Shown here in pieces: positions 1 through 64,000 of a DNA stretch of 64,000 nt. Numbering within the stretch: position 1 is the stretch's first letter; every line of letters starts with the position of its first letter. Source of the stretch: a candidate division KSB1 bacterium (GTDB taxonomy: Bacteria > Zhuqueibacterota > Zhuqueibacteria > Residuimicrobiales > Krinioviventaceae). The stretch covers positions 1,488,001 through 1,552,000 of the forward strand of contig JAXHMJ010000005.1 in assembly GCA_034521575.1 (NCBI GenBank). The letters are read 5' to 3'. Under the pieces are notes generated by a model that had not been told where the DNA came from, searched no databases, and saw only the letters and a program-made list of their open reading frames with translations. A program made the position numbers and the translations under genes.

Positions 1-1676
1 AGTACGCGGACGATTACGCGGTTTACTTTGTGTCCCGGTTCAGCGAGCCGGTGGCGAGTATGGACGCATGGCAGTACCAGCCCTATAGCGGCGATAATGT
101 CAAATACGGCACCGCCTGGCGGCGTCCGTACCACATCGAAAAGGATGTGCAATCATTCACGTCCGCGGCCAACAGCGGCGTCATTCTCAATTTCCCCGGG
201 AAAGAGGCAAAAACAGTTACGATCCAAACCGGTATTTCGTTTGTCAGTATTAAAAACGCCCGACTGAATCTAAATGAGGAAATGCACGGCGACTTTGACA
301 CCGCCGTGCAACAGGCCCGCCAGGCCTGGAACGATTTACTGTCACGTGTTAAAGTGCAGGGCGGTACACAGGACGACCGGGTGAAATTTTACACCAATCT
401 CTACCGCAGTTTCACCGGCAAGAATATTCTCAGCGATGTCAACGGCGAGTACCGCGACATGTGCGAAAAAATCCGCACGATCAAAGCTCCGGCGGACGCG
501 GTGTACAGCGGCGACGGCTTCTGGGGCGCGCAATGGACCTTGATCCCGCTCTGGACTCTGATCGCACCGGAATATGCCAATTCGATCAGCCATTCTTTTT
601 TAGAGTTGTACGACGCCGGGGGCTGGATCCCGGAAGCGCCGACGGCGCTGGAATATGCCCCGATCATGGGCGCGCAGCATCACAATGCGCTGTTGATCAG
701 CTCCTTTCAAAAAGGTATTGCCGAGTTTGATGCGGAAAAAGCCTATCGCGCCATCAAGCACGATTACATCACGCCCGGAATCGAACATCCCTGCGGCGGA
801 TTCGCCGGCAACCGGCATCTTGCTCCGTATATGGAATATGGTTATGTGCCGGAAGAATATGGTCCGGTGTCCAACACCCTCGAATACGCTTATGACGACT
901 GGTGCCTGGCTCAGTTCGCCAAGGCGCTGAATAAGGCGAAAGACGTAAAGACTTTTACCGAGCGTTCGATGAATTATCAAAATGTCTACGATGAACAAAC
1001 CGGATATATGCGGCGCAGACACGCGGACGGCCGCTGGGTTCAGGACTTTGATCCGTTCCGTATGGGCACCGAAGGCGGATGGAACGGTCCCGGATACATG
1101 GAAGGCAATGCCTGGCTGTACACCTGGTTTGTGCCGCATGATCTAAAGGGATTAATTGATCTATTAGGCTTGGAAGAATTTAACAGACGCCTCGAAACCG
1201 GTTTTGAACACGGCTATGTGGATCTAAGCAATCAGCCCAATCTGCAGGCGCCGTTTTTGTTCAATTATTCCGGCAAACCCTGGTTAACACAAAAATACTC
1301 GCGTCACGTGGTCGATGATCTGTTCAACACCTCCCCCTACAGCGGCTGGGTCGGCGAGGAAGATGAAGGTCAAATGGGATCGTTGTGCGCGCTTTTGTCT
1401 ATGGGATTGTTTGAGATGAAAGGCGGCTGTTCGGTCGAGCCCTATTACGATTTAAGCAGTCCGATGTTTGAAAAAATCATTCTGAATTTACATGAAACCT
1501 ATTACAGCGGAAACACTTTCACCATTATTGCGCACAACAATTCCAAAACCAACCGGTACATCCAGTCGGCGGAGCTGAACGGCAAAACCCTGAAACAGCC
1601 AATACTGTTGCACCGCGATATTGCAGCTGGCGGCACGCTCGAACTGCAGATGGGACCGGAACCGGACAAAAACTGA
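1..1676 (+). CDS. GH92 family alpha-mannosidase (5' end cut by the window)
   Basis: This is the C-terminal part of a glycoside hydrolase family 92 enzyme, a calcium-dependent exo-alpha-mannosidase, probably exported. The frame is open back to base 1, so the GTG at 30 is not the start and the N-terminal beta-sandwich domain is largely missing. Visible family landmarks are the 'DGFWGAQWTLIPLW' stretch (about 510-555), 'NTLEYAYDDW' (about 874-903), which carries the glutamate known as general acid in GH92, and 'GEEDEGQMGS' (about 1348-1380), where most relatives have G-N-D-D. It closes with the usual 'YIQSAELNGK' and 'LELQMGPEPDK' segments. It heads an apparent operon with the next two genes (gaps of 26 and 22 bp). 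The family call is secure; linkage specificity cannot be read from sequence. Confidence 0.93.
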   Translation, partial: YADDYAVYFVSRFSEPVASMDAWQYQPYSGDNVKYGTAWRRPYHIEKDVQSFTSAANSGVILNFPGKEAKTVTIQTGISFVSIKNARLNLNEEMHGDFDTAVQQARQAWNDLLSRVKVQGGTQDDRVKFYTNLYRSFTGKNILSDVNGEYRDMCEKIRTIKAPADAVYSGDGFWGAQWTLIPLWTLIAPEYANSISHSFLELYDAGGWIPEAPTALEYAPIMGAQHHNALLISSFQKGIAEFDAEKAYRAIKHDYITPGIEHPCGGFAGNRHLAPYMEYGYVPEEYGPVSNTLEYAYDDWCLAQFAKALNKAKDVKTFTERSMNYQNVYDEQTGYMRRRHADGRWVQDFDPFRMGTEGGWNGPGYMEGNAWLYTWFVPHDLKGLIDLLGLEEFNRRLETGFEHGYVDLSNQPNLQAPFLFNYSGKPWLTQKYSRHVVDDLFNTSPYSGWVGEEDEGQMGSLCALLSMGLFEMKGGCSVEPYYDLSSPMFEKIILNLHETYYSGNTFTIIAHNNSKTNRYIQSAELNGKTLKQPILLHRDIAAGGTLELQMGPEPDKN

Positions 1677-1702
1677 ACTATTCAATAACAGGAGATAGTA
1701 TC

Positions 1703-2647
1703 ATGAAAGCAAAGTTCGTTATTCTTCTAGTACTCGGTCTCTCGAGTATTCAGGTTATGGGAGCTGAAAAACAGAAAATTATCTTTGACTGCGATCTGGG
1801 CGGAGACGTGGATGACGCCTATGCCGTGGCTCTGGTGTTGAGCAGTCCCGAGTTCGAGGTACTGGGACTGGTCATGGACAATGGCAATACGCCGGCACGC
1901 GGTCGCGTGGCTTGTCGCCTGCTGTACGAAACCGGCATGACCCACATCCCCGTGGTGCTGGGCCGTCAGACCGATGACAGCCGCTCGCATCAGTTTGACT
2001 GGGCGGACGGTTTTGACAAGATAAAGCCGATCAAACAATCCGGCAGCGATTTTATCATCGAGCAGTTGAACCAATATCCCGGCGAGATCATTCTGTTCAC
2101 CGTGGGACCGGTCACCAATATCAAGGATATCATCGACAAAGACCCGCAGGCGCTGAAAAAAGTCAAACACATCTATTCCATGTTTGGCTCCTTTTACGTC
2201 GGTTACGGCGATTCGCCGATTCCCACCAACGAATGGAATGTGCGCGCCGATGTCGAGGCGTCGAACGCCTTTGTCTCATCCGGCGCGCCCGTTACCTATG
2301 CGGGACTGGACATTACCCACATCAAATTGACCGAATCGTACCGCGAACGTCTGAATTTGCGCGAATCACCTCTGACCAATGCCGTGGATGCCCTGTACAC
2401 CCTGTGGCGGTATGAAGATTATGCCCAGCCAGATCCGACGTTATTCGATGTGGCGCCGGTGGCCATGGTATTGTGGCCGGAGTTGTTCCAGACGCGTCCT
2501 GCCTATGTGGATGTGGTCGGCGAGGGCTATACCGTGGTTGTGGAAGGCAGAGACCCCAACTGCGAGATCGGTATGTCGGTGAACAAAGATGAACTGTTAA
2601 AACGGGTTACCAAACGTCTGCTGAAACAAAATCTGAACCGCTGGTAA
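1703..2647 (+). CDS. Secreted nucleoside hydrolase (inosine/uridine-preferring family)
   Basis: A 314-residue protein of the nucleoside N-ribohydrolase superfamily, which cleaves the N-glycosidic bond of nucleosides using a bound calcium ion. An N-terminal signal peptide (MKAKFVILLVLGLSS...VMG) is followed at once by the diagnostic calcium-binding 'DCDLGGDVDDA' motif (about residues 29-39). 'FTVGPVTNI' (about 133-141) and 'NEWNVRADVEA' (about 178-188) match other conserved blocks. The signal peptide suggests a periplasmic or outer-surface role, unlike the classic cytoplasmic enzymes. The ATG follows an AGGAG 8 bp upstream. It sits between a GH92 and a putative glycosidase, so the substrate may be something other than a nucleoside; that is inference. 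Confidence 0.88.
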   Translation: MKAKFVILLVLGLSSIQVMGAEKQKIIFDCDLGGDVDDAYAVALVLSSPEFEVLGLVMDNGNTPARGRVACRLLYETGMTHIPVVLGRQTDDSRSHQFDWADGFDKIKPIKQSGSDFIIEQLNQYPGEIILFTVGPVTNIKDIIDKDPQALKKVKHIYSMFGSFYVGYGDSPIPTNEWNVRADVEASNAFVSSGAPVTYAGLDITHIKLTESYRERLNLRESPLTNAVDALYTLWRYEDYAQPDPTLFDVAPVAMVLWPELFQTRPAYVDVVGEGYTVVVEGRDPNCEIGMSVNKDELLKRVTKRLLKQNLNRW

Positions 2648-2669
2648 ACAAAAAAACAGGAATAGTTTC

Positions 2670-4466
2670 ATGGGTTCAAGAATAATCATCATGCTGTTGT
2701 TTTTTACAGCCGTTCTTTATCCCCGCCCCGCGCAATTCGTCAGGGGCTGGAATATCCTGAGCGACGATCAGGCATCCGCAGAACAGGTCATCAAAACCGC
2801 GGCTGACCGGAACATCAATCACCTGCAGCTTTCGCATCAGCTGGTCATGAATCTCAAAGACCTGCGCAATCCGGAACGCGCTGCTGCAGTAAACGAACTG
2901 GTCGATCTGGCACATCAACAGGGCATCGAGGAGGTGACCGTCTGGGATCACGCGCTCTATCATCTAAATTATTATCCGAAGCGATTCCGCAGCGGCCCGG
3001 ACAGCACCCTTGATCTGGACAATCCGGAATTCTGGTCCTGGCTGAAAGGGGACTATCGGGAGTTGCTGGGCCTTGTTCCGAATATTGACGGGATCATTCT
3101 GACCTTTATCGAAACCGGCGCGCATATCGAAGATCAATATTCGCAGACCATGGCGTCCGAAGCAGAAAAACTGGCGGCGTTAGTAGATACGCTTGCCGGC
3201 GTGATCATTGATGAACACGCGTTGAGCTTAACGATCCGTACGTTCACCTATACTCGTTCAGAACTCGACGCAATGCTCAACTGTTTGAATCTGATTCGCC
3301 ATCCGGATGTCAGAGTCATGAACAAAGAAGTCCCGCATGATTTTTTCCTCACGCATCCGCCGGCCGAATTTGTTGCGGATATCAGACAACAAAGCATCAT
3401 CGAATTTGACGCCGCGCATGAATACAACGGTCAGGGTATTATTGCCGGTATTTTTCCCGGAATTCATGCCGAACGCTGGAAATACTATCTATCGATGCCG
3501 CGAGTTAAAGGCTATGTGGCGCGCACGGATCGGTTCAACAACACGTCGATTATCGGCACGCCCTGCGAGATCAATGTATACACCCTGAAGCGCATAGCAG
3601 AGGACCCTTCTGTATCGGTGGATCAAATTTACGATGAATTTATCGTCCGGCATTACGGTGAACAGGCGCTCCCCTATCTCAAACCCGCGTTTAAAAACGC
3701 TTCGGACATCATTTCATCCTCATTATACACGCTCGGTTTGACCACTACCTCGCATTCCCGACTGGATCCGGAAAACGATTCCGCCTATCAGCGGCATGTC
3801 TCCGGAAAGTGGCTGGAACCGCCGGTCATTCGTATCGGGCATGGTGTTAATCAAGAGTTTCATTATTGGAAAGATATCGTCAACCATCTGGCTCCGGCCT
3901 GGTACAAAAGTCGGGAAAGCAATCAGCTGGCAAAGGAAAGTGAATGGGTCCTCGAAACCGGATGGCTGACGCCTGGGGAATTAATGAACGAGGAGTGGCT
4001 GGAAAAGATCATCACGGAAAAACAATACGGCGTGCGGCTGGCTGAACAGGCATTGGAACAAGTCAGAGAGTCGCAAGCGTACGTGACTGACCGGAATCTG
4101 TACAATACAACGCTGCATCTGTTTGAACGCACCCTGCTGACGGCGCGCCTGCATGCTGCCACGAGCCAATTGTACTATTCATATCGGATCTATGCGCGCG
4201 GCAAATCATTCAGAAGCAAAGCGGTCAAACATTATATGCAGGATGGACTGCAACGCACCCGTGATAGTGCAGCTGAAATCCTTGTTTATCCTCACAAAGG
4301 CCCAACCGGACAGTATGACTGGGAAGAAGATGCCTACCGGGCCTTGATGATTCACAATGGCGTACGCTATCGGCAACATGACCGGTATACCCGTTCAACA
4401 TTTCCAAAGATGCCTTATCAGGGAATATCCGGGGAGAAGCGTCTTGAAATTCTGAACCAGAAATGA
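2670..4466 (+). CDS. Secreted protein, probable TIM-barrel glycosidase of unassigned family
   Basis: A 598-residue protein with an N-terminal signal peptide (MGSRIIIMLLFFTAVL). I cannot place it in a family with certainty. The first half has the alternating strand/helix texture of a TIM barrel ('NINHLQLSHQLVM', 'IEEVTVWDHALYHL', 'IDGIILTFIETGAHI', 'VRVMNKEVPHDFF', 'IIEFDAAHEYNGQG', 'VKGYVARTDRFN') with acidic residues at the strand ends. This recalls clans containing GH67 alpha-glucuronidases or GH20/GH84 hexosaminidases. The second half is helical. It is the third gene of the GH92-nucleoside hydrolase operon, with an AGGA Shine-Dalgarno just before the ATG, which supports a role in glycan breakdown. 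A structure prediction would decide the fold. Confidence 0.6.
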   Translation: MGSRIIIMLLFFTAVLYPRPAQFVRGWNILSDDQASAEQVIKTAADRNINHLQLSHQLVMNLKDLRNPERAAAVNELVDLAHQQGIEEVTVWDHALYHLNYYPKRFRSGPDSTLDLDNPEFWSWLKGDYRELLGLVPNIDGIILTFIETGAHIEDQYSQTMASEAEKLAALVDTLAGVIIDEHALSLTIRTFTYTRSELDAMLNCLNLIRHPDVRVMNKEVPHDFFLTHPPAEFVADIRQQSIIEFDAAHEYNGQGIIAGIFPGIHAERWKYYLSMPRVKGYVARTDRFNNTSIIGTPCEINVYTLKRIAEDPSVSVDQIYDEFIVRHYGEQALPYLKPAFKNASDIISSSLYTLGLTTTSHSRLDPENDSAYQRHVSGKWLEPPVIRIGHGVNQEFHYWKDIVNHLAPAWYKSRESNQLAKESEWVLETGWLTPGELMNEEWLEKIITEKQYGVRLAEQALEQVRESQAYVTDRNLYNTTLHLFERTLLTARLHAATSQLYYSYRIYARGKSFRSKAVKHYMQDGLQRTRDSAAEILVYPHKGPTGQYDWEEDAYRALMIHNGVRYRQHDRYTRSTFPKMPYQGISGEKRLEILNQK

Positions 4467-4610
4467 ATGGCAAACGGATTTGTGAACAAAAAATTCGGGG
4501 AGAGTGTGAATTCGCATAACTGCATTGGTTCGCCCTGATATCCATATTGAATACTCTTGCACTAAATCCTACTTTCCGCTTGAAATGTTGGCAGGAGAGA
4601 CGAATATGTC

Positions 4611-4659
4611 TTGACAATAACAACAAATATAACTATTTTATAACTATTATGTAACTTTT
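4611..4659 (+). promoter_or_regulatory. vapBC promoter with three helically phased repeats (candidate autorepression operator)
   Basis: A consensus -35 box TTGACA lies at 4611-4616. After a 17-bp spacer comes an AT-rich -10 candidate TATTTT at 4634-4639. Three copies of TAACTATT/TAACTATT/TAACTTTT begin at 4630, 4641 and 4652, exactly 11 bp apart, and overlap the -10 region. Ribbon-helix-helix antitoxins are known to bind short repeats on one face of the helix and repress their own operon, so this is a plausible operator. The repeats are seen directly; their function is inferred. Confidence 0.55.
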
Positions 4660-4684
4660 ATGATTCATATTAAAGGTAAATTGC

Positions 4685-4966
4685 ATGAATATAACAATCA
4701 GAAACATTCCCAAAGACGTCATGAGTAAAATCAGAACACTGTCCAAAATAGAAAGACGCAGTCTGAACAGTCAAATACTGTTCGTTTTGGAACGAGGTGT
4801 TCAGACTCGGGAAAAACAGCTCGATATTGATAAAAATATCAACAAAGAGATTCAAACCGACATATGGAAAAAGTTATCGAACAGATGGCAGGATAACCGA
4901 TCCACTCGGGAAATCATTCAGGATATTTATGAAAGCAGAACCCAGGGGCGGGAATTTAAACTATGA
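4685..4966 (+). CDS. Antitoxin, ribbon-helix-helix type (VapB/FitA-like)
   Basis: A 93-residue protein. The N-terminal 40 residues ('MNITIRNIPKDVMSKIRTLS...RSLNSQILFVLERGV') have the Arc/MetJ ribbon-helix-helix pattern: a short beta strand, then two helices containing the 'RSLNSQI' turn. The rest is charged, as expected for the toxin-binding tail of an antitoxin. An AAAGG Shine-Dalgarno lies 8 bp before the ATG. The stop overlaps the start of the toxin gene by 4 bp (ATGA), giving translational coupling. It should bind and neutralise the downstream PIN-domain RNase and repress the operon through repeats at 4630-4659. Confidence 0.85.
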   Translation: MNITIRNIPKDVMSKIRTLSKIERRSLNSQILFVLERGVQTREKQLDIDKNINKEIQTDIWKKLSNRWQDNRSTREIIQDIYESRTQGREFKL

Positions 4967-5358
4967 TTCTAATAGACACGGATGTCTGTATAGAACTATT
5001 ACGGGGTAATGAGTTTGTCATTGAACAACGGATACGATGTGATGAACAGGTGGCAATTTGTTTTATCAGTGTCGGTGAATTATTTTATGGGGCTCACAGG
5101 TCTCAATATCCGGCTGAAAATTTAAATCTTGTTGAAGAATTTATCATGTCTATTGATATCATTCATACTGATTTTGAGATCATGCAAAAATTCGGAGAAT
5201 TGAAATCCGGTTTATACAACAAAAACACTCGATTACCGGACGCCGATATACTCATTGCATCAACCGCTTTGACAAAATGCTCAAAACTGATCACCGGCAA
5301 TATTAAGCATTTCCGCAGATTTGAAACACTCTCTCTGGAAAACTGGATTCGAGGCTGA
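4963..5358 (+). CDS. VapC-family toxin, PIN-domain ribonuclease
   Basis: A 131-residue PIN domain protein, a Mg2+-dependent endoribonuclease toxin of type II systems; relatives cut tRNA or rRNA. The acidic active site is visible: Asp in 'LIDTDVCIELL' near the N terminus, Glu in 'SVGELFYGA' (about residue 39), Asp in 'LPDADILIA' (about 92-100), and the closing 'TGNIKHF' block. Its length is normal for VapC. Its ATG overlaps the antitoxin stop. The pair seems intact, although the next 500 bp contain gene debris, which fits an accessory segment. Confidence 0.88.
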   Translation: MILIDTDVCIELLRGNEFVIEQRIRCDEQVAICFISVGELFYGAHRSQYPAENLNLVEEFIMSIDIIHTDFEIMQKFGELKSGLYNKNTRLPDADILIASTALTKCSKLITGNIKHFRRFETLSLENWIRG

Positions 5359-5691
5359 ATATCAACAGCAAGCAATCGGGGAAAATAGAAATTCAAGTTC
5401 AAAACAACAGCAATTGTCAATGAACTGAATCACACCCGCCAGGCAAAGCCCATTTGCCGTTTGTTCCAGCCAATTACAGTTAATCCAACTCTACTCCATA
5501 GTAACTTTTCTGCTTGCATTTTTCCCTGAAAATAAGTATTCTGATTTGAGAGTATGTCGGTTTGTGCTTTAAATGATCAACTTTAATATATCGTCAAGAA
5601 ATCAAGCGTCATTATTGTCTCTAATAATAATTAATATTAGGTAAATTTAAAAAGAGACAGATAATTTTATCCAAATTCAGATGGCGTTAGT
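5359..5691. other. Intergenic stretch of 333 bp without a recognisable gene
   Basis: No open frame with protein-like composition was seen on either strand. A small hairpin GGCAAA (5442-5447) / TTTGCC (5453-5458) followed by GTTTGTT could weakly terminate vapBC. The right half is very AT-rich and probably carries the promoter for the small genes that follow. Confidence 0.4.
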
Positions 5692-5888
5692 ATGAAAATA
5701 AAATATTTTGAAAAAACAGACACACTTTATGTCGAGTTATCAGACTCTGATGTTGTAGAAACCAGAGAGCTGAATGAAAACTTTATATTGACCTGAACGC
5801 TGAAGGAAAAGTTGCAAGCCTTACGATCGAGCATGCAAAGGAATCCTCCGGGAAATTTGATTTTTCTTATGAAACAGTTGCAGCATAA
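5692..5888 (+). pseudogene. DUF2283-family small protein, frame-broken
   Basis: Starting at the ATG at 5692 the frame reads MKIKYFEKTDTLYVELSD... and then '...RELNENFIL', the N-terminal two thirds of a DUF2283 protein, and stops at a TGA at 5794-5796. One frame over, the sequence continues as 'DLNAEGKVASLTIEHAKESS' to the TAA at 5886-5888. One base appears to be missing near 5781-5793. Restored, the product would be about 65 residues, the normal size for this uncharacterised family, whose members often sit near toxin-antitoxin modules. It could be decay or a sequence error. Confidence 0.7.
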
Positions 5889-5900
5889 GGAGGATAATAA

Positions 5901-6134
5901 ATGTCAATTTTTCTTACTATTTTTGCCGGTGTCTCGGTCTTTGTACTCGGGCAGTTCATTCTCAAATTGGTACTTGATCCAATAGTATCCTTTAAAGAGA
6001 GCCTGGGAACATTATCGGCATTCTTTCTCAGACATCAAGCCAAGATTACTAATGCAAATGCTTCAGACAAAATGCAGAACGAATTAAAGATTCTCATTTA
6101 TTATATATGGGGGCACATTAAAAAACCAGGATAA
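5901..6134 (+). CDS. Small single-span membrane protein, unknown function
   Basis: A 77-residue protein with one clear hydrophobic helix at the N terminus (about residues 3-27, 'FLTIFAGVSVFVLGQFILKLVL'), followed by 'DPIVSFKESLGTLSAFF' and a polar tail. An AAGGAGG Shine-Dalgarno ends 7 bp before the ATG, so the start is well supported. Similar N-terminal segments occur in a family of bacterial proteins of unknown role that are usually longer, so this copy may be a shortened version. It lies directly after the DUF2283 remnant and 3 bp before the lyase lipoprotein gene. Confidence 0.55.
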   Translation: MSIFLTIFAGVSVFVLGQFILKLVLDPIVSFKESLGTLSAFFLRHQAKITNANASDKMQNELKILIYYIWGHIKKPG

Positions 6135-6137
6135 AAA

Positions 6138-7727
6138 ATGCACAAACACACAAAGATTATAATACTTTTAGCAGCGGTTCTTCTATCCTGCACCCCGCAG
6201 CCCGAAAAAAGCATGTGGCCGCCCTCTCCTGCCAGTATTGGCGTGGAGCCCAATGACGACGCGCTGGTCCGGGCGATAGCACCAGGTGTTAATTATGGTC
6301 AGGACAAAACATTATCCGTTGAACATAACGTCTCCATGGCGTTTCTAAAGTTTTTTATTCCGGGATTTTCCCAAATCGACAGCGCGATTCTGCGCATTCA
6401 GACAAAAGATGTGAAATCGACGGGCGTTGTTTCCGTGCACCCTGTTAAACATGCCGACTGGGATGAAACCCAACCCACCTGGAAGAATCATCCGGGAATA
6501 TCAGACACTATCCTGGTTTCTCTGCATATCAAAGAACCCAACCGCAATTATCAGATTGATTTGACGGAATATGTGCAGCGAAAACTGACGGATAAAGACT
6601 ATTATATTTGTTTATGTTTCAAGGCGGAACCGGGTACCCATGTCGAATTTGCCAGTGTGGAGGATTATGATAACGACAAGCCGCGTTTCATGATCAGCGG
6701 CATGACCGCGGTGCCGTCACCGCCGCCGCAATACGCTCCGGCTGCATTCAAGCATCCGGGCATTCTGGCCACCCGCGATCAGATCGCGTTTGTCCGGGGA
6801 AAAATCGCAAAAGACAAATCTCCCTGGAGAGCAGCCTTTACCGCCGCACTCGAGCATAAATCCGCTCAAAAAGATTACCAGCCGTCACCCGTGCAGCAAC
6901 TCACCCGCAGCGGTCACTATAGCAAAAGCGTCAACAGCGGCTACCGTGAACTGTCCCGCGATGCCGCAGCGGCGCTTGTCAATGCCCAGCTCTGGGCGCT
7001 GACGGACAGCCTCGTGTTTGCGGAAAATGCGATCCGGATCATTAATGCCTGGTCCGAGACCAACAAAGCGATCACCGGCGGCAATGACAAACTCACCGGC
7101 GGAACCACCTGTATCCAGTTCTGCAACGCGGCCGAGCTTCTCAAACACACGGATTCCGGCTGGCAGCCGCAGGATCAAAAACGCTTTGAACAGTGGCTGC
7201 GGGACGTGTATTGGCCTTTATTACGCGACTTTATCCCGGCCTATAACGGCAACTGGGATGCGATCATCGGACAGGGCCTGATTTCCATGGGCATCTATCT
7301 GGACGATGCGTTTATCTTTGATCACGCTGTAAATTACTATGTAAACGGCAGCGGCAACGGCAGAATGACCTATTATGTGAGAAATGACAGCACCACCCAG
7401 GAAACCCTGCGCGATCAGGGGCATGAACAGATGGGCATCGGCGCTCTGGCCGGGATTGCGGAAACCGCCTGGCAGCAGGGCGTTGATCTGTATTCGATCG
7501 AGAATAACCGCCTGCTCAAAGGCATTGAAGGCACGGCAAAACGCGTTCTGGACATCGATTACCGCCGGCTCTCTATCTGGGAATCCATGTACAATCACTA
7601 TCACAAACGCATGGGCCATGATATGCCGTATACCAAACAAATTCTGACCGCACCCGGAGGATACCGCCCGGAAGGATACAGCGCTTATCGCGGATTCAGT
7701 ACGTTGTTTTTCTATGAATACCCTTGA
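6138..7727 (+). CDS. Lipoprotein with N-terminal CBM-like domain and alginate-lyase-type catalytic domain
   Basis: A 529-residue exported lyase candidate. The N terminus is a lipoprotein signal with lipobox 'LLSC' (Cys at about residue 18). Residues about 35-190 form a beta-sandwich of the DNRLRE/CBM96-like kind ('SAILRIQTKD', 'DWDETQPTWKNHP', 'IDLTEYVQRKL', 'VEFASVEDYDNDKPRFMISG'). From about 205 ('HPGILATRDQIAFVRGKI') to the end it resembles the alpha/alpha-toroid alginate_lyase fold (PL5/PL38 type), with 'NAQLWALT', 'NGNWDAIIGQGLISMGIYLDD' and 'ETLRDQGHEQMGIGALAGIAETAWQQG'. Such enzymes cleave uronate-containing chains by beta-elimination. Exact PL family and substrate (alginate, glucuronan or other) cannot be decided here. 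The 3' end overlaps the NUDIX gene start by 4 bp. Confidence 0.8.
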   Translation: MHKHTKIIILLAAVLLSCTPQPEKSMWPPSPASIGVEPNDDALVRAIAPGVNYGQDKTLSVEHNVSMAFLKFFIPGFSQIDSAILRIQTKDVKSTGVVSVHPVKHADWDETQPTWKNHPGISDTILVSLHIKEPNRNYQIDLTEYVQRKLTDKDYYICLCFKAEPGTHVEFASVEDYDNDKPRFMISGMTAVPSPPPQYAPAAFKHPGILATRDQIAFVRGKIAKDKSPWRAAFTAALEHKSAQKDYQPSPVQQLTRSGHYSKSVNSGYRELSRDAAAALVNAQLWALTDSLVFAENAIRIINAWSETNKAITGGNDKLTGGTTCIQFCNAAELLKHTDSGWQPQDQKRFEQWLRDVYWPLLRDFIPAYNGNWDAIIGQGLISMGIYLDDAFIFDHAVNYYVNGSGNGRMTYYVRNDSTTQETLRDQGHEQMGIGALAGIAETAWQQGVDLYSIENNRLLKGIEGTAKRVLDIDYRRLSIWESMYNHYHKRMGHDMPYTKQILTAPGGYRPEGYSAYRGFSTLFFYEYP

Positions 7728-8405
7728 AAGGATCCAGTGAATTATTGAACAATCGTGATTTAAAGCACCTTTCTCAAGCGCTGCCCGCCTGCCCCGATGT
7801 CATGGCGCGGGAAAAATACTACAACTCGGCTGTACTGGTGCCGTTTGTGTTTCTGGAAAACGAGTATCATTTTTTGTTTCAAAGACGCACGCCGCACATC
7901 CGGCAGGGTAAAGAGATTTGTTTCCCCGGCGGCCGGTTCGAAGCAGACCTGGATTCCGATGCCCGGGATACGGCAATACGGGAAACCATGGAAGAGCTGG
8001 GGGTCGGTCGGGAAAAAATAAAAATAATGGGCCGCCTGGACACCCTTGTCGCCCCCATGGGCGCCGTGATCGATCCGTTTGTCGCCACTTTAGAAATTGA
8101 CAGCCTTGACGAATTAATCCGCCGAATATGCGGATGAAGTGGATGAGGTCTTTGCCTTTCCGATATCATTGTTCAGCAAACAAAACGTCAAAGAGTACAA
8201 TGTGCGTCTGGAAATGCACCCGTCCGTATTTGATCAAAACGGCAAAGAAACGGTTCTACTGCCCGTCAAAGAGCTGGGCCTGCCGGAGACCTATCACCAG
8301 CCCTGGCATGGCAGGCCTCATCGAATCCTGGTTTACCCAACGTCCAAAGGCTCTGTTTGGGGGATCACAGCTGAAATCATCAGTGAAATCATAAAGTTAT
8401 TATAA
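7724..8405 (+). pseudogene. NUDIX hydrolase (CoA pyrophosphatase-like), single +1 frame disruption
   Basis: Two adjacent frames together make one NUDIX protein of about 226 residues. The first (7724-8137) has the Nudix box pattern G-G-R-F-E...R-E-T-M-E-E-L-G (about residues 67-91), preceded by 'LFQRRTPHIRQGKEICFPGG', characteristic of NudL/YeaB-type coenzyme A diphosphatases. The second frame continues 'EYADEVDEVFAFPISLF...' to the stop at 8405. The window for the shift is 8118-8137, where one extra C near 'ATCCGCCG' would explain it. Start is uncertain: TTG at 7724 overlaps the upstream stop, but TTG at 7745 lies behind AAAGGA and is also possible. A sequence error or recent mutation are equally compatible. 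Confidence 0.8.
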
Positions 8406-8463
8406 TGCTGACAAATTCCGGATATGAATGACAGCAGAATAGCGAGCATCCAAAGTTTGGATT

Positions 8464-10110
8464 TCAAAACTCATTATTCCGATCATAAACGAATTTCAGC
8501 ACCCAGGCATATTTGCAGGGACGCTTGTCCGGATCGTTGAGCATAGATTCCGGGATCTTGGCGGACAACGCCCAATGCTGCAGACCGGTATCCACCCAGT
8601 CCAGCGGCTGATCATGACCCAGCATATACACTTTGGTCTCCCATTTCATATTGGCATTCTGACAGATGAACGTATCGCTTTTCGGCCAGTCCAGGATGAT
8701 CGCATAGCCATAGGTACTGTCCTTGCTCATCGTATACCAAACCGGCTGCCCCAATTGGGTATTATCACACAAGGATTCATACGGCCGCGTCGCGTAAATG
8801 GCTTCACCGTTCACCTTCAACCAGTCACCCAATTCTTTCAAAAGATCTTGCTGAACCTGCGGAATCCGGCCGCTGCTCTCCGGATTGACGATGAGATTCA
8901 GATTACCGCCTTTGGCCACAATCCGGACCAGCATTTCAATCAACTCATCCGCTGTCAGATAATTCTGCAGTGAATCCATACGGTTATAGCCGTAGGATTC
9001 GCTCATGCTGCGATTCTCTTCCCAGGGATGATGCAGAGGAGTGACCACCTCGTCGGTTTCGCTGGTGTAAAAATCACCATAGTGCCGGCGGGTTTCCTGC
9101 CCCATTCGGTCATTGGCCACCACCGGTTTGTCCGCCTGATTGTAAAAATAGGCCACTATATCCGGGGTTCGATAATAAGCGGCCGGGCGCTGCCACTCAC
9201 CGTCAAACCAGAGGATATCCGGATCATAGTTGTCGATGAATCCCTTGGCCTGAGGTACGATATAATCATTAATAAAATGCTTGACCGGTATTTTGCCGGA
9301 CAAAAGACGATTGTGATAATCCGGATCAAAATCAACGTAAAACTCCCCCTCTGTTTCAGCGACCCCCGCGTTATCCGGCGCCATATTTTTTGACCACAGA
9401 CGCACTTTGAGTTCGCCGTTTTGATCCATGAGCGGATATTCGTATTCCTCAACAGAAAAGTAAGATCAACGATGTTGCGGTCCTGTGTTTTTACAGCGAC
9501 GAATTGCCCCCGCCGTCGAATCCCGGCCCGGGGACATGTTTACGGCATCGCGGTGCGTATAGGCACAATCCCAGAGACAATAGCCGTCATGATGTTTGCT
9601 GAACGGCACCAGATAGCGCGCTCCGGCTTGATTGCATAATTCGACGACCTTTGCGGCGTCAAAATGTTTCGCCGTGAACATCGGGATAAAATCATCGCGT
9701 TCAAAATCCGCACCCCAGGTTGTTTCATGATAATCCCGCAGGTTGGTGTACATATGATGCAGATACCAGTCCGGGTAGCGGGCGCGGCTCCAGCCTTTTT
9801 CGCCGTACCCGGCAACGGAATAAAGCCCCCAGTCAAAAAAGATTCCCAATTTAGCATCGATATACCAGTCCGGTGTTGGATGTGTTGCCAGCGAAGGGAG
9901 CTCTGCCTGATAATCACCACTGTTATTGGCCTGTTCAAGCTCCTGCATGTCCCGCCGCGCTTTATTTATCACATCCCGGGAAAAACATTGCCGCAATTCC
10001 TGAACAGAGTATTTGTAGTCAAAGGGTTGAAAATGTTCCGGACGCTGCTGAGCGCTGACCAGCACACTGATAAAAATAAAAAGCATGACAAACTTCATCA
10101 TTGACCTCAC
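8464..10110 (-). pseudogene. GH29 alpha-L-fucosidase, secreted, locally frame-broken
   Basis: The gene reads right to left from the ATG at 10110 (signal peptide 'MKFVMLFIFISVLVSAQ' from the inner Met). Family landmarks in order: 'WYIDAKLGIFFDWGLYSV', 'WSRARYPDWY', 'FTAKHFDAAKVVELCNQAGARYLV', 'SKHHDGYCLWD', then 'SVEEYEYPLM' and 'DILWFDGEW', which carries the expected nucleophilic Asp, then 'GGNLNLIVNPESSG'. The protein should release terminal fucose. A TGA at 9466-9468 interrupts it, but both halves are in the same frame. The segment between (about 9457-9500) makes sense only one frame over, so two compensating indels flank it. Total length (about 548 residues) is normal for GH29. The opposite strand carries the nitrilase promoter. 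Confidence 0.88.
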
Positions 10111-10455
10111 ACAAGTTGTTAAATATTACAAGAGTATCTGAATAAACCTGCTTTTTATTTTTAACATTCAGATGGTTTGCTCATAATAATACCATTTTTT
10201 AAAAATAAAAAATATAGTTCTAGTATGCAAACATTTTATAACATTTCAAGATTCATAAATCTCAGTCGTATTAACTTTCTATTCAGTTATGTTCCCAATC
10301 GAGGAAAAAACATTTTATTCATTTATTGAAATATAATTTGGAATACGGTACCAGGTAGCAATCCAAATTGTAAATTAATCTTGTTTTCAATAAAGTTTAT
10401 GATTATGTTAATGCCAATTGTTGAATTGTTAAATTAATTTTCCGGACCTGAACCC
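10111..10455. other. AT-rich divergent promoter region
   Basis: This 345-bp stretch separates the leftward fucosidase from the rightward nitrilase-like gene and should hold both promoters. It is very rich in A and T. An 8-bp dyad AATTTGGA (10335-10342) / TCCAAATT (10362-10369) with a 19-base spacer could be a regulator site, but nothing else supports that. No gene was seen. Confidence 0.4.
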
Positions 10456-11199
10456 ATGATCCTTGCAGCCGCCCAGACACAACCTGTTGCAGGCGACGTC
10501 CCTGCCAATGTGGATGAACATTGCCGATTGATCCGATCTGCAGCAGAACACAAAGCTGATCTTATTGTGTTTCCCGAACTGTCGCTCTCGGGATACGGGC
10601 AAGAATCCGCGTCCGCCTGGGCATTCACGCCGGAGGATTCCCGGCTGCAGGTGTTGCAGAAATTGTCTGCAAAACATAAAATCATTGTAATTGCCGGCGC
10701 CCCTATCCGAATGGATGCGGGACTGTATATTGGTTCATTCATCCTGTATCCGGACGGATCTCAATCGATCTATACCAAACAGTTTTTACATTCACACGAA
10801 AACCGGTTTTTTGAAGCATCCTTTTCATACAATCCGGTCATTTCTCTGGGACAAGAGCAATGTTCGTTGGCCATTTGCCTGGATATCGATCAGCCGCAGC
10901 ATGTCGAAAACGCACACCGGGCCGGCAGCAGCCTGTATATCCCCAGTCTTTTTTTCACTGCAGACGCAATGTCTGATGCTTACAACACTCTGAAACATGC
11001 CGCTGCAAAGTACTCTATGAATATTCTGACATCCAATTACAGCGGAGACGTCTGGGGACAGCAGGCAGGCGGTAAAAGCGCCTTTTGGAACAAAAACGGT
11101 GAACGAGTTGCCGACCTCGGCGAAACGGATGCAGGTTTATTATTGATCGATGATACCGTAGAGAGATGGAATGGAAAAACAATCGTTGACCCGAAATAA
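10456..11199 (+). CDS. Carbon-nitrogen hydrolase (nitrilase superfamily amidase)
   Basis: A 247-residue cytoplasmic protein with the nitrilase fold, which hydrolyses non-peptide C-N bonds such as amides. The catalytic triad is present: Glu in 'VFPELSLSGYG' (about residue 42), Lys in 'IYTKQFLH' (about 110) and Cys in 'LAICLDIDQP' (about 139). The following 'GSSLYIPSLFF' and 'ILTSNYSG' blocks also fit. Length is typical of stand-alone nitrilase-type amidases. There is no strong Shine-Dalgarno before the ATG, but the frame opens with the conserved 'ILAAAQTQP' strand. Neighbours do not reveal the substrate. Confidence 0.88.
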   Translation: MILAAAQTQPVAGDVPANVDEHCRLIRSAAEHKADLIVFPELSLSGYGQESASAWAFTPEDSRLQVLQKLSAKHKIIVIAGAPIRMDAGLYIGSFILYPDGSQSIYTKQFLHSHENRFFEASFSYNPVISLGQEQCSLAICLDIDQPQHVENAHRAGSSLYIPSLFFTADAMSDAYNTLKHAAAKYSMNILTSNYSGDVWGQQAGGKSAFWNKNGERVADLGETDAGLLLIDDTVERWNGKTIVDPK

Positions 11200-11443
11200 A
11201 AACACGCTTATGAATAAATCCATCATTCCGGAACCTCCGGATGCAAACTGTTTTAATCACACACCTGTATTTTTGAATTTTCCGGCATCTCATCGGTCCA
11301 TCGGAACATGTTTAGACCTGTATGCAATAATTATCGTGACCAGCTAAAAACTTGGCCAATGGGGTGAAAAACTTGTTGAATCAAGCCAGAGTTACCTACT
11401 CAGCGCCGAATCCTAAAACAAGGTCTCAAGAAGGCTATACTAC

Positions 11444-12178
11444 ATGCAGGCTCTGATCGAATATCTAACGCGCATTCTACCGGGAATGCTGCTCATTGTT
11501 CTCACTTTTATCTTGCTAAAGCCCGGACCGTACCTGCGGATTGTATATTACGTGTTCATATTTGTTTTCCTGCGGATAGCCCTGACCCCGCTCGGACTCT
11601 GGCAATTGGGAGAGACCCATGGTCTCCTCTGGATCCGATTGAGTTCCAATCCGGTTTTTCTCATCCTGTTTGGCTTGAGCAGTCTCATTATTACGACCGG
11701 TCTCTGGCTGTTTGACCGCGAAAACCGCAACACTCTGATTTGGATGCGCGGTAAAGCGCTGCCGGGACTAATTTCCGGAACTGCCGGATGCGCTCTGGTT
11801 GTTTTGCCGTTTATTAGTCTGTACCCCGGCATTCCCCTTGCCGAACGCGGCGGAGCGGTTGGCTCTGAACTGCTGCTGCCCCTATTGGTTTTTGCCCTGC
11901 TGGGCAATCTGTTTGAAGAAACCCTGTTTCGGGGTTATGTGCTCGGATTTCTGAGCAAAACCCGCAATTTGACGGTAGCGGGCATAGTCTCGGGAGTTGT
12001 TTTTGCGCTCTGCCATAGTTTTCTCGCCACCACCGTCACCGATATCGGTATACCGCTGCTGCTGTTCACACTATGGGAGGGTGTGATTGCCGGACTTGTC
12101 GGAGCCCGACACGGTATTTTACCCGCTGCTCTGACGCACGGCGGGGCGATTTTCATGTTGAGTTCGGGATTGATTTAG
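11444..12178 (+). CDS. CPBP-family intramembrane metalloprotease
   Basis: A 244-residue polytopic membrane protein with about eight hydrophobic segments. The ABI/CPBP signature is clear near the C-terminal half: 'NLFEETLFRGYVLGFL' (EExxxR, about residues 156-171) and 'VFALCHSFLATTV' (conserved His, about 192). These residues coordinate the metal in Rce1-type proteases. Members process peptides or take part in bacteriocin self-immunity. No peptide gene was found next to it. The 244-bp gap before it shows nothing recognisable. Confidence 0.85.
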   Translation: MQALIEYLTRILPGMLLIVLTFILLKPGPYLRIVYYVFIFVFLRIALTPLGLWQLGETHGLLWIRLSSNPVFLILFGLSSLIITTGLWLFDRENRNTLIWMRGKALPGLISGTAGCALVVLPFISLYPGIPLAERGGAVGSELLLPLLVFALLGNLFEETLFRGYVLGFLSKTRNLTVAGIVSGVVFALCHSFLATTVTDIGIPLLLFTLWEGVIAGLVGARHGILPAALTHGGAIFMLSSGLI

Positions 12179-12331
12179 ATGTTTTAACTCACCTGATGGG
12201 GGTAATTTTTTGCAAACAGTCACTCAAATTTGCTGTTGAACCATGTTGCATATCCGAAATATTTTTCTTAATTTGCTGATGACCCGATGCATGGGTACAA
12301 CCGCTTAAGGTTAACAGTGAAGGACAAGAGT

Positions 12332-14506
12332 ATGAAATTCTCAACTGTAGTTTTTTCCGCCCTCTTTTTTTTTACTACTCTGTGTGCAGAAAATTTAACT
12401 CAATATGTTGATCCCTTTCTGGGTGTGGATGGCGGCGGCAACGTACTGCCGGGACCCTGCCTCCCCTTTGGGATGATCCGGGTAGGGCCGGATGTCAAAC
12501 CGCCGCAACGCACAACCGGTTATCATTCCAATCAGCCCATTGACGGGTTCACCCAGAACCATGTCAGCGGCACCGGCGGCGGCGGACGTTACGGCAACTT
12601 TATGATGATTCCGCAAACCGGAGAGGTCCGGGTCAGCAATTACTCCTCGGATAAATCAGATGAAACGGCAGCGGCCGGCTATTACAGCGTTCATCTAAAG
12701 CGATGGGATGTGACCGCGGAACTCACCTGCAGTGAACGCACCGCATTTCACCGCTACTCTTTCCCCCAAAACGACCAGTCGCATATACTGCTTGATCTCT
12801 CTCGCGTCATTGATCGGCACCGCGGACGACTGGATGACGGCAAGTGCATTGATGCGTTTGCCGAGGTCGTGTCTGACACTGAAATCAGAGGATACGGAGT
12901 TTTTATCGGCGGCTGGGGACATGCAGCGCCTTACAAAGTATTCTTTCATGCACGCTTTGATCGTCCGTTCCGGGATTATGAGTTCTGGCAGGATGATGAG
13001 ATTCTTCCGGATGCTGAGCATGTCCGCAATGACGTGTGCGGATTTATCGGCCATTTTTCCACACTCCGGGATTCGGACATAGAGGTTCAGATCAGTATTT
13101 CCTATAAACATCAAAAAAACGCCACACGCTTTCTGAATCAAACCCGAAACCGCAGCTTTGAGCAGCAAAAACAAAAGGCAGACAAGATATGGAATGACTG
13201 GCTGCAGCGCGTCAAGGTCAACGGCGGCACGCGTGACCAGCGTATTCTGTTTTACACCGGATTTTACCGCTGTCTGGTCATGCCCACGGATATCACCGGC
13301 GACAATCCTGAATGGCACAGCGATAAACCCGCGTACTGGGATTATTACTGCTTCTGGGATACGTTCCGCACCCTGCACCCGTTTCTCACCCTGGTGGCGC
13401 CCGACCGCCAGCGGGATATGGTCATCAGTCTGATTGATATTTACACACACAAAGGCTGGCTGCCGGATGCCTGGATTACCGGACAGTTCGCATTCAAGCA
13501 GGGCGGCACCAATGCCGATGTGGTCATTGCCGACGCGCTGGCCAAAGGGCTGACCGGGATCGATTATGAAACCGCCTATAAAGGCATGACTAAAAATCTC
13601 AAAGCGCATTCAGACCAGCCGCGAAAATATGGACGGCATCCCGAATACTTGAAATACGGTTATTGCCCATCGCATGTCATGAGCGGCTCGTCCTATACCC
13701 TGGAATACGCCTATAATGATTTCTGCGTCGCTCAGGTTGCCAAAGCACTCGGAAACATGCAGGATTATGAAAAATATATCGACATGTCAATGAACTGTTA
13801 CAATCTGTTCAATAACGAGACCAAATATTTCTGGGCCAGGGACACCAACAATGTATGGGCGCCGGATTTTTCGCCGACACATCACGGCGATCCCTGGTGG
13901 GAAGGTCCCTATTTTTACGAAGGCACGCCGGCACATTACGCCACATACGTGCCGCACGATGTTCAGGGCCTGATTAACCGCCACGGCGGTAAAGCCCGGT
14001 TTGTGGATTTTCTCGACAACCTGTTTGAAAAAGGCTATTACACACACGTAAACGAACCGGATATCATGACCCCGTTTTTGTACATCTATGCCGGCGCACC
14101 GTACCGCACTGCAGAACGCACCCGTTTTATCCTGCAGACCGAATATGAGGTCTCCAGAACCGGCCTGCCCGGTAACGATGATTCCGGCTGTATGTCCTCC
14201 TGGTATCTATTTGCGGCCATGGGCTTTTACCCCAATGCCGGACAGGATATTTATTTTATCACCTCTCCCCTGTTCGAGCAAACGCAAATTGATCTGCAGA
14301 ACGGCGAGCGCCTGACCATCACAGCAGAAAATCTGTCCGATGTCAATATCTATATCCAGTCTGCAACCCTGAACGGAAAACCCTGGAACAAGGCGTGGTT
14401 TCAGCACAAAGATATTATAGACGGCGCTGAACTGGTATTGCGGATGGGGCCCGAACCCTCAGATTGGGGGCAAAAATACACACCCCCCTCTATTTCAAAA
14501 CCATAG
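12332..14506 (+). CDS. GH92 family alpha-mannosidase, secreted, full length
   Basis: The start is placed at the ATG at 12332, which begins a signal peptide (MKFSTVVFSALFFFTTLCA); an ATG at 12287 in the same frame would add a charged extension before it. The mature protein starts with the GH92 hallmark 'YVDPFLGVDGGGNVLPGPCLPFGM' region (about 27-49), then 'GFTQNHVSGTGGGGRYGN'. In the catalytic domain are 'YCFWDTFRTLHPF', 'SYTLEYAYNDF' with the general-acid Glu, and 'GNDDSGCMSSW' with the Asp pair proposed as general base. At about 724 residues it is complete. It shares ancestry with the partial GH92 at the left edge but differs at the base motif, so the two may act on different linkages. Confidence 0.95.
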   Translation: MKFSTVVFSALFFFTTLCAENLTQYVDPFLGVDGGGNVLPGPCLPFGMIRVGPDVKPPQRTTGYHSNQPIDGFTQNHVSGTGGGGRYGNFMMIPQTGEVRVSNYSSDKSDETAAAGYYSVHLKRWDVTAELTCSERTAFHRYSFPQNDQSHILLDLSRVIDRHRGRLDDGKCIDAFAEVVSDTEIRGYGVFIGGWGHAAPYKVFFHARFDRPFRDYEFWQDDEILPDAEHVRNDVCGFIGHFSTLRDSDIEVQISISYKHQKNATRFLNQTRNRSFEQQKQKADKIWNDWLQRVKVNGGTRDQRILFYTGFYRCLVMPTDITGDNPEWHSDKPAYWDYYCFWDTFRTLHPFLTLVAPDRQRDMVISLIDIYTHKGWLPDAWITGQFAFKQGGTNADVVIADALAKGLTGIDYETAYKGMTKNLKAHSDQPRKYGRHPEYLKYGYCPSHVMSGSSYTLEYAYNDFCVAQVAKALGNMQDYEKYIDMSMNCYNLFNNETKYFWARDTNNVWAPDFSPTHHGDPWWEGPYFYEGTPAHYATYVPHDVQGLINRHGGKARFVDFLDNLFEKGYYTHVNEPDIMTPFLYIYAGAPYRTAERTRFILQTEYEVSRTGLPGNDDSGCMSSWYLFAAMGFYPNAGQDIYFITSPLFEQTQIDLQNGERLTITAENLSDVNIYIQSATLNGKPWNKAWFQHKDIIDGAELVLRMGPEPSDWGQKYTPPSISKP

Positions 14507-14572
14507 GCTAATTTCGGTCTTTACGGTAATCAGCCATAAATTCATGTCAATTTTTTATCATTTATACAGTAC

Positions 14573-14606
14573 AAAAGCCGGCACTTTTAACATGCCGGCT
14601 TTTCAG
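14573..14606 (+). terminator. Rho-independent terminator after GH92
   Basis: An 11-bp perfect stem AAAAGCCGGCA (14573-14583) / TGCCGGCTTTT (14593-14603) with a 9-base loop and a terminal T run, 66 bp past the GH92 stop. The A/T flanks make it function in both directions. Confidence 0.85.
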
Positions 14607-14803
14607 ATTACCGGCTAATTAATGTATTTTTTACAGGCTTGGTCCAGGAAGTACTGTTACTCTTATTACTTGAACTTGGATTGTTAAAATTGATTCATAT
14701 TATTGTTATTATCTGATACCGTTTTAGGAATGTCCTGTATTTCAGATAAAAAAATAAAGAGCAGACTATCTAAACATATCTTGTTATACGAAAGAAGGTT
14801 GTT

Positions 14804-16090
14804 ATGATAAAAGTGCTAATTTTATCGAGCCTGATCTTTTTATTACACTGTTCAAAAGATACTCTCTCTCCAGATTATCCTGTCACTGGAGATTCTGCTT
14901 ATAATCTAATCGGGAAAGGTGGCTATTCCGTCGGCAAAGAAATCATAGAAACCTCAGACGGCGGATTTCTGATTGTGGGAACGACCAATACCATGGGGGC
15001 GAGGGCTCAAGATATTTATCTGGTCAAACTGGATCAGACCGGACACATTCAATGGCAAAACACCTATGGAGACGGTGGAAATGACCACGGCCATTCTGTT
15101 TTTCAGTGCTCGGATAACAACTATATCGTATGCGGCAAAATAGTTCAAAACGGAACCGACCGGGCCGCAATTATCAAAGTAGCGCCGGGCGGAGACATTT
15201 TATGGCAAAAAATCATCGATATGGCGCAAAAAGTATATCGATCAGTAGAATTGACAAGTGTTTCCACAGCTTATTCAATCATTCAAGATCATAACAATGA
15301 CTATGTCATAACAGGATACGCAATCGTTGCCGATACATCTTCCGAGTCGGACAACGAGACAAAACACACATTATTTATCAAAATGGATGATCAGGGCGAG
15401 TCAATCGAATATAGAACCTTTGGAGAACAAAACATTCAATACATGGATCCGGAATATTGTCGGGGATTCGACATTGAACAAACGCTCGACGGAGGATATG
15501 TCATCACTGGATTTTCAAGTCAGGGATTGCGAGGCCCCACTTCCATGCTGTGGAAATTGACACCAAACGGCACACTCGAATGGGAAAGAGAACTCGTGTA
15601 TTGGCATACCGGAATCAAGGTTATTCCATTGCAAAACGGAAATTATGCTGTATGTGATTATGTAGATTGTGAAGGAGCACTCTATAATGTTTCTCTGATC
15701 ATAACTAATTATCAGGGATACATACAAATCAGAAAATCTGTAATTCTCGACCAGGAAAAAACCCGCCCGCTGAGTTGCACATTCTGTAAGACCTCCGACA
15801 ACCACTTTGTGTTTGCCGGTGAAATTGGATTCAAAGACAGCAATAAATCTTCAATGTATCTGCTGAAAACAGACCTGAACGGCAACGTAAAAACTAAAGT
15901 CTGGGGCAATAACTTTAGAAACGGCATGTTTTCCATTATTGAAACATCCGATCAGCGATTGGCCATGACCGGTTATGTTGTAAACGAGAAAAGAAGCTAC
16001 AAGAATCCGATTTATTATCACGTAAAAAATCCAAAATGCAAACTGCAATTTCTCAAAACCACACTGGATAGTGAAATAGCAGCAAAATAA
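14804..16090 (+). CDS. Lipoprotein with beta-propeller-like repeats, unknown function
   Basis: A 428-residue lipoprotein: the N terminus has a lipobox 'FLLHCS' (Cys at about residue 16). The body consists of roughly seven repeats of about 50-60 residues, each with a core like 'TSDGGFLIVGTTN', 'CSDNNYIVCGKI', 'HNNDYVITGYA', 'TLDGGYVITGFSS', 'LQNGNYAVCDY', 'TSDNHFVFAGE' and 'TSDQRLAMTGY', followed by 'IYLVKLDQTGHIQW'-type strands. This pattern is common in surface proteins of FCB bacteria and predicts a beta-propeller. No catalytic motif is seen. It stands alone between terminators and a convergent gene. Confidence 0.75.
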   Translation: MIKVLILSSLIFLLHCSKDTLSPDYPVTGDSAYNLIGKGGYSVGKEIIETSDGGFLIVGTTNTMGARAQDIYLVKLDQTGHIQWQNTYGDGGNDHGHSVFQCSDNNYIVCGKIVQNGTDRAAIIKVAPGGDILWQKIIDMAQKVYRSVELTSVSTAYSIIQDHNNDYVITGYAIVADTSSESDNETKHTLFIKMDDQGESIEYRTFGEQNIQYMDPEYCRGFDIEQTLDGGYVITGFSSQGLRGPTSMLWKLTPNGTLEWERELVYWHTGIKVIPLQNGNYAVCDYVDCEGALYNVSLIITNYQGYIQIRKSVILDQEKTRPLSCTFCKTSDNHFVFAGEIGFKDSNKSSMYLLKTDLNGNVKTKVWGNNFRNGMFSIIETSDQRLAMTGYVVNEKRSYKNPIYYHVKNPKCKLQFLKTTLDSEIAAK

Positions 16091-16112
16091 AAAAACATAA
16101 GCACTGTTTCAT

Positions 16113-16802
16113 TTAATGCCGGATTTGTATCGTCTGCATCACCGAATCCACAACAGCCGTCCACATGCGATAGCCGTTGGCATTCAGATGCAGTCCGTCT
16201 GCAATAAACAGGCTGTCGGCCGGCGGGGTTCCGGTTTTCAGCATCGGCGCGGCGGTATCCGCATAATAAAGCAGGGGATCCGATTGACACATGGCGAGGA
16301 TTTTTTCATTGACCTGTTGTTCTTCCTCCCAAATCCCCCAACGGCTGGGACAGGGTTTGATGGGAATATAGACCAGCGGCGTGCCGGGAAACTGATTTTG
16401 AACAATCATCCAGAATTGATTAAAATCCTCAATGACCTGTTCAGCCGGTTTGTTTCCGGCCACGTCGTTGCCGCCGCAGTAAAATACAATAACTTCGGGA
16501 GCCCCGTATTTCAGCAGGATGTCCTGTTTGTAATACAGCAAATCCGAAATATGCGCGCCGCCGAATCCGCGGTTCATCACCGGCAGCTGCGGAAACCACT
16601 CGGCCGTCATCCACATGCGGATACTGGAACTGCCCAAAAACAGGATATGATCATCCGGGATTGCATTTTTGCGGTCCCAACTGCGGAACTCTTTAATTTC
16701 GTTCAAATAGCGTTCAGGGTCCGGGTCATCGACACCGTACAGTATCCCGCAAAACGTAACAGCAACCATAAAAACCAGAATTAAATACCGAATATGCATC
16801 AC
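16113..16802 (-). CDS. Secreted SGNH/GDSL-family hydrolase
   Basis: A 229-residue protein with a signal peptide (MMHIRYLILVFMVAVTFCG). SGNH blocks in order: 'ILFLGSSSIRMW' with the Ser nucleophile (about residue 58), 'NRGFGGAHISD' (Gly), 'VFYCGGNDVAGN' (Asn) and 'FIADGLHLNANGY' with the Asp-His pair near the C terminus. Relatives are esterases, including acetyl esterases acting on decorated polysaccharides. It converges with the lipoprotein gene (22 bp apart). Specificity is unknown. Confidence 0.88.
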   Translation of the reverse strand: MMHIRYLILVFMVAVTFCGILYGVDDPDPERYLNEIKEFRSWDRKNAIPDDHILFLGSSSIRMWMTAEWFPQLPVMNRGFGGAHISDLLYYKQDILLKYGAPEVIVFYCGGNDVAGNKPAEQVIEDFNQFWMIVQNQFPGTPLVYIPIKPCPSRWGIWEEEQQVNEKILAMCQSDPLLYYADTAAPMLKTGTPPADSLFIADGLHLNANGYRMWTAVVDSVMQTIQIRH

Positions 16803-16883
16803 AGCCTCCGTTCATTTGTCTTTTTATATTTAGCAGTTCGCAGGAAAAATAGTCAAAAAAAAGAAAATGATCAACACCGAAAC

Positions 16884-17354
16884 TCAGAAAGATTTTTTCG
16901 CCAGCCGTTTATGCCAGTCATTGACTTTGAGTAAGGCGGCAGAACCATACCAAGTATACAGATCCATGATTAAACGTCCAGCCTGAATCGCCGGATCGGT
17001 TTGCGTCAGTTCGCGTGTCTCCGCGATGGTCGCGACATTAAACACATAAATTCCCCTGATCTCCGAGTCATCAAGAAAAGGTCCCGCTAATACCAGTTTG
17101 CCCTCTTCCGCCAGACGATGGATATTATCCAGATGGGCACGTTGCAACTTTGCCGCCTGAAGAGAGTCCTGACTTCGATTCGGACCGGCTTTGAGAAACG
17201 CCATAACATATTGTTTCATACCATAATCGTCCGCGCCCAGTTTTTCCGCAAGCTCAGCATTATAAACAGATGCAGAATCAGAAGATTCGGATGAATATGC
17301 CGCACCTGATAGAATTATGAGAAATACGACCATTAACAAGATTTGAAGTTTCAT
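16884..17354 (-). CDS. Secreted YCII-domain protein
   Basis: The start is set at the ATG at 17354, which has AAAGGA 7-8 bp upstream and opens a signal peptide (MKLQILLMVVFLIILSGAAY); a longer frame to 17411 lacks support. The mature part matches the YCII-related domain: 'YVMAFLKAGPNRSQD', 'AHLDNIHRLAEEGKLVLAGPF' and 'IRGIYVFN', a dimeric alpha+beta barrel with a conserved His. Most YCII proteins are cytoplasmic and poorly understood; export of this one is unusual. Confidence 0.75.
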   Translation of the reverse strand: MKLQILLMVVFLIILSGAAYSSESSDSASVYNAELAEKLGADDYGMKQYVMAFLKAGPNRSQDSLQAAKLQRAHLDNIHRLAEEGKLVLAGPFLDDSEIRGIYVFNVATIAETRELTQTDPAIQAGRLIMDLYTWYGSAALLKVNDWHKRLAKKSF

Positions 17355-17448
17355 ATTTTTTCCTTTCCCGGCAATATATTCTATGGAATTTACGCTTGCA
17401 TCATTTGTCAAAATTGAGTAATTTTACAACTTTATAAAGGACAAGACA

Positions 17449-17826
17449 ATGAATATTTTCCAAAACAGTGGAATTTTGTTTTTATTCCTGCTTTTTATTG
17501 TATTAACCGGCATCGGGTTGAACCGCTCCGGCTTTGCATACGGGTCTCTGGTCCTGACACTGCACAAACTCTTATCATTGGCTGTGCTCGTTATATATTT
17601 CAGACATTTATATCTGTTAAACCGGACAGAGTCTTTGAGTGGCGGACTGGTTGTTTTAGCTGCCATAACGGTTCTTTTCTTCATTGGCGCCATGATTACC
17701 GGCGGATTGGTCAGCACAGAAAAATACTCCACCCGTTTGCTGCTCATCCTGCATCGATTGCTTTCGATTTTAACCATTCTGGGAATCGGGCTCACCCGAG
17801 TGCTATTAAAATATCGTATTGATTAA
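17449..17826 (+). CDS. Small four-helix membrane protein
   Basis: A 125-residue, strongly hydrophobic protein with four predicted membrane helices (about 5-24, 30-50, 60-85 and 95-118). Histidines fall inside or next to the helices ('LHKLLSLAVL', 'YFRHLYLL', 'LLILHRLLSIL'), a layout reminiscent of haem-binding four-helix proteins, but no family could be assigned. An AAAGGA lies 8 bp before the ATG. It diverges from the YCII gene. Confidence 0.6.
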   Translation: MNIFQNSGILFLFLLFIVLTGIGLNRSGFAYGSLVLTLHKLLSLAVLVIYFRHLYLLNRTESLSGGLVVLAAITVLFFIGAMITGGLVSTEKYSTRLLLILHRLLSILTILGIGLTRVLLKYRID

Positions 17827-17920
17827 GCTCAAATGCAGCGCAAATGATTCATATTAGAGCAATATAGCCCGGGAAGAGTTAAAAAAACAAAACCACTTGC
17901 ATGCACACATTCCCCTGACT

Positions 17921-17949
17921 AAAAAGCCGGCATTTTTCAACACCGGCTT
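17921..17949 (-). terminator. Terminator of the acyl-CoA ligase gene
   Basis: Read on the minus strand: AAGCCGG (17949-17943), a 12-base loop, CCGGCTT (17930-17924), then further T residues (17923-17921). It begins 9 bp after the stop of the leftward acyl-CoA ligase. Confidence 0.75.
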
Positions 17950-17957
17950 GGTTCCTG

Positions 17958-19868
17958 TCACTCTTTGAATCGGGATACAATCGTTTTATTCTGATGGTTG
18001 TAAACGTCCTTTCCTTCCGGATTATACATCGCGTCCAGTCTGGATTGGTAATACTCGGTGATGCGGCCGCGCACCATTTTCATGGTGCTGTTGAGAAACC
18101 GGTTCTGTTCCGTAAATCCTTCTCCAAGAATGGCAAATGAAGCGGGCAACCATTTGCTCGGGAACTCGTCCTTGACCTTTCCGTCACGCAACTCGTTGAT
18201 GGATTTTTCAAACAATTTCAATGCAGCTGTTTGTCCGGATTCTGTATGGACATCCAGGCCCTGTTCTTCCAATGTATTCAGAACCGCGGTTTTGTTGGGT
18301 ACGATCAGGGCTACTGTATACGGGCATTGGTCATTATAGAGCATCATCTGATCGATATAGGGGCTGTGGGATATCAGCGCCTCTTCGATCCCTTCCGGAC
18401 TGTATTTTTCACCATCATTGCTGATCAGCAGACTCTTTTCCCGTCCCAGGACATATAGAAAACCGTCCTTGTCTTTGTAGCCCAGATCGCCGGTATACAG
18501 CCATCCGTCCCTGATGGTTTCCCGTGTGGCTTTGTCGTTTTTCCAGTATCCGGCCATGACGTTTTCACCCTTGACCACGATTTCACCTTTTTGTCCGACC
18601 GGCTGTTCATTCCCGGCATCGTCGCACATTTTCACCTGCAGATCTTTGACGATAGCGCCGGAAGACCCGAGCTTGTGCAGTTTGGGCACATTGGCGGAAA
18701 TAATCGGAGCGGCTTCTGTCAAACCGTAGCCCTGAAACATGGGAATACCGATGGCATAAAAGAAACGCTGCAGCTCAATATCCAGCAACGCGCCGCCGCC
18801 GATGAAAAACTCGAGCTTGCCGCCGAAATTTTCTCTGATCTTGCTGAATAAAATTTTGTCATACAAAGCGTAAAACGGTTTGTTCACAAAGCGCAAGCCT
18901 CTGCCCCGATTCCAGCCGATGCCGTTATAGCGATAAGCGCATTTTAATGCCGTGCGAAACAGCCACTCGGTGACTTTGCCTTTTTTTCGAATCGCTTTTT
19001 CAATATTTTTGCGGAAATTCTGTGCCAGCGACGGCACACTCAGCAGAAAAGTCGGCCGCGTTTCCTTGATATTCAGGGGTATATTTTTCAGAGTCTCCAT
19101 CGGCGTTTTACCGACCTGGATGGATGACATGCTGGCGCCGTTGTTCATCAGCGTGTAAATCCCGGCCGTATGGGCAAAGGAATGATCCCAGGGCAGTATG
19201 AGCAATGAATGGTAATGCACGGGAATAGGCAGCAGCGCGGACGCCTGTTCAACATTGGCCGTATAATTGCGGTGTGTTAAAATAATACCTTTAGGATCCG
19301 CGGTCGTCCCTGATGTATAACAAATATTGGCTGCATCATTTTCCGTAACCGACTCGTAACGCTGTTTGAATTCATCAGCCCGCTGCGTTAGATAGTCATC
19401 TCCCCACTCTAACACCTGCTGCAGAAACAGTATGTCATCCGTTTCACTCTCTACCTCATCGAGCAGAATAATTTTTTCAAGGTCCGGCAGGTCATTTTTA
19501 ATAGAAAACACTTTTTCAGCCTGATTGGCGGAGACCACAACCAGCCGGCATCCGGAGTGACTCAGACGAAATTTCAAATCAGATAATTCGTTGATCTTGA
19601 CCGACATGGGAACATTGATCGCCCCTGTATATAAAATGCCCAACTCTGCGATAACCCAGTCATTGCGTCCTTCCGAGATCAGCGCGATCCGGTCGCCTTT
19701 TTCAATGCCGTAACTCATCAAACCGGCCGCAAACCGCCTGACGTGCTGGTGAATATCCCAATACGTTGCATCCTGAAATTTATCGCCGCGTTTCTCCCGC
19801 ATCATGACATTGGCAGCATGCGTACGAACGCTGTCTTCAAACATTTGCACTACCGTTCTCTCGGACAC
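17958..19868 (-). CDS. Long-chain fatty acid--CoA ligase family (AMP-dependent synthetase)
   Basis: A 636-residue adenylate-forming enzyme that activates fatty acids through an acyl-AMP to acyl-CoA. The P-loop-like core motif 'ICYTSGTTADPKG' is at about residue 180, 'GYGLTEAAP' marks the adenine-binding segment, and 'YTGDLGYKDKDGFLYVLGREKSLL' the hinge. The start is a GTG at 19868 with AGAGGAG six bases upstream; a longer frame from TTG at 19931 has no ribosome-binding site, and family members begin near 'SERTVVQMFEDS'. Long spacer regions resemble bacterial FadD15-type ligases. A terminator follows. Divergent from the TonB receptor. Confidence 0.88.
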   Translation of the reverse strand: MSERTVVQMFEDSVRTHAANVMMREKRGDKFQDATYWDIHQHVRRFAAGLMSYGIEKGDRIALISEGRNDWVIAELGILYTGAINVPMSVKINELSDLKFRLSHSGCRLVVVSANQAEKVFSIKNDLPDLEKIILLDEVESETDDILFLQQVLEWGDDYLTQRADEFKQRYESVTENDAANICYTSGTTADPKGIILTHRNYTANVEQASALLPIPVHYHSLLILPWDHSFAHTAGIYTLMNNGASMSSIQVGKTPMETLKNIPLNIKETRPTFLLSVPSLAQNFRKNIEKAIRKKGKVTEWLFRTALKCAYRYNGIGWNRGRGLRFVNKPFYALYDKILFSKIRENFGGKLEFFIGGGALLDIELQRFFYAIGIPMFQGYGLTEAAPIISANVPKLHKLGSSGAIVKDLQVKMCDDAGNEQPVGQKGEIVVKGENVMAGYWKNDKATRETIRDGWLYTGDLGYKDKDGFLYVLGREKSLLISNDGEKYSPEGIEEALISHSPYIDQMMLYNDQCPYTVALIVPNKTAVLNTLEEQGLDVHTESGQTAALKLFEKSINELRDGKVKDEFPSKWLPASFAILGEGFTEQNRFLNSTMKMVRGRITEYYQSRLDAMYNPEGKDVYNHQNKTIVSRFKE

Positions 19869-20202
19869 GTGATGCTCCTCTTGTTTGTTCCAAGCTTTTT
19901 TTGAATTTAATTCATATTGTGTAAAATTCAAACGTTTTTTTCATACGTTCCGGTCTCGTATTTTTAATAACGTTCCAGACAGTTCAAATATGCTGCATGG
20001 TATATCCCAGGTTTGCTTTGAACAAGGAATGACTCTTTTTCAAATATACAAAATTCCCATTCAACATCAAATTCTAAAAGATGTATTTTTCCTGATATAA
20101 ATTTGTTACAATGTTTTACAATTTTCGAGCAGATATTTTGAAATTTCTGACGTTTAAAATTGTCTAACAGTAAAAATCATTTATCCTAAAACAGGAAACA
20201 AT
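19869..20202. other. Divergent promoter region with a 10-bp-phased repeat
   Basis: This stretch separates the leftward ligase and the rightward receptor gene. The half near the receptor is AT-rich. TTACAAT occurs at 20106-20112 and again at 20116-20122, a 10-bp period, about 85 bp before the receptor start. No gene was seen. Confidence 0.35.
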
Positions 20203-22638
20203 ATGAAAATATCAAGTTTTTCTTTGCTCTGTCTCTTGTTTATGAGCAACCTCGCCATGGGACAAAGTTATGGCCCGAGAAGTGGAAACGTCAAAGGCTC
20301 TGTATTTGAGGTAACCAGCGGAGAGCCGGTCGAATATGCCAACGTCATTCTGTTCAGCAGCCGGACTGAAAAACAGGTCAAAGGCGGGACCACCGATGAA
20401 ACCGGGCAATTTGAATTCAACAATGTCCCGCCCGGACGCTATTATCTCGAAATCCGGTTCATGGGATATGAGAATAAACGCATAGATGAGATTATTGTAC
20501 AACCCGGCGCGCCGAACGCAGACCTGGGTGTGATCCCGCTGCAGTCCCAGGTGCTGGAAACAGAAGGCGTCAGTGTCGAAGGAGAACGGGCTGCGGTGAC
20601 CTATGAAATTGATAAAAAAGTGGTCAATGTTGAAAAGATGCAAACGGCGGTATCAGGATCCGCCATTGAAATCCTGGAAAATATTCCATCCATTACGGTG
20701 GACATTGAGAACAATATCAGTTTGCGCGGCAGCAGCAGTTTCACCCTTTTGATTGACGGACGGCCGACGGTTTTAGATGCTTCCGATGCTTTAAATCAAA
20801 TCCCCGCCGGCAGTATCAAGGAAATTGAAATCATTACCAATCCGTCATCCAAGTTTGATCCCGAGGGAACAGCAGGCATTATCAATATTATTCTGAAAAA
20901 GAATACCAACCTGGGCCGCAGCGCGCTCATCAATCTGAATGCGGGACGCAACAACAAATACGGCGCCGATGTTCTTTACCAAAGCAAACACAAAAAATAC
21001 AGTTACCAGGTGGGCGTGGACTATAACCGGCGCACATACAAAGGCAGCGCGGTTGAAGAAATCCGTACCCAACATGACAATCTCACCTCGTATGTCAATT
21101 CAACAGGCGGACGCGATATGAATCGACTGTCCGCCGGCGTGCGCGGTTCTTTTACCTGGGATATAGCAGATTCGGATATTCTCACCCTGGACGGTCGATT
21201 CAATGACGGTTCGTTTAACCATGATTCAAACCGTGACTATACGGAATGGGATGAAGCATCTCCGGAGCGGTTATCCTATGACAGCTATGACGTTCATGAA
21301 CGCGGTCGTACGCGTGTCGGAGTGAACATGGACTGGCTGCATAAATTCGCAAAAAAAGGTCACGAGCTGCAATCCCAGCTCAATTACGGTTACAGAGACG
21401 GCGACGAAACCTCTGTTACTGAACTGCTTAACAGCGACAACAGAATCAGTGAAGGCATGCAATCAACGGAAGCGGGACCCAGTACGGATGTGCGTATTAA
21501 AATTGATTATACGTTGCCCTTTAGTAAAGACCGAAAGCTAAAAGCGGGTCTGCAAAGCGAATGGGACGTTTCCACCGAAGAAACCACAGCAAAAGAATAT
21601 GATACAAGTACAGGCAATTACATGCCTTTGCCGCATTATGAGCACACCACCGATTATCAACGCAACACGCATGCGCTGTATTTGATATTCTCTGACAAAC
21701 TGGGCAATATCGGGATTCAGGGCGGCATCCGTTCCGAATATACGGATCGGCTGATCACGCTGAAAAACGAATCCAGGGACTATACCATCAATCGATGGGA
21801 CATATTTTCGACCTTACATACCTCCTATCAAATGAACAACAACAAACAGGTCATGGCCAGTTACACCCGCCGAATCCGCAGACCCCGCAGCTATCAGCTT
21901 GAACCCTTTGAAACCTGGATGGATGCATATAATGTGCGTACGGGAAATCCGGCCCTCAAACCGCAATACATCGATTCTTACGAAGCAGGCTACTCGATGC
22001 CGCTGGGCGGTAAAAACATGCTGTCCACAGAAGTCTATTACAGAATCGGACACGACCGTATTGACCGGGTACGCTCGGTGTATGATAAAAGCATTACACT
22101 GCATACCATGGACAATACCGGAACGGATTATGCACTGGGAACCGAGGTGATGTTCGATTGGGATGTATTTAAAACATGGAACATGGGATTGACCGGAAAT
22201 CTTTACGATTATCGGATCGAGGGTACTCTGAATAATCGATCATTCTCCCGCCGGAGTTTTAACTGGTCAGCGCGCATGAACAACACCCTCAATATCACGC
22301 CCACTCTGCGGTTCCAGCTTACAGGACGCTATCACAGCGCCAGCGTATCTTCTCAGGGTCGCAGGGAGCCGTTTTTCATGACAGATGTGGCGCTGCGAAA
22401 AGATTTCCTGGACAGAGCCGTGTCTGCCACCTTGCAGGTTCGCGATTTGTTTGATCAAGGCCGCTTTGAATTCACCTCAGAGGGGGAAGATTTCTACTCG
22501 TATACCAAATTCACCCGGGAATCCCGCATTGTCATGCTGAATATACGCATCAACCTGAACAATTATGAACAGGAACGCCGCAGACGCATGAACGGCAATG
22601 ATATGCAGGACATGGAAGGTGAAGACCCGATGTATTAA
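20203..22638 (+). CDS. TonB-dependent outer-membrane receptor with N-terminal carboxypeptidase-regulatory-like domain
   Basis: An 811-residue outer-membrane protein. After a signal peptide (to about residue 20) comes a CarboxypepD_reg-like beta-sandwich ('GSVFEVTSGEPVEYANVILFS ... GQFEFNNVPPGRYYLEIRFMGYE', about 30-100). Next is a plug domain ('ISLRGSSSFTLLIDGRPTVLD', 'IKEIEIITNPSSKFDPEGTAGIINIILKK', about 160-235). The rest is a 22-strand-type barrel of the OMP_b-brl_3 kind, with many aromatic-capped strands and 'YTRRIRRPRSYQLEPF'. It would take up an unknown ligand with TonB energy. No SusD partner follows, so it is not a classic Sus pair. The C terminus ends in a charged Glu/Arg/Met tail instead of a terminal aromatic residue. 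Confidence 0.88.
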   Translation: MKISSFSLLCLLFMSNLAMGQSYGPRSGNVKGSVFEVTSGEPVEYANVILFSSRTEKQVKGGTTDETGQFEFNNVPPGRYYLEIRFMGYENKRIDEIIVQPGAPNADLGVIPLQSQVLETEGVSVEGERAAVTYEIDKKVVNVEKMQTAVSGSAIEILENIPSITVDIENNISLRGSSSFTLLIDGRPTVLDASDALNQIPAGSIKEIEIITNPSSKFDPEGTAGIINIILKKNTNLGRSALINLNAGRNNKYGADVLYQSKHKKYSYQVGVDYNRRTYKGSAVEEIRTQHDNLTSYVNSTGGRDMNRLSAGVRGSFTWDIADSDILTLDGRFNDGSFNHDSNRDYTEWDEASPERLSYDSYDVHERGRTRVGVNMDWLHKFAKKGHELQSQLNYGYRDGDETSVTELLNSDNRISEGMQSTEAGPSTDVRIKIDYTLPFSKDRKLKAGLQSEWDVSTEETTAKEYDTSTGNYMPLPHYEHTTDYQRNTHALYLIFSDKLGNIGIQGGIRSEYTDRLITLKNESRDYTINRWDIFSTLHTSYQMNNNKQVMASYTRRIRRPRSYQLEPFETWMDAYNVRTGNPALKPQYIDSYEAGYSMPLGGKNMLSTEVYYRIGHDRIDRVRSVYDKSITLHTMDNTGTDYALGTEVMFDWDVFKTWNMGLTGNLYDYRIEGTLNNRSFSRRSFNWSARMNNTLNITPTLRFQLTGRYHSASVSSQGRREPFFMTDVALRKDFLDRAVSATLQVRDLFDQGRFEFTSEGEDFYSYTKFTRESRIVMLNIRINLNNYEQERRRRMNGNDMQDMEGEDPMY

Positions 22639-22664
22639 AGCCCCTGATACACGCTAATCATTCC

Positions 22665-22702
22665 AAGGCAAACAAGGCGCAGTTTTTGTTTGCCTTTTTT
22701 TT
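22665..22702 (+). terminator. Rho-independent terminator after the TonB receptor gene
   Basis: Stem AAGGCAAACAA (22665-22675) / TTGTTTGCCTT (22686-22696) followed by a T run to about 22702. The stem is perfect over 11 bp. Confidence 0.9.
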
Positions 22703-22761
22703 ATCAACGGGATGATATCATGTGCAGAGTTTGTAATAGTAAGAAAGAAAACGGAGTGGTG

Positions 22762-23559
22762 ATGAACAGCATAAAAGATACGATTAAACTTGTTGACGGA
22801 AACAAAATTCCGCGACTGGGACTGGGTACGTTTCAAATGACACCCGCGGACATTATGAATGCAATCCTCAATGCCATTGAAACCGGCTATCGTCATATCG
22901 ATACAGCAGAAATGTACAAAAACGAGAAATTTATCGGAGAGGCGTTACAAAAAAGTCCGGTGCCTCGCAATGAACTGTACATCACCAGCAAAGTTTGGCC
23001 CGCTCATTTTGATTATAACCAAACGCGCCAGGCCTGTGAGGACAGTCTAAAACGCTTGAACACAGATTATCTGGATCTTTACCTGCTGCACTGGCCCGGG
23101 GACAGGGATATTGAGGCCTGGAAGGCGTTGATCGATCTGCAAAAACAGGGCAAATGCCGATCGATCGGGCTCAGCAATTTCAGCCGGATGCAGATAGAAA
23201 TCCTTGTTGAAGAAACAGGGGTGCTGCCCGCCGCCAATCAGGTCGAGTTTCATCCGTTTAATTTTAAAAAATCTTTACTGGAATACTGCCGCAGTCAGGA
23301 CATCATTATGGAAGCGTATTCTCCGCTGACTCGCGGCAAACGGCTTGACGATCCTACAGTCCAGTCTATTGCCACTGCTCACCATACATCAGCAGCCCAG
23401 GTGCTCATCCGCTGGGTGCTGCAGCATGATGTGGTTGTGCTGCCCAAATCCTCAAATCCGCAACGAATAAAAGAAAACGCAGATGTTTTCGATTTTACAT
23501 TGAGTAAAGAAGAAATGAAAAACCTAAATGAACGGGATGAGGGATACAGTGCATTGTGA
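22762..23559 (+). CDS. Aldo/keto reductase
   Basis: A 265-residue NADPH-dependent oxidoreductase of the AKR superfamily, close to 2,5-diketo-gluconate reductase types. The catalytic tetrad is visible: Asp in 'GYRHIDTAEMY', Tyr in 'AEMYKNEKFIG', Lys in 'ITSKVWPAHF' and His in 'LYLLHWPG'. 'VVVLPKSSNPQRIKEN' binds the cofactor phosphate. The start is put at ATG 22762 with GGAG upstream; the frame extends to 22690, but that start lies inside the preceding terminator. Monocistronic, with its own terminator. Confidence 0.9.
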   Translation: MNSIKDTIKLVDGNKIPRLGLGTFQMTPADIMNAILNAIETGYRHIDTAEMYKNEKFIGEALQKSPVPRNELYITSKVWPAHFDYNQTRQACEDSLKRLNTDYLDLYLLHWPGDRDIEAWKALIDLQKQGKCRSIGLSNFSRMQIEILVEETGVLPAANQVEFHPFNFKKSLLEYCRSQDIIMEAYSPLTRGKRLDDPTVQSIATAHHTSAAQVLIRWVLQHDVVVLPKSSNPQRIKENADVFDFTLSKEEMKNLNERDEGYSAL

Positions 23560-23605
23560 TCCCTGGGATTTCGGATGATTCGAATTTAGTGATATTGAAC
23601 ACCTC

Positions 23606-23639
23606 AAACAGTACGTACCGGGGTATGTACTGTTTGTTT
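23606..23639 (+). terminator. Hairpin terminator after the aldo/keto reductase
   Basis: Stem AAACAGTACGTACC (23606-23619) / GGTATGTACTGTTT (23622-23635) with one G-T pair and a 2-base loop, followed by GTTT. Symmetric enough to work in both directions. Confidence 0.75.
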
Positions 23640-23731
23640 CTGCCATCCGCTCTATACCTAGAACCAAAAATATTCATAAAACAATCTTGTAAAAACAATC
23701 AAAAACATGTATTTTATGAAAAGGAGCGATT

Positions 23732-24886
23732 GTGAATATTTTAGTATTGGAACCCTATTACACCGGCTCTCACAAGAACTGGGCGGACGGCATTCAAAAA
23801 CACAGTCGTCATCAAATCACTCTGCTAACCCTGAAAGGTCAGTTCTGGAAATGGCGCATGCACGGCGGGGCAGTAACCCTGGCGCGTAAATTCATGGACA
23901 TGCGCGTTATCCCGGATTTGATCCTCGCCACAGACATGCTGGATCTGTCCACATTCCTGGCTCTGGTTCGCGAGCGGATCGCTGGTGTTCCCACAGCAGT
24001 GTATTTTCATGAGAACCAACTGGCTTATCCATGGTCGCCTCGGGACCGGGACATACAACAGAAACGCGACAAACATTACGGATTTATCAATTTTACAACG
24101 GCGCTGTCTGCAGATGTGGCGCTGTTTAATTCAGCGTACAACCGGGACAGTTTTCTCGACGCGTTGCCTAAATTTCTGAATCACTTTCCGGACCATCGGG
24201 AGACAGGCCAAATTGAAAAGATATCTGAAAAAAGTGCGGTTGTGCCCCTGGGGTTGGATCTGAAAGCATTTGACGCCTACCAACAATCACAAAACAATCA
24301 TTCGCCTGTTATTCTCTGGAATCACCGCTGGGAACATGATAAAAATCCCGAATCGTTTTTCAATGCCTTGTACGAGATGAAAAATCGAGGACTGGACTTT
24401 CAACTTGTATTGCTGGGCGAAAATTTCAGAAAAGAACCGGACGAGTTTATACAATCCCGAAAACGGCTCAAACCCCACCTGTTGCATGCCGGCTTTGTCA
24501 GGGATTTCGCAGAATACGCTGCGTGGCTGTGGAAAAGCGATATCATGCCCGTTACATCGATCCATGATTTTTTCGGCGCTTCGGTATGCGAAGCCGCTTA
24601 TTGCGGCTGCATCCCGCTGCTCCCCAGGCGTCTCGCCTATCCGGACATCTTTGCGGCGCATCCGGATTTGTTTTACGAGAATGAAAGCGAACTTTGTTGC
24701 AAACTTGCCGCGCTGCTGACGCACCGACAAGAGTACTCTGCAGCCGACTCGGTGGCAGCCTTTGATTGGGAAAATATGTCCGAATATTATGACACGGTCT
24801 TTGATTCTCTTGCGGCAAAACGGCCGGCGCACTCAATCCGCTCTCTACTACAACCACTCGCCCGTACCCGGCCTCAACAGTCATAA
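23732..24886 (+). CDS. Glycosyltransferase with DUF3524 domain, homologue of tRNA-queuosine alpha-mannosyltransferase
   Basis: A 384-residue GT-B type glycosyltransferase. The N-terminal half ('MNILVLEPYYTGSHKNWADG ... KWRMHGGAVTLARK', then 'DLILATDMLDLSTFLALVR', 'VYFHENQLAYPWSPRD', 'YGFINFTTALSADVALFNSAYNRDSFL') is the DUF3524 domain. It is shared with animal GTDC1, now known as the enzyme that mannosylates queuosine in tRNA-Asp. The C-terminal half has the nucleotide-sugar fold ('LWNHRWEHDKNPESFF', 'HAGFVRDFAEYAAWLWKSDIMPVTSIHDFFGASVCEA'). Start is a GTG with AAAGGAG 7 bp upstream. Transfer to tRNA in this organism is inferred from family membership alone; no queuosine genes are in the window. 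Confidence 0.85.
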   Translation: MNILVLEPYYTGSHKNWADGIQKHSRHQITLLTLKGQFWKWRMHGGAVTLARKFMDMRVIPDLILATDMLDLSTFLALVRERIAGVPTAVYFHENQLAYPWSPRDRDIQQKRDKHYGFINFTTALSADVALFNSAYNRDSFLDALPKFLNHFPDHRETGQIEKISEKSAVVPLGLDLKAFDAYQQSQNNHSPVILWNHRWEHDKNPESFFNALYEMKNRGLDFQLVLLGENFRKEPDEFIQSRKRLKPHLLHAGFVRDFAEYAAWLWKSDIMPVTSIHDFFGASVCEAAYCGCIPLLPRRLAYPDIFAAHPDLFYENESELCCKLAALLTHRQEYSAADSVAAFDWENMSEYYDTVFDSLAAKRPAHSIRSLLQPLARTRPQQS

Positions 24887-24910
24887 GCATAGAATGCATG
24901 GAGATTGACC

Positions 24911-26170
24911 ATGAATTATCACAACATTTTTCTAAAATTCGGGATTTCACTGCTGATCGGATTGCTGGTCGGTATTCAGCGTGAATATGCCATTGAAAAG
25001 GAAAATAAAGAGAGCACAACCGGCGTACGCACACTGGCGCTCATGGGAATGATCGGCTGTGCAGCAGCCATGCTCACAGAGCAGATGGGCTCACCCTGGC
25101 CTTACGTTGCGATTGTCCTGATCGGCGGTGCGCTGCTGATCACCGGCTTTATCACCGAATCTCAAAATAATGAAACCGGTCTGACCACTGAATTTGCTTC
25201 GCTTTTGACCATTCTCAACGGTTCACTGGTGTACATGGATCATATGCCCCTGGCCATCGCACTCACAGTTACCATTGTGACCATTTTATCGCTAAAAATT
25301 GAGATCCATGAATTTGTCAAACAAATCGACCGGCAGGATATACTGGCCACCCTGAAATTCGCCTTGATCTCGGCGATTATTTTACCGGTACTCCCGAATC
25401 AAAACTATGGACCGGAACCGTTTAACATTTTTAATCCCTACAAAATCTGGCTGTTGGTGGTGTTTATTTCCGGCATCAGTTTCATCGGTTACATTCTCAT
25501 CAAACTGGCGGGCGCAAAACGCGGAATCACCCTGCTCGGGCTTTTGGGAGGACTTGCATCCAGCACCGCTGTCACTCTTACGCTCACACAGCGAAGCAAA
25601 GCCAATCCCGAGCTGTCAAAATCATTTGCTCAGGCCATTATTCTGGCCTGGACGGTCATGTACATCCGTCTACTGATCATCGTGGGAGCAATAAACATCA
25701 AACTGGTCCAGCTCCTCTGGCTGCCTGTTCTGGTAACGGTGAGTGTCGGCATACTATATGTCTTCATCTTATACAAAGTGCAGCGGGAACCCAGTCAACT
25801 CGAACACGTAACCTTTGCCAATCCGTTTGAACTGGGTCCTGCTATCAAATTCGGCATTATTTTTTCCGTGGTTCTGTTGTTATCCAAAGTCGCACAGATC
25901 TATTTCGGAGATACAGGAATCTATATTGCAAGCTTGGTCTCGGGTCTGGCAGATGTAGACGCGATTGCTCTTTCTGTTTCCCGCATGAGCAATCAACCTC
26001 AGGGAATTCATTATAACATCGCGGCGCGGGCTATATTGCTGGCAGGGGTTTCTAATACTTTACTAAAAGGAATCGTATCCATGGCAGGCGATAAAACATT
26101 GCCCAAAGCGTTGCTGCCGGGCACAGCTTTACTGATTATCACGGCAACAGCATTCGTCTTTTTTCTCTAA
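24911..26170 (+). CDS. MgtC/SapB N-terminal domain and DUF4010 membrane protein
   Basis: A 419-residue inner-membrane protein with about eleven hydrophobic helices. The N-terminal 140 residues carry the MgtC-like pattern 'LLIGLLVGIQREY ... GVRTLALMGMIG'. The C-terminal part is the DUF4010 domain ('GLLGGLASSTAVTLTLTQRSK', 'LVSGLADVDAIALSVSRM'). Proteins of this architecture are widespread and uncharacterised; a transport role is suspected. Translation most likely starts at ATG 24911 behind GGAG. It follows the glycosyltransferase by 24 bp and may be co-transcribed. Confidence 0.85.
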   Translation: MNYHNIFLKFGISLLIGLLVGIQREYAIEKENKESTTGVRTLALMGMIGCAAAMLTEQMGSPWPYVAIVLIGGALLITGFITESQNNETGLTTEFASLLTILNGSLVYMDHMPLAIALTVTIVTILSLKIEIHEFVKQIDRQDILATLKFALISAIILPVLPNQNYGPEPFNIFNPYKIWLLVVFISGISFIGYILIKLAGAKRGITLLGLLGGLASSTAVTLTLTQRSKANPELSKSFAQAIILAWTVMYIRLLIIVGAINIKLVQLLWLPVLVTVSVGILYVFILYKVQREPSQLEHVTFANPFELGPAIKFGIIFSVVLLLSKVAQIYFGDTGIYIASLVSGLADVDAIALSVSRMSNQPQGIHYNIAARAILLAGVSNTLLKGIVSMAGDKTLPKALLPGTALLIITATAFVFFL

Positions 26171-26172
26171 AT

Positions 26173-26436
26173 CTAATCAACAACCTCAACACTTTCCACC
26201 TGGAAATTCGTAGAAGCCCCGTTTTGTTCAGCCACCGACCCGCCCTTTTTCTGCAAATAGATGATCGCCCAGATGATCAGAATCAGCACAGCAATTAAAC
26301 GAAGCGGTGATTTCTTTTCGATTCGTTCCGAGCGCCTTAAACGTCTGAATTGTATACGTTTTTCCTCTTCCGGTGGATGATAATAATAGGTCTCTATCTT
26401 GAATTCACGCGGTTTCTGCAATTCAAACAAGCTCAC
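26173..26436 (-). CDS. Small basic membrane-anchored protein, conserved hypothetical
   Basis: The most likely start is a GTG at 26436, directly behind AAAGGAGG (short spacing), giving 87 residues beginning 'SLFELQKPREFKIETYYYHPPEEEKRIQFRRLRR'. A strongly basic cytoplasmic part is followed by one hydrophobic helix ('LRLIAVLILIIWAIIYL') and a short polar tail. Proteins starting with 'SLFELQKPREF' occur in related phyla, always without known function. It ends 3 bp from the convergent MgtC-like gene. Confidence 0.65.
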   Translation of the reverse strand: MSLFELQKPREFKIETYYYHPPEEEKRIQFRRLRRSERIEKKSPLRLIAVLILIIWAIIYLQKKGGSVAEQNGASTNFQVESVEVVD

Positions 26437-26602
26437 ATACCTCCTTTTTTTGTTTAAACCCGGCAACAGTGCATTTGTTTCCAAATAATAAAGCTTTTAT
26501 CATATATATGCAATAAATTTCAGCACCGGGACAAGCAGAATGGTTTGGCGGCGGGATCATGCTGATAAAAAATGAAAGTATCATTCCCTTTGATAGGGCA
26601 AA

Positions 26603-26635
26603 AAATAAAATGAACGCCGGGGCGCCCATTTTTTA
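26603..26635 (-). terminator. Probable terminator of the DUF4097 gene
   Basis: On the minus strand an imperfect stem AAAATGGGCGCC/CGGCGTTCATTTT (26635-26607, one internal mismatch) is followed by TATTTTTT. It sits about 18 bp after the stop of the leftward DUF4097 gene. Confidence 0.6.
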
Positions 26636-26652
26636 AAGGAATTTAATAAAGG

Positions 26653-27444
26653 TTATCGGGTGTTCAAGGTCACTGAACCATTCACTGAATTTAACGTTAA
26701 TGAATATCCTCCGCCGTTTATCTCTTCATCGACATGTTTCGGGCCCCATTTGCCCTCAACCGTCAGCGGAAAATCCGAACGAATAGATCCGTTGACTGTA
26801 GAAATATCCACATCGGCTGCAATGGACTCGGGTACAGTCAAGTGCAGCGATCCATTTACCGTGCTGAGCCGCACATTCTCCCGCAATTCAGGTATGTCCA
26901 TTTCCGCGCGTATACTTCCGTTCGTGCTTTCTGCATCCAGTTCGCCGTACATTCGATTGGCGTTAATTTTGCCATTGGTGGTTTTCAAACGCGCACGGCC
27001 TTTGAGTTCACTGATCTCAATGGATCCATTAATCGATTTCAATTCAACATTTGTGATTGTGGGTAATTTTATATCAATATTGATACTGGAACGAACTCTA
27101 CGGTTTCCAAAGAACCAGTCGAATACATCAAATCCATCTGTTTTGGGTTTTTCCACAAAAATATCCAAACGGTCTCCATGCCTTTTAATTACAATCTCCA
27201 TTTCCTGCAAAAATCTCTCGGCCTCTTTTTTACTGCTGCTGTGGATTGTAATGTCCGCATGTACGTCCACCCGGTTTTCATCCCACGTCCGCACATACAA
27301 ATTGCCGTTTGGTAATCGCACGGAAACATCACCACCGCTGACAAAGTCAATCTCTCGATTGTATTCTCTTGATATTGTTCCTGCAGAGGCAACACCCATC
27401 AAAAACAATACTGTTGCTAATAAATAATTCTTGAACGTTTTCAT
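26653..27444 (-). CDS. Secreted DUF4097 beta-repeat protein
   Basis: A 263-residue protein with a signal peptide (MKTFKNYLLATVLFLMGVASA). The mature part is a ladder of short repeats with the core 'N-G-S/K-I' at about 20-25-residue spacing ('SINGSIEISEL', 'TTNGKINANRM', 'STNGSIRAEMD', 'STVNGSLHLTV', 'STVNGSIRSDF', 'SVNGSVTLNT'), the signature of DUF4097, predicted to be a right-handed beta-helix. Function is unknown; relatives are often coded near anti-sigma factor systems, which are not seen here. Confidence 0.85.
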   Translation of the reverse strand: MKTFKNYLLATVLFLMGVASAGTISREYNREIDFVSGGDVSVRLPNGNLYVRTWDENRVDVHADITIHSSSKKEAERFLQEMEIVIKRHGDRLDIFVEKPKTDGFDVFDWFFGNRRVRSSINIDIKLPTITNVELKSINGSIEISELKGRARLKTTNGKINANRMYGELDAESTNGSIRAEMDIPELRENVRLSTVNGSLHLTVPESIAADVDISTVNGSIRSDFPLTVEGKWGPKHVDEEINGGGYSLTLNSVNGSVTLNTR

Positions 27445-27661
27445 TGCACGACCTCGGAGAATAATTTTTGGTTCCTTTTTGTTTACGCAAACAAAAGAAT
27501 AAAGTTACAATATTTTCTTTTGCATAACCCAAGATAACCGATACTTGTTCTGAAAAACCATCGGTAGTTTGATATTGACAAATATTGTTTTAATCAGTAC
27601 ATTTAATATGGCATTTTTATTTATCTATATAATAATTATAAATTTACTATAAAGGAACGTC

Positions 27662-28631
27662 TTGGAAACCCATATAGCCGGACCTGTCAAGAAATCACTT
27701 GACCGCTTTGAAGAAAAATTCAAAGATTTACTCACCTCCAAAGTCTCATTCGCCGATTTTATCCTGCAGTACGTGAGCGAAAAACAAGGCAAACGAATAC
27801 GCCCTATTGTTATATTTCTTTCATCAAAATTGCACGGCGCCATTGATCATGACGCAATTCAATCTGCTCTGGTGATCGAGATGTTTCATACAGCGACCTT
27901 GATTCATGATGATGTTGTGGATGAATCCAATCAAAGACGCGGTGAACGAACCGTCAATGATCGATGGAACAACAAGACAGCCGTTCTGATCGGTGACTTT
28001 TTATTTTCAAAAACACTTGCCGGAATGGTCGAGCTGGAAAACAAAGAGGCACTGAGACTATTGGCTACAGCATCTGAAGCTATTACTGAAGGTGAGTTGC
28101 TTCAGATCGCTTCCTCAGGAAAAAGTAATCTCTCTGAATCCGAGTATTATGAGATTATCCAAAACAAAACCGCTGTTCTTTTCAGAATAGCCAGTCAATT
28201 GGGGTGTACTGTGCAATAACGGAAATCAAACTCATTTTGAGCGCATGGGAACGTTCGGCGACCATTTCGGAATGGCCTTTCAAATTATGGACGATGTTCT
28301 CGATTTTATCGGCAGCAGCGATAAAATGGGAAAACCGTCCTGTAAAGATATTCGGGAAAAAAAACTAACCTTGCCCCTGATCCATGTGATGGAACAGGAT
28401 GACAACAAGTTTTCGGCCCTGATCAGACGGGGTCTGGATAAAGGATTCAGTGAGGACGAAATTGACCACATACAAAATAAAGTTGTATCAGACGGGGGCA
28501 TTGAATTTGCAGTAAATCGCGCCGGTTTTTATGCCCAAAGTGCGTTGGAGCTCTTGTCCGTTTACCCGGACAATGAAATTCGGCAGGCTATGGAAAAACT
28601 GGTATCCTCTTCTACAAAACGAGAAAAATAA
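27662..28631 (+). pseudogene. Polyprenyl diphosphate synthase, one extra base in a G run
   Basis: Both aspartate-rich motifs of trans-prenyltransferases are present, but in different frames: 'LIHDDVVDES' with its 'GKRIRP' block in the first frame (27662-28219), and 'AFQIMDDVLDF' in the second, ending at 28631. Removing one G from the GGGG run at 28201-28204 joins them as '...ASQLGVLCNNGNQTHFERMG', which matches the spacing of the family. The joined product is about 322 residues, the normal length. It would make the long isoprenoid for quinones or glycan carrier lipid, an essential activity, so a consensus error is more likely than a true loss. Start is TTG at 27662 behind AAAGGA. The UDP-xylose synthase gene follows by 24 bp. 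Confidence 0.88.
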
Positions 28632-28655
28632 CCAACCATTACAGGAGCCCCATTC

Positions 28656-29618
28656 ATGCGAGCGCGTTCACTTGTTACCGGTGGAGCAGGATTCCTGGGA
28701 TCGCATTTGTGCGAATACCTGCTCAACAAAGGACATGATGTTATAGCAATGGATAATCTACTCACTGGCGCGATATCCAATATCGAGCATTTGCAGGGAG
28801 ATCATTTCCAGTTTATCAAACACGATGTAACCGAATATATCTTCATCGCAGGCAAAATCGATTATATCTGGCATTTTGCATCACCGGCCAGTCCGCTGGA
28901 TTATTTACAACTGCCCATCCAGACACTCAAAGTGGGCGCCATGGGGACGCACAAGGCTCTGGGATTGGCCATGGAAAAAAATGCGCGTTTTCTGCTTGCA
29001 TCTACCTCGGAAGTTTACGGCGATCCGCTGCAGCATCCGCAACAGGAATCATACTGGGGAAATGTCAATCCGGTCGGACCGCGCGGGGTTTATGATGAAG
29101 CCAAACGTTTTGGTGAAGCGCTGACCATGGCCTATCACCGGTACAACAAGGTCAATACCAAGATCGTTCGAATTTTTAACACCTACGGACCACGCATGCG
29201 CCCCAATGACGGACGCGCCATTCCCACCTTTATACCCCAGGCCCTGAAAGACGAACCCATTTCAATATTCGGAGACGGATCACAAACACGCAGTTTTTGC
29301 TACGTCCAGGATCTGATCGAAGGCATTTACCGGTTAATGATGTCCGATTATCATGAACCGGTCAATATCGGCAATCCGCATGAGATGACCATCAAAGAAA
29401 TGGCCGAGTTGATTATAGACCTGTCAAAAAGCAAAAGCAAACTCACCTTCAAACCGCTTCCCGTTAACGATCCCAAAGTCCGGCAGCCTGACACGACGCT
29501 CGCCTCTTCCTTACTCGAGTGGCAGGCCAAAGTCGATATCAGAGAAGGGTTAATGAATACCATCGAGTTTTACAAAAACCTGTTCAACGAAAAAAATCTA
29601 TGCGAATCCGGCGATTGA
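28656..29618 (+). CDS. uxs: UDP-glucuronate decarboxylase (UDP-xylose synthase) type epimerase
   Basis: A 320-residue extended short-chain dehydrogenase. The NAD-binding motif '[12 protein letters not shown]' is at the N terminus, the catalytic Tyr/Lys pair in '[11 protein letters not shown]', and the family blocks '[11 protein letters not shown]', '[14 protein letters not shown]', '[16 protein letters not shown]', '[15 protein letters not shown]' and 'DPKVRQPD' match UXS closely. It converts UDP-glucuronate to UDP-xylose, a donor for surface glycans. The UDP-glucuronate supplier, UDP-glucose dehydrogenase, is at 54356 in this window. Preceded by the prenyl synthase and followed after 49 bp by the giant secreted protein. 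Confidence 0.9.
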
Positions 29619-29667
29619 CAGTATATGTGTAAAAAACAAGAGTGTGTCCCAGAAGCAAAGGTAATCC

Positions 29668-32600
29668 ATGCACCCGAAATCATCGAGCTATATATTTTTA
29701 ATCAGTTGTTTTGTCCTTATCTTTTTTTCAAACGCAAACTCTGCAACAAAAGTCAAGACGGAAAGCCCGAAAGCATTATCTGTGAACGAACAGGTCTCCT
29801 GGGTTACACCCGCATCTTTTGCGGATAGGACCGCCGATCTCGTCCAACATCAAATGCGAATCCCCTTGTCGCCTGATTCGCAGCTCCCGGGCAGAATAGA
29901 ATTCACGATCGATCAAAACACAGCCGCCCATCTGGATTCTGTAACGTATCGGGTTCAACTGATCACGGATTCGGACACGCTGCACGCCGGTTCGGGACGC
30001 GTTGATCCGCAGGGCGTTTTCACCGCCTATCTACCGCAAAAGCAAGCGAACACCTTGCTTGTAACCCTGGACAGTACAACAATAAAAAATAAATCCGATT
30101 AAAACGGCAACTGCATATAAAGCTGAAACCGTAAAGAACACAGCTGAACGCATTTTGCTGTTGGGGGATTCGATCACTGAAGGCAAATTTGCCCTGGATA
30201 ACCGCGGATTCAGAAAATACCTTTATGATAAACTGAATGCAAATAACTTTGACATCGATTTTGTGGGCGATTCGGGTATCTCTCCCTATGAAGGATATTT
30301 TGAAGGCGGGATGAAAATTAATGATTTTTACCCGGCGCACTCCACCCCGACCGCCAAGGGGCGCATGGATGCAACCGGTCAGATGAACAAACATCAGCCT
30401 ACCCTGGTCTCTATTCATTTGGGCACCAATGATCTGCACTCGGAAACCGGAACCCCTATCACACCCTATATCGAGAACAACGAGTTTGCTGTTACCCAAA
30501 GCGGAGAAATGGCTTATTTGGTGAACTATTTATTAAACTGGCATAACGGCAATTACGGTGAACATCTTGAAAAAATACTTGTCAGCATGATTATACCGAT
30601 TCGGGACTGGGACACGGTTAGTGTGGCGTATAACAACGAAATCGCCAAAATGGTCATGGATTTTCAAAACGGTGTCATTACCGGAAAGCCGGAACCGGTT
30701 TATCTTTGCAATCAGTTCTCCTTTTTCCGCGAATTTAAACTCTACGGCAACAGACTCATGGAAGACGGCCTGCACCCCAATACACGCGGACACAATCGTA
30801 TGGGAGAGGTCTATTATGAGCGTTTTGCCGAACTGCTTTCCGGAAAAAGCCGCTGGTTCACCGACAAGACCTTCCAGGCAGGAATCCAGGGAAAAGATCA
30901 TCATTATGAACACCAGGGAGTGGCTGTCGCAGATATTACAAACGACAACCGGCCGGATATTTATATTACCCGAACCAATTTCGCATATCCCGGATGAAGG
31001 CGATTATTGTTTTATTTCCTCCGAAACGCTGCCCTATCAGGAACAATCCTTTCAACTTTCCCTGCGAGATATTAAACCCAGCCGCGGCGTCGCCTTTGTT
31101 GACATTGACAATGACGGAGATTTTGATCTGTTCATTGGCAACTCGGACGGCGGATGCCGACTCTATGAAAACCTGGGCAATTCAATGTTTAGTGACATCA
31201 CGACGACAGCCGGCATTGACAATCTGAATCGCTTGACCACAGGTATCATCGCCTTTGACTGCGACATGGACAATGATATGGACCTTTACGTGATCAATTC
31301 ACGGGTCCAGAATGAATTATACATCAACAACGGACAGGGACGATTCATCCGAGAGGACCGCGGCACCGATGATGTGAATGAACCTGATATTCCCAGTCTC
31401 ACCGGATCGGTATGCGACTATGATATGGATGGCGACCCGGATATCTATATTACCAAACGCTTTGCTCCCAATGTGTTGTTCATCAATGACGGCAGCGGAC
31501 ATTTTTCCGAGGGCGCTCAACAGGCAGGGATTGCTGTTCATGACAAAAGCAACGGCGCGGTGTGGGGCGACCTGAATAATGATGGGTTTCCCGATCTGCT
31601 GGTGACGGTATCCGAAAACCAGGATGAGCCTTATCTGTATGTTTTTGAAAACAACCAAAACGGCACATTCACAGACCGCACGGCACAACTCGGTATTCCG
31701 ATGGACGGCTATTCGGTACTGACTGGCGATTTTGACAATGATGGTGATGTGGACATCATTACATCACAGGAAGAGGAGAACGGTCATCTTTATCGTAATG
31801 AGGGGAATTGGAGTTTTACCCAAACCGCCAACACAGGCGCTGAAGTACTGGGAGGCGATCCGCGCGGCGGCACGGTTTTCGATTATGACAACGACGGTGA
31901 TCTGGATTTTCTCCTCACCCGCTCTGATATGCTGAATGTATTCAGACAGAACAATCTCCAATCCGAAAATCATTATATCAGTTTTGATGTATACGGCCCG
32001 CACAACAATCGCGGCGGAATGGGGACTAAAATATGGTGTTTTCCCGCCGGTGAACTGGAAAATAGACAAGCATTGCTGGGATACCGCGAAGTAACCAGCT
32101 CTCAGGGTCATATTTCTCAACCCGCTCTTGTGCAGCATTTCGGACTGGGCGCTGTCCGTGAGGTTGACGTGCTCGCCCGTTTTACAGATGGCACATTTTT
32201 GATCCGACGCGGCCTGGCCGCTGATCAACACATCACCCTGAAACCCGCACTCTCCGCGGGGGTGTCCGGTTCTCCCAATCAACTGAGCATTTACAGCGGG
32301 GACGCACAAAGTGTACCTGCCGGAGAAACAGCGCCTCAGGCCCTGGCGGTTCAGGTTCTGGATGCAAAAAATCGGCCGGTTGAAGGGGTCTCTGTCAATT
32401 TCGAGGTTACCGAAGGTGATGCAGAATTATTTACCCCTCAAATTGATCAGGACAACCTGTCAATCGAACCCGAGCGGGGTCAGCTTGAAAATGAAATGCA
32501 GTGGTTTTATGATGAAACCGCCTCCGGTCATGGCATCGTCGGCGTTCCATTTTACTGGAACCAGAGCGGCAGCGCTGTACGTCAGTTTGAGCTGGCAAGC

Positions 32601-35600
32601 AGCAAACGGCTTTATGCCTGGATTCGGGTGGAACAGCAATATACGAACGCAAACCTGTCTGTCCAACTTGACGGCAATCCTCCCGTGGCTATCAATATCC
32701 CCAACCAGTCCGGTTGGCAATGGATACAAATGCCGGGCGGATTTCTGCCGGACATCCTGAACAGCGGTTCCCACAGCGTCAGATTCAACCTTTCCGGTCC
32801 CGGCGTGCGGGTAGACAAACTTTTTCTGACACCGGACCCGGCATATACGCCGACCGGACTTGAAGAAACCGGAAGCGCGTCTAACCTCACGGACCGGCAG
32901 GGGATTACCCGGCGGTTCATCCAAATGGGACAAAACATCGGCCCCGTACAGGTCGCAGCAAGCTTGTTTTACAATGGAACCCATGTCACGGGCAGTCCGG
33001 CGATCTTTAATCTGCAATCCACAGCCGGACCGGCGGTGCGCATGCAGAAAACCGCGGGAGACGACCAGGCCGGTGATCCCGGAATTCCGCTGGATGCCCC
33101 GTTCCAGGTTACCTGCTATGACGCACTGAACAATCCGGTTTCCGGGCATCCGATAACATTCACCCTGCTGAGCGGCGATGGAAGCCTGTCCACTTCTTCA
33201 ACTGTACTCACCGATGTGAACGGACACGCGGAAACAACGTTGACACCCGGAAAAGGCAGCAGCACGCAGCGCGTTCGCGCTGAATCGCCGGGATTAAACG
33301 GCTCTCCCCTGACCTTCACAGCCTATATCCGGGGCGTGGCGGAAAATCTTTTCTTTTTGTCCGGCGATAAACAACTCGGCACTGTTAAAACCGTATTAGC
33401 GGAACCGATCCGGGTTAAAGTCACCACCGAAGACGGTTCGCCCGCCTTTAAATACGGCGTGCAGTTCCACTGTCCCGTCCAGGGCGCCCGAATCGCTTCC
33501 GATCCACAATTCAGTCAGACAGACAGCATCATGACCCTTTTCACCGATACACTTGGCATTGTAACAGCTTACTGGCAGCTTGGAGAAACCAGCGGTGCCC
33601 AGCCGCTGACAATCAAAGCGCCCGGATTGACAGGGTCGCCGCATGCCATATCCGCGAATGCCCGGGCGTCATTTCCCGCTTATATCCTTTCCATAGGCGG
33701 GAACCAGCAAAGCGCCGTCATTCAGGAAACACTCGGCTCACCGCTCAAGGTCAGGGTTCTGGACGATTATGGAAACGGTATCGTCAACCATCCGGTTACC
33801 TTTCAGGCGCTTTCCAATCGGGGCACGTTCAATGGATTTGCCGACAAAACCGTGAGCACCGATTCTTCCGGGACAGCCGCAGCCTTTTTCACCACCGGTA
33901 CCATCGCCGGGGAAAATGTTCAGATCGCCACTGTCACCGCAGAATACAATGGAGCTGCAATCCCCGGCTCGCCGGTTCCTTTTGTCGCAAACATGTCCCC
34001 GGGGGAACCCGTATCAGCGGAAAAAATCTTTGGTGATCAACAGAGCGGCACTGTGACCATGCCGCTCGAGCGCCCCTTTACTGTTCAGGTACGCGACTCT
34101 TATAACAATCCGGTGCCCGGTTTTGACGTAACGTTTCGTGTCCAGGGACCAGGGCACATCAACGGCGGCAGTACACTCGACGTGACCACTGATCAAACCG
34201 GAAAAGCAACCGCCACTCTGACCTTGAGTCAGCAAACAGGCCTGCATACGGTACAGGCCGTGTGTTCCGGACTCTCACCGGATGTGCTGTTGTTTCAGGC
34301 CTTTGCAGAAGCAACCTCACCTGAATCTTTGCTTTATATTTCCGGAAATGATCAAACGGGTTCGACCCATGCCGATCTGCCGCAGGCGCTGACAGTCCAG
34401 GTTGTAGACACATTTGCCAATCCCGTCAGCGGATACCCTGTGGAATTTACCGTAACAAGCGCGCAGGGACTTTTAAACGGAGAACGCAGCGCCACGGTAA
34501 CCACCGAGGCTTCCGGGAATGCCGCTGTACGCTTCACACTCGGCGATGAAATGGGCGACTCGCTTTATACGATACAGGCCCGGGCTTTCTACCAGAATAC
34601 TCCTCTCATCAACAGCCCGGTCTCTTTTGTTGCTTCCGCCCGCATCGGCCGTCCCGAGTCCCTGATCACATTGACGCCGGCAGAATTAACAGGCGGCGCC
34701 AACCAGACGCTGCCGGAGCCCATACGCGTAAAGATCGTGGATTCCAACAATTACCCCATCTCTAATTTCCCGGTCATTTTCGAAATTATCGCCGGAAGCG
34801 GCATTCTGCAGCCCGACGCAATGACAATGGTGACAAAAAACACCAATTCACAGGGCATCGCTTCTGTGCAATGGAAACTGGGAAAGCTCGGCGAAGACCA
34901 GGAGCTGATGGTATCAGCACGCGACGGATCGCGCGAATTGTCCCATTCTCCCGTCACCTTTCAGGCCGCAACGCAGGAAACCCATGCTTCTTCCCTGGCG
35001 TACGAAAGCGGCAATTTGCAGCAAGGCCTGACCCATACTCAGCTAAATTCAGCTCTAATCGTAAAAGTAGTGAATGAATACGGCTCACCGGTAAGCGGTC
35101 ACTCGGTTATTTATACCCGTATCCAGGGCGACGGGTATTTTTTGGAACCCTCTTCTGATCTGGCCATCGTCGAAAGCGATGAATCAGGATTGGCATCTGT
35201 TGAGTTTGTGACAGGTCAGACCGCAGGAGACAGCGCCTATGTGATAAAGGCTGAATCATTCAATCAACAGGGTCAAAAACTGGACGGTTCACCGATATAT
35301 TTTTATATCAGCGCTGAACAAAGCGAAAACGTTCCGCACCACATCAAATATATGAGCGGCAGCAATCAGCAGGATACGGTCGGAACAGACCTTGAAAACC
35401 CACTCGTGGTTCAGGTTCTCAATCAAAATGAACAGCCCCTGACGGACATCCCGGTATACTATACAATCACACAAGGACATGCCTATTTCACAAACGATTC
35501 AACGCAATATACCAATCCGGACGGCATGACCGGCGCACGGCTGCACCTCGGCACGCAAAGTGGTACAATCAAAGTCCTTGCATCGGTTGCTCAGGTGAAC

Positions 35601-37067
35601 ACCGCTGTTCTGTTCACACTCACAGCGCTGCCGGCACAGCCCGAGACAGCCAAAATTGTCAACGGTGCATCCCAAACCGGAATCGCCGGTCACCGGCTCA
35701 ATCAACCATTGGTGGTTCAATTAACAGACCGCTATGAAAACGGTGTCAACCTGAACCCGGTAATATTCACACCGTATCACAGCGGAGGTCGCATTTTTCC
35801 TGCGGACACGGTATTGACGGACACATCCGGGGCGGCATCAGTGGAATGGCAGCTGGCCGATACAACCGGAAACCAGGCTGTGACAGCCGCTATCCCATCA
35901 CTGCCGGATACACAACTGACTTTTCAGGCCACGGCGCTGGCCAATCAACGGCCGCGTTTCCAGATCGCGGACAGTTTTACAATTAATGAGAACGAACTTT
36001 TAGCGTTTTTCATCACCGTTACAGATCCCGAAGATGACCAAATTGTGGTCTCGGCAAGTCCGTTGCCCGAGGGCGCGTCATTCAACCCGGATTCTCTGCA
36101 ATTCACCTGGACTCCCTCATCTCAACAAAGTGGACGATATAGCATTCAGTTCACCGCGACCGATCAGGTCGGCGCAAAAAGCAAAACAACCGTCCGCATA
36201 CAGGTCTTGAGCTCTAACAATCCGCCGGTGATTTCATTAGAATATTCTGTACCGCTTGTACATAATCTGGGAACCCTGACCCGTCCCGGATATATGGACT
36301 TTGCGGTCTATGCAACGGACCCGGACAACGATCAACTGCATTACGTCTGGCAGGTCAACGGCACAGTAATGGCGTCCACTTTAACGTTCCGACTCCAGTC
36401 AGCATTGGCGCCGGAAGGCCCGGTAGAGGTAAAGGCGCTTGTGTTTGATCAACAGGACACCGTAAGCGCCGTGTGGAATTTAAACATTGTTACCGCTGTA
36501 AAGCTTGTATCGTTCAAGGGCGCCTATGTGCCGTTCAAGGGGTATAAACTGGAATGGGAAACCGGGGCGGAATTTGACAACCGGGGATTTTACATACAGA
36601 GAGCGGAAACACAGAAAGGTCCGTTTGAAACGGTCAGCGAGCTGGTCGCCCCTAATCCGCACGGCATCTATACATTTACAGATCATACCGGAAAAGCGAG
36701 CCGTTTCTATTTTTACAGGCTGCAGGATATCAGTCGCAGTGGCAATGTTCATAACCATGATATCATCAAGGTCTCTCCCCCGCTTCCGGAACGTTATGTG
36801 CTTTATCAAAATCACCCGAATCCGTTCAATCCTGCAACCGAGATACGATTTGAAACACCGCAGGAAGGAAAACTGATCCTGGCAGTGTACAACACACTGG
36901 GTCAACGGGTAACGACTCTGGTGAATAAACGCATCAACCCCGGATATCATCAGGTGTCCTGGTCGGGTGAAAATGAAAACGGTGAGCAGGTGGCTTCGGG
37001 TATTTATTATATTGTACTCTCGTCCCCCGGTGTGCATAAAACACGCAAAGCGGTTCTTCTCCGATAG
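29668..37067 (+). pseudogene. Giant type IX-secreted SGNH hydrolase with FG-GAP, ASPIC/UnbV, CBM-like and about ten Big repeats (two +1 disruptions)
   Basis: Joined across two single-base shifts, this codes for about 2465 residues. Order: signal peptide ('FLISCFVLIFFSNANS'); short beta domain to about 30100; SGNH hydrolase (30140-30870) with 'LLLGDSITEG', 'HLGTNDLHS' and 'EDGLHPNTRGHNR'; seven FG-GAP/VCBS calcium blades (30900-31930, 'DIDNDGDFDLF', 'DYDMDGDPDIY', 'DFDNDGDVDII'); ASPIC/UnbV ('TSSQGHISQPALVQHFGLG'); a carbohydrate-binding-like sandwich (about 32480-32850); about ten ~100-residue Ig-like Big_1-type repeats, each with 'G-D/N-x-Q...P-x-x-V-x-V...N-P-V-x-G'; a cadherin/He_PIG pair (35940-36480); and the sorting domain 'YQNHPNPFNPATEIRF ... 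GIYYIVLSS'. Shifts lie at the A6 run 30084-30089 and at CCC 30989-30991 before the TGA at 30995. The 6-kb third segment is fully open, arguing against old decay. Confidence 0.85.
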
Positions 37068-37075
37068 AACCGCTT
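37048..37075. terminator. Hairpin spanning the stop of the giant gene
   Basis: Perfect 10-bp stem AAGCGGTTCT (37048-37057) / AGAACCGCTT (37066-37075) with an 8-base loop, between two convergent genes. There is no T run, so termination is only suggested by position. Confidence 0.45.
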
Positions 37076-37090
37076 GCGGATCACGATAAT

Positions 37091-38203
37091 CTATTTGGCC
37101 AGCAGCATTTTAAAAATCTTTTCAAAGTTCCCCGCCTTTAACTTGTAAAAATACACGCCGCTGCTGACCGGGATCCCGGCGGTATCCCGTCCGCCCCATT
37201 GAACCACATGTACTCCAGCTGACATCTGATCATCGGCCAAAGTGCAAATCAACTCTCCGCGAATGTTATAGACATCCAAACGAACGAAACTTTGTTTCGG
37301 CAGCCCAAATTTTATCGATGTAGAAGGATTGAACGGATTGGGATAGTTGGTCTCTAAAAAATATTGTTCAGGCAGCCATGCATCAGTACGAACGTTTACT
37401 GTACCCACCTTGGATTCACCACCATCAACAGTAACCTGCGATAATTTGTAGGTATAAGCGGTATTCGCCTCTACATTAGTGTCAACAAATGAATACTCGG
37501 CCGGTGTTGTTGCATTGCCGGTTGCGGAAATCAAGGTTTCACTTACCCGTTGATAAATCTCTTTAGCCTCTTTCTTTTTATAAAGTTGATAGCCCAGCAC
37601 CGAACGCTCGGACTCGGTCCGCCAATGCACACACACCTGGTTTCCCTCAATATCCGCCTGCAGAGATGCCAGTTGAATGTCAATGGTGATATCCCCACTG
37701 CCTTCCAAAGTCTGAGTCAGTGGATTCAACTCGCCGTCTGTCCCGGCTGTAGAAAGCGTATGCCAGTCCACTCCGGTTTGTCCGTCGGGACTGTCAATAA
37801 ACGGCAGTGCGACTTTGATGATCGCAGTATACTGATCCGGATCGGAAGGGTAAAAATCTGTGCCCTCGGCACTGTCTACATAGTCGAGGCTAACCCAAAA
37901 AAAGGATTCATCAGCTGCATATCCGGTTGTGATATTATAAGATGCATTACCGTCCAGATTTGGATGCACCCACTCTATCATCGGATCGATTGATGAAAAG
38001 GCATCCGAATTGACATAAAAATAAAAGTCATAATGCCCCAGCGCCTGGACAGACCAGTCATCCGTACGCTTTATTTGAATATCCCAGGCAAATTCATCTT
38101 GAGAAAGTCGCAAATAATCAATTCGCGAATAGACCGTTTGTGAAAAAAGAGACACAGATGCCATTAAAAGACAGGCCCATAACGTATATCTCATCAATTT
38201 CAT
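37091..38203 (-). CDS. Secreted protein with type IX C-terminal sorting domain
   Basis: A 370-residue protein with a signal peptide (MRYTLWACLLMASVSLFSQ). The N-terminal half is a beta-rich domain of unknown function. It resembles the N-terminal domain of its upstream neighbour in layout ('VYSRIDYLRLSQDEFAWDIQIKR' versus 'LFRSIVTYNTHVLNGEYREDIQIR'). A fibronectin-III-like part follows ('VCVHWRTESERSVLGYQLYKKK ... NTAYTYKLSQV'). It ends with 'NYPNPFNPSTSIKF ... SSGVYFYKLKAG', the type A sorting domain. Its ATG overlaps the upstream stop by 4 bp (ATGA), so the two are translated together. Confidence 0.82.
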   Translation of the reverse strand: MKLMRYTLWACLLMASVSLFSQTVYSRIDYLRLSQDEFAWDIQIKRTDDWSVQALGHYDFYFYVNSDAFSSIDPMIEWVHPNLDGNASYNITTGYAADESFFWVSLDYVDSAEGTDFYPSDPDQYTAIIKVALPFIDSPDGQTGVDWHTLSTAGTDGELNPLTQTLEGSGDITIDIQLASLQADIEGNQVCVHWRTESERSVLGYQLYKKKEAKEIYQRVSETLISATGNATTPAEYSFVDTNVEANTAYTYKLSQVTVDGGESKVGTVNVRTDAWLPEQYFLETNYPNPFNPSTSIKFGLPKQSFVRLDVYNIRGELICTLADDQMSAGVHVVQWGGRDTAGIPVSSGVYFYKLKAGNFEKIFKMLLAK

Positions 38204-39372
38204 TGAACACCGGATGTTTTATTTTCATTTCGTTTCGATTGATTATAATCTGCGATCGTTGTATTGCCATCCAGATTCACATCTGTGCCTGAAAAACCTT
38301 CTGTATTTCTCGGAAGCAGAATGGCCGTGCTGTCTGCTGATGAGATACTGTTATCGCCATCGGCATCACCGGCCGGCGCTCCCCAGACAGATTCACCCAG
38401 TTCGGAAGCGCCGGACGCTCCGCCATAGTAGACGTCAGAAGAGCCGGTAAAATCATAAGCACTGGCAGGCGGATTTTCAGTTAACGCCTGTACAGTTGCG
38501 CTCATAACAGCAAGATGATTGCGGTGACGCACAACCACATAATAATCTCCCGGCTCATCCGGTAAAGTGATAGATGAGGTTGATCCGTCAAGATTGATGA
38601 TTTGTCCGTCATTTCGTAAAAACGCGCTTTGATATGCGACATCTTCACCGTCGCTGTTTCGGCGCAATGTTACCAAAACCCAATCCACTGTATTATCAGG
38701 AATGGATGTCACACTGCGCGGGTCCTGTGAGTAGGGTGACAAAAGGGGAATCATCTCCCGGTCTTTGATCATCGTATGCATGACGCCGGACAGGGATTGG
38801 TACGGGCCTTGCAAAAACAACTTGATCCGCGTCACGCTCTGATGCTCTGTTTCACTCGTACTATTCACGTTCCAGTTGGAAACAATATCTTCCGGAGGAT
38901 CCGGCGGGGGATCACTGACAAAAAAAGCAGCCGCATCCGTTAATGGTGACAATGTTAATTCGTGATCACAAAGTTGTGCCTGTGTCCAGCGGAGCGTTAC
39001 AAGCGTTTGCCATTGGTCGGTGACGGACCAGGCGTTTCCCTCAAGTTCATCCCAATCGCTCACCACAAGAACCCGATAATGACCGCTTAAATTCGAAACC
39101 GTACGCAGATAACCGGCGTGTTCAGAAAACCAGTTTAACGCCACAGTATCACCACCGGCCCAGGCTTCAAGATCATTATTGTACTCTACATCCAATGTCA
39201 AAGAGTTAAGCGCCCGTGTTTGCCCATCCATGGTGCGGATCTGTATATCCTCGCGATATTCTCCGTTCAAAACATGTGTATTGTATGTGACAATGGATCG
39301 GAACAACACGTTCTGTCCCCAACCCAGGCCACAGCTGCAAAGCAAAATACTCATAATAATCAAAACACGCAT
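38200..39372 (-). CDS. Secreted protein with C-terminal dockerin-like EF-hand pair
   Basis: A 390-residue protein with a signal peptide (MRVLIIMSILLCSCGLGWG). The N-terminal about 170 residues form a beta-rich domain similar to that of the next gene. The C terminus has two calcium-loop segments, 'GDADGDNSISSADSTAIL' and 'TDVNLDGNTTIADYNQSK', the D-x-D-G-D spacing of type I dockerins, which in FCB genomes often stand in surface proteins without cellulosomes. It has no type IX sorting domain itself. It is the first gene of a two-gene operon with the overlapping sorting-domain protein. Confidence 0.8.
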   Translation of the reverse strand: MRVLIIMSILLCSCGLGWGQNVLFRSIVTYNTHVLNGEYREDIQIRTMDGQTRALNSLTLDVEYNNDLEAWAGGDTVALNWFSEHAGYLRTVSNLSGHYRVLVVSDWDELEGNAWSVTDQWQTLVTLRWTQAQLCDHELTLSPLTDAAAFFVSDPPPDPPEDIVSNWNVNSTSETEHQSVTRIKLFLQGPYQSLSGVMHTMIKDREMIPLLSPYSQDPRSVTSIPDNTVDWVLVTLRRNSDGEDVAYQSAFLRNDGQIINLDGSTSSITLPDEPGDYYVVVRHRNHLAVMSATVQALTENPPASAYDFTGSSDVYYGGASGASELGESVWGAPAGDADGDNSISSADSTAILLPRNTEGFSGTDVNLDGNTTIADYNQSKRNENKTSGVQ

Positions 39373-39743
39373 AAGATACTCTCGGTTGTTTTAAGCGGTG
39401 TGTTTCTGTTCAAAATTCGACAGTTCCAGAGCCGGATGACGATTTGAACAACAGAAAAACAGATAGTTAACTAAAAAAGACAATTTATCACAACTAACAT
39501 TGCAAATAGTCTGCCAAACATATTCAGATTAAATGAATGATCGCTTCGGAGCCGTCAGTAGAAGAACATCTGTAGATTGATCAAACTGCTGCATAAACCA
39601 GGCTGCTCGGCCGTGAATCATAATGCGAGGTGCTTTAAATTAGGAATTTTACAGAAAAAAACAAGAACTTCTTTTGCTGGTCCGGGGAGTGAAAAAAGCG
39701 GGAACACGGGATAACAGAGCGCCCCCCTGTTATCCCGATGCGG
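39373..39743. other. Intergenic region with a perfect 10-bp hairpin
   Basis: No gene was seen in these 371 bp. GGGATAACAG (39708-39717) and CTGTTATCCC (39727-39736) form a perfect stem just past the stop of the leftward VWA gene, followed on that strand by CTTTTTTC about ten bases later. A terminator is the simplest reading. The part next to 39372 should hold the promoter of the dockerin-like gene's operon. Confidence 0.5.
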
Positions 39744-41291
39744 TCAGATTTCGTAAAATCGCGCCTTGCGATAGTTCAGCATATAATTTCCAGTCGACAG
39801 ATCGCCTTTGTTGCATACAAATGTAACCCGCATGGGGTTACGAGTATCAAACTCTTTGATATTTCGAAAATGCGCAGGCACATTAATCATCAGCTGAATT
39901 TCATAGGGAAACGTGTTCCAAAACTCGACCGGCGCGCCCAATTTTAAATCTTCCGGATCAACACGTAACGAAAATATCAACTTTTTACCTTTGAACAACT
40001 TTGGGTTTTTCATAAATTTATACATTATATCCATATCCCGTTTGCGGGTTGGCAGCTTGCTGACAATGACAATCACAAGCAGCCCCGGAATAATCAGCCA
40101 GCGCATCCAGGCGTAATTCGGATTAAAATCAAATTTTATGATCTGATATCCCTGTGAACTCAGCGAAACGGTTTTTTTCTTTTTTTTGATTTCACCATGT
40201 ATGGTTTGCCGACAGGTTATTGTGTATTTTCCTTTCTGAAGCAGCACCCATTTGGATTGCTGTTCTATTCGGAGGTCAGGCACATAGGTAATATCGTAAC
40301 GGTCAAATGACAGCTGTGCATCTATGACCTGAGAGTCGGGCACATCCACGGTGACATGCAAAATCGAATACGGATCCAGTTCCACTGTGGTGACCGAGTC
40401 TTCATAGACGTAGATTGGACTGAGCTCGATCTGATCCGGACAATACGGATCAACATCAAACACCGACCACATATCAAAGTCTTTTAATCTGAACGTATCC
40501 GGCGGCACAGCCACCGGATAATGTGTATTCGCCTTGACATACATCGGATATTTGTTGTTTGTTTTGACACTGGCGGTGATAAAATCTTTGTGTTCTTCCA
40601 GCGCTTTGAAATGCAGTTGAATAAAGCCGGGACGAATACTGGCCTGAACCGCCTGATTCAGAGCATCTTCCAGTTCATCTTCATCGTCCGCAGAAAAGTA
40701 CAATCCATCGGAATTTTCCGGTATACACATGAGTATCTCCCGGTCCGCTTCTCCGATGCGAAATCCTACGACGTGAATGACAACATTTAATCCGGATTGA
40801 CGCAGATATTTTGCCACAGCGCAGGGATCGCCGTCACAGGTTTCCTTGCCGTCCGTTATACAAATAACAAAATTCTTGCCGCCTTGAGGAAAATCTTTTT
40901 CCATTTCCTCAAGTGAATAGGCCAATGGGGTATAACCCTTGGGTGTAATCCCCAGCAGAGTATTTCTGATCCGGGTTCGGGTATTGTAATCCGGGGCAAC
41001 CTCCAGTTTGCTGTCCTGACAATCATGTGCAATGCGGTACGACTGATGTCCGTAAACCCGGAGTCCGATACGGACAAACGGCGGAATGCTCTGCAGGACA
41101 CGATCCAGACATCGGCGCGCCAGTTGCATTTTGCTCTGTTCCCCGATCATTTCATTCATACTGCCCGACGCATCCAAAAGGATCATGATATTACTCGTGT
41201 CGGTGGCTGTGGTATAGGTTTGAGCTGTCGCAGTTGAAGCAGAAATCAGAAACAATAGACTCCAGAATACCGCCAGTTGGGAGTTTTTCAT
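39744..41291 (-). CDS. Membrane-anchored von Willebrand factor A domain protein
   Basis: A 515-residue protein with a signal peptide (to about residue 23). A VWA domain spans about 32-210: the metal-ion-dependent adhesion site reads 'LLDASGSM' (D-x-S-x-S), Thr in 'GYTPLAYSLEEM' and Asp in 'CITDGKETCDGD'. A beta-rich middle follows, then one membrane helix near residue 400 ('WLIIPGLLVIVIVSKLP') and a cytoplasmic C-terminal domain of about 100 residues. Several cysteines in the VWA part may pair in the periplasm. The C-terminal domain has no recognisable family. Confidence 0.85.
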   Translation of the reverse strand: MKNSQLAVFWSLLFLISASTATAQTYTTATDTSNIMILLDASGSMNEMIGEQSKMQLARRCLDRVLQSIPPFVRIGLRVYGHQSYRIAHDCQDSKLEVAPDYNTRTRIRNTLLGITPKGYTPLAYSLEEMEKDFPQGGKNFVICITDGKETCDGDPCAVAKYLRQSGLNVVIHVVGFRIGEADREILMCIPENSDGLYFSADDEDELEDALNQAVQASIRPGFIQLHFKALEEHKDFITASVKTNNKYPMYVKANTHYPVAVPPDTFRLKDFDMWSVFDVDPYCPDQIELSPIYVYEDSVTTVELDPYSILHVTVDVPDSQVIDAQLSFDRYDITYVPDLRIEQQSKWVLLQKGKYTITCRQTIHGEIKKKKKTVSLSSQGYQIIKFDFNPNYAWMRWLIIPGLLVIVIVSKLPTRKRDMDIMYKFMKNPKLFKGKKLIFSLRVDPEDLKLGAPVEFWNTFPYEIQLMINVPAHFRNIKEFDTRNPMRVTFVCNKGDLSTGNYMLNYRKARFYEI

Positions 41292-41360
41292 AAGGCCCTC
41301 TTTGTCTCTTTTTACGCGTGTGCTGCCGTTTCAAAGCTGCCGAACCATCAATTTATTGAA

Positions 41361-41777
41361 TCACGTTGTGATAATTGTTGCCAATTTTGCATAGAATGCT
41401 TCAGGAGATTTGCTTTCGATCGCCAATTTTTCCATCGGACACATTCCGGTTTTATCCCGATTAATAATATACGGTATAACCTCGGATGCGTACAAAGTGA
41501 TATTGTTTTCATGCAATACTTGTTTTGCCGTATCGCTTGCGAGTGGTGTAATCACTTTCTCCACCTGGCCCATGATGCATAAATAGGCTGCCGCCCGCCC
41601 CACGACCTTGTCAATCACTGTAGCCCCCTGCATGTCCTCTGCATGCTCGTTCAAACACTGATACAAAGGTTTGAGCATACCATCAAAAGATTGAAAAATA
41701 ATCTTTTCATCTTTTTCAACCTGAATGGACAACCCCTGTTTTTTTAACTTTTTCAATGTTTGTTTTTCATCGTTCAT
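41361..41777 (-). CDS. DUF1893 domain protein
   Basis: A 138-residue cytoplasmic protein. 'LSIQVEKDEKIIFQSFDGMLKPLY', 'GATVIDKVVGRAAAYLCIMG', 'LASDTAKQVLHENNITLYASEVIPYIINRDKTGMCPMEKL' match DUF1893, a deaminase-like fold with conserved Cys and Glu. Catalytic function is undemonstrated. The start is the ATG at 41777 (AGG 7 bp upstream); a TTG two codons earlier is less likely. Confidence 0.82.
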   Translation of the reverse strand: MNDEKQTLKKLKKQGLSIQVEKDEKIIFQSFDGMLKPLYQCLNEHAEDMQGATVIDKVVGRAAAYLCIMGQVEKVITPLASDTAKQVLHENNITLYASEVIPYIINRDKTGMCPMEKLAIESKSPEAFYAKLATIITT

Positions 41778-41856
41778 ATTCAAACCTATCCCTTTGCTCT
41801 AATATAATTGAATTCAATAACAATGACCAACCTTTTTTATTGAATTCTCTTAAAAA

Positions 41857-42457
41857 TTAAAACTGTATTTCGGCCAAAAGCGCTGATCCGCCCTGCAAAA
41901 ATCTTGAACGCACCACAGTACAATCTGTAGACTGCAGCAAACCCTGCAGTCCGCCGCGGCGCATGAACGCACGGCTCAACCGGTAATGATTGGGACCGGC
42001 CAACAGTTCAAAAATACGAGCAAACCGCCAACCCCATTTTGAAGATCTATTCCAGGGTTGAGTAAAATCAAGCAGAATGGCCTTTCCGTCCGGCATTAAT
42101 ATACGGCGCATTTCTCTGAATAGCTGTTCAACATGCGGCATTGATTTTTCATGCAGCGCCAGAGAAATACTGATTTGGGGCAAACTATTGGTTTTTAAAG
42201 GCAAAAAAGCCGCATCGGCTCTCACCCATTGCGCAAAATTTCGTTTTTGACGAGCATACTTGAGCGCACTCTGATCCAGATCAATACCCAGCATTTGATG
42301 GCCCTGCAAATGCGAATACCAGGCCTGCTTTCCCACACCACAGCATAAATCCAGAATAATGCCCTCACCCAGCGGGCTCTGCCGACCGGGCAATACGTTT
42401 TTTCCATGATTTTATAAAGGGTTCAACCCCATACTCGTATACATAGTTTTTAATCAT
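41857..42457 (-). pseudogene. SAM-dependent methyltransferase, one +1 disruption near the N terminus
   Basis: The true start seems to be an ATG at 42457 that overlaps the end of the MFS gene (ATGATTAA). The frame reads MIKNYVYEYGVEPF... then '...SWKKRIARSAEPAG' and hits TGA at 42365-42367. One base over, it continues 'EGIILDLCCGVGKQAWYSHLQGHQMLGIDLDQSAL', the class I methyltransferase motif I and the acidic ribose-binding Asp, and later 'SISLALHEKSMPHVEQLFREMRRILMPDGKAILLDF'. Restored length is about 199 residues. Similarity is to UbiE/Methyltransf_11 types; substrate unknown. Without this reading the enzyme would lack its whole N-terminal helix, so the upstream start is strongly favoured. 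Confidence 0.8.
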
Positions 42458-43805
42458 CAGCAGTTCTCTTGAAACCGGGTTTATCCGCACGTAGAGTTAG
42501 AAGCAGCAGCAGAAACAAAACAGTTAGACACACAACGATTGAGACCCCATAGTTTCCCGTAACATCAAACGACCATCCGAAAACAGGCGGTCCGATTGCG
42601 CTGAAAAACACCAAAAACGAAAGATTGAAACCGGCAATTTCGCCCAAATGTTCCCGGCCGAAATACTGCGGCCAGACCACATTGGTCAAAGTGCCGAAAA
42701 ATCCCTGAGCAATTCCATTTCCCAGAATGATCAAATATTTGCCGCCCGTTGCGAATAAAGTCAACACGCCCAGTCCGCTCAGAAACAAACCACTCAGCAT
42801 AATAAAAAGCATATATTTCATCCGGTTGCGGAAAAACCGGTGATCCGCCATCCACCCGGACAGTAAATTCAGCGCCACAGAAACAAAAGCAGTGGGTAAA
42901 AATATGGAAATGGCGTCCTGACGATCCATTCCGGAAACGCTGAAAATGGAGACCACATGAAAAGTTATGGCAGTTAAAAAAAGCGAAAACATGGACAAGC
43001 CAATATTAAACACCCAAAAAGTAAAGGTGTGCGTCGTTTCATGCAAGGTCCAGTTTTTCTCAACACCTGTTTCGGTATCCGAATCCGTTTCCCTATGCAC
43101 ATGACCGTCCGGCAGCAGACCGCAATCTTCCGGTTTGTCCCGGTAAAACAGAAATACAAATACTGTAAATCCCAAAAGCAACGCGGCAAGGATCAGCCAG
43201 GCGCCGCGCCAATCATGTTTATTGATCAAATATTCAAAAAACAGCGGTGACGCTGAAAAGGTCAAACTAATGCACATTCCTACAATAGCATTCATACGTC
43301 CACGCAGCTTGTCAAACCAGCGCATCAACATGGTGCGGCTGGACAGAGCCAAAACCCCCTGGCCGGAAAAGCGCATCAGCCAAAATCCCAGAATCGCCAG
43401 AATCACGGTAACGAAAACATGAGCAGAAAGCCCCAAAAAACCAGCAATGGTAGTAGAAATATGATCCAGCCGGCTCATAAAAACCAGCACCAGGGCAAAC
43501 AGCGCGGCCGCTCCAATGGTCACGGTCCTCACCCCCATGGTATCCAGCAATCGGCCGGCCTTGCGTATCACTAACGAGCTTCCGATGGTGCCCAGCATAT
43601 AGGCGAGACTGAGTTGAAACCGACTGATCCCAAGCGCCTGAATCAAAGAATCCGTGAACACGGACACCCCAATGGTCTGGCCCGGCGCACTCATTATAAA
43701 TCCAATAGCGCTGCAGGCGACGATAAAATAACCATAAAAAAACGGCCATTTTTTAGGAGAAAACGGAATATCTGAATTTATCTTGAACATACAATTTAAA
43801 TCCAT
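42450..43805 (-). CDS. Major facilitator superfamily transporter
   Basis: A membrane protein of about 451 residues with twelve hydrophobic helices and the usual central polar loop ('PDGHVHRETDSDTETGVEKN'). The helix 2-3 loop 'RKAGRLLDTMGVRTV' and helix 4-6 features fit MFS monocarboxylate/oxalate-formate antiporter-like families. The start is uncertain: ATGs at 43805 and 43790 are both possible and neither has a clear Shine-Dalgarno. Its stop overlaps the methyltransferase start by 8 bp, so the pair is translationally coupled; perhaps the methyltransferase acts on the transported compound, but this is speculation. Confidence 0.85.
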   Translation of the reverse strand: MDLNCMFKINSDIPFSPKKWPFFYGYFIVACSAIGFIMSAPGQTIGVSVFTDSLIQALGISRFQLSLAYMLGTIGSSLVIRKAGRLLDTMGVRTVTIGAAALFALVLVFMSRLDHISTTIAGFLGLSAHVFVTVILAILGFWLMRFSGQGVLALSSRTMLMRWFDKLRGRMNAIVGMCISLTFSASPLFFEYLINKHDWRGAWLILAALLLGFTVFVFLFYRDKPEDCGLLPDGHVHRETDSDTETGVEKNWTLHETTHTFTFWVFNIGLSMFSLFLTAITFHVVSIFSVSGMDRQDAISIFLPTAFVSVALNLLSGWMADHRFFRNRMKYMLFIMLSGLFLSGLGVLTLFATGGKYLIILGNGIAQGFFGTLTNVVWPQYFGREHLGEIAGFNLSFLVFFSAIGPPVFGWSFDVTGNYGVSIVVCLTVLFLLLLLTLRADKPGFKRTADD

Positions 43806-43871
43806 TTTTATCAAATTGATATGAATCTTTAATTTACAATATTTTAAAGTAAATCAAAATAATAAAACCTT

Positions 43872-43899
43872 TTGAAAAGACATATTTTGTGAATATATT
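43872..43899 (+). promoter_or_regulatory. Candidate promoter for the Wzi-like gene
   Basis: TTGAAA (43872-43877), a 16-bp AT-rich spacer and TATATT (43894-43899) lie about 50 bp before the ATG at 43947, in a highly AT-rich divergent region. The match is to general sigma-70 boxes, so it is only suggestive in this phylum. Confidence 0.35.
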
Positions 43900-43946
43900 T
43901 TGTAATGTTTTAATGATAGCCACCATTGACTAAATTTCATAATCTT

Positions 43947-45516
43947 ATGAATTTGAAACAATTTATAACTCTTGTTTTCTTTATCACCGGTATCCTGCGT
44001 CTGTCTTTTTCACAGCATGTCAACGTCCCGTCTGATCATCAAGTTTATTCATTCTTGTCCCGTATGGAAGCAAAAGGGCTAATAGACAGTTATGAACTCC
44101 GAACCCTTCCATTGCCTCGATGGGTGATTGCGGAACTACTCAGCCGGACAGTCGAGTTAGCCACCTCTGAACCCAATGCATTGACACGCGTGGACAGACA
44201 GCGACTGCAGCGGTTCCTGGGCGATTTCCGACAAGAGTTATCCCCAGAGTTTACAAAACACGCTGATGCGGATGAGCCGCATTTTTTCACCCTGTCCGAG
44301 CCTGCGGGAAATCTTGTTACTGATCTCACCGGTTCGCAGAAAATCATCACCCATCGAAAACACTCACTGCCGGAACCGGAGTTATTGTCCCGTACATCGG
44401 TGGGAGCGCGAATACGCGGGCATCTCGGTTCTGTCATTAATTTTTACACGGAATCCCGGTTTGAAGTAAGCCGGGGAGAAAATATCGACAGCCGGTTTAA
44501 GGCATCCGAAGGAGATCCGGTTGTGACCACCGGGGAGAATGCCGTTCGCGACCGCGCCCTGGCATATGTCGCAGGCGGAACATCCTGGTTAAGATTCCAG
44601 GCAGGACGCGATGAACTCAATTGGGGGCCTTCGCTGCGCTATAATACGGCAATCAGTTATAATATGCCTCCCGCCGATCAGATCAAACTGACCAGCCGGT
44701 GGAACAGGTTTAAATTCACCAGCGTTCATGCCTGGCTGAGAAACGATTTAGGCGCAAAACATCTGACATCACATCGCCTTGATTTAAAAATAGCCAAAGG
44801 TATTTACGCAGGCGCCGGCGAATCCGTTGTCTACGGTGGACGAGGCCCGGAGCCCAGTTATCTAAATCCCATCATGCTCTATCATATTCGCAGAGCATCA
44901 TCTGGGAGACAAAGACAACAACGCCCTGTTTCTGGATGCCACTATTACCCGCTTTCCCCAATTAACTCTGTACGGTCAGTGGTTTATTGATGATATGACC
45001 GTACTTGAACTTTGGCAAAACTATTTCGGGAATAAATTCGCGTTCAATTTCGGATTCTTATGGACTGATCCCCTGGGTATTGAAAACCTGAATCTCAAAG
45101 CAGAATACACCCGAATTGATCCATTCGTGTATGCGCACAAAGATTCGATCAATATCTATACCCACTACGACAAAATCATCGGGCACCCGCTGGGTCCTGA
45201 CTCGGACTCTGCCTACCTTGGCATGCAATCATATCTGCATCGTGATTTTTCTGTCAGTACCTTTTATGAAAAAATCAGGCAAGCGGACGGTTATCCGGAT
45301 ACACACTCACGGCCTGAACAAGGAGAAGAGAAGAATTTCCTGGACGGTCGCTTTGAAACCCGGCACAAAATTGGTGTAAAAATACAAAATCAAATCCGGC
45401 GGGATATTTTTGTATCCGCTTCCTATACATATATCCATATCAATGACGCGAATCTGAAACCCGGTAAAACAGCGACAGATCAGACAGCCTGTTTTCAACT
45501 ATCATTTAATTATTAA
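43947..45516 (+). pseudogene. Wzi-like capsule-assembly outer-membrane protein, one +1 disruption
   Basis: Joined across one extra base near 44892, this gives about 522 residues with a signal peptide (MNLKQFITLVFFITGILRLSFSQ). The first frame runs through 'RFQAGRDELNWGPSLRYN', 'HRLDLKIAKGIYAGAGESVVYGGRGPEPSYLNPIMLYHI'. The second resumes at 'EHHLGDKDNNALFLDATITRFPQLTLYGQWFIDDM' and goes on to a terminal '...CFQLSFNY' strand. These blocks match capsule assembly Wzi proteins (PF14052), beta-barrels that hold exported polysaccharide at the cell surface. The C-terminal aromatic residue suits outer-membrane insertion. It directly precedes the glycosyltransferase operon, which suggests a shared role. 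Confidence 0.78.
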
Positions 45517-45611
45517 ATCCGTTTCGCGCTCTGTCCGGCTGTAGATCACCAGAAATGTTACATCATAAAGCAACGAACCAAGTTGTTTGATTTGTAATCT
45601 CGGGACATTGT

Positions 45612-46766
45612 ATGCTTTTTGCACATATTTTTATCCTGTTAACTGTTCTATACTGTTTAATGATTCTTTTATTTCTAACAGGATTGTACCGGAACAGACC
45701 GGCGCACAATCCGGAAAAATTACGGGTATCTGTGATCATTGCCGCCCGTAATGAAGAATCATATATCAGTCATGTGTTGAATGACTTGCTCAATCAGAAT
45801 TACCCGCAAGAGCTTTACGATATAACAGTGGTGGATGATTGTTCAACAGACCGTACCTGCGAAATTGTAAAATCTTTTGAACAGGCCCATGACAACATCC
45901 GCTGTATCCGACTTGAGAACGTTCCGGAAGATTTCAGTCCCAAAAAATACGCACTGGAACAAGCTGTAAAGGAATCCAAAGGTGATATTATTTTAACGAC
46001 AGACGCGGATTGTCGACTCGCACCGGACTGGATCCGGGGCATGGTTCGATACTTTGCACCGGAGACCGCCTTTGTCATAGGATTCTCGCAACTGACCCGT
46101 CCTGACAAAACATACAATCTGATAGAACACCTCCAATCGTTTGATTTTTTAGAAATGATGGGAGCCGCCGCAGGCACAGCCAACCTCGGATATCCACTCG
46201 CTGCCAGCGGACAAAATATGGGATACCGCAAATCTGTTTTCCATAAAATTGGAGGATATTCCCGGGTTAAGCATCGGATTTCCGGAGATGACGTTCTGCT
46301 GCTGAACCTGATCCGAAAGTATACAAACCATAAAATCGCATTCGCATCGCATCCGGATACCTTTGTGTTCTCGCACCCGCAGCCCACCCTCGCAGCCCTG
46401 CTCAACCAACGAATCCGCTGGGCCTCCAACGGATCGTATCAAATTCAATTGAATTTTTTATTTTTCATCTACCTGTTGCTTGTTTATATCTTTAACCTCA
46501 TGCTGCTTATCGCGTTACCCCTGAGCCTGTTGTTGCCGTCAAGTATCCCGGTCACATTGGCCTGTCTGGCCTCGCGCTTTATCTTTGAAGGAGCGCTGGC
46601 CATGAAAAGTGTAAAATTTTTCAACCGGAGAGACCTGCTGCCGTATTTCAGTCTCTGGTTTTTTGCCCAGATACCCTATATCATTTACGTTGGACTTTTG
46701 GGGACGTTCGGGCGTTTCAAATGGAAAGAACGCGTGCACTCGGCGGATTCAGGATATTGCCCATGA
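45612..46766 (+). CDS. Membrane glycosyltransferase family 2 (processive type)
   Basis: A 384-residue protein: one N-terminal helix, a GT-A catalytic domain, then C-terminal membrane helices. 'VSVIIAARNEESYISHVLNDLLNQ' is the donor-binding start, 'TVVDDCSTDRT' and 'LTTDADCRLAP' carry the Asp residues (DxD-like), and 'QRIRWASNG' is the QxxRW motif of processive beta-glycosyltransferases such as cellulose, hyaluronan and glucan synthases. It starts a four-gene cassette in which each gene overlaps the next by ATGA. The sugar used is unknown; UDP-glucuronate or UDP-xylose made by other genes here are possibilities. Confidence 0.87.
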   Translation: MLFAHIFILLTVLYCLMILLFLTGLYRNRPAHNPEKLRVSVIIAARNEESYISHVLNDLLNQNYPQELYDITVVDDCSTDRTCEIVKSFEQAHDNIRCIRLENVPEDFSPKKYALEQAVKESKGDIILTTDADCRLAPDWIRGMVRYFAPETAFVIGFSQLTRPDKTYNLIEHLQSFDFLEMMGAAAGTANLGYPLAASGQNMGYRKSVFHKIGGYSRVKHRISGDDVLLLNLIRKYTNHKIAFASHPDTFVFSHPQPTLAALLNQRIRWASNGSYQIQLNFLFFIYLLLVYIFNLMLLIALPLSLLLPSSIPVTLACLASRFIFEGALAMKSVKFFNRRDLLPYFSLWFFAQIPYIIYVGLLGTFGRFKWKERVHSADSGYCP

Positions 46767-47524
46767 AACCAGCTGTATTATTTACTCTGACTATCATTCT
46801 ATTGACGGGTACCCGGTTGCAGTCGCAGATGACCCCGGACACTATCATTGATGAATGCCTGACCTATCATATGATCTACAAAGGTCTGCATGTTGCTGAT
46901 TCGCAGCTTTTATTCAGCCAACAAAATCCGGACACGTTTTTGATAAGCTGGTATGCGAACACCCGCTCCATATTTTACCTGTTATTTCCCCTTGAAAACC
47001 TATATCGAGTTTACTGGTCTCCGTCCCTTGAACTTTACAAAATGGAAAAACGGATCAGACAAAAAAATATCGATCAGGACTGGATTATTCACTATAACAG
47101 ACAACAGCATTATGCTGTCACAAATAATGGTAAACGCTGGGAGATCGATCCCGCTTGTCGGTCCCTTCTCGGCATGGTTTATTATGTGCGACTCTACGAT
47201 CCCGATTTGGGAGATTCGTTTTCATTTGTCGCGGATATTGAAAGCGAATGCTGGCAGGTCAGCGGAACAACAACCGCCGCCGTTCAAGAGTACGATTCTA
47301 TCATCAAGCCGGAACGGGATATCCTGTTAACGTTCAAACCACTCAATGACACCAAAAACCGCTCCTGGAACTCTGACCTTTTCACCAATAATGTTTCCAG
47401 AGAAAACGCCTGTCTGCACATCAAACTGGGTCCATCGCCTCAGAGCGTACCCACCATGATCGCGTTTGAAAACACCGATAAACCGGTGCGCATGCAGCTC
47501 GTAAAAGTTGAGGACAATTTATGA
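46763..47524 (+). CDS. Secreted DUF3108-like protein
   Basis: The start is at ATG 46763, overlapping the glycosyltransferase stop and beginning a signal peptide (MKPAVLFTLTIILLTGTRLQSQ). About 253 residues. The mature chain follows the DUF3108 pattern: 'YHMIYKGLHVADSQLLF', 'NTRSIFYLLFPLENLYRVYW', 'KMEKRIRQKNIDQDWIIHYNR', 'PACRSLLGMVYYVRLYD'. DUF3108 proteins are periplasmic beta-rich proteins, possibly lipid- or glycan-handling. Here the position between two glycosyltransferases with 4-bp overlaps on both sides implies a stoichiometric partner in the same process. Confidence 0.75.
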   Translation: MKPAVLFTLTIILLTGTRLQSQMTPDTIIDECLTYHMIYKGLHVADSQLLFSQQNPDTFLISWYANTRSIFYLLFPLENLYRVYWSPSLELYKMEKRIRQKNIDQDWIIHYNRQQHYAVTNNGKRWEIDPACRSLLGMVYYVRLYDPDLGDSFSFVADIESECWQVSGTTTAAVQEYDSIIKPERDILLTFKPLNDTKNRSWNSDLFTNNVSRENACLHIKLGPSPQSVPTMIAFENTDKPVRMQLVKVEDNL

Positions 47525-48633
47525 TTGCCCTCGTATTGGCATTGCTGTATATGTGTTTCGGACTGTTTATGTTCGGGTCTATCAGAAAAATCCGCTATCC
47601 TCTATCCGTTCTTCCTTCAGTATCGGTCATTGTTGCATGTAAAAATGAAGCAAAAACCCTGCAAACCAGCTTGAATTCATTGACCAAACTGGATTACCCA
47701 TCAGACAAACTTGAAATTATCATGGTCGATGATGGATCTCAGGATAACTCGTTTGACATCATTCAGGCATTTGTGTGCAAAAACAATAAAATATCCTGTT
47801 TACGACTGGATCCTCTTGAAAAAACAAAATCCGGCAAGGCGGGCGCCATCATGAAAGGAATCGAAAAAAGCAGCGGAGAGTTTATATTTATAACGGACGC
47901 CGACTGTTCCGTCCCCCCAACCTGGATCAAAGGTTTGCTCTCAGCTTTTGACGCTCAAACCGGTATCGCGGGAGGATTTACTCTGGCGCCGCCCCGTCTC
48001 GCTGTTTTTCAAAAGATGCAAAATATAGATCTTTTATATCTGCTCAGCGTCGCATCCTCAACTTCAGCCCTTGACAAACCCACCAGCTGGGTGGGTAACA
48101 ATATCGCTGTCCGAAGAGAGGCGTACGACAGCATAGGCGGTTATGCAGCCCTGGATGACAGTCTGGTGGAGGATTTTGCATTAATTGCAGCGCTGGACAA
48201 ACAAACCCGATGGAAAAGCTGCTTTTGTCCCTCTCCCCAAACTGCAGTTCAAAGCAGGCCCCCTCAAACCCTGCGGGACTGGTACAATCAACGCAAACGC
48301 TGGGCCTGCGGAATTCCGCAAATGCGCCCCCTCGGTCTGATGATCATGATTTTGAGCTTTCTGGCACACCTGGGAGTGCTTGTCTCCGTGTTTAAAAGTC
48401 CGTTCTCCCTTTTTCTGCTTTGTATTTTCATTATGATCTGCATTGATTATGCCCTGATTTATAAAACATCACGGTATTTGCAGTATTCATTCAACTTGAT
48501 ACACTTTGTATTTTTTCAATTTTACTACTTTGCTTACTCGAGCTTACTGCCGTTCTTTCTATTCTTTGACCGCACTGTTGTCTGGAAAGGCCTTACCTAT
48601 CGCACCCGGAATAAGCGTCAGGTTCGCGTATGA
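47521..48633 (+). CDS. Second membrane glycosyltransferase family 2 (processive type)
   Basis: A 370-residue GT2 with an N-terminal helix, catalytic domain and C-terminal helices. Motifs: 'VSVIVACKNEAKTLQTSLNSL', 'IIMVDDGSQDNSFDI', 'FITDADCSVPPTW' and the QxxRW motif 'WYNQRKRWACG'. It is clearly related to the GT2 at 45612 but diverged, so the two probably add different sugars or act at different steps. Overlaps both neighbours by 4 bp. Confidence 0.87.
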   Translation: MIALVLALLYMCFGLFMFGSIRKIRYPLSVLPSVSVIVACKNEAKTLQTSLNSLTKLDYPSDKLEIIMVDDGSQDNSFDIIQAFVCKNNKISCLRLDPLEKTKSGKAGAIMKGIEKSSGEFIFITDADCSVPPTWIKGLLSAFDAQTGIAGGFTLAPPRLAVFQKMQNIDLLYLLSVASSTSALDKPTSWVGNNIAVRREAYDSIGGYAALDDSLVEDFALIAALDKQTRWKSCFCPSPQTAVQSRPPQTLRDWYNQRKRWACGIPQMRPLGLMIMILSFLAHLGVLVSVFKSPFSLFLLCIFIMICIDYALIYKTSRYLQYSFNLIHFVFFQFYYFAYSSLLPFFLFFDRTVVWKGLTYRTRNKRQVRV

Positions 48634-49613
48634 TCCCACCGTTGCTCTTACATTATTATATCACACTTCGCTGCAATTGTCAGTGTACGTTTTGTGATAT
48701 CCAAAAACCGGTTGATGCCGATTATTCTGATATTGTCCAAAATCTGCGCCATGGACGCGATATGCATATACCGTTTGTTGATTTCACCGGCGGTGAACCA
48801 CTGCTGCACCCTCAATTGCCTGACATGCTGGAACAAGCGCAACATCTGGGATATAGAACCAGCGTAACCACCAATGCACTGCTCTATCCGGAACGGGCAG
48901 AGGAACTAAAGGGGTTAATCAATTTTTTTCATATTTCTCTGGACTCGCTCGATCCGGCACAGCACAACAGCATCCGGGGACGTCCTGTGTACGACCGGGT
49001 TATGCAAAGCCTGGACACAGCGGTTCGTTTGGGAGAACAGCCGGATATTTTATATACAGTTACACCACAAACTATCGGACAACTTGATGCCATGGTCCGG
49101 TTTGCGCAGCAACTGCGGCTCGTTCTGATCCTCAACCCGGTTTTTACACGCTCTAAACTAGAGCCCGAACACCTTGCAAAGCTCGAACGCTATGCCGCCT
49201 CCCCGTTTATTTATGTCAACAAAGCCTTTCACCACCTGCGCCGCAATGGTGGAAATCAAATTCAGTCACCCCGCTGCCGCGTCATGGACGCCGCAGTTGT
49301 GATATCTCCGGACAATAAACTGCTCCTGCCCTGTTTTCATTATGCCCAAACCGCTCTTCCCATCACCGGACCGCTGGCGGCACTGAGACAGCAGCCGGAA
49401 TGGAAATACTATCAAAAGAATCAAGGCAGATTATCCGTCTGTCAGGGATGTGATTTGAACTGCTATTTCGATCCGTCATTTCATTATCAATTCGACATAT
49501 TTTTTCTGGAAAGTATTGTTGCCAAAATGCGTTACACCTATCATAAACGAAAACCCCCTGTAAAAACAGCGTCCGCACTTTTAATTGCTGAACACTGTCG
49601 AAAAAAAGCTTGA
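48630..49613 (+). CDS. Radical SAM enzyme with SPASM/twitch-like C-terminal cysteines
   Basis: A 327-residue enzyme. The 4Fe-4S/AdoMet motif CxxxCxxC is in 'LRCNCQCTFCDIQ' near the N terminus, followed by 'FVDFTGGEPLLHPQLPDML' and 'SVTTNALL', normal for the radical SAM core. The C-terminal part has further cysteines ('SPRCRVMDAAVVISPDNKLLLPCFHY', 'VCQGCDLNCYF') that could bind an auxiliary cluster as in SPASM or twitch proteins. Such enzymes modify peptides, sugars or lipids. No precursor peptide gene was seen, and tight coupling to two glycosyltransferases favours a glycan or lipid substrate. Confidence 0.85.
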   Translation: MIPPLLLHYYITLRCNCQCTFCDIQKPVDADYSDIVQNLRHGRDMHIPFVDFTGGEPLLHPQLPDMLEQAQHLGYRTSVTTNALLYPERAEELKGLINFFHISLDSLDPAQHNSIRGRPVYDRVMQSLDTAVRLGEQPDILYTVTPQTIGQLDAMVRFAQQLRLVLILNPVFTRSKLEPEHLAKLERYAASPFIYVNKAFHHLRRNGGNQIQSPRCRVMDAAVVISPDNKLLLPCFHYAQTALPITGPLAALRQQPEWKYYQKNQGRLSVCQGCDLNCYFDPSFHYQFDIFFLESIVAKMRYTYHKRKPPVKTASALLIAEHCRKKA

Positions 49614-49669
49614 CTTTTAACAATACATAAGCTATTATAAATGTTAATATTAAATTTACGAAAAACAAC

Positions 49670-52600
49670 ATGGACCTTACAAGAGACAGAATTCTAAAAG
49701 AAGCCGGTTCCGAGATATTCGCACGCGGTGAGAAGCTTTTCAGCCAGGATCGTGTCAAGCTCAAGGATATCACCCTGGATAAATTCGACGCACAGGTTGA
49801 TACCCGTGCGTCTTATCATGTCTCTGTTCAGCAAATTGGCGAAACACTTTATTCGAGCTGTACCTGTCCCTACTGGACCACCTGTAAACACGTTGTGGCC
49901 TGCATGCTCAAAGCTCACGAATGGTACCTGGAGCATGGTGAACAGCTTAAACACAAACAAGCACATCCCGGCTGGAAGCCGTTTTTTGCCAAAGCGCTGG
50001 AAACTCCTGCACCGCCCGTGGAAGCCTCGAGCCGGACTTTTCAACGATTCAAAGTAATCTATATTTTGACCTTAACGGCCGAATCATGGTCAATAACCCC
50101 TAAAAAGGCTTATATTAAAAAAGACGGCACATTGGGACGTCTTTCCAATATCGGTGAATTTAATCTAACCAGCAAAGATCTCATCTATTCGGAAAATGAT
50201 CCCATTATCGTATCTTTTCTGCAGCACAGCGATGTACAACACAAATCGTTTTATCACCAGCGATATTTCGGACACGCGCATTTTTCCTCCGGACACCTGT
50301 ATCATTACAAGTACGGAAGCCGCCTGGGCCCACTATTTGACTTGCTGAGAGACAGCGCCCTCTTTATAGATAATGAAAACGACGAACTCATCCCAATCAC
50401 GATTGAAGAAGAAACCGCCAGACTCGAACTACAGGTCCGGGAAGGCGAGAAAGAATATCGTATCGAACCCTGGGTTCACCTTGAAAAAAAAGAACGTTTG
50501 TCACCCGAGTTCCGGATAACTGACTGAAGAACCGCTCTGGCTTTTCAGGAACAACTCGCTCTACAAAGTCAGGAATCAGCAAAATGCATCGTTGTTTCTG
50601 CCGTTCACCAAAAAGAAATTCGAGCTCAGCATTCCCCGCCGGGAATTTTTAAGCTTTTTGGAAAAAATGTACGGGACGATCAGCAAAACAACTTATTTGC
50701 AGCTTCCGGATTCGTTGGTCATGCGGGTCATCCAATCCTTCAACCGCAAACGCATTTTATTAAAAGAAAGTGCGTATTCATTAGAATGTTCATTGGAACT
50801 AAAGTATGATCATCATACGATTAATTACTCCAACCCTGAAACCGTGCTGTACCGACAGGACACCGATGGTATGGTAAAAATTATTAGAAATCCTGAACAG
50901 GAAAATCAGGCGGTGCAGCAACTTACCGACACAGGTATTCGGCATAGAAAAAACGGATCGTTCCGCATTGGTGATTCCAGAGCGCTTGATTGGTTGTTCA
51001 ATGCGGTGCCGGCTTTGTCAAAACAGGACTTTGAAATAACCGGTCGTGAACGCCTGAAACGTTACAAATTCCGGTTCGGCAGTCCAAGTGTCCGCATTGC
51101 CGTTAATTCACAAATCGACTGGTTTGATCTCAATCTTGACATCAAAATCGACGGTGTTACATTACCGATCCCGGAACTGGCCAAAGCCATTCGGCAAAAT
51201 ACCCGGTATGTCAAACTTGCGGATAAATCTCTGGCCCAACTACCGGACGACTGGTTCCAGCGTTTTCGGCATCTCTTTCATTTTTCACAGCTGGATCAGG
51301 AAAAAATCAGGGTTAAGGAATTTCATGTCACCTTGATTGATGCGTTGTTCGAGAAAGAAGCCCGAATGCAGACAGATGCGCATTACCGTCAAAGTCTGAA
51401 TAAACTGCACAACTTTCAGGGCGTTGAACACAAAGAATTACCGAAAAGCCTGCGTGCTGTGATGCGGCCCTATCAAAAAGCCGGATATGACTGGCTGTAT
51501 TTTCTCAAATCCTATTCATTCGGCGGCTGTCTGGCCGATGATATGGGACTGGGGAAAACTTTGCAAACCCTGGCTTTGCTTTTAAATGAAAAACAGCATG
51601 GCAGCCATATCCCGAGTTTGATCGTATGCCCCACGTCCGTCGTCTTTAACTGGGAAGCCGAATGCCAGAAATTCACACCGGCTTTGAGTATTTTAACTCA
51701 CACCGGTCTTAAACGCGGACGCTCCACAGAGATTTTTAATGATTATGATATCGTTCTGACAACCTATGGTATTATGCGCCGTGATATTGCCTTTCTCCGC
51801 GAATTCCGGTTTCACTATATCATTCTTGACGAGTCGCAAAAAATCAAAAACCCAATGTCCCAGACCGCCAAGGCCAGCCGACTGTTGAACGGTCAAAACA
51901 GGCTGGTCCTGACCGGCACACCTGTTGAAAACAATACCATAGAGCTGTGGTCGCAATTTTCATTTCTAAACCCCGGATTACTGGGAGACCTTTCCTTTTA
52001 TAAACGCGAATTTACCGTTCCCATTGAAAAAGACAAAAAAGAATCGCCCACCGTTCTGCTGCGGGATATCATTTATCCATTCATTTTACGGCGAACCAAG
52101 GAAAGTGTGGCTCGGGAATTACCGCCGAAATCGGAACAGACCTATTATTGCGCCATGAATCCGGAGCAGGAGAAACTCTATGCCCGCTGGAAAAATCATT
52201 ACAGGGCCTTGATCCTCAACAAAATAGAAGCAGACGGACTGGAAAAGGCACACATGAATGTTTTGGAAGGTCTGGTGAAACTCCGACAAATCGCCTGTCA
52301 CCCGCAGCTTGTGGAACCGTCAGTGGAAGAAGATTCGGGCAAACTGGAATATTTGATGGAAATTATTGAAGAGATTCTTTCAGAAAATCACAAAATACTG
52401 TTGTTCTCTCAATTTGTCAAAATGCTGCGTCTTTTACGCAAACGTCTGGATCATTTGAATATTCCTTATGCATATCTGGATGGACATACCAGCAATCGCA
52501 AACAGGTGGTGGATCGTTTTCAGACTGATAAAAATGTAAAAATTTTCCTCATCAGCTTAAAAGCCGGGGGAGTCGGCTTGAATCTGACAGCAGCGGATTA

Positions 52601-52841
52601 TGTCATTCATTACGATCCCTGGTGGAATCCCGCGGTCGAGGTCCAGGCCACAGACAGAGCGCACCGGATCGGACAAAAAAACCGGGTGTTTGTTTACAGA
52701 CTGATCACCAAAAACTCGGTTGAAGAAAAAATGCTGAATCTACAGGCGCGTAAAAAGAAACTGGTTTCCGACCTGATCACCACAGACACGACCTTTTTTA
52801 AATCCCTGACTGCCCAAGATATTAAAGTTCTGTTTGAATAA
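49670..52841 (+). pseudogene. SWIM zinc-finger SNF2-family helicase, broken by a 4-bp tandem duplication
   Basis: The joined product is about 1055 residues. An N-terminal SWIM zinc finger is present ('SSCTCPYWTTCKHVVACML', CxC...CxH, about residues 64-80), then a bacterial SNF2 linker region. In the second frame comes the two-lobed ATPase: 'LADDMGLGKTLQTLALLL' (Walker A), 'YIILDESQKIKNP' (DESQ), 'LVLTGTPVENN', 'LISLKAGGVGLNLTAADYVIHYDPWWNP' and 'QATDRAHRIGQ'. The first frame ends at TGA 50525-50527. The local sequence ACTGACTGAAGAA contains a tandem ACTG; losing one copy restores '...ITEEPLWLFRN', so the shift is probably a 4-bp duplication. SNF2 enzymes move along double-stranded DNA; the bacterial role is unclear. 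Confidence 0.87.
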
Positions 52842-52854
52842 ACAACGGGTTGCT

Positions 52855-53325
52855 ATGGAGCTTGGTTCCTTTCATATTTCATTATCCGAAACTGAACTCA
52901 ATGAAACCGTTCGGCGCATTCAGCCGCAATTTCCGGCATTACAGAAATTAAATCTGGAATTGACCGAAAATCGATTCATTTTGAGCGGTCAGATTAAGAA
53001 ACTGGTTTCCATCCCCTTTCGCGTGTCTTTTTACCCCTTTTTTCGAAACTCTGTTTTGATATTCCAGATCGGAGAAAAAGCAAATCCCGGGAAAATCACA
53101 AAAGCGGTTATGCATTTGCTTTTGGATAAATTGCTCAGAAAACTGAATTCACGCCTTATTAAACATTCCGAGACGCAAATCACAGTCGATGTGAATGATA
53201 TGCTCGCCGAATTGCACATGAATTCAAATTGCACCATACAGCGGTTTGAATTGCAGAACAAAACACTTTATCTGGAGCTGGACGGAGAGGTTTATGTTAA
53301 TTTTCAGACGCTGCTGACACCCTAA
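52855..53325 (+). CDS. Conserved hypothetical protein downstream of SNF2
   Basis: About 156 residues from ATG 52855 (a TTG at 52834 overlaps the SNF2 stop and is an alternative). I do not recognise the family with confidence. The pattern 'LSETELNETVRRI...LNLELTENRFILSGQIKKLVSIPFRVSFYPFFRNSVLIFQIGEK' with a helix-rich middle and a final beta part resembles LmeA/YceB/DUF2993-like lipid-binding folds, but there is no signal peptide. Its position 13 bp after the helicase gene suggests the same transcript. Confidence 0.55.
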   Translation: MELGSFHISLSETELNETVRRIQPQFPALQKLNLELTENRFILSGQIKKLVSIPFRVSFYPFFRNSVLIFQIGEKANPGKITKAVMHLLLDKLLRKLNSRLIKHSETQITVDVNDMLAELHMNSNCTIQRFELQNKTLYLELDGEVYVNFQTLLTP

Positions 53326-53345
53326 ATGACGAACAGCGTCTGAAA
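53302..53345. terminator. 12-bp perfect inverted repeat between convergent genes
   Basis: TTTCAGACGCTG (53302-53313) and CAGCGTCTGAAA (53334-53345) with a 20-base loop. It covers the last codons and stop of the rightward gene and faces the leftward purC stop. No T run on either strand, so it may block readthrough structurally or only by position. Confidence 0.5.
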
Positions 53346-53352
53346 TAACAGC

Positions 53353-54147
53353 CTAAAATTCAACAAATTTTTGCGTTAATTGAGCAATAGCCTGAAATTT
53401 ATCCTGAACATCCTGTAAATCCCCTCCCATTCGGTAATTATCCTTGTCCAGCCGGCCGGCGGGGTTCAATTCAGACAGAACATTCGTTTTTTGCAAATCG
53501 GGAGTCTCGCTTGCAAACGGCCACAATCGAAACGATCCGCCGGTTATTTCATCGATCAAAGTGACAGCGCCGTCAATGATCCCGTATTCCAGTTTAAAAT
53601 CGACAAGCTGGACCCCGACACGTGCAAACGCATCTTCAAGCACCTTGAACACCTGGTCATTAATGTCCTGCATCTGAAGAAATTCTGTTCCGTTTTTCGC
53701 TTTGATGATGTAATCCACAAAAACCGCATCCAGCATGGGATCGTGCAGAGAGTCATCTTTGTAGTGAAATTGCGTGATCAGCGGATCAAAGCGGTCGCCT
53801 TCTTTAACTTTATTGTTCCATTTGAGAATAGACCCGGCAGCCACACGGCGGGTAACGACTTCCAGATCGATCTTGCGATCCAGTTTTTTCACCAGACTCA
53901 CTCTATTTTGAGGGCTGTCAATATAGTGAGTACGGATTCCCTTTCGATTAAGATACTCGAAAATATCCTTGTTCGTCTGCCAATCCACCTGAGCCTTGCC
54001 TTCAATGACATCGTGCTTGACACCATCGCCCGCCGTAATGTCATCCTTGAACACCATATACACGCTGGATGCATCATCCGGATTTTCATAGATAACTTTG
54101 GTTTTTCCTTCATTTATTTTCTTCAATGCGTCAAAATTCAATCCCAT
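53353..54147 (-). CDS. purC: Phosphoribosylaminoimidazole-succinocarboxamide synthase (SAICAR synthetase)
   Basis: A 264-residue purine biosynthesis enzyme that joins aspartate to CAIR with ATP. The start is ATG 54147 behind GAGGAGG; an upstream extension in frame is hydrophobic and lacks a ribosome site. Motifs: 'INEGKTKVIYE' (ATP loop), 'FKDDITAGDGVKHD', 'VEVVTRRVAAGS'-like 'LEVVTRRVAAGSILKW', 'VDFKLEYG', 'LIDEITGGSFRLWP' and 'DKDNYR'. Length is normal. It is a core gene among accessory ones. Confidence 0.96.
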   Translation of the reverse strand: MGLNFDALKKINEGKTKVIYENPDDASSVYMVFKDDITAGDGVKHDVIEGKAQVDWQTNKDIFEYLNRKGIRTHYIDSPQNRVSLVKKLDRKIDLEVVTRRVAAGSILKWNNKVKEGDRFDPLITQFHYKDDSLHDPMLDAVFVDYIIKAKNGTEFLQMQDINDQVFKVLEDAFARVGVQLVDFKLEYGIIDGAVTLIDEITGGSFRLWPFASETPDLQKTNVLSELNPAGRLDKDNYRMGGDLQDVQDKFQAIAQLTQKFVEF

Positions 54148-54355
54148 ACCCACCTCCTCTTGACTGTGAAAAACGATTAATAATAATATAAAATACATTA
54201 TATTGAAGAAAAGGTCAAACAGTATTTTCCAAGAGATTCAAGAATCTGTTGGAATTTAGTATCAAGTTTACGATATTAGGGTCTTGTTTTTTGAATCAGA
54301 GATAAGAAGAATATTTAAACACTCCGAATACAAAATATGACAGGAGGAAGATATT

Positions 54356-55744
54356 ATGTCCGCCGCAACATTCGAAAAAAAGATACTCTGTATAGGCGCG
54401 GGTTATGTGGGCGGCCCCACCATGGCAATGATCGCGGCAAAATGCCCGCAGTACAAAGTCACAGTTGTAGATATCAATCCGGATAAAATTAAAGCCTGGC
54501 AGTCGGAGGACTTGCCGATCTATGAACCCGGTTTGCTGGATGTCGTTAAACAGGCGCGCGACCGCAATCTGTTTTTTTCCACTGACATTACGAATAATAT
54601 CAAAGAAGCTGATATTATTTTTGTATCGGTCAACACACCCACAAAAACTTTTGGAGAAGGAGCGGGAAAAAGTGCGGACCTGCAATACTGGGAAAAAACA
54701 GCCCGCGATATTATGCACGCATCCGAATCAGACAAAGTCATCGTCGAAAAGAGCACGCTGCCCGTGCGTACAGCAGCGGCGATGGAACGGATTCTGCGCG
54801 CCAATGACAAGGGCATTCATTTCGAAATCGTATCCAATCCTGAATTTCTGGCCGAAGGCACTGCGATCCAGGACCTAAGAAACCCGGACCGCGTCCTCAT
54901 CGGAGGCCGGGAAACCGAAACAGGCAGAAAAGCCAGACAGGACATTGTTGATATATACGCAAACTGGGTACCCGGAGACCGAATCCTGACAACCAATTTA
55001 TGGAGTTCCGAGCTTTCCAAGCTCGTGGCCAACGCATTTCTGGCCCAGCGAATTTCTTCGATCAATTCCATATCCGCCCTGTGTGAACAAACCGAAGCAG
55101 ACGTGACCGAGGTATCGCGGGCCATCGGCAAAGACAGCCGCATCGGCAGCAAATTTTTGAACGCCAGCGTGGGATTCGGAGGCAGCTGTTTCAAAAAAGA
55201 TATTTTAAATCTGGTCTACATTGCAGAATCCTATGGTCTCTATGACGTGGCCGCCTACTGGGAACAGGTGGTCAAGATGAACGAGTATCAGGAACACCGG
55301 TTTGTGCGCACCATGATCCGGGCATTGTTCAACACCGTGGCCAACAAACGCATCGCTCTGTTTGGGTTCGCATTCAAAGCCAATACCGGAGATACCCGTG
55401 AATCCCCGGCCATAACCATCACACGCCGACTGATTGAAGAACATACCAATGTGACCATTACCGATCCCAAAGCCATTCCGAACGCCAAACTTGACCTGCA
55501 GGACATTCAGACTGAAATTGAATTTGAAGCAGATCCCTATCGGGCTGCCGAAAATGCGCATGCTATTGCAATCCTGACAGAGTGGGATGAATATAAACAC
55601 CTGAATTATCAAAAAATCTTTGACAGTATGCAAAAGCCCGCATTTCTGTTTGACGGCCGCAATATCCTGGACCGGGAAGAGATGTTTAAAATCGGATTTA
55701 ATATGTACAGTATCGGCCATCCGGCCCTGTCGCATCTCGATTAA
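54356..55744 (+). CDS. ugd: UDP-glucose 6-dehydrogenase (animal-like UGDH type)
   Basis: A 462-residue NAD-dependent enzyme that oxidises UDP-glucose twice to UDP-glucuronate. The NAD motif is 'ILCIGAGYVGGPTMAMIA' at residues about 9-26, the catalytic Cys in 'GFGGSCFKKDILNLVY' (about 277) and the C-terminal UDP-binding block 'GFAFKANTGDTRESPA'. Sequence features such as 'ADIIFVSVNTPTKTFGEGAGKSADLQYWEKTARDI' match the class found in animals and plants more than short enterobacterial Ugd. An AGGAGG lies 8 bp before the ATG. With the UXS-like enzyme at 28656 it would supply UDP-xylose. Confidence 0.94.
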   Translation: MSAATFEKKILCIGAGYVGGPTMAMIAAKCPQYKVTVVDINPDKIKAWQSEDLPIYEPGLLDVVKQARDRNLFFSTDITNNIKEADIIFVSVNTPTKTFGEGAGKSADLQYWEKTARDIMHASESDKVIVEKSTLPVRTAAAMERILRANDKGIHFEIVSNPEFLAEGTAIQDLRNPDRVLIGGRETETGRKARQDIVDIYANWVPGDRILTTNLWSSELSKLVANAFLAQRISSINSISALCEQTEADVTEVSRAIGKDSRIGSKFLNASVGFGGSCFKKDILNLVYIAESYGLYDVAAYWEQVVKMNEYQEHRFVRTMIRALFNTVANKRIALFGFAFKANTGDTRESPAITITRRLIEEHTNVTITDPKAIPNAKLDLQDIQTEIEFEADPYRAAENAHAIAILTEWDEYKHLNYQKIFDSMQKPAFLFDGRNILDREEMFKIGFNMYSIGHPALSHLD

Positions 55745-55840
55745 TATAAAAAAGATGCACGCCCTCCAGGCACAGCGCCTTTTACGTTTCACAAACAAAG
55801 TTTGAGAACCGGATTTGGTTATTTGAGCCGCCGAAAATTT

Positions 55841-55863
55841 GCCCGGACGATTCCGGGCTTTTT
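55841..55863 (+). terminator. Terminator of ugd
   Basis: Stem GCCCGGA (55841-55847) / TCCGGGC (55852-55858), 4-base loop, then TTTTT. It lies between the convergent ugd and GH9 genes. Confidence 0.85.
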
Positions 55864-58832
55864 CATTTAACGAATAAACATTTTTTGATATCAGAAAATT
55901 CGTCGGTTTTCAACTGATAAAAATAAACACCGGATGCCAGTTCCTGCGTATCCCAAATGGCGCGGTAGCGTCCGGGCGATTTATAGCTATCGACAAGCGA
56001 TTGTATTTTTCGGCCGGACACATCATACACACACAGCTCTACATCCGAGGCCACGGGAAGTTCATAAGCAATTGTGGTTCTCGGATTGAACGGGTTGGGA
56101 TAATTCTGTCCCATATGAAAAGATTTCGGTAATCCGGCTTTATCATCCACGGAACTGCTACTTTCAACAAGTTGGATACGTGAACTGACACCTTCTTCCG
56201 GTTTGCATATTTTGCCCTTGTCATCAAAAGCCTTGACCGTGATCAGCCAACTGCCCGGACTCACGTTATAGTCGCTCAGATTCCATTCAAATTTAAACTG
56301 CTCCTCTTTGTTGCTGCTTTCACCCATATAATGCCAGCTGAAATAATATTCAACCCGCTCTACATCATCTGACGTCTGAACGGTCAGATTCAACGTGCTG
56401 TCGACCGGCACTGTGATCCCGGCCTGCAAATTTAATGTAACCGTCGGACGCTGATTTGGAATAGTTCCGCCGCTTTGTTCGCCGCATAAATAACCATAAG
56501 CAAAAATAGCCTGACACAAGGTTTGGTGTACGGTCCATTCGCTTCCGGCAATGCTGTTGCGGTTGTAAAAGCGAGCTTCCGCATCCGGAAAATTTGATAT
56601 ATGCGGATAAGCCGTGCTGCGTGAAAAGTCTTCATCTCCAACCCAGCTCCAGCCGTTGCCGATGTTGCCCTGATTGCCCTGCTGCCAGTCACCACTCCTG
56701 TGCATCTCATAGGGTACAAAACCGGGCAAAATAGGATTGGTATACACCATACTGTTATAATCAATCAGTGCCCAGGAATCAATATGAAACGGCTGCGGCT
56801 CCGAATAATCCCCGACGCCGGATATTTTCACCAAATCCATCTGGTTGCCGCCCAGCGTGTAATCACAGGTGCTGTAACAGACATTTAGATATTTCTGTTC
56901 GCCGGTGAATTCATAAGCAGCAGCCGGCAGGAATATTCTGGGCGTGCTGAACGTGCCCAGCATAAACAATATATTTTCATCAACCCCGTAGCGAAAGGCG
57001 CGATTTGCCGCCGTATTCACCATTTCCACATCCGCACGTCGAATCAGGGCATCAATACAGTCCTGCTTGAGGGACAGGTCCAGATTCGGGTGATCATCAG
57101 GGATCATGGCAAACACGGTGGCGGCAAAATGCCAGGGCTGGATATTGAACCACAAGGAAGAATTTCCAAACCGATCGTTGCGGTCCACACTTTGTCTGAA
57201 ATCAGCTTGATACGCACTGTCCGCTGTCAACCGATACAAGGCGGCAGCTGCTTGCATTTTTGCTTGATTCACATCATCCTCAGCATCCAGGCCTTGATTT
57301 TGAGCCCAGTCATAAGCATATATTGCTTCAGCCCGCCAATCCGTGCTGTCTCTGTAAACTGAATCCGGATCAGCAGGTTCAAGACAGCAGGCCAGCCAGC
57401 CGGCGGCGGCCGCGTAACGATAGGTCATTAGCACCATTTCCCCGCCTTTGAGCGCTAGCGGACGTTTGTCCGCCCATGACGGCTTTTCACCGTCACCGGC
57501 ATCCACACCGACATAGCCGGGAACGCCGCCATCCGAATAGCCGTAAGCGATTAAACTGTCTTTGGCGCGTTTATAAAACTTGATCAACCACATCGCTTCA
57601 TCCAGCACATCCGGGAGACCGTTCTCACCCTCACGAATCCAGTCTCCGGCGGCGGATTCCTTATAGGTCTGAGAAATATCTCCATCAGCAAAGTTTTCCG
57701 GCTTTAAATCATACAAGGCCAACAAAGTCATAGGGACGCGATAATGCGAAGGATATCCATCCCAGTCACCGGCGTCATGATACCAGCCCCATACCCCCTT
57801 GATCTGTCCCATAGCAGTAGACGTATCCGGATCACCATGGTCGGACAACTCGGGATAAAAATACATTCGAATACCGTCCTCGGTGCGATGATCTCTCGGA
57901 TAATTGAATCCCGGTTCTATTTCCTGAATAATCCCCTGACGCTGATAAAACATGGCGCGCGTTGTGGCGTAAAATGGCTCACGATAAATATCCCTGTCAA
58001 TTTCAAACGGATACGAACAGCCCATATCCGGAATCGCAACCCGGTAGCGACCCGGCGTATCAAAGTCAGTGAAATCGCATTGCCAGACATCCGTCAAACT
58101 CGAGTTGGCATGTTCAAAGCCTTTTTCCGCATTAAATTCGATTGTTTCTTTAGATTTCCGAAACTGGATAATGCCGGTGAAAACAATTTCATGATCCTCA
58201 GTTCGAATAATGTGAAACGATTTCCCTTCAAATTCGGACAAGTCGAGAGCGCCATTTACATGCGGCGAGTGAGAAAAATCACCCATAAAATTTGACAAAT
58301 AAGCATATTTTGTTGCATCCGGGACATAACCGATTTGATTGACATGTATGGCCGGAGAACGCAATGTCTTATAATCATACGTCAATGTGTAGCGGTTGAC
58401 ATTGGCAGCAAATCCATCCAGGCTGACCGTATATGTGCTTTCTGCATGCATGGGCTGCGGCAACTCTAAATAGACCCAGTGATGCTTGAGATGAGTAGGC
58501 TCATTTTGATCGTAAAGATTATTAAAGTGCACGCCTTTGGCCTTGCGGCCGATCGTGACAGGCTGCATTGTACCAGCCTCTGAATGACCGAATACTTGAT
58601 AGCCCGATGTATCCATAGCCGCCGCGACATCAAGTGCACTATAGTATATTTTATTACCGTTATACCGATCTTCATAGGAAGTGAAATAATCGATATGACC
58701 TTCATCAAATGTGAGCTGTAAAATCTTGTTTGTAACCGGCAAGACACGTACAAGATCTGCGGAAAAAACGGAACTGATAGCAAACATTAAAATCAACACA
58801 GCCAGGCTGAACAGATTGCACACTCTCATCAT
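55863..58832 (-). CDS. GH9 family glycoside hydrolase, type IX secreted
   Basis: A 989-residue protein with a signal peptide ('LFSLAVLILMFAISSVFSA'). An N-terminal Ig-like domain (CelD_N type, 'SPAIHVNQIGYVPDATKYAYLSN', about 157-290) precedes the (alpha/alpha)6 barrel. Barrel features are 'GWYHDAGDWDGYPSHY' with the catalytic Asp pair, 'GENGLPDVLDEAMWLIKFYKRAKD', 'PDAEARFYNRNSIAGSEWTVHQTL' with a candidate acid Glu, and an Ig-like segment after 'PTVTLNLQAG'. It ends with 'NYPNPFNPRTTIAYELP ... SGVYFYQLKT', the type IX sorting domain. GH9 enzymes are mostly endoglucanases; exo-glucosaminidases also exist in this family. An IS element sits 34 bp before its start codon and may have separated it from its promoter. 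Confidence 0.92.
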   Translation of the reverse strand: MMRVCNLFSLAVLILMFAISSVFSADLVRVLPVTNKILQLTFDEGHIDYFTSYEDRYNGNKIYYSALDVAAAMDTSGYQVFGHSEAGTMQPVTIGRKAKGVHFNNLYDQNEPTHLKHHWVYLELPQPMHAESTYTVSLDGFAANVNRYTLTYDYKTLRSPAIHVNQIGYVPDATKYAYLSNFMGDFSHSPHVNGALDLSEFEGKSFHIIRTEDHEIVFTGIIQFRKSKETIEFNAEKGFEHANSSLTDVWQCDFTDFDTPGRYRVAIPDMGCSYPFEIDRDIYREPFYATTRAMFYQRQGIIQEIEPGFNYPRDHRTEDGIRMYFYPELSDHGDPDTSTAMGQIKGVWGWYHDAGDWDGYPSHYRVPMTLLALYDLKPENFADGDISQTYKESAAGDWIREGENGLPDVLDEAMWLIKFYKRAKDSLIAYGYSDGGVPGYVGVDAGDGEKPSWADKRPLALKGGEMVLMTYRYAAAAGWLACCLEPADPDSVYRDSTDWRAEAIYAYDWAQNQGLDAEDDVNQAKMQAAAALYRLTADSAYQADFRQSVDRNDRFGNSSLWFNIQPWHFAATVFAMIPDDHPNLDLSLKQDCIDALIRRADVEMVNTAANRAFRYGVDENILFMLGTFSTPRIFLPAAAYEFTGEQKYLNVCYSTCDYTLGGNQMDLVKISGVGDYSEPQPFHIDSWALIDYNSMVYTNPILPGFVPYEMHRSGDWQQGNQGNIGNGWSWVGDEDFSRSTAYPHISNFPDAEARFYNRNSIAGSEWTVHQTLCQAIFAYGYLCGEQSGGTIPNQRPTVTLNLQAGITVPVDSTLNLTVQTSDDVERVEYYFSWHYMGESSNKEEQFKFEWNLSDYNVSPGSWLITVKAFDDKGKICKPEEGVSSRIQLVESSSSVDDKAGLPKSFHMGQNYPNPFNPRTTIAYELPVASDVELCVYDVSGRKIQSLVDSYKSPGRYRAIWDTQELASGVYFYQLKTDEFSDIKKCLFVK

Positions 58833-58866
58833 AGCTCTTTTTTTCCCTACTTGACTATTTTTTAAA

Positions 58867-58871
58867 TCTAA
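58867..58871. repeat. Target site duplication TCTAA (left copy)
   Basis: TCTAA at 58867-58871 abuts the left end of the IS element; the identical right copy is at 60598-60602. This duplication is expected from transposition and shows the element boundaries. Confidence 0.85.
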
Positions 58872-60597
58872 CCTAAATTGATCGATTTATAAGGGCACCA
58901 AATAAAACCGGCGCAAAATGTTGCCGGTGCCGTCTTTTTCTATTTGTTTTCATCTGAAATAACTTCTTATTACGCAATCAACCTTGCTTTTTGAACTGAT
59001 TTTTCATTAAAGTCAGAGAATTATCAGTGTAACGGCATACTTCTCCCATTGTTTAGCTCTTTAATACGATTAATTTTTATTATGTTTTACGTCACAAATG
59101 CGGGTTCATACTCCTCAATGAATGACCATAATTTTAAAATCTTCAGGGAATCATAGACTGTCTGTGTTACCCTTAGTATAATTTTTCCGCCTGTTGTCAC
59201 AATTTTGGCTGCAAAATCAATCATGATCCGACGAAAGGTATTGGGGTAAGCGGTAACTGGTACTGCTTCACAGGGGATGTCCCTTTTATATGCTTCAAAA
59301 AGAAAATGGCTGATGATCATCAAATAGTAAAAAACTCTATTCATACCGAAACGCTTAAATGGTAACTGTTCTCTTCCAGCAAATTCTTTCTGTGATCGGT
59401 GTACTAATTCAGCTCTACCTCGACTGTGGTTTAACTCGATAATCTTTTCGGCCTTGAGATAATTGCCACTACCAGCATTGATTAGTTTTTCATCCAGCTC
59501 ACTGTTTCGGCCTATATTGGTATAGATTACTGAATCCGGTTGTGCAAAATCAAATAAGAGTTGACCATTTTCCTCAGCTTTCTGAGAGGTAAAAATACAA
59601 CGGCGAAATGTCTTCCATGATTTGAGGCGATTAGCAAATTCGACAAAAGTCCATGTCTGTCTATAAGAACGAAAAGCATCATAACTAAGATTGTTAACAT
59701 ATTGTTTAATATCGTTATATATTTTCCCGGCACAAACATAATGAATACCAAGGCGTTGTTCAAAGAACCGAAAGTTCTGGTCATCCATAAAACCACTGTC
59801 TGTTAGCAGAATGATTGGAACATCTTTATAGCGACGTCGAATAGCTTTGACCAGACGCCCCACTGACTTTATAAAGTCGCTGCCATGATTACAATGAACA
59901 TCTCCGGCTCGGAACAGCGCATCAACAACATAAGGCCCCCAACTAATTTGCATAGGCTGGAATCCTTTTTTATTTTTATAGGTCACATTTGAGCCTTCAC
60001 GCTTTTTAGCGCCGTCATTGTCGAAAACTACGCTGTCACCAAAAAGAATAACTTCTTTGGGTTGTTCAATAATAAGTCGCCAAATAAACATCTCCAACAA
60101 AAGAGACCGAAATATCATTTGCCCAACAAAACTGAACTTGCGAAACATCCTTTTGATTTGATGGGATGTTGCCATTTGTTCCGGGCGATTTTCGAGCACG
60201 GCAGCATAGGCTTCATCGTTTTTTCGACGATCAAAAGAACAGATTGACATATCCGTACCATCAATAAACCAAGCAAAAAGCTGTTTGACAAACTGACGGT
60301 ATCCCAGTCCTTTAGAAGAGCCTTTTAAAAAGCTAAAAACGTTTTCAAATAGAGAATAGAATCGAATTTGGTCAATATATCTAAGAAAAAACAACAGACC
60401 ACCACGACCGCTAATTTTATCTTTTGTGATCTCAATTTTTGATATTTTAGGTTGCGTTGTATCGGTTTTTTTCTGCATATTATGGCTACCTTTTGGGTTT
60501 TGTTGTTATTCTTTTTATTGGTTACACAACTAAAATAATAACAAACTATTATAAACCCAAAAGGTTTTTTATTTTTTTAAAAACCGCTCAATTTAGG
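58872..60597 (-). mobile_element. Complete IS1380-family-like insertion sequence, 1726 bp
   Basis: The ends are imperfect terminal inverted repeats: left CCTAAATTGATCGATTTA reads against right (reverse complement) CCTAAATTGAGCGGTTTT, with 10 identical outermost bases and the same spacing beyond. TCTAA flanks both sides as a 5-bp target duplication. One full transposase gene lies inside on the minus strand, and a hairpin ACCGGC (58907-58912) / GCCGGT (58923-58928) with TTTTATTT on the minus strand may terminate it. Intact ends, gene and duplication all indicate a recent insertion. Confidence 0.9.
59087..60478 (-). CDS. IS1380-family-like DDE transposase
   Basis: A 463-residue transposase of the IS4-related DDE group. 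The acidic active-site residues fit 'VILFGDSVVFDND' (first Asp), 'IILLTDSGFMDD' (second Asp) and Glu in 'HRSQKEFAGREQLPF' (third); 'SRGRAELVHRSQKEF' is the conserved YREK-like region of IS1380 members. The N terminus has 'FAWFIDGTDMSICSFD', also family typical. The gene is intact, with no frame breaks, unlike several chromosomal genes around it. Confidence 0.9.
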   Translation of the reverse strand: MQKKTDTTQPKISKIEITKDKISGRGGLLFFLRYIDQIRFYSLFENVFSFLKGSSKGLGYRQFVKQLFAWFIDGTDMSICSFDRRKNDEAYAAVLENRPEQMATSHQIKRMFRKFSFVGQMIFRSLLLEMFIWRLIIEQPKEVILFGDSVVFDNDGAKKREGSNVTYKNKKGFQPMQISWGPYVVDALFRAGDVHCNHGSDFIKSVGRLVKAIRRRYKDVPIILLTDSGFMDDQNFRFFEQRLGIHYVCAGKIYNDIKQYVNNLSYDAFRSYRQTWTFVEFANRLKSWKTFRRCIFTSQKAEENGQLLFDFAQPDSVIYTNIGRNSELDEKLINAGSGNYLKAEKIIELNHSRGRAELVHRSQKEFAGREQLPFKRFGMNRVFYYLMIISHFLFEAYKRDIPCEAVPVTAYPNTFRRIMIDFAAKIVTTGGKIILRVTQTVYDSLKILKLWSFIEEYEPAFVT

Positions 60598-60602
60598 TCT
60601 AA
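60598..60602. repeat. Target site duplication TCTAA (right copy)
   Basis: Right-hand copy of the TCTAA duplication flanking the IS element. Fusing it with the left copy rebuilds the pre-insertion sequence between the tagaturonate epimerase gene and the GH9 gene. Confidence 0.85.
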
Positions 60603-60705
60603 GTTATTTTACGAAAAACATTTCGAAAATCAAAAGCATTCCAAATGTCCATTGATGTTGTGTCAAACAGATGTTATTTCCTGCAGTTTTGATGACAGCA
60701 AGGTT

Positions 60706-61953
60706 CTATTCAGCCGGAAAAACGGCCCGAATATGACGTTTTAGCAGATTCTCGGTTACATGCCGGGAAATCACAGTTTTATAGGTCTGCAGCGCATCCA
60801 GATATTGATCTCCCATTTCCGCCGCAATTTTATAAGCGACATGCAAAAGCTGCCTCACATCCGGCTGATAATTGGCATGCTGCTGATTGTGCCGAAGTGC
60901 TGTTGCAAATGTTTCAGAGTCCCATTCTGATACCTGACCGGGACTGGGCAACTTGTCGAAATGAATATCAATGACTTTTGCATAGGGTTTGGCCAGTTCA
61001 TCGTAGCGTTGATAGGCTTGAGTGTAAACCTCGATAGCCAGTTTCAACCCATCACCTCCGGCTTCCGCGAGCCCAATCAACTCTTCCAGCCAGGTCGTGC
61101 CGGCGGTTTTTAGATGCAATCCGGCATTAAACCGCTGCAGGGCCTCACGAATCGGAGTGTAAATGGCAAATTTATCGCTGCCTGAATGAACACTCAGCTT
61201 TAAATTATCCGGTAAATCAAATGCCACAACAGCAAGACGGATTACCGCCAGGTCCTGTTCAAACTCGGTTTTGAACTGCTGTACGTCTCCCACATAATCC
61301 ACACCTTTATTAAAACGGCCGGAAAACCGCGGAGCCAGTGTTTGAACCGGAATCCCCTCATCCGCTATTGCAGCCAGTATAAGAAAAAGTTCCGCCGGTG
61401 TCTGCGCAGAGGCGGTCTCGTCCATAGAGACTTCAATGACAAATGAATCTCTGGACTTTTCCTGAATATGACGGTAAATTCGTCCTGCTTGTTTTACAGC
61501 GTACAGGAACGTTTGCGCAGCCCGTTCAAGAGCGTCCTTGGTGATTTTCAGCCGGGTTCCGAGGACCGGCAAAGTCAGTTCCCCTATCAGGTTCGAGTGT
61601 TGATCCACAAACGCACGTATTTCGTCCTCGCCAGCAGATTCACCGATTTGATCGGCCACGTCCAGCGTAAAGAAATCACTTGCCTTGATAAATTCATCCA
61701 CGGTATCCAGCCCGATATGATCGGCATCCACATAATAGCTATCGTTCCAGTTCATATCATTTACAGCGGTATCCGCTTCCTGGCGAACCTGATCCGGATG
61801 GGTACCCACAATCTGGTGTTCGCGGTGTGACTTGTTCCAAACCGGCACCACCGAAATCCCCATTTCCCGCGCACGTAACATCGCAGTAAGCTGCGCCGAT
61901 CCTTCCCGGCCAAACCGGTCTCCAATTCCCATCGAATATTTTTCAATTTTCAA
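60706..61953 (-). CDS. uxaE: Tagaturonate/fructuronate epimerase
   Basis: A 415-residue protein of the UxaE family, which interconverts D-tagaturonate and D-fructuronate and so links galacturonate to glucuronate catabolism. 'LKIEKYSMGIGDRFGREG', 'VVPVWNKSHREHQIVGT', 'YYVDADHIGLDTVDEFIKASDFFTLDVAD', 'SVHSGSDKFAIY' and 'LHLKTAGTTWLEEL' are the conserved blocks, with the His/Asp metal ligands in 'DADHIG'. The start is a TTG at 61953 behind AAAGGAGA; an ATG at 61968 in frame would place the ribosome site inside the gene. It lies 15 bp after the LacI regulator and is probably in the same operon. Confidence 0.88.
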   Translation of the reverse strand: MKIEKYSMGIGDRFGREGSAQLTAMLRAREMGISVVPVWNKSHREHQIVGTHPDQVRQEADTAVNDMNWNDSYYVDADHIGLDTVDEFIKASDFFTLDVADQIGESAGEDEIRAFVDQHSNLIGELTLPVLGTRLKITKDALERAAQTFLYAVKQAGRIYRHIQEKSRDSFVIEVSMDETASAQTPAELFLILAAIADEGIPVQTLAPRFSGRFNKGVDYVGDVQQFKTEFEQDLAVIRLAVVAFDLPDNLKLSVHSGSDKFAIYTPIREALQRFNAGLHLKTAGTTWLEELIGLAEAGGDGLKLAIEVYTQAYQRYDELAKPYAKVIDIHFDKLPSPGQVSEWDSETFATALRHNQQHANYQPDVRQLLHVAYKIAAEMGDQYLDALQTYKTVISRHVTENLLKRHIRAVFPAE

Positions 61954-61968
61954 GACATCTCCTTTCAT

Positions 61969-62979
61969 TTATTGTATAGATTTCACTGAAGCCCGTTCTA
62001 CGAGTTTCGCCTCAACCACATACCGCTGTTGTATCTCAGACGAAGCATCGAAAGAATCGAACAATACTTGCGCTGCTGTTGTGCCAATCTTGAATGCAGG
62101 GACTTCAACCGAGGTCAGGGGCACCCGCATAGAATTGCAGAACTTTATATTATCAAATCCTACAATTGATAGGTCATCGGGAATTTTTATATTGTGTTCC
62201 ACAAGGGCATTTGACAATCCCACCGCCACCATATCATTGAAACACAAGGCGGCTGTATAGGGTACAGGCTGATTGAAAATTCGTTTCCCGACTTTATACC
62301 CCTCCTCAATTGTGGATCCGGTGGGAATAACATCCTCCGACTGCCATTCGGTTCTCGCTTCCTCAAGCGCCTGTTTATACCCCTTTATACGTTCAGCCGC
62401 GTTGATTGAATGATCAGGGCCGGAAAGAAATACAATACGTGAATGTCCTTTGCCCAGCAAATAGTTTACAGCCTGATAGGCGGCTTTGCGGTTATCAATC
62501 CCCACGGATGGAACACCGCTCAAGCCAATATCATTCAGGAGAACCACAGGATAACCATCGTTATGAATATCCAGAATCAATTCGTTATTGACATCATCCC
62601 CAAATAACGGAGATATGATGATCCCTTCCACCTGTTGGCGCACCAAAGCATCAATGCTTTCACTCTGATGCACGGAGGACAGTTCTGAACTGCCCAACAG
62701 TACCGTATAATTCCTTTCAGAGCATATCTGATACACGCCGCGCATCAGCTTGGCAAAAAACGGATTGTCAATTTCTTTAATCACCAAACCAATGGTTTGG
62801 GTTTTATGAGTGAACAAAGAACGGGCAAGCTGACTGGGTTTGTAATTGTATTTTTTCACCAAATCCATGATGCGCTTGCGGGTCGGCTCTGATATCCCCG
62901 GTCGGTTGTTCAACACCGCGGATACCGTGGCTTTGGAACAGTTGCCCATACGGGCAATATCATTGATGGTAATCGGCAC
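61969..62979 (-). CDS. LacI-family transcriptional regulator
   Basis: About 336 residues. The N-terminal helix-turn-helix 'ITINDIARMGNCSKATVSAVLNNRPGIS' and hinge 'YNYKPSQLARSLFT' are canonical LacI/GalR. The C-terminal part is the periplasmic-binding-like sensor ('TIGLVIKEIDNPFFAKLMRGV', 'VEGIIISPLFG', 'GHSRIVFLSG', 'PDDLSIVGFDN'). GTG at 62979 is chosen because AGGAG lies 8 bp upstream. It precedes uxaE in the same direction, so it may sense a uronate or oligouronate and control that gene. Confidence 0.9.
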   Translation of the reverse strand: MPITINDIARMGNCSKATVSAVLNNRPGISEPTRKRIMDLVKKYNYKPSQLARSLFTHKTQTIGLVIKEIDNPFFAKLMRGVYQICSERNYTVLLGSSELSSVHQSESIDALVRQQVEGIIISPLFGDDVNNELILDIHNDGYPVVLLNDIGLSGVPSVGIDNRKAAYQAVNYLLGKGHSRIVFLSGPDHSINAAERIKGYKQALEEARTEWQSEDVIPTGSTIEEGYKVGKRIFNQPVPYTAALCFNDMVAVGLSNALVEHNIKIPDDLSIVGFDNIKFCNSMRVPLTSVEVPAFKIGTTAAQVLFDSFDASSEIQQRYVVEAKLVERASVKSIQ

Positions 62980-63091
62980 TTTCACACTCCTCCGGCTTGT
63001 GTGAAACAGAATGATTGACAAGAACAGTGATTTGCACAACAAATCAACAGAAAATCGGCTCGGATTACAACAGGAATCTGGTCGTTACAAT

Positions 63092-63109
63092 AATTGAACC
63101 GGTTTAATT
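63092..63109. promoter_or_regulatory. Candidate LacI-family operator
   Basis: AATTGAACCGGTTTAATT is an 18-bp palindrome with one imperfect base pair, centred on CCGG between 63100 and 63101. It has the central-CG, AA-flanked form typical of LacI/GalR operators and lies about 110-130 bp before the regulator start. Autoregulation is inferred. Confidence 0.6.
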
Positions 63110-63300
63110 ATAACAGATTTTTCTGACAATGTCAAGGATAAAGCAGGTTTTCTTTTGGAGTACAATAAAAAATCTGGTCTATATGGAAATGCATACACAA
63201 CTAAATCCGCGAATCGTTTTGAGGCTATTTTCCATTTGCACCAAAAGCGGAAAGGTCAATCTGAAATACAAGGAACAACTGACCTGTTTTTCTGCAAGTT

Positions 63301-63645
63301 CTAAAAATTCATTTTTACACGTTGACTGCGCTGGACCACAGTTCCAGTCAGCATCAATAGAACCAGAACCAGACCGAAAAAGGCATTTGTCACAGGCAGC
63401 AGGCGTACTATAAGCACGAAATAAACTGTACATATTGCGTTCGCGGCAATACAGAGCGATAGAATCAAATTGCCTGCTGATCTGGATGCCAAATTGAATA
63501 ATCCGAGAAAGATCAAACATAAACCGGTTCCTGCGAACCAGAGCGCATCCAAATTTATCGCATCATAAAGGACAAGGGTCATAGCAGTATGAACAATGCC
63601 CAATACAATAAAAACTAAAGTCGCTATCACATGCATACGCACCAT
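63301..63645 (-). CDS. Small four-helix membrane protein
   Basis: A 114-residue, very hydrophobic protein with about four membrane helices ('VIATLVFIVLGIVHTAMTLVL', 'LWFAGTGLCLIFLGLFNL', 'LILSLCIAANAICTVYFVLIV', 'AFFGLVLVLLMLTGTVV'). AGGA lies 8 bp before the ATG. No family was recognised with certainty. It follows the gene at the right edge. Confidence 0.6.
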   Translation of the reverse strand: MVRMHVIATLVFIVLGIVHTAMTLVLYDAINLDALWFAGTGLCLIFLGLFNLASRSAGNLILSLCIAANAICTVYFVLIVRLLPVTNAFFGLVLVLLMLTGTVVQRSQRVKMNF

Positions 63646-63668
63646 AGATATTATCCTGTTAACTGGTT

Positions 63669-64000
63669 TTATTGTTCCTTTAGTAATTTTTTATATTCCC
63701 GGAGCGTCTTTTTGTCAATCGGCTTGGGCTGAGAAAATATCCCCTCTTTTTTCTCAATCATGTCGCCTTTTTCGATCAGATTCCATACCATAACTTTAGC
63801 CCGAATGAATCGAGTGATTCGAGCGCCTTCTGGTGTTTGAATCACTACTCGCCTCATCATGCTCCCTTCCGCACCAAACCAGGCAGACAGCCAGTCTGCC
63901 TGAATTGTCTGCACGGTTCCTTTGTAGGGTTTTATACTCACAAAACCTCTATAGCAGGATAAACCAAGCACATACAGTAGCAGAGAAAAAAACAACAGGC
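63669..64000 (-). CDS. Membrane-anchored small protein, cut by the window edge
   Basis: The frame is open to base 64000, so the true start is outside the window. What remains is a hydrophobic N-terminal segment ('FFSLLLYVLGLSCYRGF') and a soluble beta-rich part ('YKGTVQTIQADWLSAWFG', 'RRVVIQTPEGARITRFI') with a Lys-rich end. No family was recognised. Confidence 0.5.
   Translation of the reverse strand, partial: LLFFSLLLYVLGLSCYRGFVSIKPYKGTVQTIQADWLSAWFGAEGSMMRRVVIQTPEGARITRFIRAKVMVWNLIEKGDMIEKKEGIFSQPKPIDKKTLREYKKLLKEQ

Follow-up and report, generated by a model that had tools for sequence, protein, structure and literature searches.

The QxxRW motif of GT2 glycosyltransferases occurs also in non-processive ceramide glucosyltransferases. 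The bacteriohopane head-group pathway HpnI-HpnK-HpnJ combines a GT2 enzyme, a deacetylase and a radical SAM enzyme, an enzyme logic that the locus described here may share.

Two further described proteins are relevant to this locus. For the cytosylglucuronate decarboxylase BlsE the substrate is a sugar acid in glycosidic linkage (PMC3715490), and the DUF3108 fold has been described as YmcC-like (PMC4364669).

Here we examine four overlapping genes in a 64-kb stretch of DNA from a KSB1 bacterium (the window), which encode two GT2 glycosyltransferases (GTA and GTB), a DUF3108-type exported protein and a radical SAM enzyme (rSAM2). Together these genes make up a real and ancient unit whose range spans an entire superphylum, the members of which are largely uncultured. 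The literature on DUF3108, on PF14052, on glycosphingolipids with radical SAM enzymes and on radical SAM enzymes with deacetylases and flippase-like proteins yielded nothing that describes the gene set. The original prediction that no described pathway has this exact set is therefore apparently right, and the locus appears to be a conserved envelope-glycan unit new to the literature.

A conserved gene set extending beyond the four genes

All four open reading frames lie where they had been placed, and successive ATGA stop/start overlaps are present at each of the three junctions (Table 1). The overlaps had been taken to mean fixed ratios between the products, a claim that we reject. Gaps between the equivalent genes in relatives mostly range from -4 to about +40, the triple ATGA pattern is not kept, and a further ATGA overlap occurs elsewhere in the window (38200-38203). 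The overlaps are thus better understood as tight packing than as a device for setting ratios.

Table 1. Coordinates of the four-gene run, its overlaps and related genes (window positions, or contig C5 of the window genome where marked).
Feature	Position	Strand	Remarks
Wzi-type outer-membrane barrel gene (PF14052)	43947..45513	+	frame broken as sequenced, near 44889
GTA, membrane-bound GT2	45612..46766	+	carries GDD and QRIRW; forms an orthologous clade of its own
ATGA stop/start overlap, GTA-DUF3108	46763..46766	+	
Divergent DUF3108-type exported protein	46763..47524	+	AF2 model, pLDDT 87
ATGA stop/start overlap, DUF3108-GTB	47521..47524	+	
GTB, membrane-bound GT2/GT21-like transferase	47521..48633	+	VED, QRKRW; ceramide glucosyltransferase profile match
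ATGA stop/start overlap, GTB-rSAM2	48630..48633	+	
rSAM2, radical SAM enzyme	48630..49613	+	five invariant auxiliary cysteines
PHP	C5:1768 kb		still beside usual Mpl/R3H neighbours
GTd-UPF0104	C5:1590 kb		
GTc-MT	C5:793 kb		

Conserved synteny in related genomes had been proposed as the check on the unit, with absence of the gene order as its refutation; the synteny was found. Across 82 genomes of candidate phylum KSB1, the DUF3108 ortholog and the radical SAM gene occur together in 26, lying 1.0-2.3 kb apart in 23 of these; the DUF3108 ortholog is present in 26 of the 30 genomes that carry rSAM2 (Fisher p = 7e-10 for co-occurrence over the 82 genomes, with phylogeny ignored). The gene order Wzi-GTA'-GTA-(rSAM1)-DUF-GTB-rSAM2-PHP is common to relatives across the order and the class.

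The idea that the four genes are the whole system, however, has to be abandoned, as they form the 3' part of a set of 9-12 genes. This larger, conserved set of established orthologs comprises GTc, a methyltransferase, a UPF0104 flippase-like protein, GTd, the Wzi-type barrel, GTA', GTA, the DUF3108 protein, GTB, rSAM2 and a CehA/McbA-type hydrolase, sometimes joined by a second radical SAM enzyme (rSAM1). The window genome retains all of it except GTA' and rSAM1, spread over four places, and GTA-DUF-GTB-rSAM2 are still together despite this dispersal. A core of GTd, UPF0104, GTB and radical SAM is found again in Ignavibacteria. Related clusters, in Ignavibacteria and in class-level relatives, also contain a polysaccharide (NodB-type) deacetylase, and in Ignavibacteria L114/L120 the cluster adjoins genes that look like those for serine palmitoyltransferase, CerR and a GNAT acyltransferase.

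Glycosyltransferases and the radical SAM enzyme

GTA and GTB had been described as two processive QxxRW glycosyltransferases of different sequence. They are indeed distinct GT2 proteins (PF00535/PF13641, 92.7 bits for GTA and 91 bits for GTB) with the QxxRW motif, as QRIRW at residue 266 of GTA and QRKRW at residue 257 of GTB; the DxD-type and QxxRW motifs of both are invariant in A5 and A6, and GTA is 49-52% identical to the orthologs of relatives. It is the processive part of the description that is not supported. The top NCBIfam family of both proteins is PgaC/IcaA (TIGR03937), at a far sub-threshold 83.3 and 87.7 bits against an equivalog cut-off of 422.3 bits, so that neither reaches the level of this processive synthase. 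GTB, whose gene is normally the one paired with the radical SAM gene on its upstream side, instead aligns almost throughout (profile positions 6-368 of 374) with a ceramide glucosyltransferase (26qf, 17-381; E 1.7e-20), whereas GTA gives partial matches to solved structures. The GT2 proteins of the larger set fall into five orthologous clades, all found in relatives and four of them left in the window genome, and the Ignavibacterial transferases group in the GTd and GTB clades.

These data bear directly on a reading in which GTA and GTB are processive synthases extruding a two-sugar exopolysaccharide or capsule, subsequently modified by rSAM2 and held by the Wzi-type barrel. The QxxRW motifs, the identity of the top NCBIfam family, the presence of the barrel and the deacetylase of related clusters all speak for it. 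We nonetheless consider it unlikely, given PgaC scores of one fifth of the cut-off, the few hydrophobic segments (by crude hydropathy) and the conserved neighbourhood, where no gene like Wzx/Wzy/Wza or BcsC/PgaA and none for ABC export was recognised. Furthermore, five parallel GT2 clades suit stepwise transfer better, and a polymer of two sugars, as first envisaged, is not supported by sets of four and five GT2s.

The prediction of a radical SAM enzyme with extra cysteines is borne out by rSAM2. Beyond the cluster motif C15-x3-C19-x2-C22 (PF04055, 73.8 bits), five further cysteines (216, 235, 271, 274 and 278) are, like the first three, invariant in 55 sequences. The window protein has no Pfam match to the SPASM domain (PF13186), and its auxiliary cysteines suggest, at the level of sequence, a partial SPASM/twitch-like domain. 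The nearest solved relative of rSAM2 is BlsE, both by sequence (5e-21) and by predicted fold (E 1.7e-13, TM 0.68). SuiB and SkfB are also among the fold matches, and together with the auxiliary cysteines they speak for rSAM2 as a SPASM-type maturase of a ribosomally synthesised peptide that the GT2s would glycosylate. This is very improbable: the GT2s are membrane-bound, the SPASM profile is unmatched by the window rSAM2, and no short conserved precursor was seen in the neighbourhood clusters, which took in ORFs from roughly 100 aa upwards.

Fainter still is the prospect of a bacteriohopane head-group pathway of the HpnI-HpnK-HpnJ type. In addition to the common enzyme logic, sub-threshold matches to HpnI, HpnB and HpnH hint at such a pathway, but the scores fall far short, at 44 bits for rSAM2 where HpnH requires 225 and 79 for GTB where HpnI requires 310. 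The squalene-hopene cyclase domain is absent from the window genome, which excludes a hopanoid acceptor there, and is missing or marginal in most cluster-bearing relatives. The logic alone may be shared.

The DUF3108-type protein and the Wzi-type barrel

The window's DUF3108-type protein has no Pfam match even at E<=1, gave none in the whole-genome family search, and produced no match in a single-protein scan of the genome contigs. Of the 31 sequences aligned as its ortholog set, 30 nonetheless match PF11306 (E<=0.1, best 1.7e-20), and the orthologs conserve QxNIxQ and RxWkTDLlTNR motifs. Judged by this alignment, the protein is a divergent ortholog of DUF3108 (PF11306) proteins; the family originally assigned to this secreted protein is correct by way of its orthologs, while the window member itself lies under Pfam detection. 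In Foldseek comparisons its AF2 model is nearest to EipB, then to LolA and, more weakly, to the glycolipid-binding LprG, all modest matches (TM 0.3-0.6, rmsd 5-11 A). DUF3108 orthologs without rSAM2 occur in two families (f3 and f7), which implies a role for the protein that is independent of the radical SAM enzyme.

A Wzi-type gene does stand just before the four genes, as predicted, although it is not intact. The reading frame changes between its two halves (43953-44888 and 44890-45513), equivalent to one extra base near 44889, and the ORFs across it run from 43926 to 44990 and from 44995 to 45516. Against PF14052, the N-terminal part scores 27.9 bits (below the cut-off) and the C-terminal part 39.1 bits (above it). 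Relatives carry intact orthologs at the equivalent position (e.g. L102:4078-5682, 79.8 bits vs 30.1). We considered that the window copy might be a decayed pseudogene. An assembly error is judged likelier, because single-frame breaks also affect GTd, the UPF0104 gene and the Mpl-like gene of the same genome. The capsule-holding role given to the protein derives from its family name and is not otherwise supported.

A proposed glycolipid pathway and its described counterparts

We are now able to propose a pathway for these genes. The operon is probably, though by no means certainly, the 3' half of a conserved envelope pathway, belonging to KSB1 and related FCB-group bacteria, in which a membrane lipid receives a short glycan. 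In our best reading, the product is a glycolipid or lipid-linked oligosaccharide that is radically edited and chaperoned to the outer membrane. Sugars would be added singly by the membrane GT2/GT21-like transferases GTc, GTd, GTA', GTA and GTB on the cytoplasmic side of the inner membrane. By hydrogen-atom abstraction, rSAM2 may then edit a sugar or head group, e.g. through decarboxylation, epimerisation or dehydration, on the model of BlsE and its hexuronic acid substrate, with the NodB-type deacetylase providing an intermediate step in several lineages. The UPF0104 (LPG_synthase_TM) protein could flip the product or assist its flipping, the DUF3108 protein, as a LolA/EipB-like periplasmic half-barrel, could bind or ferry it, and the Wzi-type barrel could anchor or display it at the outer membrane. 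The trimming or recycling of an intermediate may fall to the CehA/McbA-type hydrolase. We infer the single pathway, its step order, topology, lipid acceptor and sugars, and every link from fold to function, from established predicted folds and cofactor motifs and from the conserved gene set.

Ceramide, undecaprenyl phosphate and lipid A are candidate acceptors. Serine palmitoyltransferase occurs in 68 of the 82 phylum genomes irrespective of rSAM2, and is missing (E<=1e-100) from three rSAM2-bearing genomes; a gene resembling it is present in the window genome. Co-occurrence does not, therefore, support ceramide as a phylum-wide rule. It is still a candidate because the Ignavibacterial cluster adjoins a serine palmitoyltransferase-like gene. 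The link to ceramide comes from one Ignavibacterial lineage.

Alternatively, the transferases may decorate the LPS core or lipid A, with rSAM2 editing a core sugar and the DUF3108 and Wzi-type proteins aiding display. All 30 rSAM2-bearing genomes have LpxC. In family f10, where none of the 8 sampled genomes has it, the DUF3108 ortholog and rSAM2 are lacking too. However, many LpxC-bearing families (f9, f11, f15) are without the unit, so that the correlation may be phylogenetic, and the clusters contain no recognisable heptosyl/Kdo transferase or ligase. On balance we regard LPS decoration as decidedly unlikely. The presence of LpxC in every rSAM2-bearing genome also rules out the unit as a replacement for LPS.

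Returning to the glycolipid reading, its fullest form can be put forward only tentatively: an undescribed pathway of the FCB superphylum, making an outer-membrane glycolipid (possibly a glycosphingolipid) with a radical SAM-rewritten sugar, carried across the periplasm by the DUF3108 protein. If this is true, DUF3108 gains a first role, as a glycolipid chaperone. More generally, envelope lipids are little known in KSB1/Calditrichota-like bacteria, Zixibacteria, Latescibacterota, Fibrobacterota and Ignavibacteria, where the conserved tie between a radical SAM enzyme and a lipid-type glycosyltransferase predicts a class of modified surface glycan as a target for lipidomics. DUF3108, UPF0104 and CehA/McbA-type proteins, usually annotated by fold or family alone, are thereby put in one testable pathway.

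Each component has a described counterpart from which it departs. Wzi capsule-anchoring proteins share PF14052 with the intact orthologs, yet no capsule polymerase or export genes are recognised near the locus, and in the available sequence the window copy has a broken frame. The window's DUF3108 protein differs from DUF3108/YmcC-type proteins in lying below Pfam detection; its model is, like EipB (DUF1849) and LolA, a predicted exported beta half-barrel of periplasmic type. Bacteriohopanetetrol cyclitol ether synthesis by HpnI-HpnK-HpnJ has the same mix of lipid GT2, radical SAM enzyme and deacetylase (the last, in the present set, in Ignavibacteria and in class-level relatives), but the KSB1 enzymes are not homologous at equivalog level and the window genome has no hopanoid backbone enzyme. 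With the lipid glycosyltransferases UGCG and HpnI, GTB shares an N-terminal anchor, QxxRW and a hydrophobic C-terminus, differing in its low identity and in a score under the HpnI equivalog cut-off; its alignment with ceramide glucosyltransferase (UGCG, GT21) is full-length and includes the membrane parts, that of GTA only partial. Finally, BlsE is nearest to rSAM2 in both sequence and fold, yet only about 18% identical, and unlike BlsE, rSAM2 is tied to membrane GT2s.

Organisation and conservation of the gene set

The genes described here belong to a real and ancient envelope-glycan set, which we rate as a surface glycan or glycolipid biosynthesis system and for which no description was found in the literature searchable without subscription. 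The originally predicted four-gene unit is genuine, and is only the densest part of this larger set: two membrane GT2 glycosyltransferases, GTA and GTB, flank a putatively exported DUF3108-type protein and are followed by the radical SAM enzyme rSAM2.

Coordinates of the operon and the adjoining barrel gene in the window
Feature	Position	Strand	Description
Wzi-type gene (PF14052)	43947-45513		Upstream of GTA; halves in different frames
GTA	45612-46766	+	ORF, 384 aa; GT2, PF00535
DUF3108-type protein	46763-47524	+	ORF, 253 aa
GTB	47521-48633	+	ORF, 370 aa; GT2, PF00535
rSAM2	48630-49613	+	ORF, 327 aa; PF04055

Relatives within this order and class carry the outer-membrane barrel gene Wzi, a further GT2 (GTA'), GTA, optionally a second radical SAM gene (rSAM1), DUF3108, GTB, rSAM2 and the CehA/McbA-type hydrolase gene PHP, in that order. 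Upstream of this run there often lie GTc, a methyltransferase, the flippase-like UPF0104 gene and GTd, GTc and GTd being additional GT2s. The run is complete and uninterrupted, without rSAM1, in locus L102. Among 82 genomes of the phylum, the operon-type DUF protein occurs in 35, rSAM2 in 30 and both in 26 (Fisher p = 7e-10, a statistic that ignores phylogeny); the pair shares a contig in 24 of these 26 and lies 1.0-2.3 kb apart in 23. Four genomes have rSAM2 without DUF, two of which (G066, G070) encode GT2, UPF0104, GTd, a deacetylase, GTB, rSAM2 and PHP in one run.

Local variants also occur. The gene rSAM1, a different radical SAM/SPASM gene, sits between GTA and DUF3108 at L068:7034-8104 and in L064, L065, L066 and L080. 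Two genera of the same family have a GH5-type lipoprotein-like gene immediately before GTA, replacing Wzi and GTA' (L062:183-1853, L029:6271-7899).

The window genome (5.26 Mb, 5 contigs) holds a dispersed version on the operon's contig, with GTc-methyltransferase at about 792-794 kb, GTd-UPF0104 at 1589-1591 kb, and PHP at 1768-1770 kb, still adjoining Mpl and R3H, its neighbours in relatives as well. No ortholog of GTA' or rSAM1 was found in this genome. There is good evidence that GTA-DUF-GTB-rSAM2 is the tightest part of the set, since it was kept together while other components scattered.

A single extra base near 44889 (region 44885-44995) splits the Wzi gene into 43953-44888 and 44890-45513 (tblastn with an intact relative as query). 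We judge this more probably an error of assembly than a sign of gene death, because GTd, the UPF0104 gene and an Mpl-like gene of this genome are apparently broken in the same way, which suggests an indel-prone assembly. By eye, a fucosidase-like gene (8464-10110, minus strand) seems to be broken into a pair of ORFs, and the reading frame of a polyprenyl synthetase-like gene (27662-28219, plus strand) stops early, probably through similar indels.

The DUF3108-type protein

The DUF3108 assignment holds for the orthologous family, of which the window protein is a divergent member: 30 of 31 aligned sequences match PF11306 (best 1.7e-20), the sole exception being the window protein, which alone gives no Pfam match to this model at E<=1. 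The window protein itself finds matches in 37 of 99 relatives, the best outside its own species at E 5e-41. Invariant residues include F75, N79, Y81, Q100, N102, E160, R200, W202 and D205. The N-terminus resembles a signal peptide by eye, and the AlphaFold2 model is a beta-rich half-barrel (pLDDT 87.3, pTM 0.81), whose closest Foldseek match in the PDB is EipB (DUF1849, 6ntr; E 4e-5, TM ~0.6), followed by LolA, with LprG weaker. EipB is a periplasmic, LolA/LolB-like protein on which envelope integrity depends (PMC10787603). At a family f7 locus (L057:9395-11957) the PHP hydrolase gene directly follows the DUF3108 ortholog, GTB and rSAM2 being absent; this arrangement may mark DUF3108 and PHP as a functional pair of their own.

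A probable older core and its possible acceptor

A profile scan with rSAM2 returned 79 loci, in KSB1, Latescibacterota, Zixibacteria, Fibrobacterota, Ignavibacteria, Chlorobi-type bacteria, some Bacteroidota and a few others; matches in Thermoplasmata, at only 28-35% identity, may represent another subfamily. At about 40 of these 79 loci the gene directly upstream of rSAM2 encodes a GTB-type GT2, and a NodB-family deacetylase recurs in related clusters. In a tree of 64 GT2s, five clades (GTA, GTA', GTB, GTc and GTd) were resolved; the window genome's four enzymes fall into GTA, GTB, GTc and GTd, and the Ignavibacterial pair into GTd and GTB. From this placement, GTd, UPF0104, GTB and rSAM2 look like the old core, to which KSB1-type lineages seem to have added DUF3108, Wzi, GTA, GTA', GTc and the methyltransferase.

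Ceramide is an attractive acceptor, because in Ignavibacteria (L114/L120) the cluster adjoins genes resembling serine palmitoyltransferase (SPT), CerR and a GNAT acyltransferase; the SPT-like product scores 514 bits with its best model, NF047600, under the 640 cut-off. A divergent SPT-like/CerR-like pair is present in the window genome too (L148:6998-9484) as in Ignavibacteria (L114:2088-5517), making ceramide synthesis probable in these candidate phyla; the flippases and carriers of bacterial sphingolipids have been described as unknown (PMC11087976). Against a ceramide acceptor, SPT occurs in 68 of 82 genomes whether rSAM2 is present or absent, and three rSAM2-bearing genomes have no SPT match at the threshold applied. 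Alternatively, the acceptor may be LPS-related: all 30 genomes with rSAM2 also have LpxC, and in family f10 LpxC is absent together with the DUF ortholog and rSAM2. No LpxC was found in eight sampled f10 genomes of the same class (G026, G031, G036, G039, G042, G045, G048, G051), possibly an LPS-free lineage amid LPS-bearing relatives. A hopanoid acceptor was ruled out, as the window genome has no squalene-hopene cyclase domain.

Enzyme chemistry and known relatives

GTA and GTB match PF00535 (92.7 and 91 bits) and also PF13506 (Glyco_transf_21). The first proposal, that they make a two-sugar polymer processively and at fixed enzyme ratios, is unsupported. With the PgaC/IcaA model, whose cut-off is 422 bits, the two GT2s score 83 and 88 bits, and crude hydropathy finds only few hydrophobic segments, so processivity is not indicated. 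ATGA overlaps are present at each junction of the four ORFs, and are not special to the operon, since another joins two unrelated minus-strand genes at 38200-38203. By eye, the window also encodes a UDP-glucose 6-dehydrogenase-like protein (54356-55744) and a UDP-glucuronate decarboxylase-like protein (28656-29618), which could supply UDP-GlcA and UDP-Xyl.

The enzyme rSAM2 matches PF04055 at 73.8 bits, and its five auxiliary cysteines, invariant in 55 sequences, suggest one extra cluster. Its nearest relative, by sequence (5e-21) and by the fold of its AlphaFold2 model (pLDDT 93.5; E 1.7e-13, TM 0.68), is BlsE, the enzyme that decarboxylates cytosylglucuronic acid at its sugar acid (PMC3715490); a reaction of the BlsE kind is no more than a lead. 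The GTB profile aligns from end to end (positions 6-368 of 374, E 1.7e-20) with ceramide glucosyltransferase, which transfers a single sugar to a lipid.
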